From Spirochaetales bacterium (GTDB lineage Bacteria > Spirochaetota > Spirochaetia > DSM-27196 > SLST01): a stretch of DNA of 41,118 nucleotides. Position 1 is the first letter of the stretch; each line of letters opens with the position of its first letter. The position numbers and the translations under genes are program-made. Shown here piece after piece: positions 1-41,118 of this stretch. The notes beneath the pieces are model-generated. The model saw only the letters and a program-made list of their open reading frames with translations, searched no databases and was not told where the DNA came from. The stretch covers positions 1-41,118 of the forward strand of contig SKZO01000320.1 in assembly GCA_007127335.1 (NCBI GenBank), written 5' to 3'.

Positions 1-2
1 TG

Positions 3-1133
3 ATCGTTGACGGTCTCGCGGGAACGGGGATTCGGGGCGAGCTGCGGGCGCCGCTCGACGCGATGTGCGCGGCGATAAACGCGTCGGGCGCATGCGTCGC
101 CGCGGTGGACGCTCCGAGCGGTCTGAGTGAGCAGTGGCGCTCCGGCATGCCGGTCGTGCAGGCGCGGTGGACCCTGACGATGGGACTCCCGAAGACGTGC
201 CTCTACACCCCCTCCGGCCGTGCGCACTGCGGGGAGATCGTGGCCGTTCCACTCTCGTTCCCTACCGCGCTCATCGACGACCCGGCTCTGCCGGGCGAGC
301 TGTTGGGGCTCTGCGATCTCGAGCGCCTTGTTCAGCCGCTGAATGCCGGTGACTACAAGACCAGACGCGGCGTTGTCGCCGTCGTGGGCGGCGCGATCGG
401 GACCACCGGAGCGCCGGTCCTCGCTGCGGATGCTGCCGCCCGCTGTCGCGCGGGACTCGTGACCATCTTCGCGGACGGGCCGGCGCACCACATCGTTGCG
501 TCGCTGGTGCGGTCGGTCATGGTGCGGCCGCTCGATGAGCTCCAGGCCGCCCTCGAGCGTACCGATGCCGTCGTCGTGGGGCCCGGATGGGGCACCGACG
601 ACTCACGCGGGTCACAGCTCGAGATGATCGTGCAGGGCGCTCGTCGAGGCGTCATAGACGCGGACGGGCTGAACCTGCTCGCGGGCGATGGCGCCGCCCG
701 GGCCAGAAACGCACTCCACGAGCAGTGGGTGCTGACGCCCCACCCGGGAGAACTCGCGCGCCTGCTCAAAGCTGATGCGACGTCGGTCACCGAAGAGCTC
801 TTCGAGGCGAGCGGCAGGCTTGCGGCTCGGACGGGAGCCGTTGTCGTCGGCAAAGCGAGCGTCACCGTCGTCGCGCACCCCGACGGGCGGTTCGCCGTGA
901 TCGACGGCATGAACGCCGCGATGGGTACCGGCGGAAGTGGAGATGTCCTCGCCGGGGCGATAGGCGGGCTTCTGGCCGGGGGGATGGACGGATGGACGGC
1001 GGCGCGTGCGGCGGCGCTCGTTCACCAGCAGGCCGGACGTTCTCTGCGTGGCCGCGTCGGGCTCTTCCTTGCGGAGCAGTTGCCGGCCGAAATCGGGAGG
1101 ATCGTCGATGTCGGCGGCGCGTCGCAGCGGTGA
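3..1133 (+). CDS. nnr: Bifunctional NAD(P)H-hydrate epimerase/ADP-dependent dehydratase, 5'-truncated by window start
   Basis: Open frame continues to the window edge (IVDGLAGTGIRGELRAPLDAM...); C-terminal YjeF-type kinase-like domain (TRRGVVAVVGG, GPGWG, LTPHPGELARLL, GTGGSGDVLAGAIGGLLA). Confidence 0.9.
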   Translation: MVDGLAGTGIRGELRAPLDAMCAAINASGACVAAVDAPSGLSEQWRSGMPVVQARWTLTMGLPKTCLYTPSGRAHCGEIVAVPLSFPTALIDDPALPGELLGLCDLERLVQPLNAGDYKTRRGVVAVVGGAIGTTGAPVLAADAAARCRAGLVTIFADGPAHHIVASLVRSVMVRPLDELQAALERTDAVVVGPGWGTDDSRGSQLEMIVQGARRGVIDADGLNLLAGDGAARARNALHEQWVLTPHPGELARLLKADATSVTEELFEASGRLAARTGAVVVGKASVTVVAHPDGRFAVIDGMNAAMGTGGSGDVLAGAIGGLLAGGMDGWTAARAAALVHQQAGRSLRGRVGLFLAEQLPAEIGRIVDVGGASQR

Positions 1134-1635
1134 CGAGACCCGCGAGCCTGACCGATTCGTTCGACACTATGATCGTGAGGAGCGACTTGCGCTCAAGCAC
1201 GATCGCGAGCCCGAGCGGGGGGGGCTGTTCGCCCGCAACCGCTCGCTTCTGATCATCCTGCTCGACATCGTCCTGGTACTGGTAATGTTCGTACTCTACC
1301 TGCTGTTCCTCCGTCCGGACACGGTGGTGACGCAGATCGACGGGTTCACCCTTGGCGGCAGTGCATTCGTGTTTGATACCGAGATCTACCTTACCGTGAC
1401 GATCGGCCGGTCCGGCGACGCTCCGCTGCTCGACGGCGCCGAGACACTCGTGCGGATCGCCTTTCCAGACGGGGCCGACGTCACCGATACGCTGCCGACC
1501 GATCCCGAGTACCCCACGATCGTCCGCCACGTGCTCTCGGCCGAGGACGCCGAACGGTTCCTCCAACGGGACGAGGTGCCCGTGAGTGTGACGGTGCGCG
1601 GACGGACCAAAACGTACCGGCTGCCGCTCCATTGA
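1108..1635 (+). CDS. Hypothetical single-pass membrane protein
   Basis: Internal ATG at 1108 overlaps the nnr end; hydrophobic segment LLIILLDIVLVLVMFVLYLLFL; preceded by GGGAGG. Confidence 0.6.
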   Translation: MSAARRSGDETREPDRFVRHYDREERLALKHDREPERGGLFARNRSLLIILLDIVLVLVMFVLYLLFLRPDTVVTQIDGFTLGGSAFVFDTEIYLTVTIGRSGDAPLLDGAETLVRIAFPDGADVTDTLPTDPEYPTIVRHVLSAEDAERFLQRDEVPVSVTVRGRTKTYRLPLH

Positions 1636-1671
1636 CCGCCCGAGCCCCTCGCGATATCCTCATGGAAGGAG

Positions 1672-2094
1672 ATGCCCCGGATGTACCAAGTCTATCTGCT
1701 GTCGATCGTCACTCTGGTGCTCGCGAGTGTCAGCCTCGCATTCGACCAGCTGCACGAGAAGCTGCGGGTCGGCGCGTTCTTCAGCGCCGACGTCTTCAAG
1801 AGTGCGGGGTTCCGGTTCGGGCTGGGAGCGGTGACGATGCTCGTGGGCTTCTTCCAGTTCCTCAGCGTCCATCCCGACGATGTCATTATCATCGGTGATA
1901 TCGTGCCGGCGATCGCCGGGATGATCCTCGGCGGCACGCTGATGCTCTCGTACTACTGCGAGAAACGTACCGTGGAATCGAGTTTCGTGGACCGACTCGA
2001 AGCGATCTTCCTGAAGAACGCAGAGAATCTGGCCTATCTCGGACTGCTGGTGGCCGTGCTGCATTTCTTCTTCCATCGTGTCCTTTTCCTCTGA
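1672..2094 (+). CDS. Hypothetical multi-pass membrane protein
   Basis: ATG preceded by GGAAGGAG; several hydrophobic segments. Confidence 0.65.
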   Translation: MPRMYQVYLLSIVTLVLASVSLAFDQLHEKLRVGAFFSADVFKSAGFRFGLGAVTMLVGFFQFLSVHPDDVIIIGDIVPAIAGMILGGTLMLSYYCEKRTVESSFVDRLEAIFLKNAENLAYLGLLVAVLHFFFHRVLFL

Positions 2095-2509
2095 GCCGAC
2101 GCGCGTATCCACGGCTGCGCTCATCCGCCGCGGCGACCGTCTGCTGCTCGTGCGTCGTGCCGCCGGCGGCGACCTTGGCGAGTGCTGGGAGCTGCCCGGC
2201 GGAAAGGTCGATCCCGGCGAGCATCCCGCGCAGGCGCTGAAGCGCGAACTGGAGGAAGAGCTTGGGGTCGATGCCGCCGTCGGGGAGTCCGTGGGCGAAG
2301 CCCGGTTCGTCCATCGTGGCGAACTCTACCATCTGATCGGGTACGAGGTCGTTGTCGCCCACCGAGAGGTCGAGCTGCGGGAGCATGAGGCGTACGGGTA
2401 CTACACGGTTTCGGAGGCGCTCAATCTGCGCCTTGCGCCATCGGACGGGGCGCTCCTGCGATCGCTCAAGGGAGAGGACCCCAATGGGGACCCGGCGGCC
2501 GGCGGCTAG
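2078..2509 (+). CDS. NUDIX hydrolase (MutT-like)
   Basis: NUDIX box GGKVDPGEHPAQALKRELEEELGV; GTG start. Confidence 0.9.
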   Translation: MSFSSEPTRVSTAALIRRGDRLLLVRRAAGGDLGECWELPGGKVDPGEHPAQALKRELEEELGVDAAVGESVGEARFVHRGELYHLIGYEVVVAHREVELREHEAYGYYTVSEALNLRLAPSDGALLRSLKGEDPNGDPAAGG

Positions 2510-3792
2510 ATGACCGTTCCAGCCGGGATTACGGCGTTCTTGGGCACGACGATGATCCCGTCGCGTACGTGGTAGTCGCCGTAGTCGCCGTCCTCCGGGT
2601 TCCTGCCGTCCACGCCTATGCGGCAACCGGCTCCGATTCGGGTGTCCTTGTCGATGATCGCCCGGGCGATTCTGGTGTCTGACCCGATCCCGAGATCAGG
2701 TATACCGCGCTCGCGGTTGAGCGCACGCTGCTCGTGCGTCTCGTAGTAGTCGGCTCCCATGCAGATCACGCCGTCCAGCTCGGCCCCGGACTCAATGATC
2801 GTCCGGATGCCGACGACCGAATGCCGGATGGTGGCATTCGTGATGATGCTCCCGTCGGCGGCGATCGAGTTGGACAGGACGCACGCGTTGAACTTGCTCG
2901 CCGGCAGGTCGCGACGGCGGGTGTAGATGGGAGAGCGCTCGACGTAGAAGTTGAACGCCGGGTTGATGCCCGCGAGATTGAGGTTGGTATCGTAGAAGTT
3001 TCGGATCGTTCCTATGTCCTCCCAGAACCCGGAGTAGGAGTAGGCGCCGGCCTTCTCGCTCTTGATCATCATGGGGATGATCTCCTTGCCGAAGTCGGCG
3101 AGCTCGTTGCTGAGGGCACGCTCGAGCGCGGACGCCTTGAAGAAATAGATGCCCATGGAGGCGAGATACTCGCGCCCTTCGGCAAGGTGCGCCCGGTCCG
3201 GGTGCAGATCAGGAGGGATCTTCAGGTGAGAGATGTCGACACCGGCCGGCGGTTTCTCGATGAACTCGGCAATCCGGGTGCTCCGGTCGACGTTCAGGAT
3301 CCCGAGGCTCTCGGCCTGCTGTCGGTTCACGGTCGTTGCCGCGATGGTCACATCGTTGTCGTGCTCGAGGTGCTGGCGGAAGAAGTCCTCGAGATCCATG
3401 CGGTAGAGCTGATCGCCGGAGAGGATGAGATAGTGCTCCGGGTTCTGTGTACGAAAGTGTACGAAGTTCTTGCGAACCGCGTCTCCCGTGCCTTCGTACC
3501 ACCCTTGATGGTCGAAGGTCTGTTCGGCCGCGAGAATCTCGACGAACCCTCTGGTGAAGGCGTCGAAGAGGTAGGTGCTGCCGATGTGCAGGTGCAGCGA
3601 CGCGGTGTTGAACTGCGTGAGCACGTAGATCTTCTTGAATCCTGCGTTGATGCTGTTCGACAGGGGTATGTCGACGAGCCGATACTTCCCTCCGAACGGC
3701 ACGGCCGGTTTCGCCCGGTCCTTCGTGAGCGGGTAGAGGCGGGTCCCCTTTCCGCCGCCGAGTACGATTGTCAGGACGTTGGTCTTCGGCAT
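2506..3792 (-). CDS. glgC: Glucose-1-phosphate adenylyltransferase
   Basis: VLGGGKGTRLYPLTKDRAKPAVPFGGKYRLVDIPLSNSINAG signature; left-handed beta-helix C-terminus. Confidence 0.96.
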   Translation of the reverse strand: MPKTNVLTIVLGGGKGTRLYPLTKDRAKPAVPFGGKYRLVDIPLSNSINAGFKKIYVLTQFNTASLHLHIGSTYLFDAFTRGFVEILAAEQTFDHQGWYEGTGDAVRKNFVHFRTQNPEHYLILSGDQLYRMDLEDFFRQHLEHDNDVTIAATTVNRQQAESLGILNVDRSTRIAEFIEKPPAGVDISHLKIPPDLHPDRAHLAEGREYLASMGIYFFKASALERALSNELADFGKEIIPMMIKSEKAGAYSYSGFWEDIGTIRNFYDTNLNLAGINPAFNFYVERSPIYTRRRDLPASKFNACVLSNSIAADGSIITNATIRHSVVGIRTIIESGAELDGVICMGADYYETHEQRALNRERGIPDLGIGSDTRIARAIIDKDTRIGAGCRIGVDGRNPEDGDYGDYHVRDGIIVVPKNAVIPAGTVI

Positions 3793-3798
3793 CGCTGT

Positions 3799-3827
3799 AG
3801 TCTACGTCGGCCCTTCCCGGCGGTCAA
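3799..3827 (-). promoter_or_regulatory. Predicted promoter of glgC, -10 six nt from ATG
   Basis: Minus strand TTGACC-N17-TAGACT-acagcg-ATG. Confidence 0.55.
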
Positions 3828-3879
3828 GAATCGAATCATCAGGATTGCGTAAAAAGCGAATCGTACTATGATGCAGTCA

Positions 3880-6177
3880 ATGGATCGAGTGTTCGAAGTT
3901 CTAAGAAGTCTTGAAGACGATGCGGCCTTCATGTCGAGCGTGACCAGATGGGAGCGTATACCGGCTCGCGAGGGATCGTACGAGCAGCTTCCCGAGGATC
4001 TTGATCCCCGGCTCCATGCAGCGCTCCGCGGACGGGGCATCGACTCACTCTACACGCACCAGGCGGAGTCGTACAGAGCTGCGCGCGCGGGGAAGGACTT
4101 TGTGGTGGTCACGCCTACCGCCTCCGGCAAGACGCTCTGTTACAATCTCGCCGTCCTGCAGGCGGTACTCGAGACACCGGAGAGTCGCGCGCTCTACCTC
4201 TTCCCCACGAAGGCTCTCAGCCAGGACCAGCAGTCTGAGCTCAACGAGTCGGTCATTGCCGGCGAGCTCGGCGTGAAGATTGTGACGTATGACGGGGACA
4301 CCCCGGTCTCGCTCCGTGTCTCCGCGCGTGACAAGGGGCAGATCGTCATCTCGAATCCGGATATGCTGCACGCCGGAGTGCTCCCCAACCATCCGAAGTG
4401 GATCAAGTTCCTGCGGAATCTCAGGTATGTGGTGATAGACGAGCTGCACACCTACCGGGGCATCTTCGGATCGCACATGACGAATCTGATCAGGCGGCTG
4501 AAGCGTATCGCGTCGTTCTACGGGTCCGATCCCGTGTTCATCTGCTGTTCGGCGACAATCGGGAACCCCGGTGATCTCGCCGCCCGGATCGTCGAGAAGG
4601 AGATGGTGCTGATCGACCGCAACGGCGCCCCCTCGGGGGAGAAGCACCTGATTCTCTACAATCCCCCGCTCGTCGATCGGGTGCAGGGGATTCGCCGTGG
4701 CGTCGTCAACGAGAGTCAGCGGATTGCGCTGCGTTTCCTCCGGGCGGGCGTCAAGACGATCGTGTTCAGCCGCTCGCGCACCCGGACCGAGCTCATCGCG
4801 AGTTACATCAACAAAAGCCTCGCGAACATGTACAACGAGAACTCGCGAATCCGGGTGGAGGCGTACCGCGGTGGGTACCTCCCGAACGAGCGCCGCGCAA
4901 TCGAGCGCGGCCTGCGTGACGGATCGATCCATGGCGTCGTCTCGACCAACGCGCTCGAGCTCGGCATCGATATAGGAGGCCTCGACGCGGCGGTCCTTGG
5001 CGGGTATCCAGGATCGGTCGCATCGGCATGGCAGCAGGCAGGTCGAGCGGGGCGCCGGAGTACCGTGAGTCTGGCCGTGATCGTGGCCTCCGCGGCTCCG
5101 ATCGATCAGTACATCGTCAAGCATCCGGAGTACTTTCTTGGCCGATCGCCGGAAAACGGATTTGTCGATCCGGACAACATGTACGTGCTCACCGACCATC
5201 TGAAGTGCGCCGTCTTCGAGCTGCCGTTCAGGGATCGCGGCGGCTTTCCGGAGGGGAGTGAGGCGGTTCTCGACTATCTCGAGGAAAGCGGTGTCGTACG
5301 GCGAACCGGTGATGCGTGCTACTGGGCCGACCGCTCCTACCCGGCGGAGCATGTGTCGCTTCGAAGCGCGACGAGTGACAACGTCGTCATCGTGGATACG
5401 ACCAGGGGGCGCCACGAGGTGATCGGCGAGATGGACCGCCCGTCGGCGAAGGAGCTGATCTTCGACAACGCGATCTACATCCACCGGGGCAGTCAGTACG
5501 TCGTCACGCAGCTCGATCTCGAAAATCGACGCTGTTACGTGGAGGCAAGCGACGTCAACTACTTCACCGACGCGCTCGTGAAGCGCGACATCAAAGTGCT
5601 CGAGGAGGATGAGCACCATGTCGTCGCCGGGTGTCGGATTGTCGTAGGCGACATACTCGTCCGGAGTCAGGTTGCCAAGTTCAAGAAGCTTCGATTCACG
5701 ACGCACGAGAACATCGGGTACGGTGAGATCTCGCTTCCTGAAGAGGAGATGCATACGAGGAGCATCGTGCTGCTGTTCGATCCGGACAGTCGCTCCGGTT
5801 CCGCGCTCGCGGCACTCGATCCGTCCGAGATCGGTCCGGCGCTCTCACGAATCGGGACCCTCGTTCGCAACGTCGCGCCGGTGTTCCTGCTCTGCGATCC
5901 ACGCGACATCGGCGTAGCCGAGCGGGTACGCGATCCTCACTTCGGGGTGCCGGCGCTCTATGTCTATGACTCGTATCCCGGCGGCAGCGGCCTGAGCGAG
6001 GCATTCCGGTCACGCGTCGGCGACGTGCTCGGCGCCGGGCTCGAGCTGCTCCATGGATGCCCCTGCGCCGAGGGCTGCCCGTCGTGTGTCGGGCCGCGGG
6101 ATCCGGAGGAAGAGGTCGACGGCAACCCGAAGTCGGCTGTAGACCACTTCCTCTCAGGATGGCTGGAGGGTGGGTGA
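3880..6177 (+). CDS. mrfA: DEAD/DEAH-box helicase with C-terminal DUF1998 four-cysteine motif, MrfA (YprA)-like
   Basis: TPTASGKTLCYN, DELHTYRG, CSATIGNP, QQAGRAGRR motifs; CDPRD...CPCAEGCPSCVGP cysteine cluster. Track start is 3868; an in-frame ATG at 3880 fits the promoter geometry better. Confidence 0.88.
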   Translation: MDRVFEVLRSLEDDAAFMSSVTRWERIPAREGSYEQLPEDLDPRLHAALRGRGIDSLYTHQAESYRAARAGKDFVVVTPTASGKTLCYNLAVLQAVLETPESRALYLFPTKALSQDQQSELNESVIAGELGVKIVTYDGDTPVSLRVSARDKGQIVISNPDMLHAGVLPNHPKWIKFLRNLRYVVIDELHTYRGIFGSHMTNLIRRLKRIASFYGSDPVFICCSATIGNPGDLAARIVEKEMVLIDRNGAPSGEKHLILYNPPLVDRVQGIRRGVVNESQRIALRFLRAGVKTIVFSRSRTRTELIASYINKSLANMYNENSRIRVEAYRGGYLPNERRAIERGLRDGSIHGVVSTNALELGIDIGGLDAAVLGGYPGSVASAWQQAGRAGRRSTVSLAVIVASAAPIDQYIVKHPEYFLGRSPENGFVDPDNMYVLTDHLKCAVFELPFRDRGGFPEGSEAVLDYLEESGVVRRTGDACYWADRSYPAEHVSLRSATSDNVVIVDTTRGRHEVIGEMDRPSAKELIFDNAIYIHRGSQYVVTQLDLENRRCYVEASDVNYFTDALVKRDIKVLEEDEHHVVAGCRIVVGDILVRSQVAKFKKLRFTTHENIGYGEISLPEEEMHTRSIVLLFDPDSRSGSALAALDPSEIGPALSRIGTLVRNVAPVFLLCDPRDIGVAERVRDPHFGVPALYVYDSYPGGSGLSEAFRSRVGDVLGAGLELLHGCPCAEGCPSCVGPRDPEEEVDGNPKSAVDHFLSGWLEGG

Positions 6178-7388
6178 GCCGCGATCTATACGGCAGACTG
6201 AAGCAGCTGAAAAGGGCCGCAGCCGGCCGGCCTCCAGAGCCGCCTCGAGCGTCCGCCGCGCAGACCCCCGGGACAGGTGAAACGCCACCGGAGGGCTGGC
6301 GGGTTGCAGCCCCGCACGTCTTCGAGCGCGAGATGATCGAGCCGCTTGCGGGTCAGCGGTTCGCTGCGCCGCCGGTGGACGGCGACGCGATGTTCGAGTG
6401 CAGGACGCTCGGCCGACGCGTCGATGTGCGAACGCTGCGGTTCATGGATACCGAGACGACCGGTCTCTCGGGCGGTGCGGGGACGGTGGTCTTCCTCGCC
6501 GGGAGCGCCAGACTGACCGAGGACGGTCTGCGGGTGCGACAGACGCTGCTCGGCGACTTTCCCGCCGAGCCGGATTTCCTGCGCCAAATCGCGGCGGATC
6601 TCGGGGCAGGGGTGTGGGTGAGCTACAACGGGAAGGCTTTTGACGCGCGTCTGCTCGAGTCCCGGTTCCTCATGCACGGGCGCCCGCCCCTGTCGACCGA
6701 GCATGTAGACCTGCTGCCGTGGTCGCGAAGGCTGTGGCGCAGACGGATCGGCCCCTGTGCGCTCTCTGATGTCGAGCGGAAGGTTCTCGATCGGCCCCGG
6801 ATCGCCGATGTGCCGGGTATCGAGATTCCGGAGCGATACTTCCGCTCGCTGCGCGCGGGGGAGTTCGTGGAGCTGGAACCGGTGTTCGAGCATCACTACC
6901 GCGACATGGTGTCGCTGGTTCATCTGTTCTTCCGCATCGAAGCGGTCCTTGCCTCCCCGCTCGAGGACGAGTCGGTCGACCCCTACCGACTCGGGCGGCT
7001 TCTGCTCTCCCGCGGAGATGCGTCCGGGCTCGAGCTCCTGGAACGCGAGGTGAGAACCGGTGAGGAAGCAGCGCACCGGGCGGCGATTCTGCTCTCACGA
7101 GCCCATCGTCGGGCCGGGCGCCCCGCTGAGGCGATCCGGGTCCTCACCGCCTGTTCCTCCGGTCATGCAGAGACGATCGCCGTCGAGCTTGCGAAGATCC
7201 ACGAGCACGATCTGCGCGATCCGGCAGAGGCCCTCCGCGTTCTCACGGAATTTCTCCACCGTGACGGCTCTCGAGAGCCGAGTGACCCCCTCGCGTACCG
7301 TCTCGCACGGCTTTCCCGGAAGGCGGGAGTCTCAGCGTCCGCCGATCGGTCAGCTGCGAGCGGCAGCGAGAGCCCGCTCGTAGACTGA
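6174..7388 (+). CDS. mrfB: RNase H-like DEDDh exonuclease with TPR-like tail, MrfB (YprB)-like
   Basis: MDTETTGLSGG (motif I), SYNGKAFDARLL (motif II), HHYRDMVSL (motif III); GTGA overlap with the helicase stop. Confidence 0.82.
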   Translation: MSRDLYGRLKQLKRAAAGRPPEPPRASAAQTPGTGETPPEGWRVAAPHVFEREMIEPLAGQRFAAPPVDGDAMFECRTLGRRVDVRTLRFMDTETTGLSGGAGTVVFLAGSARLTEDGLRVRQTLLGDFPAEPDFLRQIAADLGAGVWVSYNGKAFDARLLESRFLMHGRPPLSTEHVDLLPWSRRLWRRRIGPCALSDVERKVLDRPRIADVPGIEIPERYFRSLRAGEFVELEPVFEHHYRDMVSLVHLFFRIEAVLASPLEDESVDPYRLGRLLLSRGDASGLELLEREVRTGEEAAHRAAILLSRAHRRAGRPAEAIRVLTACSSGHAETIAVELAKIHEHDLRDPAEALRVLTEFLHRDGSREPSDPLAYRLARLSRKAGVSASADRSAASGSESPLVD

Positions 7389-8834
7389 GACGTATGCCGG
7401 AGCCGCCTTTTCCCAGCCGAACCGCAGCCTCATCGCGGCGCGACGCATCGTGTCGATTCTGCCGTGCTCATTGTGCCACATACCGACCGCCGCGAGCACC
7501 GTCTCGCTGACGGCCGACGGGCACGCCTCCTCGATGAAGAACCCGGTACCGCCCTGCGCGGACGCCGGCTCGACGGTGTCGACGAACCCGCCGCACTTCG
7601 TGACGATGGGCAGCGTACCGTAGCGCAGCGAGTAGAGCTGGTTCAGCCCGCATGGCTCGTAGCGGGAGGGCATCAAAAAGAAGTCGGACGCAGCCTCAAT
7701 CAGGTGGGCCAGTCGTTCGTCGAAACCTATCACGACCGAAAGATTCCGGTACCGGTGCGCGAGGGTACGCAGATGGTACTCGTACCGCTCCTCACCGCTT
7801 CCGAGAATCGCCACCTGTGTCCTGCCGCTCTCGAGAATGTCCGGGAGTGCCCCGAATCCCGGGCTTGCGAGCTCCTCAAACCCCTTCTGGTCGACGAGTC
7901 GCGATACCGTTCCAACGAGCGGCATGTCGTTGGCAATCGGGAGCCCCAGCTCCGACTGTACCGTATGCTTGGCGCGATCCTTCAGCGCGACCGTCTCCGG
8001 CGTGTACCTCGCGTCCAGGTACGGATCCTTCTCCGGATTCCAGACCTCGTAGTCAACGCCGTTGAGGATGCCGACGAGGCTGTCCTTCCGTGCCGCAAGA
8101 ACCTTGTCGAGGGAGAAGCCCCTGCGCGGTGTGCGGATCTCCTTTGCGTACTGCGGCGAAACCGTGGTGACCATGTCGGCGTTGACGATTCCGGCCTTCA
8201 GCAGATTGAGCGAGTCGTAGTGGAGCAACTGGCTCTCCGACAGGTCTATCCAGTTGAGGCCGCTGTGCGGGAGCTCCCCGACGGGGAACGTTCCCTGGTA
8301 GCCCACGTTGTGGATCGTGAGCACGGTGGCGGGCCTGGTCGCACCCATGGCGGATCGTCGCTGGGCGATGACCGGTACGATGGCCGTAGGCCAGTCATGG
8401 ACGTGCAGGACCTCGGGTTCCCACCCGGTGAAGGCCCCGATCGCGAAGGCGGCATGGCTCAGCAGGCTGAAACGACGCAGATTGTCCGAGTAGCCGCCCG
8501 CACCGGTCCCGTAGATCCCCTCGCGCGCGTAGAGATCCTCATAGTCGATGAAATAGACGACGACGGATGAGTCCCCAAGACGGCCTTCGTACACGGCCGT
8601 GGTGTAGATCTCCTGTCCAACCCGAACGGAGAACGGGGTAGGGTAGCGGTAGAGGCTCTCCCGGCGGATTCCCTGGTAGCGCGGCATGAGGACTCGTACG
8701 TCGTGTCCGCTGCGGTCGAGCTCCTGCGCAAGCGCGGACACCGCGTCGGCAAGCCCGCCCGACTTCGCAAACGGCACCGCCTCACTCGTGACCATCAGTA
8801 CCGACAGATTCGATTTTCGTCTCTTTTTCAGCAT
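7350..8834 (-). CDS. glgA: Glycogen synthase
   Basis: MVTSEAVPFAKSGGLADAVSALAQEL N-terminus; FFLMPSRYEPCGLNQLYSLRYGTLPIV. Confidence 0.96.
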   Translation of the reverse strand: MLKKRRKSNLSVLMVTSEAVPFAKSGGLADAVSALAQELDRSGHDVRVLMPRYQGIRRESLYRYPTPFSVRVGQEIYTTAVYEGRLGDSSVVVYFIDYEDLYAREGIYGTGAGGYSDNLRRFSLLSHAAFAIGAFTGWEPEVLHVHDWPTAIVPVIAQRRSAMGATRPATVLTIHNVGYQGTFPVGELPHSGLNWIDLSESQLLHYDSLNLLKAGIVNADMVTTVSPQYAKEIRTPRRGFSLDKVLAARKDSLVGILNGVDYEVWNPEKDPYLDARYTPETVALKDRAKHTVQSELGLPIANDMPLVGTVSRLVDQKGFEELASPGFGALPDILESGRTQVAILGSGEERYEYHLRTLAHRYRNLSVVIGFDERLAHLIEAASDFFLMPSRYEPCGLNQLYSLRYGTLPIVTKCGGFVDTVEPASAQGGTGFFIEEACPSAVSETVLAAVGMWHNEHGRIDTMRRAAMRLRFGWEKAAPAYVSVYERALAAARS

Positions 8835-8837
8835 AGG

Positions 8838-9692
8838 CTACCTGTAATACGTGATACGGAACTCGTCCTCAACGGCAAAGCCGATTCCCCCGTACAGCCG
8901 CAGTGCCGCGACATTGTCCTTCTTCACGAACAGCGTCGCGGTCTTCCGGTCAGCAGCGATCCGCTGGAGCAGCCGCAGCATGAGCGCAGTCCCTATTCCG
9001 CGTGACCGCAGGGTCGGTTCGGTGAACATACCGCCCACCTGGTCGTGGAATATGCCCCTGGCATTCGTGTTCACCTTCCCAACCGGTACTCCGTCGAGCT
9101 CGGCGACGAGCACGATCTGCTCGCGCAGAGTGTGTCGCAGGTGATTCATCGTCGAGCCCGGGCTGAACGTGTTGCCCGGCAGCAACACTTCTTCTATCTC
9201 ATACTTCCTCTGGATGTCAAACAGGTGTCTCGCGGCGTCCTCGCCGACCTGACGTATGATCATACCGCGCGGCAGGCGCGGCAGCGCGGGTTCCGGCGGC
9301 GGGTCGGACTGGCTCATCAGGTGGTAGTCGAGCTGTCGGGACGGTCTGCGAGGGAGCACCGCTTCGAGCGCCGCGACATCCGCCGAACGACCGAGGATAG
9401 AGAAGAGCCGACGACTCGCGCCCTGCAGCCGTGCGGCTGCCTCCTGTTCGACGAGCTGTTTTGCCGGGTCGAGGACGGGGTAGAAGACTCCGTTGAGCCC
9501 CTGGAGTATCGCACCGGTTACGGTCTCCGGTCTCTCCTCGCGTACGATCACATGGTAGGCGCGACTCGACGGCAGACGCAGGCGCCGATCCTCATGGAGC
9601 CGCTCGGTAAACGAGACGCATCCTGATTCCATGGGTCCAAGGAATCTCAGCAGCGGGCCAAGCCGCTCCTCGGTGAGTCGCACCCAGGGCAT
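8838..9692 (-). CDS. GNAT-family N-acetyltransferase
   Basis: GGMFTEPTLRSRGIGTALMLRLLQRI acetyl-CoA loop; KKDNVAALRLYGGIGF. Confidence 0.8.
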   Translation of the reverse strand: MPWVRLTEERLGPLLRFLGPMESGCVSFTERLHEDRRLRLPSSRAYHVIVREERPETVTGAILQGLNGVFYPVLDPAKQLVEQEAAARLQGASRRLFSILGRSADVAALEAVLPRRPSRQLDYHLMSQSDPPPEPALPRLPRGMIIRQVGEDAARHLFDIQRKYEIEEVLLPGNTFSPGSTMNHLRHTLREQIVLVAELDGVPVGKVNTNARGIFHDQVGGMFTEPTLRSRGIGTALMLRLLQRIAADRKTATLFVKKDNVAALRLYGGIGFAVEDEFRITYYR

Positions 9693-9695
9693 GGA

Positions 9696-11429
9696 TTACT
9701 GTGGAGGCCGGTCGATCGAGACCGGCAATCGTCCGGGCGCCGATATGCGCCCGAACAGCGCAGAGAACCCGGCGCGAAACGACTCTTCACCCCAACCGTA
9801 GAGGGCAAGCGCGGTGCTGACCCACGGCACCTCGGCAAGGTAGATGGGCGTGAGAATCGAGAGGACAATCACCTGCACGTCGAGATCCTCGATTGCCGCG
9901 AGGATTTGCAGGGTGTGGGGGTCGGAGAGGCAGAAGATGACCGTGTCGTAGCCGAGGACAAGGCTGCGGAAACGGCGGATCTCGGCTGCATCCGCTGAGA
10001 AGAATCGTCCGGGGGATATGCGGTGGCGATCGGCGTGAGGCAGGAACTCGGCTCCTGTCGCGAGGAAGTCCTGATCCTTTCCGGCGAGCAGGACCCGTCC
10101 GTGGCCAGTTGAATCGAAGGGCAGGAGTGCGTCGCGCACGATCGTCACGCTGCGGGCCGCCTGATCGCGCAGGAAGTCCAGGCTGCGCTGCTCGCGCATC
10201 GCGTCGGCGATGCGCTCGACGTCCGGCACGAGCGGCACCCGGTCCGCCGGCTTGAGGTACTCGAGTTTCAGGTCGATGACGCGTCCGGCCGCCTCCCTGA
10301 CGATCTGCCGGAAGTCCGGATCGGACTCGTAGGTCGACATGAGGTGCCGGAACAGCGATCCGTTCGGAACGGGTGTCCGGGACAGCATGACCAGGTCGTT
10401 TCCTGCACGCAGCGCTTCTACGACGATCTCTTCTATCCCCCAGTTCCGGTCGGCGCCGTACTCCCAGGCTCCGCCCATATACAGATCGTCGGTGATGATC
10501 AGGCCCTCGAAGCCGAGGTCCCTGCGCAGCAACTGGCGCTTGAAGTAGGCTGACAGCGACGCAGGACGCCCATCGTCCCAGATGCTCGGGAATCTCAGGT
10601 GCGCCGAGAGTATCGCGGGCACTCCTTCATTGATCAGAAAGCGAAACGGGACGAGATCGCGGCTCGTGAGCTCCTCCATGCTGTCGTAGATGACCGGCAG
10701 AACACCGTGCGAGTCCTCGGATGCATTGCCATGGCCCGGAAAATGCTTGGCGGTGGCAATGACCCGTGTCTCCTCCAGTCCGTGGAAGAAGGCGGAGCCG
10801 AGCAGGCCGCTCTGGACCGGATCGCTGGAGAAGGCGCGCGGGCCGATGACGTGCGCCTCAGGATTGATGTACACATCCACCGTGGGCGCAAAGTTCATGT
10901 TGATTCCCAGCGCTCTCAGCTCCATGCCAATGTAGTAGGCGCTGCGATAGGCGTCATAGGGGAGGTCTGATGCCCCAATTGCCATGTTGCCCGGCGTGAT
11001 AATCGTTGACAGGTCTCCGTTTCCCTTGACGTGTCGAACCCACCCTCCTTCCTGATCGGTGGCGGTGAGAAGCGGGATGTCGAGTCGGTGCGTGGCGGCC
11101 AGCTCCTGCATCGTACCGAGCGCGCGCGCGAGTCGCAGGAGGTCCACGCCGTTCCACCCGAATACCTTCACCCCGCCCAGGTTCGTGGTACGTATCCACT
11201 CGAGCACCTCGTTGCTCGGATCCTCTCCGGCCCATCCGATCATGAGCGTCTGGCCCAGGAGCTCCTCTGGAGTCATCGCGTCGAGCAGCCTTTCTCGAAC
11301 GACATCGTCGGGCAGATCGTCCCAGAACGAGACGGGTTCACTGCCCGTGGCGCGGCCTGAGACAACAACGGTCAGCACCGCGATGAGGAGTCGGGGAATC
11401 CGGCCGGTCGGCTTTCTCATGTTCTTCAC
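9696..11429 (-). CDS. Glycoside hydrolase family 3 N-terminal domain protein (beta-N-acetylhexosaminidase/NagZ-like)
   Basis: TDQEGGWVRHVKG, AKHFPGHGNASEDSH, IITDDLYMGG motifs; GTG start. Confidence 0.88.
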   Translation of the reverse strand: MKNMRKPTGRIPRLLIAVLTVVVSGRATGSEPVSFWDDLPDDVVRERLLDAMTPEELLGQTLMIGWAGEDPSNEVLEWIRTTNLGGVKVFGWNGVDLLRLARALGTMQELAATHRLDIPLLTATDQEGGWVRHVKGNGDLSTIITPGNMAIGASDLPYDAYRSAYYIGMELRALGINMNFAPTVDVYINPEAHVIGPRAFSSDPVQSGLLGSAFFHGLEETRVIATAKHFPGHGNASEDSHGVLPVIYDSMEELTSRDLVPFRFLINEGVPAILSAHLRFPSIWDDGRPASLSAYFKRQLLRRDLGFEGLIITDDLYMGGAWEYGADRNWGIEEIVVEALRAGNDLVMLSRTPVPNGSLFRHLMSTYESDPDFRQIVREAAGRVIDLKLEYLKPADRVPLVPDVERIADAMREQRSLDFLRDQAARSVTIVRDALLPFDSTGHGRVLLAGKDQDFLATGAEFLPHADRHRISPGRFFSADAAEIRRFRSLVLGYDTVIFCLSDPHTLQILAAIEDLDVQVIVLSILTPIYLAEVPWVSTALALYGWGEESFRAGFSALFGRISAPGRLPVSIDRPPQ

Positions 11430-11516
11430 TCGGTTTCGACTATATCAAGGCCCGACTCATCTGCGCAATTGATCCGGCCGACAATCAGAAGGAGTACGTA
11501 TGCGCTGGAGGAAGGA

Positions 11517-12005
11517 TTGAGGGCCGAAGAGATCAGGACAACGCTCACTGAGGAAGCCGAGCTGCTCGTGGAGTTCGGCAACCGCGAACAGGACCTGCAG
11601 CAGGCGGTGCTGCGCCGCGACTGGCCTGCGGTGGACGCCCTTGTGGCGACGATGGAAGAGCAGAGCAGGCGGTTCGTCCGGCTCGACGAGCAGCGACACG
11701 AGCTCGTTGCCGGTGCGAAGGCCAACCTTGGGCTTCGACCCGACGCTTCATTCGGGGAGCTCGTCGATCGCCTTCCGGAGTCCGACCGGCGGGAGCTCCA
11801 CAGGCTCTTCAGGTCGCTGCAGGTCCTCGTGCTCAAGGTGAAGAGCGTGACCCGGGGCATCGACTCGTACGTCCACGGCAGCCTGCGTGCCGCGCACGAC
11901 GTACTCGGCGAGGTGTTCCCCGATCAGAAAGGCACACTCTACTCGTGGAAAGGGCGACGGATGCATGCCGACGGGCGCGCAATGGTCGTCGACCAGCACC
12001 TGTAG
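11517..12005 (+). CDS. FlgN-like flagellar chaperone
   Basis: Helical ~160-aa protein directly 5' of flgK; GGAGG 5 nt upstream of TTG 11517 (track start 11469). Confidence 0.6.
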   Translation: MRAEEIRTTLTEEAELLVEFGNREQDLQQAVLRRDWPAVDALVATMEEQSRRFVRLDEQRHELVAGAKANLGLRPDASFGELVDRLPESDRRELHRLFRSLQVLVLKVKSVTRGIDSYVHGSLRAAHDVLGEVFPDQKGTLYSWKGRRMHADGRAMVVDQHL

Positions 12006-12014
12006 GAGGATCTG

Positions 12015-13889
12015 ATGCAGTCGACGTTTTCCGGAATCGAGTTGGGCAAACGGAGTCTCTTCGCACAGAACCGCGGGCTGCAGACCGTTGGGCACAACCT
12101 GTCCAACGCCTCCGTTGAGGGGTACAGTCGCCAGCGCGTCGAGTTTGCCCCTACCGATCCCCTCTACCGGCCCCAGCTGAACCGTGCCGAACGACCGGGA
12201 CAGACCGGTCAGGGTGTCGATATCGCCCGGATCGAGAGGATCAGGGATATGCTGCTCGAGCGCCGGATTGTCGGCCAGGCCGGGGGCGAGGGCTATTGGG
12301 AGAGTCGTGACAAGTATGTCAGGATGCTCGAGCAGGTCTACAACGAGCCGGTCGACGTATCCATCCGTACACAGATGGACAAGTTCTGGGATGCGTGGCA
12401 GGAGCTCAGTGCCTTTCCCGAGCAGATGGCCGCGCGGCAGCAGGTGCTCACTCGCGGCCAGGCGCTCGTGGAGAGTATACAGCTGCGCTATCACAGTCTC
12501 GAGCAGATACGAGCGATGCTCGAGGACGAGATACGGATCACTACATCGCAGGTGAACACGCTGACACGGCAGATCGCGGCGCTCAACGAGGAGATCGTCA
12601 AGGTCGAGGCCGCCGGCGACAATCCGAACGACTGGCTCGATCAGCGTGATCTGCGCGTAGAACAGTTGGCGAAGCTCATCAACATCACGATCGACACCAG
12701 CGATCCGGATGAGTTCAACGTCCACACGAACGGACATCAGCTCGTCCAGGGCTCGGTCGCGCTGGAATTCGCGACCGAGCGCGATCTCACCAACGAAGGC
12801 TACTCTCGTGTCGTCTGGGCGGAAGGCCGTGAGGAAGCCGTGTTTCGCACCGGACGGCTTGCGGCGCTCCTCGAGCTCAGAGACGTCGACGTCCGCGGCG
12901 AGATTCAGGGACTGGACAACATGGCGGTCAACTTCGTCGATCTGGTCAACGAAGTCCATCGACGGGCCTACGGCCTCGATGGAACGACCGGCAACGACTT
13001 CTTCGTCGAGTACCCTTTCGTGAACAATGCCCTGGGGAACTACGACCGCAGCGGCGACGGGCAGTTCGACTCCACCTACCTCTTCAGGATCTCCGGTGCG
13101 AACCGGCTCGATCCTCAGGAGCAGATTGGTCTGTCCGGCACGCTGACCCTTTCCGGGCCCACGGGGCTCGTGGCGATAGACTATTCGGCGACCGACACGG
13201 TGGCCGAGCTGATCAACCGGATCAACCACTCCCCGAGCGAAGTCGTCGCCAGACTCGACAACGAGGGTCGGCTCACCCTGAAGGGCACGCCGGCGGAAGC
13301 TCTCACCGATCCCGATTTCGTGGTTCGCTACCTCGAGGACTCAGGGCAGTTCCTCGCCGGGTACGCCGGGATCCTGCAGGGTCCCGGTCCCGACAATGCG
13401 TACACCTGGGAACAGCCCGACGCGGTGCTCACGTTGCGCGCGGAAGTCGACTTCGCGGTCGCACCGCTCGCCCATCCTTCCGGATGGATAGGAGTCAACG
13501 AGGATCTCATCCGGCAGCCCGCCTCCGTTGCCGCGAGTCTCGGGACCGCCGGAAGACCGGGGAACCCCGGAGACGGAAGCGCCGCACTGCAGATCGCCTC
13601 GATTCGGAACCAGCCGGTTCAGGTGGGACAAATCCGAAGCTTCGACGACTACTTCGCCGACTCGGTGGCCGGCGTGGCGCTCCGGGGTGAGGAGGCGGCG
13701 CTCGCGCTCGCGACACAGAACGCCATCATGAAGGACCTCCGGGACACCCGGGAGAGTATCAGCGGCGTGAACATAGACGAGGAAATCGCGCAGATGATCA
13801 AGTTCCAGCACGGGTACGCCGCTGCAGCACGGTTCATCTCCGAAGTCGACCGGATGCTCGACACGATCATCAACCGAATGGGAGTGTAA
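12015..13889 (+). CDS. flgK: Flagellar hook-associated protein 1
   Basis: SGIELGKRSLFAQNRGLQTVGHNLSNASVEGYSRQRVEF N-terminus and typical C-terminal helix. Confidence 0.96.
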   Translation: MQSTFSGIELGKRSLFAQNRGLQTVGHNLSNASVEGYSRQRVEFAPTDPLYRPQLNRAERPGQTGQGVDIARIERIRDMLLERRIVGQAGGEGYWESRDKYVRMLEQVYNEPVDVSIRTQMDKFWDAWQELSAFPEQMAARQQVLTRGQALVESIQLRYHSLEQIRAMLEDEIRITTSQVNTLTRQIAALNEEIVKVEAAGDNPNDWLDQRDLRVEQLAKLINITIDTSDPDEFNVHTNGHQLVQGSVALEFATERDLTNEGYSRVVWAEGREEAVFRTGRLAALLELRDVDVRGEIQGLDNMAVNFVDLVNEVHRRAYGLDGTTGNDFFVEYPFVNNALGNYDRSGDGQFDSTYLFRISGANRLDPQEQIGLSGTLTLSGPTGLVAIDYSATDTVAELINRINHSPSEVVARLDNEGRLTLKGTPAEALTDPDFVVRYLEDSGQFLAGYAGILQGPGPDNAYTWEQPDAVLTLRAEVDFAVAPLAHPSGWIGVNEDLIRQPASVAASLGTAGRPGNPGDGSAALQIASIRNQPVQVGQIRSFDDYFADSVAGVALRGEEAALALATQNAIMKDLRDTRESISGVNIDEEIAQMIKFQHGYAAAARFISEVDRMLDTIINRMGV

Positions 13890-13892
13890 GGT

Positions 13893-15140
13893 ATGCAGCG
13901 AGTCAGCACGAATATGTCGAATGACGACATGCAGTACTACGCCCGTCAGCGTGAGAGCAGGCTGCTGAACACCCAGAACCAGATCGCCAGCCAGAACCGG
14001 ATCCAGTCGCTTCGCGACGATCCGGCAGCGGCAGCGCATGCAACTCGCCACTCGAGTTACCTGTTCCGATTGAACCGCTACTCGAAGAATATCGAGACCG
14101 CGCAGCTTCGCCACCGCGAGAGTGAGGTCTACATGCAGGAGGCGGTCTCCATTCTGCAGCGGGTGCGGGAGCTCGGACTGCAGGGCGCGCAGGGAACCTA
14201 TACCAGAGAGGATACACGCGCAATGGCGACGGAGGTCAATCAGCTGCTGAACCAGCTCGTGGAGTCGGCGAACGCGAAGGGCGGAGACGGCGCGATGTTG
14301 TTCGCCGGTGATCGTACCCAGGCCGCGCCGTTTCGTGCGATCACCGGACGGATCGAAGGGTTCGGCGAGCCGGTCATTGCCCAGGTGCAGTACCTTGGAA
14401 CGATCAGCGAGAACCAGACCGAGGTCGCTGAGGGGAGCTACGTACCGTTGAACTTCGCCGGCAACCGGGTCTTCTGGGCTGAGAACCAGCAGATCTTCAG
14501 CAGCGTGGACGCGACCGGCTACGTGGTCCAGGAAGACGCCACCATCCTCGTGGACGGCCAGGAGATCCAGCTTCGCACCGGCGACAGTATCTCGGCGATC
14601 ATCGCAAAGATCAACGACTCCGGCGCGCCGGTTCGAGCGCGTCTCGATCCGATCCAGAATTCGCTCGTCATCGAATCCACAGCGCCGCAACAGCTCTGGC
14701 TCGACGATGGTGAGGACGGGCGCGTTCTGAGGGACCTGGGCATCCTCAGCGAGCGGGGAAATCCCCCTCCCATGAATATCGCCCCGGCAGCGCGGGTCTT
14801 CGGCGGATCGATGTTTGATGCCCTGATCAACCTGCGGGACCGACTGGCAGCCGGAGACACCATCAACATCGGTGGTCGGGCGCTCGGCGGTATAGACAGT
14901 GCGCTCGACAACCTGCTCGGCCGGCTCGGAACCCTCGGGTCATACGACGAGCGGCTGCGCCTGGCTCTCGAACGGACCCGGACCACCATCCCCCAGATCA
15001 CCGCGAGGTACTCGAATGAAGTCGACGTTGACATGGCTGAGGCGATCACCGATCTGCGCATGCTCGAACACACGCACCGAGCCGCCCTGGGGGCGGCGGC
15101 GCGCATCATCCAGCCGACGCTGCTCGACTTCCTGAGGTAG
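13893..15140 (+). CDS. flgL: Flagellar hook-associated protein 3
   Basis: Flagellin-like N/C termini, flagellin-hook-IN-like insert, position after flgK. Confidence 0.93.
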   Translation: MQRVSTNMSNDDMQYYARQRESRLLNTQNQIASQNRIQSLRDDPAAAAHATRHSSYLFRLNRYSKNIETAQLRHRESEVYMQEAVSILQRVRELGLQGAQGTYTREDTRAMATEVNQLLNQLVESANAKGGDGAMLFAGDRTQAAPFRAITGRIEGFGEPVIAQVQYLGTISENQTEVAEGSYVPLNFAGNRVFWAENQQIFSSVDATGYVVQEDATILVDGQEIQLRTGDSISAIIAKINDSGAPVRARLDPIQNSLVIESTAPQQLWLDDGEDGRVLRDLGILSERGNPPPMNIAPAARVFGGSMFDALINLRDRLAAGDTINIGGRALGGIDSALDNLLGRLGTLGSYDERLRLALERTRTTIPQITARYSNEVDVDMAEAITDLRMLEHTHRAALGAAARIIQPTLLDFLR

Positions 15141-15142
15141 TC

Positions 15143-15586
15143 ATGCAGATCGACTCCAAACCCTACGGGCCGCTTGCGATCGACGAGCGACAGGTGATCA
15201 CCTTCCCGGTCGGGATCTTCGGGTTCGAGCAGCTGCGGACATACGCTCTGCTCGATGCGGTTCAGACCGGCTTCTACTGGCTGCAGAGTCTCGAGGACCC
15301 GGAGCTCGCGTTCATTATGCTCAATCCGTACGATCTTCGACCTGACTATGTCCTCGAGGTCCCGGACGAAGACCTCGAGTCGATCGGTTACGAGGAGGAC
15401 GAGGATATTCTGGTCTTCGCGATCGTGACGATCCCCGACGACGAGACGAAGATCAGCGCCAATCTCCAGGGACCGATCATCATCAACCGTGTGGCGCAGC
15501 TCGGGCGGCAGTCGATCTCGCTCGATTCACGATGGAGGACCAAGCACCTTATCCTCGATGAGCTCGCAGAGACCGGGAGTCGTTGA
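15143..15586 (+). CDS. fliW: Flagellar assembly factor FliW
   Basis: [42 protein letters not shown]; adjacent to csrA. Confidence 0.95.
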
Positions 15587-15587
15587 G

Positions 15588-15836
15588 ATGCTCATACTCG
15601 CGCGCAGAGTAAACGAAAGCATCGTCATTGGCGATTCGATCCACGTCTCGGTCGTGGACATCAAGGGCGATCAGGTGAAGCTCGGTATCGACGCCCCCCG
15701 TCAGGTCAAGGTATACCGGCAGGAAGTGTACGACGCGATCCAGGAGGAGAACCGCGAAGCGGCTCGAAGCGCACGCGCGAGAACCTCCGACGCTTCACTG
15801 CCGTCCCTCGAGCGAAAACCGGACGACCAGGGCTGA
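15588..15836 (+). CDS. csrA: Carbon storage regulator
   Basis: [48 protein letters not shown]; start ATG 15588 (track start is upstream). Confidence 0.97.
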
Positions 15837-15863
15837 CCCGGGGCGACCGCCGCAGAGGCTGGC

Positions 15864-16613
15864 TCAGCGCTTCACGCCTTGCGTGAGAGACGCCTTGCGT
15901 AAGAGCTCGGCGTCGCTGCGTCGCACGTAGAGCGGCCCCGCGTCGATCAGGTCGTAGCCGGTCGCCTTCATGCGGCGATCGGCCTGGTCGAGGAGCGAGA
16001 TCGCATACCCTCCGCGATAGTCTGGACCCTCGCAGAGCTCCAGGTCTTCCGGCTGCTCGCCGGTGCCGAGAGCACGCATGAACCCGCGGACATGCGGGCC
16101 GCACAGGAGCACTCTCCGGGTGCCGACCCGGGTAAAGAGATCCCGGGCGCTCCTCAGCAGACGACGCGGTTCGAGGTCGAGATCGTCGGTGAGGCGGGTT
16201 CCTCGCGAGTAGACCGCGGCATAGTACCGACCCTTTCGGGCGTCGAGAAGCGGCATGACCAGGCCGTCTCCCGCGTCCGTAGCGGACGCAATGACGTCGA
16301 GTGTTGGCACTGAGACAAGCGGGAGACGCGGATGACCCCGCACACCGGCGATCGCCGACGCGATACCCTTGGCCGTCGCCATGCCTATACGCAGGCCCGT
16401 GAACGAGCCCGGGCCTCGCATGCACGAGACGAAATCGAGCTCATGCGGTTGAAGCCCCGCTCGGCCGAGCAATGCATCGACAATGGGCATGAGAAGACGC
16501 GCATGGTGCAGCCCCTCATCGCGCACTTCGTGGTACGATCGCGCCTGCGTACCCTCGACGCGCAGCGCAACCGAAAGGATCTCCGTTGCCGTGTCTATCG
16601 CGAGGTGGTTCAT
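15864..16613 (-). CDS. tsaB: tRNA threonylcarbamoyladenosine biosynthesis protein TsaB
   Basis: LAIDTATEILSVAL, GPGSFTGLRIGMATAKGIA. Confidence 0.92.
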   Translation of the reverse strand: MNHLAIDTATEILSVALRVEGTQARSYHEVRDEGLHHARLLMPIVDALLGRAGLQPHELDFVSCMRGPGSFTGLRIGMATAKGIASAIAGVRGHPRLPLVSVPTLDVIASATDAGDGLVMPLLDARKGRYYAAVYSRGTRLTDDLDLEPRRLLRSARDLFTRVGTRRVLLCGPHVRGFMRALGTGEQPEDLELCEGPDYRGGYAISLLDQADRRMKATGYDLIDAGPLYVRRSDAELLRKASLTQGVKR

Positions 16614-17047
16614 CGTCGCGCGCCCCCTGCGACCAGGCGCCGCGGTATGTCGATCGACCTGCTGCCGTCGTCGTTGACGCGAAGCCGGATCGTGAATGCG
16701 GTTTCAGGGAGCTGTGATCCGGCACGATCCGGCCACTCGATCACAGACACACCGTCGCCGTCGAGGGCCTCCTCGAGGCCGAGTTGAAGGAACTCCTCCT
16801 CGTCGGTGATCCTGTACAGATCTATGTGGTGGAGCGTCAATCTTCCGGGATACTCGCTCGCGATCGTGTACGTCGGGCTCGTGACCGGCTCCTTCACTCC
16901 AAGGCCGCGTGCGATACCCTGCGTAAGGGTCGTCTTGCCGGCGGCGAGCGACCCTTCGAGCAGGATGACCGTCCCCCCGCTCAGACGCGACCCAATGCGT
17001 TCACCGAGTGCTCGCGTTTCCTCTGAGGTGCGGGTTGTCGCGTTCAG
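16610..17047 (-). CDS. tsaE: tRNA threonylcarbamoyladenosine biosynthesis ATPase TsaE; start codon non-canonical (CTG at 17047 proposed)
   Basis: Frame upstream of the track's GTG (16897) encodes TSEETRALGERIGSRLSGGTVILLEGSLAAGKTTLTQGIARGLG with a P-loop, then VTSPTYTIASEY, HHIDLYRI, VIEWPDRAG. Confidence 0.85.
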   Translation of the reverse strand: MNATTRTSEETRALGERIGSRLSGGTVILLEGSLAAGKTTLTQGIARGLGVKEPVTSPTYTIASEYPGRLTLHHIDLYRITDEEEFLQLGLEEALDGDGVSVIEWPDRAGSQLPETAFTIRLRVNDDGSRSIDIPRRLVAGGARR

Positions 17048-17307
17048 GGCAGTTCCCCGCTCTGTTCGAGCTTGCTGATGTGGGATCTCAGCGCGGATGT
17101 CGCCGGGACTACCGGACAGTCGATGCTGTCGAGGAAGCGCACGCGGATGTCAACGGCGCCGAGTGGAGAGTGTTCGAGGACGAACTCGACCCGCCCGGAT
17201 GTTCGTTGCGCTCCGCCGTGGGCGAGCACCGCGGTTGCGGTATAGGTCCGTCGGTACATGAGAGGCGTTTCGCGGCGCGAGATGTTCGTCAAGTCCACTA
17301 CTTTCAT
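17044..17307 (-). CDS. Small conserved-type hypothetical protein
   Basis: Start ATG 17307 (MKVVDLTNISRRETPLMYRRTYTATAVL...) placed 7 nt after a -10-like element; track start is 17343. Confidence 0.6.
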   Translation of the reverse strand: MKVVDLTNISRRETPLMYRRTYTATAVLAHGGAQRTSGRVEFVLEHSPLGAVDIRVRFLDSIDCPVVPATSALRSHISKLEQSGELP

Positions 17308-17314
17308 CACGGGA

Positions 17315-17343
17315 ATCGTAATTGAGCGTGGTGGCCCGGTCAA
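17315..17343 (-). promoter_or_regulatory. Predicted internal promoter for hypothetical-tsaE-tsaB, -10 seven nt from ATG
   Basis: Minus strand TTGACC-N17-TACGAT-tcccgtg-ATG. Confidence 0.5.
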
Positions 17344-17362
17344 GGACCCCGGGGGGGGCGAG

Positions 17363-18442
17363 CTACTCTGTGAGGCCGTAGACGTAGCTCTGGATCTGGT
17401 TGAGGTGCTTGCGGGATACCCGAGTGAACTTGATATGCATCAGACGTCCCCGCGCGCGTTGGTGCTCAACCGCCCTCACCATCCCATATACCGAAAGAGG
17501 CGTCCCGTCGGCGCCCTCGAAGTCGATCTTGAGTATGTTCCCCTTGGGCAAGGCTACCTGAGTGCGGATCGCGCATCCGCCGGCCGACAGATCCTCGAAC
17601 CGGCCGAAAATCCTTCGATTCTTGTTGACGAAGGCCTGGGTCTTCTGCTTCCGCCCCCTGCCGGTGGTCAGTACCGTGACAGGATAGAAGTAGCACGGAC
17701 GATCGTATGCACGGCGGGGGGAGCGTCGTTTCTGGGTCTGTCGGATACTCGTTGCGTGCTCGACGAACATGATCGAAGCGCCCCGCACGTTGTTGAACCC
17801 GATCACCCTTGCCTTGAACGCGTACATTCGGTCGTGCTCGTCGACGAAGCTGATCTGCAGGACCGTCCCCTTCCTGTAGGACATGCTCGGCCCGCGGCGT
17901 GCGTACGGTAACTCGATTCCGAGGCCGTTGTGTACGTTCGACGCCACCATGGAGTCGTGACGATCCCCTTCGGCAGACCGAACCTGAACTGCCTGCCCGA
18001 TCCGTATGTGCCTCGAGGAGGGAAGCACCCTCACGCTCGACTGCGCGTTCTCGATCGTGCGCTTCACGGAGAAGAGCAGAGCCTTCTGGCGCTCACGCTC
18101 GGCCTCGGGCAGATCCGCGAGGTCGATCTGGTCCATGCGTCGTCTCAGCGCGTGGTTGAGGTAGGGTGAGTTGGTCAGCAATCGCTGGGGGTTCTGCAGC
18201 CCGAGGGTACGGACGAGGTCCTTCAGGGCGCGTCGCTGGTCCGGAGTGAGGCCGGCCCTCTTCGCCTGGCGTCCGAGTCCAACGGCCCGTTTCCCGCCGC
18301 TGCCTCCGCGCCGGCTGTTCAGGAGCGCCGCGATCGTGCCGACGAGCACAATCGCGCCGAACACGATGAGGGTGAGACGGGTCTGTGCAGGGTCCGGCTG
18401 AGCGAAGAACTGGATCTCTTGCTGCAGCAGTACCGGTATCAT
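17363..18442 (-). CDS. Membrane-anchored PilZ-domain protein
   Basis: N-terminal TM (LTLIVFGAIVLVGTIAALL); RRSPRRAYDR and DLSAGGCAIRT PilZ motifs. Confidence 0.82.
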   Translation of the reverse strand: MIPVLLQQEIQFFAQPDPAQTRLTLIVFGAIVLVGTIAALLNSRRGGSGGKRAVGLGRQAKRAGLTPDQRRALKDLVRTLGLQNPQRLLTNSPYLNHALRRRMDQIDLADLPEAERERQKALLFSVKRTIENAQSSVRVLPSSRHIRIGQAVQVRSAEGDRHDSMVASNVHNGLGIELPYARRGPSMSYRKGTVLQISFVDEHDRMYAFKARVIGFNNVRGASIMFVEHATSIRQTQKRRSPRRAYDRPCYFYPVTVLTTGRGRKQKTQAFVNKNRRIFGRFEDLSAGGCAIRTQVALPKGNILKIDFEGADGTPLSVYGMVRAVEHQRARGRLMHIKFTRVSRKHLNQIQSYVYGLTE

Positions 18443-19326
18443 GCGTCTCCGCCCTGGTCAGGCAGCAGCCGTTCGAGCTTCTCGAGGCGAGGCGCGACCT
18501 CGTACTCGAGGAGGTCGCCGATGAGAACGCTGTCCTGCATCTCAAAGGCGTCCTTCAGTTCGGAGAGCTGCGGCGTGATTTCCTCGGCGAAACGGCGTAC
18601 ACCTGCTATGTCGATCGCGGGCTCACGCGCGCTCGCCTCGACCAGGGGCACGAGTCGCATGACTCGCGTCAGCAGCTCAGTGAGCCGGACGATCGTCTGC
18701 ATCGCCGTTGTTTCGTCTCCGGTCTGAAGCTGCACCGGCACCTCTATCAGCTGCACGGCGGCCGCCGCAAGCTGTCCGAGCGACAGCGCGAGCTCGCGCT
18801 CGGGCTCCCGGTACTCGCGCTCTCTGGTCTGGAGTATTGTTCGTATGTCGGTGATCTCCGCCAGGATCGCTTCGGCCGCCTCCGGGTCGGGGAGGATGCC
18901 GGACTCGAGTTCCCTGTTCGAACAGACGGCGACCCGCCCGTTCTCGTCCGCCAGAGACGGGAAGTACCCGGCGAGCCGGCCACGCACGTACGGGAGTTCC
19001 TCTGCCAGCTCCCCGATCGGGCCGTCGTTCCGCGTCTCGAGCGCGTGAGCGAGCAGCGCACAGTACTCGTCGAGCGCGATCAGCGTCGCGTGATCGGCCT
19101 CTGAGAGCGGAAGAGCCTCCACGCTGATCTCCCGCACGGTGTGCAGTGCGATGTCCGCCCATGCGTCGCGATCGTGGATGGCGTACGTCCGATCGTTGAC
19201 GTCGAGCGAGGTGATCGCGAAACGCCCGGACCGCAGCCAGTCGGCCAGCTCATCGATCACTTCACCGAGCGATGATTCGTTTTCGAGGCTGAAATCGAGC
19301 GGTTCACGGTTGACGAGAATCTCCAT
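18439..19326 (-). CDS. Hypothetical protein downstream of fliD, largely helical C-terminus
   Basis: 295-aa ORF, ATGA overlap with the PilZ gene; no family recognised. Confidence 0.75.
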   Translation of the reverse strand: MEILVNREPLDFSLENESSLGEVIDELADWLRSGRFAITSLDVNDRTYAIHDRDAWADIALHTVREISVEALPLSEADHATLIALDEYCALLAHALETRNDGPIGELAEELPYVRGRLAGYFPSLADENGRVAVCSNRELESGILPDPEAAEAILAEITDIRTILQTREREYREPERELALSLGQLAAAAVQLIEVPVQLQTGDETTAMQTIVRLTELLTRVMRLVPLVEASAREPAIDIAGVRRFAEEITPQLSELKDAFEMQDSVLIGDLLEYEVAPRLEKLERLLPDQGGDA

Positions 19327-19407
19327 AGGCCTCCCTTACAGTGTCGGCACGCTTCGTTCGTTGCCTGAGCCGTGCAGGCCGACGTCGGGTCCGGCCGCGC
19401 CATTCGA

Positions 19408-21420
19408 CTAACGATTCCCGGTCTGGTTCTGGAGGCTCTCGAGCGACTGCTCGCTATCGCGCATTTGACGAAGGGCCGCCTCCATCCTCGCGAAGTCGGC
19501 GCGGTATCTCGCCTCGACCTGTGCGAGCCGAGCTTCCTCTCGTTCAATCCGGCTCCTCGTGTCGGAGATCGTCCTGCTGATTCCCCCGGTACGCGTGGCG
19601 ATCAACCCGCCCGTCTGCGTGTAGGGGCGAAGGTTTCGATCGAGCTCGTACGCGACCCCGGAATCGATGGCCCGGTCACCGTCGGTGTCGTTTCCGAACA
19701 GCTGTCGGACCGAGGCGAACTGCATCCGAAGCGCTGCGTCGACCTCACGCGGGCTCATCTCCATGTATCCGCGCATCCTGCCTGCCTCGAATCCGCTTCC
19801 CGGTCCCGATTGGTTCGTCGAGATACCGAGCTGCGCGAGCAGGGTGAGCTCGTTTCCGGCGTCGGTGGGGTAGGGGTTCATCATAACGGTCTGCATCCGC
19901 GATTTCAGGGTGTTCAGCGCGAGATTTCCCTGCAACAGCCCGAGCTTGGCGAGCGCCTCCTCGCGTTCCTCTCTCGTGTAGTTCGTGAGCTCGTCGACGA
20001 TCGCCGTGTCCGATCTGGTGAGGATGTTGATCTCGCGCATCAGCTCGTTGTAGTAGAAGATGAACTGGATGAGCGCGTCGGTCACCTGTTCGCGGTCCGG
20101 CTCGACGAGAATCTCCGCCGGCTCTACCGTTGGAGCGCGAAGCGTGATAGTAACTCTCTCCATGAGGTCGTCAATCACGTTCGTCGGACGGACGACCTCA
20201 ATACCGTCGATCTCGACGATCGCGTCACGCGCAGTGCTGATCGGGCTGACAGGTGCTACGTCGCCCCTTGTCCTGGGGTCGTAGACGGTGATGTTGCGCA
20301 CCGCAATCTCGCGGTGCGTGTTGCGGTTCCGTACCTCGACTGCATCGAGTCGTCCGACGTGCTCGACAAGCGGCACACGGATGGTCTCGAAACCGTCCGT
20401 GTCCCTGAGCTCGGGCAGTGGCACGATCGTCTCGCCGGCGCGAAGATAGAGCACCTGAAGGTCGTCACGCACCTCCGGTGGTTCCGGCTCCTCCCACTCA
20501 GGCAACGGCACGCTGCTCGGAGCACTGCGGATCGTCACGTCGCCGAGGGTCACCCCGTCGGGATCCGGGACGCGGGGTCCCGGCGGACGCTCGGGGGGGC
20601 TCCACGGTTCGTAGAAATCACGAACGCTGACCTCGAGCTCCAGCACCATCGCCTCCGTCGACGGGACCGGAGTCGGCAGCCGGATCGCGGCGTTGCCGCC
20701 GGGGTCCACCGTCAGTGTCCCTTCGGAGACGGTGCGAGTCGCCGCGGGGGTGGTGCCGCTGACCGTGCTCGCCTGGATTGGCGGGCGCACGACACCGTCG
20801 CGGACCTCCTTGAGTATGCTCGTCTCCAGCGCGAAGGCGCGAGCGTCCTCGAGAAAGGAGAGCGCCTGGTCGCTGCCGGTCTGTATCGCTTCGATCAGTA
20901 TGACCCTGCTGTTCGCCGTGTTGCGGACAACTCTGGCCCGGACCAGGTCGCCCGCCCTCTGGTTGACCGCCTGCGCAAACGCCTCGAGCGATCCACCGGC
21001 GAAACTGAAGAAGACCTCACTCTCGCCGACACGGAAGCCGTACCGGCCGCGGTCAACCTGGTAGTCGGTCGGGAGGTTGCGTGAGATGAACCGGTCGGCC
21101 TCCGCGAGCTGTCGGACAGCTATGCGAGTCGTACCCTCGGGGGCGTTCCGGCCCGCATCTGCGATCACCGCTGCGTCGTTGGACGAGTTGGCGATTCTCT
21201 CGTTGAACGGGTTCTCGAATCCGAAGAGCAGGCGTGCGGCCTGCTGGAGATTGGAAATGCGCCTGCCGATCTCCTGCCACGCCTGGCGTTCCTCTTCGGC
21301 GGCGTCGATGCTGCGCTCCATGCGGGTGACGGTCGAGCGTTCTGCCTCCATGATGGAATCGACCATGGACTCCGTGTCGACGCCGGAACTCGTGATTCCA
21401 GGTATCATGATGTCGGACAA
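19408..21420 (-). CDS. fliD: Flagellar filament capping protein FliD
   Basis: IPGITSSGVDTESMVDSIMEAERSTVTRME N-terminus; C-terminal coiled coil; TTG start with GGAGG. Confidence 0.92.
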   Translation of the reverse strand: MSDIMIPGITSSGVDTESMVDSIMEAERSTVTRMERSIDAAEEERQAWQEIGRRISNLQQAARLLFGFENPFNERIANSSNDAAVIADAGRNAPEGTTRIAVRQLAEADRFISRNLPTDYQVDRGRYGFRVGESEVFFSFAGGSLEAFAQAVNQRAGDLVRARVVRNTANSRVILIEAIQTGSDQALSFLEDARAFALETSILKEVRDGVVRPPIQASTVSGTTPAATRTVSEGTLTVDPGGNAAIRLPTPVPSTEAMVLELEVSVRDFYEPWSPPERPPGPRVPDPDGVTLGDVTIRSAPSSVPLPEWEEPEPPEVRDDLQVLYLRAGETIVPLPELRDTDGFETIRVPLVEHVGRLDAVEVRNRNTHREIAVRNITVYDPRTRGDVAPVSPISTARDAIVEIDGIEVVRPTNVIDDLMERVTITLRAPTVEPAEILVEPDREQVTDALIQFIFYYNELMREINILTRSDTAIVDELTNYTREEREEALAKLGLLQGNLALNTLKSRMQTVMMNPYPTDAGNELTLLAQLGISTNQSGPGSGFEAGRMRGYMEMSPREVDAALRMQFASVRQLFGNDTDGDRAIDSGVAYELDRNLRPYTQTGGLIATRTGGISRTISDTRSRIEREEARLAQVEARYRADFARMEAALRQMRDSEQSLESLQNQTGNR

Positions 21421-21491
21421 AATGCCTCCCGTATCGTCGCCGCCCAGTAGAGAAGGTAGCGCGACGCGGGCTTCGTTTCTATACGCAGGCC

Positions 21492-21857
21492 TCAGATCTG
21501 CTCGTCGATGAGCAGACCGATTGCCTCTCGCAGGCGGACGTGCAGGCGCTGGATCTCTCTGGGCGGAAGCTCCTTGATCACCTTATCGGTCTGGCGGTCG
21601 ATGACCTTGACAATCACCTCGTCGAGCTCGCGGTTGATGCTGAACTGAAGCCGGCGATCGAGCGCGGATGCGACAACCTCCAGATCCCGAACAAGGGACT
21701 CAAGCGGTGCCTCCGATCTGCTTCCGGACGGGAGTTCCCGGTCAGGAAGCCGGGCGGCCTGCTCGGCCAGTGTGGGCATTCTCGGGGCGCGATGTTCGCC
21801 CGGGAGCACTCCCGGCGTCATGCTGCGTCCCGTAATCCCGGCAATCTCCATAGACAT
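21492..21857 (-). CDS. flaG: FlaG family protein
   Basis: LQFSINRELDEVIVKVIDRQTDKVIKELPPREIQRLHVRLREAIGLLID. Confidence 0.88.
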   Translation of the reverse strand: MSMEIAGITGRSMTPGVLPGEHRAPRMPTLAEQAARLPDRELPSGSRSEAPLESLVRDLEVVASALDRRLQFSINRELDEVIVKVIDRQTDKVIKELPPREIQRLHVRLREAIGLLIDEQI

Positions 21858-22009
21858 AATCCTACCTCCGTGTAAGATGCCGTCTTGAAAGAGCAGGGAG
21901 GAGAGCGCGAACTCCTCCCGCCCCGGATGTCCCAAGAGACGACGTCCAGTGGTCTCCTGGTTCGTACAGTTGCCTCGAGGTCAACTGCCGTGAACGGAGT
22001 CTATGAAAC

Positions 22010-22864
22010 CTAACCCAATAGCTGCAGGACCGACTGTGGCTGAGTATTCGCCTGCGCGAGCATCGCCGTATTCGACTGAACCAGGATCTGGTTCCTGACG
22101 AAGTCCACGACCTGGCGTGCCATGTCGGTGTCACGGATCCGGCTTTCCGCCGCCGCGAGGTTTTCGCTCGCTATTGCGACGCCCTGCTGGGCGATCTCGA
22201 ACCGGTTCTGGTACGCGCCCAGATCAGCGCGCTGCCGGCTCACCTGCCGCAGAGCCGTGTCCACGATGCCAATCGTACGATTCGCGAGGTCCGGAGTGGA
22301 GATCGAGACGATCCCGCCTTCGCCCTGGAAGTCTTCCAGGCCAAGCGCACGGGCCGTCATCGTTCCAATGAACACCTGCTCGCTCTGATCCATGTTTGCC
22401 CCCACCTGGAACTGCATGATCTGGCCGACGGCGGAATCGCGTGCGAAGGCGCCTGTCAGCATGTTCATGTTGTTGAACTGTGCGTGGGATGCGATACGGT
22501 TGACCTCGTCCACGAGTTGGGATACCTCAACCTGGATCTGCATGCGATCCTCCGCCGTGTAGATGCCGTTGGCACTCTGGACGGAGAGCTCGCGAATCCG
22601 GTGGAGGATGTCCTGCGTGTTCTGCAGGTATCCTTCGCTCGTCTGGATAAAGCTGACCGCGTTCTGGATGTTCCGCTCGGCCTGGTTCAGGCCCCGGATC
22701 TGACTCCGAAGCTTTTCGCTGACCGCGAGTCCAGATGCGTCATCTCCGGCACGATTGATCCGCATTCCACTGGAAAGCTGTTCGATGTTCCGCTGAATGG
22801 AATCCTGGCGGAAGTTCAGGGTTCGCGAGGCGAATGCGGCACTCGTGTTGTGATTGATGATCAT
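22010..22864 (-). CDS. flaB: Periplasmic flagellar filament core flagellin FlaB
   Basis: [59 protein letters not shown]; typical flagellin C-terminus. Confidence 0.97.
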
Positions 22865-22886
22865 ATGACCCTCCTTGATGTGTCAC

Positions 22887-22907
22887 TGAGGGCAATCCTT
22901 GCCCTCA
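22887..22907 (-). promoter_or_regulatory. flaB (22010-22864) 5' leader hairpin presenting GGA: candidate CsrA site
   Basis: Minus strand TGAGGGCAA-GGA-TTGCCCTCA, 12 nt upstream of the SD. Confidence 0.6.
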
Positions 22908-23075
22908 CTTCCTGCACGCGTCAGAAGGTATATCGCGCTCCTTCTGCTCCGTTCTCCGCGCGGACGGAAGGATCCCCCCACTGTGAATGGAGTGGTCGTT
23001 CCGGCAGGGACACCACCTCGAGCGGCACCGGGCAGCTGGACCGGGCATCACGAAGGGTTTTTGTCAAAGACCAGA

Positions 23076-23099
23076 GGGGTTGCCCGGACGGGCAACCCC
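23076..23099 (-). terminator. Hairpin downstream of flaB (23117-23974)
   Basis: Minus strand GGGGTTGCCC-GTCC-GGGCAACCCC then TCTGGTCTTT. Confidence 0.65.
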
Positions 23100-23116
23100 A
23101 AAACAAGGATACTACC

Positions 23117-23974
23117 TCACCCCAGCAATTGCAAGACGGACTGGGTCGCCAGGTTGGCCTGGGCGAGCATCGCCGTCGAGCTCTGCAGCAGGATCTGGTT
23201 CGTCGTATAGCGGACGACTTCGTGCGCCATGTCGGTATCCCGGATACGAGACTCCGACGCCTGCAGGTTCTCTGCGCCGACATCGAGACCCCGGATGGTA
23301 TGCTCCAGGCGGTTCTGATAGGCGCCAAGGTCGGCGCGTTGCTTGTTCACCTTTCGCAGAGCTGCATCCACGACACCGATGGTCCGGTTCGCGTTTTCGG
23401 GCGTTGAGAGCGAGATGATGCTGTTGTCCTCGAAGCGCACTCCGAGTCCCCGTGCAGTCATCGTGCCCACGTACACCTGTGTGCGCTGGTCCATGTTTGC
23501 ACCGATGTGGAACCACATGCTTGCCGTGACGATGTTCTCTCCCGTGTCACGGGCGAAGCGACCTGTCAGCATGTTCATGCCGTTGAACTGGGCATGGCTG
23601 GCGATACGGTCGACCTCGTCCACGAGTTGCGAGATCTCGACCTGGATCTGCATGCGGTCTTCAGCGGTGTAGATGCCGTTGGATGCCTGGACGGAAAGCT
23701 CGCGAATACGCTGGATGATATTCTGGCTTTCCTGGAGATACCCTTCCGTGGTCTGAATGAACGAGATGCCGTCAGACGCGTTCCGGGACGCCTGATTGAG
23801 GCCCCGAATCTGTGATCGCATCTTCTCGCTCACTGCGAGACCTGCCGGATCGTCGCCCGCGCGGTTAATCCGCATACCGGACGAGAGCTTCTCGATGTTC
23901 TTGTCGAGCCTTTCGGCTACGACGCCACGCTCGCGCTGCGCAAACATCGCGCTCAAGTTGTGATTGATGATCAT
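23117..23974 (-). CDS. flaB: Periplasmic flagellar filament core flagellin FlaB paralog
   Basis: [59 protein letters not shown]. Confidence 0.97.
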
Positions 23975-24021
23975 CTAATCCTCCGTGGATCTCTTCCGCC
24001 GCGACCCCATGCCGCGGCGCG

Positions 24022-24048
24022 ATGAAGGGGCATCCGTGCCCGCTTCAT
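24022..24048 (-). promoter_or_regulatory. flaB (23117-23974) 5' leader hairpin presenting GGA: candidate CsrA site
   Basis: Minus strand ATGAAG(C)GGGCA-CGGA-TGCCCCTTCAT. Confidence 0.6.
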
Positions 24049-24126
24049 GCCTGAACTGGCTGCCCTTTCGGGCTTCTCTTTCCGACGCACCCCCTTCAGC
24101 GAGCGTTCCGGTGCAGGCGTCTGCAT

Positions 24127-24153
24127 CGATCGCGCGCTTTTTTTTCGTCTTTA
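24127..24153 (-). promoter_or_regulatory. Candidate sigma28 promoter of flaB (23117-23974) with A8 tract in the spacer
   Basis: Minus strand TAAA-GACGAAAAAAAAGCG(15)-CGCGATCG. Confidence 0.4.
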
Positions 24154-24284
24154 CTCAACCGGCGCTCAGAAAAGCCGATAAAGTAAGAGAGCAGGGAGAA
24201 TCCGCCCTGAGCCGGAGCCGAAGGCGTGACAACCCTGTCACGACCATCGGCGCGCTGACTCATGAACTTGAAGAGAAATTCCGG

Positions 24285-25388
24285 TTACTCGTCGGCTATC
24301 TGGTTCAGGTAGGCCTGTGCGATACGGTCTTCCGGTTCCAACTCGAGCACCGTTCGGAAGAACCCGGCTGCCTCATCAGGATTCCCGTCCTTGAGGGCGA
24401 CGATCCCGAGGTTTGCGATGACCTTCGTGTTATCCGGATCCGAGGCAAGTGCTTCGGTCAGCAGGGCTCGCGCCCCCATCGTGTCGCCGAGCTCCAGATG
24501 GCAGATCGCCAGCTCGTTCAGCGTGTCAGGTTTCCGGGGTCCGAGCTCGAGCGTCTTCTCGAACGCCGATTTCGCCTCCGCGAAGTTTCGCAGACGTCGG
24601 TGTCCCCATCCGAGCAGAAACCACGCATTCCACACGTCAGGGTGCGACTCGAGAAAGCTCTCGATCAGCTCGATGCCCTCGGTCTCCTTGCCGTCGCGGA
24701 TGCGCTCGTACGCGTCGCGGAAAAGCGAATGCGTGAGGTCCTGCGACTCGATCTCCTGCAGGACATCCTTCGCCTCGCGCGTACGCTCCTCGTCGTCGCC
24801 GCGCTCCGTGTAGACACGGAGGTTGCGCCTGGCCTGCTCGTAGTCGCGCCTTCGGTAGTAGTAGAAGCCCGCATTCAGGTGAGCTTCAGGGATGGGCTCG
24901 TCGGCCTCGAGCAGCTCCTGGTAGACCTCTCCGGCACGGTCGAGGTACTCGTGCTCGTCAGGCTGATTTCCGGCCCGCGATGCCGTCTCAGCCCGTTGCT
25001 CGTAGAGCAGCGCGAGGTTCACGAGAGCACGCTGATCGCCTGGTTGCAGCCCGCGCAGCGCGAGAAAGATCTCCTCGGCGAGCTCGTAATCTCCGTTGTT
25101 CGTCTTGACGATCGCCGTTTCCGTGAGATCCGCGATCAGATCCGGCGTGACGGCAAGCACGAAATCACGGTAGTAGGGGGCATCCTCATGCTCGGGAGCG
25201 TAGGCGAGGATCTTCAGCATCGCCGCGACGATCTGCTCCCAGGCGAGGTCGTGGATGTCGTGGCGGTCGCCCCCGCTGGTCATCTCGACCGGGAGCATCC
25301 GTTGCGGATCTATGCGGAACGACCCGATCTGCCGGTCGAGGTGTTCCGGAACGCTGATGAAGATGATGTTGGCGAGTTTCTCGATCAT
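24285..25388 (-). CDS. TPR-repeat protein
   Basis: Multiple TPR-like helices (AEAKSAFEKTLELGPRKPDTLNELAICHLELG etc.); ATGA overlap with upstream plzA-like gene. Confidence 0.82.
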   Translation of the reverse strand: MIEKLANIIFISVPEHLDRQIGSFRIDPQRMLPVEMTSGGDRHDIHDLAWEQIVAAMLKILAYAPEHEDAPYYRDFVLAVTPDLIADLTETAIVKTNNGDYELAEEIFLALRGLQPGDQRALVNLALLYEQRAETASRAGNQPDEHEYLDRAGEVYQELLEADEPIPEAHLNAGFYYYRRRDYEQARRNLRVYTERGDDEERTREAKDVLQEIESQDLTHSLFRDAYERIRDGKETEGIELIESFLESHPDVWNAWFLLGWGHRRLRNFAEAKSAFEKTLELGPRKPDTLNELAICHLELGDTMGARALLTEALASDPDNTKVIANLGIVALKDGNPDEAAGFFRTVLELEPEDRIAQAYLNQIADE

Positions 25389-26209
25389 GATTCTTTCGCT
25401 GCGGCCTTCGACCGGAATTGCTTGAGGGCGGCGTTGATCCGCATCTTGTACCCCATCGGGACCTTCTCCTCGTCGAACTTGATGCCAAAGGCTGCGATGT
25501 CGTCACGTCCTTCCACCGGATCCGATCGGCAGATCTCGCCGGGGATTTCGAAGATCTGCTCGGGATCGTCGAAGACGAGCCGAACGATCGTCGGCTTGTT
25601 GACGAGCAGCTTGGGCACTCCCATCAGCACCGCCTTGCAGCCGGAGAAGGAGAGATCGCGGAAGATCGAGCGTCGTGGAACTGCGTCGACGGTGAGAGAG
25701 CACTGGCCGACCATGAGCCCGAGCTGTTTGATGCTGTGCGCTGAGAGCGGGATCCGCTCCTCCGTTCGCCGTTTCGCATTGACGTTTGCTTCGAGAAGCT
25801 GCCCGAGAATCTGGATCAGGTCATCCGGCGGACGCTGGGAGAACTCCAGGTTTGCGAAGAACAGATCCTTGTTCTGCTCCCCGTAGGGTGTCACGCCGGC
25901 TACGCGAGCCGGGACGAAGAAGGTGATCGGGTCAGGCTTGTCGGGTTCAACGAAGCTGAAGCGCAGCTGGACCACGTTATTCGCCTTCTTGATGCATTCG
26001 TTGAGTCCGCTGCGCATGTTTGCTATAATCCTGGCTGTCGTCATGGAGGCTGCGTACACGATGCAGGGCCACTGAGAGCCGAGGCATTTCACGTAGACCT
26101 GTTTGCCGTTCAGGTTGATCGTTTGTACTACTTCTTTTGTGAAGGTTATTTCTGCCTGCGAGAACTGCTGGAAGTAGCGCGTGATCTGCTGACTTGTCGT
26201 GACAGGCAT
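25385..26209 (-). CDS. PilZN3/PilZ two-domain c-di-GMP-binding protein, PlzA-like
   Basis: TSQQITRYFQQFSQAEITFTKEV N-terminal domain resembling spirochetal PilZN3; C-terminal PRRSIFRDLSFSGCKAVL PilZ-like motif. Confidence 0.72.
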   Translation of the reverse strand: MPVTTSQQITRYFQQFSQAEITFTKEVVQTINLNGKQVYVKCLGSQWPCIVYAASMTTARIIANMRSGLNECIKKANNVVQLRFSFVEPDKPDPITFFVPARVAGVTPYGEQNKDLFFANLEFSQRPPDDLIQILGQLLEANVNAKRRTEERIPLSAHSIKQLGLMVGQCSLTVDAVPRRSIFRDLSFSGCKAVLMGVPKLLVNKPTIVRLVFDDPEQIFEIPGEICRSDPVEGRDDIAAFGIKFDEEKVPMGYKMRINAALKQFRSKAAAKES

Positions 26210-26244
26210 TGCGACGAGACAGAGGGTAGAGGAACTACCGGCCA

Positions 26245-27282
26245 ATGTCAACCAAGGGGACGCCATTGCTGTACGGAGTCGGGAATCCGCTGATGGATAT
26301 CATCGTTCGAGTGTCAGGCGAGATGCCCGCGCGGCTCGGTGTCGTGTCCGGCAGCATGAACCTGGTCGACTACGAGCGCCAGCAGGAAGCTCTGAGCTCG
26401 GGGACGATCGTGCGGCGACTCCCGGGAGGAAGCTGCGCCAACACGGTGCGCGGAATCCGGTGGCTGGAGCAGGCACACGGTTCGGGCGCGCCGAAGGCGG
26501 TGGCGTATACCGGCGCGGTCGGTTACGACCGCGAGGGCGACGGGTTCGAGGCGCTACTCGATACCGAAGGAGTCGTCCCACTGCTCGTGCGCAAGCACAC
26601 GCCTACCGGCAGTTCCGTGATCCTCGTGACTCCGGATTCGCAACGGACCATGTTCACCTATCTTGGAGCGTGCCGCGAGCTCGCCGAGGACGATGTGGAT
26701 CTCTCGCGCGTTCGCGATGCGAGAGTGTTCCACACGACCGGGTACATGTGGGATACCAAGACGCAGGAGCAGGCGGCTCGATCGGCCACTCGAGCGGCGC
26801 GCGCATCGCGGACACTCGTATCGTTCGATGTGGCGGATCCGTTTGTCGCCCGGCGGTACCGCGACTCACTGTTGCAGTGGATTCCCGGGAACGTGGACGT
26901 GCTCTTCGCAAACCAGGAGGAGTTGCAGGAGCTGACGGGACACCGAAGCAACGAGCGCGAGCTCCTGCGCGCCGCTGCTGAGCTCGCGCCGACCGTTGCG
27001 ATGAAGATCGGTGCCCGCGGGTGTATCGTGATGCACCACGGGACGGAGTGCCGAGCCGCGGCTCATCCGGCCGAGCGCGTCGATACGACCGGCGCCGGGG
27101 ACGCCTTTGCCGCCGGCTACCTCTTCGGCGTTCTGCGCGGCCTGAGCGTCGCAGCGAGCGCCGCCGCGGCGAACATACTGGCTGCCGGAATCGTTTCGGT
27201 CGACGGATGCAACTACGACGCCCTGTCTGCCGAGCGAGTCCGTGCAGAGATCGATCCGATCCTGTCTGCTCCTCGGCACTGA
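26245..27282 (+). CDS. PfkB-family carbohydrate/nucleoside kinase
   Basis: GVGNPLMDIIV, GGSCANTVRGIRWL, DTTGAGDAFAAGYLFG. Confidence 0.92.
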   Translation: MSTKGTPLLYGVGNPLMDIIVRVSGEMPARLGVVSGSMNLVDYERQQEALSSGTIVRRLPGGSCANTVRGIRWLEQAHGSGAPKAVAYTGAVGYDREGDGFEALLDTEGVVPLLVRKHTPTGSSVILVTPDSQRTMFTYLGACRELAEDDVDLSRVRDARVFHTTGYMWDTKTQEQAARSATRAARASRTLVSFDVADPFVARRYRDSLLQWIPGNVDVLFANQEELQELTGHRSNERELLRAAAELAPTVAMKIGARGCIVMHHGTECRAAAHPAERVDTTGAGDAFAAGYLFGVLRGLSVAASAAAANILAAGIVSVDGCNYDALSAERVRAEIDPILSAPRH

Positions 27283-27300
27283 CCGAACTGGGGGAGGCGC

Positions 27301-27684
27301 ATGCTACGCGAATGGAAAGGGGTTCGACAGCGTCCGGATGAGGGGTACCGACGCTGGTTCGCCGACGAAGACATGGACCTGATCGTCTGGTACCGTGAGC
27401 GGGGTGGGTCTGTGCGAGGCTTCCAGCTCTGTTATGGCAAACAGAGCGTGCAGCACGCGTTGACCTGGCTCGCTGACCGTGGCTACAACCACGCCCGCGT
27501 CGACGACGGGGAGGCCGGTCGGGAGGGGGCTTCCAAGCAGACTCCCATGTTGGTCGAGGACGGCACGTTCGATGCGTCTGCGCTGGCCGACCGTTTCGTG
27601 CGCGAGGCGGGAGACATCGACCCGGAGGTCCGCTCGCTCGTCTCCCGGAAACTCCGTGCGATGGGCGGGCAGGAGGGGAAGTGA
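27301..27684 (+). CDS. Hypothetical protein
   Basis: 127-aa ORF with SD GGGGGAGG upstream of ATG. Confidence 0.65.
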   Translation: MLREWKGVRQRPDEGYRRWFADEDMDLIVWYRERGGSVRGFQLCYGKQSVQHALTWLADRGYNHARVDDGEAGREGASKQTPMLVEDGTFDASALADRFVREAGDIDPEVRSLVSRKLRAMGGQEGK

Positions 27685-27718
27685 CCGCCCGGACACCGTC
27701 CCGTCGGGATCGGCGGTC

Positions 27719-27997
27719 TCAGCTGTCCGGCGAGAGCGCAGTCTCGAGTTCGCGAATCATGGAGGCCGTGATCCTTCCGGCCTCAGATTCGTCCCGGCGG
27801 AGCGAGCCGTTGAGCTTGAGGTAGTCATCCGAAGCAAGTATGCCCGCGAGAATGGCGATTTTCAGCGGGTCCGACGTCGTTACCGACCGTTGAATCTCCT
27901 GCACCTTTGCACGGAAGTGTTCGATGACTTCGCGGAAGTACTCGGGATCCTCATCGGTCTGGACGCGAAACGATGTGCCGAGCAGCTCGATCTGCAT
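27719..27997 (-). CDS. zapA: Cell division protein ZapA
   Basis: MQIELLGTSFRVQTDEDPEYFREVIEHFRAKV...DPLKIAILAGILASDDYLKL. Confidence 0.82.
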   Translation of the reverse strand: MQIELLGTSFRVQTDEDPEYFREVIEHFRAKVQEIQRSVTTSDPLKIAILAGILASDDYLKLNGSLRRDESEAGRITASMIRELETALSPDS

Positions 27998-27999
27998 CG

Positions 28000-28440
28000 T
28001 CAGAAGATGTCGAGTTCGGGCTCCGGGCCGGAGTCCTCGTCCTCGATCTCGCCGTCCTGCGTCTCCGCCGTGTCGACCTCCGCAGGGGCAGCCGGTTCGT
28101 CCGGCGTCGGCGTCGGCGTCGGCGTCGGCCCGCGCGCCGAAGGCTCGGCGATCTGCGCCGACTGCTCTACGCCGGCGGTAGCGTCGCCGGTCGGCGGCGC
28201 CGGCTCATTGACGGTGTCCTCGAGCTCGTCGAGATGTCTGAGCGCCGCGACGATGCCCGCCTCAATCTCTTCCTGGTCGCTCTTGAACGCCGCGATCAGC
28301 GTCTCGAGCTCCAAAACACGCTTCTCGTAGCTCTCCAGCCGTTCCTTGAGCGTGCTGTTTTCCGCCGAGAGCGCCCGAATGCGGGAAACCGCGGTGTGAA
28401 CTCGCTCTTCCAGACTGCGAATCTGCTCGAGACTGATCAT
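28000..28440 (-). CDS. Coiled-coil protein (ZapB-like position) with Pro-Thr repeat linker
   Basis: SLEERVHTAVSRIRALSAENSTLKERLESYEKRVLELE coiled coil; TPTPTPTPDEPA repeat; abuts zapA. Confidence 0.7.
   Translation of the reverse strand: MISLEQIRSLEERVHTAVSRIRALSAENSTLKERLESYEKRVLELETLIAAFKSDQEEIEAGIVAALRHLDELEDTVNEPAPPTGDATAGVEQSAQIAEPSARGPTPTPTPTPDEPAAPAEVDTAETQDGEIEDEDSGPEPELDIF
28103..28129. repeat. GGCGTC hexanucleotide tandem repeat (4.5 units) inside the coiled-coil gene
   Basis: ggcgtcggcgtcggcgtcggcgtcggc. Confidence 0.9.
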
Positions 28441-28446
28441 GCTTCC

Positions 28447-28803
28447 CTATTCGAGGGCGCTCTTCGCTCGCCCTACGAGCTCGCGAAACGCGTCCCGGTC
28501 CTCAATCGCGAGATTGGAGAGTGCTTTCCGGTTCATCTGGACATTGGCGAGTCTCAGGCCGTGCATAAACCTGCTGTACGACATGCCCTCAGCGCGGCAT
28601 CCTGCCGAGATCCGCGTGATCCACAGCGACCGGAAATCACGCTTCTTGTTCTTCCTGTCGCGATATGCATAGGTCAGGCTCTTGGCGACCGCGTCCTTCG
28701 CGGTGCGGTAGAGTTTGCTCCTGCGACCCCAGTATCCCTTCGCCTGTCTGAGAATCTTCTTGCGATGGTCCTTTCGTCGCGTTCCGTCAACTGCGCGTGG
28801 CAT
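28447..28803 (-). CDS. rplT: 50S ribosomal protein L20
   Basis: MPRAVDGTRRKDHRKKILRQAKGYWGRRSKLYRTAKDAVAKSL. Confidence 0.98.
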   Translation of the reverse strand: MPRAVDGTRRKDHRKKILRQAKGYWGRRSKLYRTAKDAVAKSLTYAYRDRKNKKRDFRSLWITRISAGCRAEGMSYSRFMHGLRLANVQMNRKALSNLAIEDRDAFRELVGRAKSALE

Positions 28804-28829
28804 TTCCCTGCTCCTTCGTGGGGTTCCGG

Positions 28830-29027
28830 TTAATCGTAGGGAAGCAGCGCCTTCGCGCGCTTCTGCTCGGCGTGGCTGAGAATCCCGGCCTTACGCAGGT
28901 GCCTTTTCCGCTTGGCGCCCTTCTTCGTCAGGATGTGTCGCAGCCCCTGCTTCTTGTACTTGATCTTTCCCGTTGCGGTCGTCTTGTACCGCTTCGCCGC
29001 GGCCCGACGTGTCTTCATCTTCGGCAT
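28830..29027 (-). CDS. rpmI: 50S ribosomal protein L35
   Basis: [33 protein letters not shown]. Confidence 0.98.
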
Positions 29028-29052
29028 ATACTCTCCTATCCCCGTCTTCGGG

Positions 29053-29574
29053 TCAGGCTTTCTTGGACTTCGGACTGATGATCATCGACATGAACCGCCC
29101 CTCCATGGCCGGTGGACGGTCGACGACGATTTCACGATCGAGCAGGTCGAGCACCTTGCCGAGGACGACCTTTCCGCGCTCCGTGTGAGCAAGCTCACGG
29201 CCCCGGAACCTGATGGTCACCTTGACCTTCGCACCTTTATCCAGGAACTCGGCGACATGCTTCGCTTTGAACTCGAGATCGTGGGTGTCGATCTTCGGTT
29301 GCATGCGGATCTCCTTCAGTTCCTGTTGCTTCTGCCTTTTCTTGTTCTCCCGGTTCTTCTTCTCCAGGTCGAACTTGTACTTCCCGTAGTCGAGGAGACG
29401 ACACACGGGAGGATTTGCATTCGGCGCGATCTCGACGAGATCTACCCCTCGCTCCTGTGCCATCTGTCTGGCTTCAAGAGTCGGGGTGATCCCGAGCTGA
29501 TTATTGTCTTCGTCGATCAGGCGCACCTCACGCACCCGGATCATATCGTTGACCCGTAAGTCCTTTGTAGCCAA
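29053..29574 (-). CDS. infC: Translation initiation factor IF-3 (TTG start)
   Basis: [24 protein letters not shown]; first in-frame start is TTG at 29574, preceded immediately by an in-frame TGA. Confidence 0.96.
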
Positions 29575-29609
29575 TCAACCCCCTTCCTTCGTTCCTTTCC
29601 GGAGGATAC

Positions 29610-29638
29610 AGAATACCATCGCGCGATCGCAGAGTCAA
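29610..29638 (-). promoter_or_regulatory. Predicted sigma70 promoter of infC-rpmI-rplT
   Basis: Minus strand TTGACT-N17-TATTCT; the -35 overlaps the metW stop codon. Confidence 0.65.
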
Positions 29639-30252
29639 ACGCTCTTTCGTCCGTCTACGCCCTGAAGAAGGAAGCAACACTCGGTGGCGAAGAGATTTGC
29701 ATACCGCGGTGGCACGTGCCGTTCGTGCCGCAGATCGATCGTTCTGAGAACCGGGATGTCGAGCCGCGAGCAGAGATCCACGAAGTCACGGCGCGTGCAG
29801 AAGTGGATGTTCGGCGTGTCGTACCACTCGTAGGGAAGGTCCCGGTTGACCGGCATGCGACCGAGCAGGAGGAGCTGTGCCCGGTTGATGAGGTACCCGA
29901 AGTTCGGGAAGTTGACGATTGCGCGGCGGCCCACCCGGACCATTTCGCGCAGCAGCATGACCGGCTGGTGCAACGCCTGGAGCGTCTCGTTGAGGATGAC
30001 GTAGTCGTAGCTTCCCGTCGCGTACTCCTTCAGCCCTTCGTCGAGATCGCCCTGGAAGACGCTGATACCCTTCGCGAGGCACTCGCGGATCTTCGCCTCC
30101 TCGATCTCCACTCCACGGCCGCGGATGTCGCGAGTCACCATGAGCTGGTGCAGGAGCTCGCCGTCGCCGCAGCCGAGATCGAGCACCGTACTGCGCGGCT
30201 CAATGAGCCCGATGATCTGGTCGTAGCTGAATCGGTGCGGGCCTCTATCCAT
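29635..30252 (-). CDS. metW: Methionine biosynthesis protein MetW
   Basis: [14 protein letters not shown]-like motif ([17 protein letters not shown]); 8-bp overlap with metX. Confidence 0.88.
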
Positions 30253-31396
30253 CGCGTCGTACCGTTTCCAGAACCGTATGGAGAAACGAGCCGATGAGCG
30301 CGCCCTGCCGTTCGGTCTCCAGGAGAAAGGAGTCGTGTCCGTAGGGGCAGTCGAGCTCGGTATAGCTCACATCCTTCCGTCTTCGCATCAGCGCCACGAC
30401 GATCTCCTTCCCCTGATAGCTCGGGTAGAGCCAGTCCGACGAGTAACTGACGACCAGGAACTTGCTCTTTGTCTTCTCGAAGGCCCGTTCGAGCGACCCG
30501 TACTTCCCCCCGAGGTCGAAGTAGTCGATCGCCTTGGAGAGGTAGATGTAGGTGTTCGCGTCGAAACGGTCGACGAAGGTTCCCCCCTGATACTCGAGGT
30601 AACTCTCGACCTCGAACTGGTCTGAGAAATCGAACCCGAATTGCTCTCGCTCCTGGAGCCGTCGTCCGAATTTCGTGTGCATGGACGCGTCCGAGAGATA
30701 GGTGATGTGGCCGATCATCCGCGCGATGGCAAGTCCGCGTGCCGGGGGCTCCTTCCCGTAGTAGTCTCCGTTGTTCCATCCCGCGTCGGACATGATCGCG
30801 TTCCGGCCCACGGCGTTGAAGGCGATTCCCTGCGCGCTGAGGCGGGCCGTTGAGGCGAGAACGATGGCCCCGGCCACGGCGTCCGGGTAGCTGATCGTCC
30901 ACTGGAGCGCCTGCATGCCTCCCATCGATCCGCCGGCTACGGCGAGGAGACGGTCGATGCCGAGATGACGAACGAGGCGGTGCTGAACGTTGACCATGTC
31001 CTCAATCGTGATCACGGGGAAGGAGAGCCCGTACGGTCTGCCGGTCGCCGGGTCGAGCGAACCCGGACCCGTGGTTCCCCGGCACCCACCGAGCACGTTC
31101 GAGCAGATCACGTAATAGCGGTTGGTGTCGAACGGCCTCGCGGGGCCGATCATCGTGTCCCACCACCCGGGTCTCCGGTCGGTCTGCTGATGAAAGCCCG
31201 CGGCATGGGCATCGCCGCTGAAGGCGTGCAGGATGAGCACTGCGTTCGTCCGGTCTGCATTCAGCGATCCGTACGTCTCGTACCGGACGGTGATCGGACC
31301 GAAACGTCGGCCGCTCTCGAGAAGCAGCGGATCCTCGCCTGCTCCGGCGAAGGTGATGTCTTGCGGCGCGACGATGCCGACGCCGGAACTGTCCAT
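30245..31396 (-). CDS. metX: Homoserine O-acetyltransferase
   Basis: [32 protein letters not shown] nucleophile elbow, CPYGHDSFL. Confidence 0.93.
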
Positions 31397-31402
31397 GGGG
31401 CA

Positions 31403-31430
31403 ATGGTACGTACGAACGGCACGGTGTCAA
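31403..31430 (-). promoter_or_regulatory. Predicted promoter of metX, -10 six nt from ATG
   Basis: Minus strand TTGACA-N16-TACCAT-tgcccc-ATG. Confidence 0.55.
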
Positions 31431-31431
31431 T

Positions 31432-31461
31432 GGTTCGCCGCGATTCGGTTCGCCGCGATTC
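31432..31461. repeat. Two tandem copies of 15-bp GGTTCGCCGCGATTC
   Basis: 31432-31446 and 31447-31461 identical. Confidence 0.9.
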
Positions 31462-31474
31462 GGCGCGCGACGAA

Positions 31475-31503
31475 TTGATCCAGGGCGACGGACGTGTTAT
31501 CAT
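31475..31503 (+). promoter_or_regulatory. Predicted promoter of the 31512 membrane protein gene, -10 eight nt from GTG
   Basis: TTGATC-N17-TATCAT-cccggcct-GTG. Confidence 0.5.
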
Positions 31504-31511
31504 CCCGGCCT

Positions 31512-32165
31512 GTGCACGTATTCCTGATTGCCTCGGTGCCGCTGGCGTATGTCTATCTCCTTGTGTTGCGCGAACAGACCGGTCGCACGTCGGCCATGAC
31601 GGCCGTCCCCGCTCTGAAAGGGGCTCTCGCGTACCTGATCCTTCTCGTCCCGCTGCTCCTCATGCGCCGGTTCGTCGCGAGACCGTACGATGGGGCCGGT
31701 CTCTATCTCTATGCATCGGTCTACGACTACGTCCTCCCGGTGTTGCTGTTGTTCGCGCTCTACCTGCGATTCACGCGGGACGTCGGGGGGCTCACCGCCG
31801 ACGAACGCTTCCTTTCGCTCGTATCGTTCTATGCCGGGGCGTTTGCGCTCGCGGGCGTTCTGGACCTGTTTCTCCGGGCCGACTATCACGGCCCCTACGA
31901 GCTGTTCATGCTTCCCGCGCTTCGGATCGGGGTCATGCTGATCCTGCCGTCGCTCTACTATCAGTTCAGCACTGAGACCTTCTGGGTCCGCTATCTGTAT
32001 CTGGGACTGATCGCCGCTCTTCCCTGGGTGACCGGATTCGTCCCGCTGCTCTCAGCCATGTACCTGGGGCTCTTCGCGGCGCTTCTCACGGGGCTCCTCT
32101 TCTTCGGTGGACTGGCGGTTGCGTACCTGGCCAGCGGGGGACCCAATCGCTACCGCCTGGGGTGA
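31512..32165 (+). CDS. Hypothetical multi-pass membrane protein
   Basis: Hydrophobic helices throughout; GTG at 31512 (in frame with the track ORF) matches promoter spacing. Confidence 0.65.
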   Translation: MHVFLIASVPLAYVYLLVLREQTGRTSAMTAVPALKGALAYLILLVPLLLMRRFVARPYDGAGLYLYASVYDYVLPVLLLFALYLRFTRDVGGLTADERFLSLVSFYAGAFALAGVLDLFLRADYHGPYELFMLPALRIGVMLILPSLYYQFSTETFWVRYLYLGLIAALPWVTGFVPLLSAMYLGLFAALLTGLLFFGGLAVAYLASGGPNRYRLG

Positions 32166-32199
32166 TGACCCGGTGCCTGTTCCGGCTTGTTCGGCACGG

Positions 32200-33024
32200 A
32201 TGCGGCTGATGCGGACCTGCGCTCTGCTGCTCGCGGGACTGGCGTTGACCGGATGCGGGCCGCAGCTGCTCTTCGTGGGAGATCCTGTGCTCGAAACGAC
32301 GCTCTTCGATCGGGACGGGTTTGAGCGCAGGGTCAACCGGGCGGCGAGCACGGCAGGATACCGGGCCCTGGTCTTCTGGCCACCGCAGCCGTCTCTGGAG
32401 ACGATGAACGTGTTCAGCGCGATCGAGGCTCACGGCGCCGAGGTTGTCGTGCTGAGCCCGTACCTCTCCTTGATGGCCGACGAGATTGCCGCGAGACTGC
32501 CCCATCTTTCGTTCGTCGGCTACTACGGTCGCGAGGTCATCCCGAACCTGACCTGGATTCGTTTCGATCCGGTGCCGGCGCTTCGGGACGCCGGGAGACT
32601 GGTCGCCGAGTGGGTGTTCGCCGGCGCCGGTCGTCGTGCCGTCATGTTCGTCGACGAGACGAACCCGGTGGCGCGCGAGGAGGCCGCCGCGTTTGCGGCC
32701 GGGTACGACGAGCAGGCGGAGGTCGGGCTCGAGAGGATCGCCTTCTCCGCGACTCCTGCCCGCGAGGACGTGCGCACCCGAGTCCGGTCCGTCGCTCGCG
32801 ACGGGGATCGCGCGCTCGTGCTGATGCTCGGAAGCGCGACCGGCTGGGCCCTTGAAGCTGCGAGGGACGAGGACGTGAAGGTCGTCATTCGCCACGCAGC
32901 GATGCCGGATCCCCCGGGACAGGTCCTTCTTGTCGTCCAGGACGATCTCGCCGCCGGCCTGTCCGCCGCGCTCGCAACCGATGCCCCTGCTGTTGTCGTG
33001 CCGTCGGTCGTCCGCCGCCGCTGA
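32200..33024 (+). CDS. Putative lipoprotein with periplasmic-binding-protein-like fold
   Basis: Signal peptide plus lipobox (MRTCALLLAGLALTGCGPQ); alternating alpha/beta pattern (RRAVMFVDETNPVAREEAAAFAAGY). Confidence 0.6.
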   Translation: MRLMRTCALLLAGLALTGCGPQLLFVGDPVLETTLFDRDGFERRVNRAASTAGYRALVFWPPQPSLETMNVFSAIEAHGAEVVVLSPYLSLMADEIAARLPHLSFVGYYGREVIPNLTWIRFDPVPALRDAGRLVAEWVFAGAGRRAVMFVDETNPVAREEAAAFAAGYDEQAEVGLERIAFSATPAREDVRTRVRSVARDGDRALVLMLGSATGWALEAARDEDVKVVIRHAAMPDPPGQVLLVVQDDLAAGLSAALATDAPAVVVPSVVRRR

Positions 33025-33050
33025 TCGACGTCGGGCTCACGGAAAAGTGT

Positions 33051-33079
33051 TTGACATGGCATAGGCCGGGAAATATACT
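33051..33079 (+). promoter_or_regulatory. Predicted sigma70 promoter of flaA
   Basis: TTGACA-N17-TATACT. Confidence 0.8.
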
Positions 33080-33130
33080 CGGGAGAGTCTGGGTAGTATG
33101 CTGTTTTTTTGCAGGAAAAGGAGCTGGAGC

Positions 33131-33880
33131 ATGAAACGAGGCATAGTGGTCTCGATACTGCTGATCGTGTTGCTCGCCGCTGCGGCCGTCGCAAACCAAC
33201 CGACGGTCAACCTCCAATCCATCGTTCTCGAAGACTTCAATGACGGAGAGAGCCGGTGGATCGTGCGTGGCGGCAAGTTTCTCGCGGTCGACGAGGAGAA
33301 CGGCCGGTACGAGTGGCCCTTCCGCTACCAGTTGGTCGAAGGCGTGTGGCCTGAGGCGATGCGACGGCCCGACGCAGAGACCCCCGCCGTGCTCGGCGTT
33401 CAGGCCTCTTTCACCCGGCGGGGATACAACTATCTGGAGTTCATACCCGTTGAGGATGAGGATGACGAGGACGGCAACCCCATTCCGCGTCCGATAACGA
33501 TCCCCGGCAGGCCCCTGGCGATCGACCTCTGGGCGTGGGGCTCGAACTACAACTACTACCTCGAAGCGCAGGTTCGCGACTATCGCGGGATCGTGCACAC
33601 GCTGAAGCTTGGAGATCTCGGGTTCGCGGGCTGGAGGAATCTCAGCGCTGAGATCCCGAACTACATTCCGCGTGCGGTACGGTTCGTCCCTGCGCGCAGG
33701 CAGATGGATCTCGTCAAGATCGTGCTGTGGACCCGGCCGCAGGAGTCTGTGGCAGGATTCCACTTCTATCTCGACCAGATCAAGGTCCTCACGGATGTGT
33801 TCGAGACCCCGTTCGACGGCGAACGCCTGGCCAACCCCGAGTTCGTTCGGGAGGTCTGGGGCGTCGAGCAGAGACAGTAG
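33131..33880 (+). CDS. flaA: Flagellar filament outer layer protein FlaA
   Basis: Signal peptide; ESRWIVRGGKFLAVDEENGRYEWPFRYQLVEGVWPEAMR, LGVQASFTRRGYNYLEFIP. Confidence 0.88.
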   Translation: MKRGIVVSILLIVLLAAAAVANQPTVNLQSIVLEDFNDGESRWIVRGGKFLAVDEENGRYEWPFRYQLVEGVWPEAMRRPDAETPAVLGVQASFTRRGYNYLEFIPVEDEDDEDGNPIPRPITIPGRPLAIDLWAWGSNYNYYLEAQVRDYRGIVHTLKLGDLGFAGWRNLSAEIPNYIPRAVRFVPARRQMDLVKIVLWTRPQESVAGFHFYLDQIKVLTDVFETPFDGERLANPEFVREVWGVEQRQ

Positions 33881-33889
33881 GAGAGACCG

Positions 33890-34597
33890 ATGAAGCGAAC
33901 ACTGCTGTGCACCCTGTTGGTTCTCGCCGCGACCGCGGTCGCGAGTGCGCAACAGGATGATAATCAGGCCCTTGCCGCAAACCTCGGAAGAGACACCGCG
34001 CAGCAACGCCTGCAGGAGATCTCAGTATCGAAGTTCGAGGATTCGGGATTCTGGCGCGTCTACATGCCAATTGACCAGGGAGTCATAGAGGCGCGCAGGT
34101 TCGAAGGCGGGCCACTTGCCAAGCAACCGCTCGCAGAGGAGGAGGCGATCGGCATCGCCACTCCCGATCGCTATGTGCTGGGCGTGAAGGCATCGTTCTT
34201 CCGGCGGCAGAATGCCGAGATCTACATACAGCCGATCCGTCCGCTGCAGATTCCCGGCATCACCAAGACGATCAGCGTCTGGGTGGTCGGCCGGAACAAC
34301 AACCATCTGCTCTCGGTCGTCGTGGCCGACTACTTCGGCAACGTCAATGTGCTTCGGATGGGGAGGCTGAACTTCTCCGGATGGAAGCAGTTGACGACTA
34401 CCGTTCCGCCGACGCTCGTGCAGCGTGACTTCCACTACAGCGATCGGATGGGCGTCCAGATTCTGGGCTTCATGATTGAGCCCGAGCTCATGGAGACCTA
34501 CGGGACCTACTACGTGTACTTTGACGGACTGACGGCACTCACCGACCTCTTCGCCGAAGAGAGCCGCGACCCGGACGACATGATAGACTCCTGGTGA
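33890..34597 (+). CDS. flaA: Second FlaA-family sheath protein
   Basis: Same FlaA layout (LGVKASFFRRQNAEIYIQPIRPLQIPGITKTISVWVVGRNNNHLLSVVVADYFGN), tandem to the first. Confidence 0.85.
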   Translation: MKRTLLCTLLVLAATAVASAQQDDNQALAANLGRDTAQQRLQEISVSKFEDSGFWRVYMPIDQGVIEARRFEGGPLAKQPLAEEEAIGIATPDRYVLGVKASFFRRQNAEIYIQPIRPLQIPGITKTISVWVVGRNNNHLLSVVVADYFGNVNVLRMGRLNFSGWKQLTTTVPPTLVQRDFHYSDRMGVQILGFMIEPELMETYGTYYVYFDGLTALTDLFAEESRDPDDMIDSW

Positions 34598-34621
34598 GAC
34601 CTTTCCTGATGTGACCTGCGC

Positions 34622-34643
34622 AAGGCCGCCTCCGGGCGGTCTT
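34622..34643. terminator. Hairpin between convergent flaA and nrdR
   Basis: AAGGCCGCC-TCCG-GGCGGTCTT followed by TG. Confidence 0.55.
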
Positions 34644-34649
34644 TGCCGC

Positions 34650-35138
34650 TCACCCGTTTGGCGATTCACCGTGGTCGGCGGCTGATCCCTTCAGGGCCTC
34701 AATCTCACGCACGAACTCTTCTACATCCTCGAAGTTGCGGTAGACGGACGCGAAGCGGACATAGGCGACGCGGTCGAGCTCGTAGAGCCTGGTGAGTACC
34801 ATCTCGCCGAGTCGCTGAGACGGAATCTCGTGATTCGACCGACCGACGATCATCGACTCGTCCTCGATCTGGTTGAGGATCTCCTCAACCCGGTCCCGGC
34901 CAATCGGGCGCTTTCGGATCGCCTGCCGGATGCCCCGTTCGAGCTTCTCGCGGTCGTACGGCTCTCGTCCGCCACTCGCCTTGATCACCATCAGCGGCTG
35001 TTCCTCGACTCGTTCGTACGAGGTATACCGGTACCCGCATCCGGTGCACTCACGCCGGCGGCGGATACTCGTGCCGTCGGCGAGGGTGCGAGATTCAACT
35101 ACTCTGTCTTCAAGTCCGTGGCAACGTGGGCATCGCAT
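34650..35138 (-). CDS. nrdR: Transcriptional repressor NrdR
   Basis: MRCPRCHGLEDRVVESR, IRRRRECTGCGYRYTSYERVE zinc ribbon, ATP-cone. Confidence 0.96.
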   Translation of the reverse strand: MRCPRCHGLEDRVVESRTLADGTSIRRRRECTGCGYRYTSYERVEEQPLMVIKASGGREPYDREKLERGIRQAIRKRPIGRDRVEEILNQIEDESMIVGRSNHEIPSQRLGEMVLTRLYELDRVAYVRFASVYRNFEDVEEFVREIEALKGSAADHGESPNG

Positions 35139-35154
35139 GGTCGTACCTGGAGTG

Positions 35155-35168
35155 ACACTCTATGGTGT
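35155..35168. promoter_or_regulatory. NrdR-box-like palindrome upstream of nrdR
   Basis: ACACTCTATGGTGT (minus strand ACACCATAGAGTGT). Confidence 0.35.
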
Positions 35169-35241
35169 GCCGAGCAAATGCGCAAGCGGGGCCTTTGTGA
35201 TCGGTTGTCGAATGCCGCGTGATCGGCCATACTGCCGCGCG

Positions 35242-36540
35242 ATGTATCACATGTCCCGTTACTGTTTTCGTCTCTTCCTGGTGGTCGCCCTTGCCGTCCT
35301 CGTTGGAGGCCGGCACGCGGATGCTCAGACGGCTCCCCGGCTGAGGGAGCCCGACTGGTCGGAGGTCCCGCAGGTCGAGCCGCCTCCGCGACACTCGGCC
35401 CGCTCGGTGATCCTGGTGGACGTCGACTCCCGCACGGTCCTCCACGCGCATAATCCGGATCTCGTGGTCCCGCCGGCCAGTCTCACGAAAGTCGTGGCGA
35501 TCGACGCGGCGCTCGTCGCTGCCGAGCGGGGTGAAGTGTCGCTGGAAACGACCTTTGTGCCGCCGGAGGTCTCGTGGTTCGAACGCCAGCCGGCCGGGTC
35601 GTCGCTGATGTTCCTCGGGCCGGGGCAGGAGCTCAATCTCGACGATCTGCTGACCGGCCTCGCGGTTGCGTCCGGCAACGATGCCGCGATTGCACTCGCG
35701 ATGATGCTCGACGGCAGCGTGCCGGCCTTTGCCGATAGGATGAACGCGAGGATGCGCGAGCTGGGGCTCGTGGACCCATTCTTCGTCGAGCCGAGTGGAC
35801 TGAGTCCACAGAACTCGATCACCGCCAGGAGCTTTGCGAGATTCGTGCTCGCTCACCTGGAACGGTTTCCTGATACAACCGAGCGGTACTTTGGCCTGCA
35901 GACGTACACCTATCCGGATGATCGCCACCGGGTGTCGCCCGCCGCCGGGAGACCGATCACGCAGGCCAATCGTAATCTCCTGCTCTGGGACTTCCACGGC
36001 ACCGACGGCCTGAAGACGGGCTACATAGGCGCATCCGGGTACCATCTCGCCGCGACGGCCGTCCGCGACGGCCGCCGACTGCTCGTCGTGGTCCTTGGCA
36101 TTGATGCAGATTCCCATGCTGTGGGAGGCGCACTGCGGGCCGCGGAGGCAGCGGAACTGTTGGAGTACGGCTTCCGGCATTTCGAGCTCGTCCGCCTTGG
36201 ATACCCGGATCCTGACCCGGTGCGCGTCTATCGCGGGCGCGAGTCGTACGTCGTTCCCGATGGTCCGCCCGAGCTGGTCGTCTCGGTGCCCGCGGCGCAG
36301 CGCGACCGCATCATCGGGTTCCGCGAGCAGGAGGAGGCGATCGTCGCCCCGTCACCCGGGGTGGCCGTCGGGCGGGTCGGGGTGCGGATTGGCTCCGTTG
36401 AGCTCGTCTCTCATCCACTGCAGCTGCCGGCCCAGGAGGTGGGCGGATTCTGGCGTCGAATATGGGACGGCTTTCTGCTCGTCCTTCGCAGGATCGCGGA
36501 CCGCATGGGAGGACGGGAAGCGCCTATGAAATTCCTGTGA
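35242..36540 (+). CDS. dacA: D-alanyl-D-alanine carboxypeptidase (PBP5/DacA-like)
   Basis: PASLTKVVAIDAAL (SxxK), SGNDAAIAL (SxN), KTGYIGASGYHLAATA (KTG); signal peptide after ATG 35242. Confidence 0.88.
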   Translation: MYHMSRYCFRLFLVVALAVLVGGRHADAQTAPRLREPDWSEVPQVEPPPRHSARSVILVDVDSRTVLHAHNPDLVVPPASLTKVVAIDAALVAAERGEVSLETTFVPPEVSWFERQPAGSSLMFLGPGQELNLDDLLTGLAVASGNDAAIALAMMLDGSVPAFADRMNARMRELGLVDPFFVEPSGLSPQNSITARSFARFVLAHLERFPDTTERYFGLQTYTYPDDRHRVSPAAGRPITQANRNLLLWDFHGTDGLKTGYIGASGYHLAATAVRDGRRLLVVVLGIDADSHAVGGALRAAEAAELLEYGFRHFELVRLGYPDPDPVRVYRGRESYVVPDGPPELVVSVPAAQRDRIIGFREQEEAIVAPSPGVAVGRVGVRIGSVELVSHPLQLPAQEVGGFWRRIWDGFLLVLRRIADRMGGREAPMKFL

Positions 36541-37504
36541 GCGCCTTGATGTACTGCAGCCGTTCGTGCGCCTCAGGCGCGTCGCTCGACGCTTGATTGA
36601 GGCGCCCGCGGAAATCAGCTATGCGCGCGAAACCGTGCGCCTTCATCCATCCGATCAGATCGGTGTTCATCTCCGAGATCCGCTCGTATCCGTGCTGGTA
36701 GACCGCCGAGCAGACCTGAACGGCTGTTGCTCCGGCGAGCAGCATCTTGACGACGTCTGTACCTGTGTGGATTCCGGTTGACGCGGCGAGCTCGCATCCG
36801 AGCTCGCCCGAGAGGATGCTGGTCCACCGCAGCGGGGTGTGCAATTCGGCCGGCGTGGAGAAACGGTAGCCGGGCGCGAGCTCCATCGCATCGGTATTGA
36901 TGTCGAGCTGGTAGAACCGGTTGAACAGGACCAGCGCGTCGGCACCGGCGTCTCGCAGGCGTGAGGCGAACGATGGGAGGTTGGTGAAGTAGGGGCCGAT
37001 CTTGACCGCGAGCGGGAGGTCGACATGGGCGCGCACCTGTTCGATGATGCGGCAGTAGGCCGACTCAACGTGGCGGGGATCTGATCTCTCCCGCGGCATG
37101 AGCGCGATATTCAGCTCCAACGCGTCTGCGCCCGTCGTCGCGATCTGCCTGCCGTAGTCACCCCACCAGCGCGGAGTGATGCAGTTGACGCTCGCGATGA
37201 CCGGGATGCTGACGTTCTCCTTTGCAACGGCGATCAGTCGGAGGTGCTCGTTCGGGCCGAGATGCATGCCCATTTCCCGTATGTACTGTTCGGCCTCCGG
37301 ATGGATCGAGTAGTCGACCTCCTCCTCGTCCGGACTCGCGTCGGCGGTGATCTGCTCTTCGAAGAGTGACTTGAGCACTACCGCTCCCGCGCCGGCCTCT
37401 TCGGCTCGTCGAACACCGTCCACCGACGCGGACAGACCCGAGCTCGCGAGAATGACCGGACTCGTCAGCTCGAGACCGAGGTATCGTACGGTGGTGGTCG
37501 TCAT
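36524..37504 (-). CDS. Dihydroorotate dehydrogenase-like flavoprotein
   Basis: TTVRYLGLELTSPVILASSGLSASVDGVRRAEEAGAGAVVLKSLFEEQI; IPVIASVNC; ALELNI; ILSGELGCELAASTGIHTGTDVVKMLLAGATAVQVCSA. Confidence 0.85.
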   Translation of the reverse strand: MTTTTVRYLGLELTSPVILASSGLSASVDGVRRAEEAGAGAVVLKSLFEEQITADASPDEEEVDYSIHPEAEQYIREMGMHLGPNEHLRLIAVAKENVSIPVIASVNCITPRWWGDYGRQIATTGADALELNIALMPRERSDPRHVESAYCRIIEQVRAHVDLPLAVKIGPYFTNLPSFASRLRDAGADALVLFNRFYQLDINTDAMELAPGYRFSTPAELHTPLRWTSILSGELGCELAASTGIHTGTDVVKMLLAGATAVQVCSAVYQHGYERISEMNTDLIGWMKAHGFARIADFRGRLNQASSDAPEAHERLQYIKALTGIS

Positions 37505-37602
37505 GATCTCCTGCCTTTGGTCTGTAGAAAGTCCGACTGGAATTCTGTATGGTTAGAAACAGTATAGATGATCGGTCAGTGTGCAGCAAGCGAGGCGCCC
37601 GG

Positions 37603-38790
37603 ATGGATACATGGGACATTGTAGTGGTTGGAGCAGGTATCGCGGGGGTTTCTGCGGTTCGTACCCTTGCCGAATGTGGCCCGGGCCGACGCGTGCTCTT
37701 GGTAAACGGCGAGAGAAATCCGCCGTACAAGCGCACCAGACTCAGCAAGCGGATTGCGAAAGGTTTCTCGCCGGCGGAGTTCCAGCTCGAACCGGCCCAA
37801 TGGTACGAGGAGCACGGTATCACGCTGCACACCGGCGCAACCGTCGAGGAGATCACGCCGTCCGACCGAAGGATCCGTCTTTCGGACGGCAGCGAGCATC
37901 GCTATGGTGCCCTGATTCTCGCAACAGGGTCTGAGCCGTTGTACCCGCAGACCGTACGCCCCCACGAGACCGACTCGTTCTTCGTCGTCAGATCCGAGCT
38001 CGACATCGAACGCCTCACGCAGGCGGCACGGAAGGCAAAGCAGATTCTCATTGACGGCATGGGGGTCCTAGCGGTCGAGGTTGCTGCTGAGCTGCGGGAG
38101 CTGAAGAAGCAGGTGACGCTTGTGGGAGCGACGCCCCAGCTCATGCCGCGGCATCTGAACACCCGCGCCGGCGAGATCATGGAGGAGCTTCTGACCTCAA
38201 ACGGTGTGAAGCTCCGGTTTCAGGAGGAGATCCTGTCGTTTGAGTCGCGAAAGAAGGGTGGCTACACGGTAGCGATGATACGGGAGACCGGGGCATACGA
38301 CATGATCGTATTCTGCATCGGGGTTGCTCCGCGGGTCGAGTTGGCGAAGGCGGCCGGGCTCGAGGTGGGGCTCGGGATCGTCGTGGACGAGTATCTGCGT
38401 ACGAGTGACGCTGCGATCTACGCCGCCGGTGACTGTGCCGAGCATGCCGACGGCCACGTCACGGACCTCTGGCACGCAGCGGAGTACCAGGGGATGATTG
38501 CCGCGAAGAACGCGCTCGGGATCTCAACCGCATTCGACGACCCGGCCTTCCGGCTGAAGTGCGAGGTGTTCGGCTCGTACTTCTTCAGCGTCAACAAGCC
38601 CAGGATGCCGCTCGACCACGAAGTCGAGGAGCGGGAGTCGGGTTCGCGCTATCAGTGTTTCTACTTCGACGGAGACGAGCTCTGCGGGGCGATCATGGTG
38701 AACGACAAAGATAGAGCGAAGGAGTACGAGCAGGCGGTGCGCGATCGCTGGAACCGCGAGCGGGTCATCGCCACGTTGATCGAGCGATAG
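37603..38790 (+). CDS. FAD-dependent NAD(P)H oxidoreductase (rubredoxin-reductase-like)
   Basis: DIVVVGAGIAGVSAVRTLAE FAD motif; LILATGSEP; GMGVLAVEVAAEL; IYAAGDCAEH. Confidence 0.85.
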   Translation: MDTWDIVVVGAGIAGVSAVRTLAECGPGRRVLLVNGERNPPYKRTRLSKRIAKGFSPAEFQLEPAQWYEEHGITLHTGATVEEITPSDRRIRLSDGSEHRYGALILATGSEPLYPQTVRPHETDSFFVVRSELDIERLTQAARKAKQILIDGMGVLAVEVAAELRELKKQVTLVGATPQLMPRHLNTRAGEIMEELLTSNGVKLRFQEEILSFESRKKGGYTVAMIRETGAYDMIVFCIGVAPRVELAKAAGLEVGLGIVVDEYLRTSDAAIYAAGDCAEHADGHVTDLWHAAEYQGMIAAKNALGISTAFDDPAFRLKCEVFGSYFFSVNKPRMPLDHEVEERESGSRYQCFYFDGDELCGAIMVNDKDRAKEYEQAVRDRWNRERVIATLIER

Positions 38791-38803
38791 GAGGCAGGTG
38801 AAT

Positions 38804-39733
38804 ATGGTGTGCGGGCGTGTGCGAGTGACGTTGATTCTGATCCTGCTGCTGGCCGTCTCGATGGTGCCGTTATCTGCGGACTCACCGTACCGCCTGGGTG
38901 TGCTGCGCGGGCCGACCGCCGTTGCCTTTGCGCCGGTCTTCAACAGCTCCACCGAGCTCGCCGACGGGCGACCGGTTGAGATCGCCGCGTACCCCGATCC
39001 TCCCTCGCTCATCGCGGCCTACATCGGTGGCGAGGTGGACTCGGCGTCGCTGCCGAGCAATGCCGCCGCCCAGCTCTCGGGCAGGGGCGTTGGCGTGGAA
39101 GTTGCCGCAACGTTTATCTGGGGCGTCCTCTATCTGGTAGGTCCGGCTCATACCAGTCTTGGTGAGTTGCGCGGACCGGTTCACTCGATCGGGCGGGGAG
39201 CGAGCCCGGACATCCTCCTGCGCTACATACTCGATCAGGAAGGGTTGGCGAGCGTGATTCGGGTCGAGTACGGCTATGCGCAGGTTGAGCTCGCGCAGCT
39301 ATTGATCGCCGGGCGCGTGGACGCCGGGGTGCTTCCCGAACCGTTCGTCACACGGGTGTTGCGTGAGAATCGGGAGCTCGGAATCGTCGCCGATCTCCAG
39401 GAGCGTTTCGAGGCGCATACAGGATCGGGCGTGCCGCAGACGGTTCTGGTGGTTCGCCCGGGCGACCCGGCCGCACCGGAGATCACCGAGCTGCTGCGCA
39501 CCAGCGTTGCTCGTGTGCTTGCCGAACCGGATCGCACGGCCGAGCTCGTCGCCGGGCTTGGCCTTGGGCTCGACGAAGCAACCGCTCGATCAAGCCTGCC
39601 TCGGCTCAATCTGCGAGTCGCGAGCGGGCGCGAGAGCCACCCCGCCCTCGAGCGTTACCTGGGTATCCTGTATGATTTCGAGCCGGCGAGCGTGGGCGGA
39701 AGGCTTCCGCCGCCGGAATTCTACGGGGAATGA
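38804..39733 (+). CDS. ABC-transporter substrate-binding protein (NMT1/ThiY-like), orphan
   Basis: Signal peptide; LGVLRGPTAVAFAPV...DSASLPSNAAAQL...VDAGVLPEPFVTRVL; SD GGAGGCAGG; exact start (38798 or 38804) uncertain. Confidence 0.75.
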   Translation: MVCGRVRVTLILILLLAVSMVPLSADSPYRLGVLRGPTAVAFAPVFNSSTELADGRPVEIAAYPDPPSLIAAYIGGEVDSASLPSNAAAQLSGRGVGVEVAATFIWGVLYLVGPAHTSLGELRGPVHSIGRGASPDILLRYILDQEGLASVIRVEYGYAQVELAQLLIAGRVDAGVLPEPFVTRVLRENRELGIVADLQERFEAHTGSGVPQTVLVVRPGDPAAPEITELLRTSVARVLAEPDRTAELVAGLGLGLDEATARSSLPRLNLRVASGRESHPALERYLGILYDFEPASVGGRLPPPEFYGE

Positions 39734-39742
39734 GCGTCCCCC

Positions 39743-40138
39743 TTACTGCACCTCGATGCGCTGCTCGCTCTCCCAGAGTCCATGGATGTTGCAGTAGCTC
39801 GTTGCGTACAGCGTTCCTGACTCCTTGAGCTTGACGGTCGTATTGCACGAGGGCTCCGTGTAGGCAGCTCCCTCGTTCGCTCCCTTCACTGATTCCCCAT
39901 GCGCGGTGAATCGGTGTACCGACAGCTGGTGCGAAAACTTGTCGCTGTCCGGTTTGAAGTGGAGCTCGATCCAGACGATGTGATGCTCGGTCGTGTTCGG
40001 GTGGGCGATCTCCTTGCCGACCAGGGCCGTGACCGTGACCGGTTCGTCGCTCTTCGCTGTCGCGGGGGCCTCGATGACCGGCGCGTGTTTTTCATTCTTC
40101 CAGTCTGCGCTCTGAAGCAGTTCACCAAACGTTCCCAT
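39743..40138 (-). CDS. Superoxide reductase (class II, neelaredoxin-like)
   Basis: [37 protein letters not shown] iron-site residues; SD GGAGGAGGAG before ATG 40138. Confidence 0.93.
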
Positions 40139-40169
40139 ATCTCCTCCTCCATCCATCATAGCAGGGCGG

Positions 40170-40190
40170 TGTCGGGCTGTCATCCCGACA
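40170..40190. promoter_or_regulatory. Perfect inverted repeat in the superoxide reductase/SOD divergent intergenic region
   Basis: TGTCGGG-CTGTCAT-CCCGACA. Confidence 0.55.
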
Positions 40191-40250
40191 GCGGACTTTT
40201 CGACACGCATAAAGATTAGTAATTTGGTAAACAACAAGAGGAGGAATACC

Positions 40251-40859
40251 ATGGCATTTTCAACACCCGACCTGCCGTACGGCTACGACGCGTTGGAGCC
40301 TCACATTGATGAGCAGACCATGCGGTTGCACCACGACAAGCACCACACGGGCTACACCTCGAAGCTGAATGCCGCGGTGGAGGGGACCGAGTATGCCGGC
40401 TGGAGCATCGACGCCCTGCTCGCGAAGCTCGGAGAGCTCCCCGAGACGGTCCGAACGGCCGTTCGCAACAACGGCGGTGGCCACGCCAACCACTCTCTGT
40501 TCTGGGAGATCCTTTCGCCGTCGGGCGGCGGCTCGCCTTCGGGCACGCTCGGCGAGGCGATCAACACCACCTTCGGGGGCTACGAGTCGTTCCAGGAACG
40601 GTTCGCGGCCGAGGCAGCCGGACGGTTCGGGAGCGGTTGGGCATGGCTCGTAGTGGGCAAGGACCGAAAGCTGTCGATCTACAGCACGCCGAACCAGGAC
40701 AGCCCCGTCACGAACGGCGATGTTCCCGTGATCGGATTGGACGTATGGGAACACGCCTACTATCTCAAGTACCAGAACCGTCGTCCTGAGTACATCAGCG
40801 CCTTCTTCAACGTCATCAACTGGGCACAGGCGCAGAAGAACTACGACGCAGCCACGTAG
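40251..40859 (+). CDS. Fe/Mn superoxide dismutase
   Basis: [43 protein letters not shown]-like; [28 protein letters not shown]. Confidence 0.97.
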
Positions 40860-40872
40860 AGGCCGGGCTCGC

Positions 40873-40901
40873 GGGGCCGGGCTCCTGGGCAGCCCGGCCC
40901 C
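40873..40901. terminator. Stable 11-bp GC hairpin downstream of SOD (no U-tract)
   Basis: GGGGCCGGGCT-cctgggc-AGCCCGGCCCC. Confidence 0.5.
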
Positions 40902-40962
40902 GGCTCGGCGGCCGCAATCGGACGTCCGGGAGTTTGACACGGCGGGCGGCTTCCGGTAGGTT

Positions 40963-40987
40963 AAATAGGACAATTGGAGTCCGATTT
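40963..40987 (+). promoter_or_regulatory. 25-bp palindromic operator-like site abutting the rrf2 start
   Basis: AAATAGGAC-AATTGGA-GTCCGATTT; TTGACA at 40934-40939 upstream. Confidence 0.6.
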
Positions 40988-41118
40988 ATGGTGCGCATCT
41001 CCAGAAGCGTCGAATACGCGCTCATCGCGATACAGTTCATGGCTGCCGAACCCGATCGGTTGGTGAGTTCGCGCGACCTGAGCGCGACCCTTGCGCTCCC
41101 GTCCGGGCTGATCGCGAA
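40988..41118 (+). CDS. Rrf2-family transcriptional regulator, truncated by window end
   Basis: MVRISRSVEYALIAIQFMAAEPDRLVSSRDLSATLALPSGLIA. Confidence 0.88.
   Translation, partial: MVRISRSVEYALIAIQFMAAEPDRLVSSRDLSATLALPSGLIA

Follow-up and report, generated by a model that had tools for sequence, protein, structure and literature searches.

A covarying GGA-loop hairpin in spirochete flagellin leaders as part of a predicted two-site CsrA operator

The leader of a periplasmic flagellin gene from a Spirochaetales genome, in which a GGA-loop hairpin precedes a Shine-Dalgarno sequence (SD) that itself contains GGA, raises the question of whether translation of spirochete flagellins is controlled through a CsrA operator similar to that of Bacillus subtilis hag. 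The window (the whole stretch of DNA analysed here, 41,118 nucleotides) is contig C3 of a genome included in a spirochete family of eight genomes, whose named near relatives are Spirochaetales MAGs and, at a greater distance, Alkalispirochaeta. On its minus strand, flaB-a (23117-23974, assigned in a survey of flaB leaders and paralogues) lies in tandem with and upstream of flaB-b (22010-22864), which encodes a periplasmic flagellin of 284 aa (Flagellin_N 1.5e-37, Flagellin_C 5.4e-24) and is followed by flaG and fliD. The strand opposite to flaB carries flgK, flgL, fliW and csrA, in this order, at 12.0-15.8 kb.

The hag leader of B. subtilis holds two CsrA sites, one of them over the SD, and repression by CsrA is relieved by FliW; the CsrA core defined by SELEX consists of invariant ACA and GGA, mostly in hexaloops (PMC7652899). 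Among spirochetes, CsrA represses flaB in Borrelia burgdorferi, as cited in PMC3757020, and binds Leptospira flaB leaders via GGA, which was demonstrated in L. biflexa by EMSA with a GGA mutant (PMC8668096). For Treponema denticola, PMC9481697 predicts CsrA sites near the SDs of flaB1 and flaB2. Since control of flaB by CsrA is known in Borrelia and Leptospira and predicted in T. denticola, the circuit itself is not new.

The flaB-b leader (minus strand, GAAGUGAGGGCAAGGAUUGCCCUCAGUGACACAUCAAGGAGGGUCAUAUG) contains a CsrA-type hairpin, P3, with the sequence UGAGGGCAA-GGA-UUGCCCUCA (22887-22907, minus strand). Its arms (22907-22899 and 22895-22887) form nine perfect pairs around a GGA loop at 22898-22896, exactly as a sequence-only reading of this DNA had described. 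P3 is contained in the minimum free energy (MFE) fold of the leader, and its score is matched by just 6 of 20,000 dinucleotide shuffles. The SD, AAGGAGGG (22876-22869), precedes the ATG at 22864 and is overlapped by a second CsrA-type site, CAAGGAGGG (22869-22877, minus strand). The second GGA, also foreseen within the SD, is present at 22874-22872, 24 nt 3' of the loop GGA. The overall layout of hairpin and SD stood as proposed, the only correction being the spacing between them, which measures 10 nt instead of about 12. The loop of the sister genomes reads ACGGAUU and has a C-G closing pair, so that the inner A-U pairs of the window, and hence its GGA triloop, represent a local detail. The leader thus presents the two features of the hag type, a GGA in a hairpin loop 5' of the SD and a second GGA on the SD.

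The conservation of this arrangement was examined in flaB leaders gathered from the family, the order, the class and beyond, which after near-duplicates had been dropped comprised 197 spirochete leaders. A GGA-loop hairpin scoring at least 14 occurs in 71.6% of them, compared with 2.8% of shuffles. ANGGA is the context of 150 of 154 loops, with A, C, U and G all occurring at N, and the SD is CANGGAGG in 195 of the 197 leaders, with N free there too. An ideal SD would keep A at this position, whereas variability there would be expected of a CsrA site. The distance between the two GGA motifs is nearly fixed (median 24.5 nt, 10-90% range 22-28). Both free positions, in the ANGGA loop and in the CANGGAGG SD, fit the published SELEX core and count in favour of a CsrA operator. 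Two observations count against it: a clear GGA hairpin is absent from about one fifth of the leaders under the simple score, and P3 has nine pairs whereas SELEX-derived CsrA hairpins mostly have four or fewer (PMC7652899).

Covariation of the stem is pronounced. The score reached 0.893 for leaders with 7-nt loops (27 sequences; shuffled mean 0.236) and 0.853 for those with 6-nt loops (63 sequences; shuffled mean 0.245), and both values collapsed when the partner was shifted by one column. As these two sets had been picked for pairing, the test was redone unselected, with all leaders holding ANGGA 26-40 nt 5' of the ATG and with the arms exchanged among leaders in 500 swaps. The observed mean stem was 5.57, against a swapped mean of 2.31 and a maximum of 2.70 among the 500 swaps. 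Substitutions covary at nearly every stem pair while the loop stays A-N-GGA, which argues for an RNA element and for recognition of the loop, and it is this comparative evidence that makes P3 a conserved RNA element. Conservation and covariation of the hairpin and its GGA loop in homologous leaders had been named in advance as a check on the proposal, and the prediction held.

Specificity was explored with R2, a covariance model that spans the hairpin, the spacer, the SD and the ATG and matches the window at 22862-22910 (40.4 bits, E 3.4e-9). On ten whole genomes, all 26 matches at E<=0.0025 are leaders of flaB paralogues a, b or c, and the 20 matches retrieved from outside the class are all situated where a flagellin begins (MIINHN, MIINNN or MVINNN), so the element is nearly exclusive to flaB. 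Over 197 genomes of the phylum, 115 hold a match at E<=0.001, in 60 of 96 genera. A third flaB start in the source genome (G000), located at a contig end (C382:5271-5317, L260), is among the 26 matches; it was found by R2 only and had been missed by the protein search. The SDs of other genes that served as controls were a less clean set than wanted, because flaG leaders, themselves possible targets, were among them.

The presumed players of the circuit are encoded in the same window. As the sequence-only reading had stated, csrA and fliW lie 7 kb from the leader, and Pfam confirmed both identities: fliW, for a protein antagonist of CsrA, at 15143-15586 (plus strand, PF02623, 6.1e-39), and csrA, for a protein of 82 aa, adjacent to it at 15588-15836 (plus strand, PF02599, 5.8e-26). 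This is the single csrA of the source genome. Both genes are intact, and the CsrA of the window carries L4, R44 and N55, residues that are invariant across the 29 CsrA sequences examined. The same genome therefore holds a CsrA with its RNA-binding residues and, beside csrA, a fliW, together with Asn55, a residue that contacts FliW. The FliW sequence matches that of Geobacillus in the FliW-CsrA structure 5dmb (8.6e-24). Of the 80 flaB-bearing genomes of the class, 78 have csrA and 79 have fliW.

According to these data, the flaB leader is very probably a hag-type CsrA operator with two sites, as in B. subtilis, and with relief by FliW, preceded in flaB-b by an additional structured domain. In the proposed mechanism, one subunit of a CsrA dimer would bind the ANGGA loop of P3 and the other the CANGGAGG motif that is the SD, 24 nt downstream, blocking the start of translation by the ribosome. 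FliW, encoded beside csrA, would remove CsrA, and unexported flagellin in the cytoplasm would occupy FliW and bring repression back, coupling flagellin synthesis to export. The FliW-CsrA-flagellin circuit suggested by the earlier reading is thus supported, at the level of sequence, by the covarying hairpin, the ANGGA loops, the CANGGAGG SDs, the co-occurrence of csrA and fliW and the invariant CsrA residues.

The predicted operator resembles hag in its two GGA sites (one on the SD and one further up the leader), in FliW as the antagonist of CsrA and in flagellin as the target. It differs in that a separate hairpin precedes each of the three spirochete flagellin paralogues, that the filament is periplasmic, that an extra structured domain lies 5' of flaB-b, and that the CsrA site is here a predicted one. 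Borrelia and Leptospira belong to the same phylum and share the gene and the GGA motif on the SD, but their published sites are located at the SD, and no conserved upstream covarying hairpin is described in the literature examined, the original Borrelia report (Sze 2011) aside. T. denticola shares the order flgK, flgL, fliW, csrA and the prediction of CsrA sites close to the SDs of flaB1 and flaB2, whereas the accessible text of PMC9481697 is limited to prediction and reports neither hairpin nor covariation.

A departure from the consensus is found in flaB-b. In a large Treponema-type clade, in relatives of Alkalispirochaeta and in a few others, the loop of this paralogue is ANGA (e.g., AAAGCAUGAUGCUUU), one G short of the CsrA core, which counts against the CsrA operator. 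The leaders concerned (L060, L068, L176-L191, L104, L108, L110 and L112) belong to separate lineages in which csrA is present, so that loss of GGA as a consequence of csrA loss was rejected. In the Treponema genomes checked, flaB-a has ANGGA while flaB-b of the same genome has ANGA with an unchanged CANGGAGG SD, and the change is therefore specific to the locus. We read ANGA as having freed flaB-b from the upstream CsrA site, although the loop may instead have changed its binding partner.

These leaders bear directly on two of the alternatives. Another RNA-binding protein might read the P3 loop, or CsrA might do so together with a second factor that reads the upstream GCGC-loop domain, with CsrA itself acting mainly at the SD. 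The ANGA loops of Treponema-type flaB-b, which coexist with csrA and an unchanged CANGGAGG SD, speak for this explanation, as does the GCGC-loop hairpin P2, specific to flaB-b leaders and otherwise unaccounted for; the main ANGGA consensus is nevertheless that of CsrA, and paralogue a of the same Treponema genomes keeps it, and we consider the explanation unlikely. That the ANGA lineages retain the hairpin without GGA also suits a generic 5' structure, such as a barrier to RNase or a ribosome standby element, in which GGA would be incidental, and leaders often contain stable hairpins close to the SD. A generic barrier, however, needs neither an invariant A-N-GGA loop amid changing stem pairs nor a fixed distance to the CANGGAGG SD nor specificity for flaB, which renders this view quite improbable.

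A perfect inverted repeat can serve as a DNA site, and the hairpin could be an operator for a transcription factor instead of an RNA element; but the asymmetric loop is conserved on one strand, the repeat is positioned between the SD and an upstream structure, and the arms vary between leaders and covary, so that they hold no DNA consensus. We regard a DNA operator as very improbable. An intrinsic terminator or attenuator between flaB-a and flaB-b, which a GC-rich perfect stem between two genes would suggest, is hardly credible at all, given that no U tract follows the stem and that the hairpin is also found 5' of flaB-c genes that are not in tandem. A CsrA operator remains the preferred reading of P3 and the SD.

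This operator is not the whole of the flaB-b leader, in which P1, P2 and P3 follow one another from 5' to 3' in the MFE fold. P1 (22908-22970, minus strand) pairs CUUCC (22970-22966) with GGAAG (22912-22908) and GCGCG (22961-22957) with CGCGU (22920-22916), the support being the fold, covariation of the GCGCG/CGCGU helix in the family and pair counts in the class. It encloses P2 (22922-22946, minus strand), CAGAAGG-AGCGCGAUAUA-CCUUCUG, a hairpin with a conserved GCGC loop assigned from the fold and from leader counts. Hairpins with a GCGC loop were counted in 69.7% of the non-termite flaB-b leaders, compared with 3.5% of shuffles and 8.2% of flaB-a and flaB-c leaders. CsrA by itself does not explain the P1/P2 domain, which counts against the CsrA operator as a full account of the leader. 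In the family alignment, RNAalifold paired CCUUCY with the SD; this pairing conflicts with the better-supported P1 and is retained as no more than a possible alternative.

The same layout is found in Termite-flg (RF01729), described as a certain RNA, probably cis-regulatory, from termite hindguts only (Weinberg et al. 2010, PMC2864571), and named in no further paper in the literature searched. In termite-gut Treponema, 15 of 17 termite-type loci score above the RF01729 gathering cut-off, and the element ends about 20 nt before the flaB ATG. Termite-flg shares with the flaB-b leader its position 5' of flaB and the order of its parts, P1, then P2 with a GGCGCGAA loop, then a 3' hairpin with the sequence GGCAaGGAUaGCC. 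This 3' hairpin is the CsrA-type flaB-leader hairpin. In these Treponema, the structured domain and the CsrA module together constitute Termite-flg as a whole. Other contigs also score above the gathering cut-off, among them L143, titled as a sulfur-cave isolate and thus from outside termites. A pseudoknot between a 5' GUUUCG segment and CGAAA in the P2 loop of the termite sequences was discarded, as by eye it fits few of them.

The leader in the window has a 3' hairpin with an AGGAU-type loop directly after P1 and a GCGC-loop P2 at the same place as Termite-flg, but the score of its upstream domain is insignificant. Its RF01729 score is 14.4 bits (E 4.2) against a cut-off of 40 bits, an Rfam scan of the window at gathering cut-offs gave no match, and a model of P1/P2 alone (R3) gave none at this leader. 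A 46.1-bit match of the full-length model R1 to the window was rejected as sole proof of homology with Termite-flg, because R1 includes the hairpin, the SD and the start, much of the score derives from the hairpin and the SD, and R3 fails. For these reasons the window has not been filed as RF01729; its leader, which shares the Termite-flg layout, is probably related. A more tentative and unlikely proposal is that Termite-flg and its relatives form one class-wide two-module leader, in which the GCGC-loop domain would sense a protein, a partner RNA or its own fold and gate access of CsrA to the hairpin and SD of flaB-b only, so that the flagellin mix of one filament would be tuned at the RNA level. 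One flaB-b leader (L033, minus strand, gene start 1501) lacks the GCGC-loop P2. In its place stands the hairpin CAAAGUGCAAAGGAUUGCGCUUUG, whose AAGGAUU loop gives P2 the look of an additional CsrA site.

The literature examined does not mention covariation of the hairpin across the phylum, its occurrence at each of the three paralogues or its identity with the 3' hairpin of Termite-flg. These findings provide part of an orphan Rfam RNA, which is not confined to termite guts, with a function that can be tested, namely CsrA binding, and would extend the FliW-CsrA-flagellin checkpoint, so far tested in a few spirochetes, to a predicted operator conserved across the phylum. As each paralogue holds its own copy of the hairpin and the GGA is altered in one paralogue only in some lineages, differential translational control of multi-flagellin filaments becomes directly testable.

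Other features were observed in the neighbouring leaders. The flaB-a leader of the window's genus (23990-24041, minus strand) shows two hairpins, a distal one with ACGGAU and a proximal one with AUGGGG. The leader survey places the GGGCACGGAUGCCC hairpin of the window at 24028-24041 (minus strand), with its GGA 58 nt 5' of the flaB-a ATG. In the proximal hairpin, which is at the usual distance from the ATG and within an R2 match at 23972-24020, GGG replaces GGA. About 100 nt upstream of flaB-a, some leaders (e.g., L116:1408, L118:1426 and L120:1375) carry AAGGAGGUG(AU), a perfect extended SD with no evident reading frame, which may stabilise the leader or act as a standby site for ribosomes, and the flaB-a leaders of family f6 (e.g., L040:325, L047:312 and L052:294) conserve AUGUAGCCUUGUA within inverted arms 5' of the CsrA-type hairpin. 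At flaG (FlaG PF03646, 3e-20), 3' of flaB-b, the SD lies in a hexaloop, AUCUUAC-ACGGAG-GUAGGAU (21859-21878, minus strand), and 27 of 65 relatives have such an ANGGAG hexaloop hairpin with a stem of 6-8 bp. Further upstream is a GCGC-loop hairpin, GGGAGGAG-UUCGCGCU-CUCCUCCC (21896-21919, minus strand). Both modules of the flaB-b leader appear to recur here, and flaG may be a further CsrA target.
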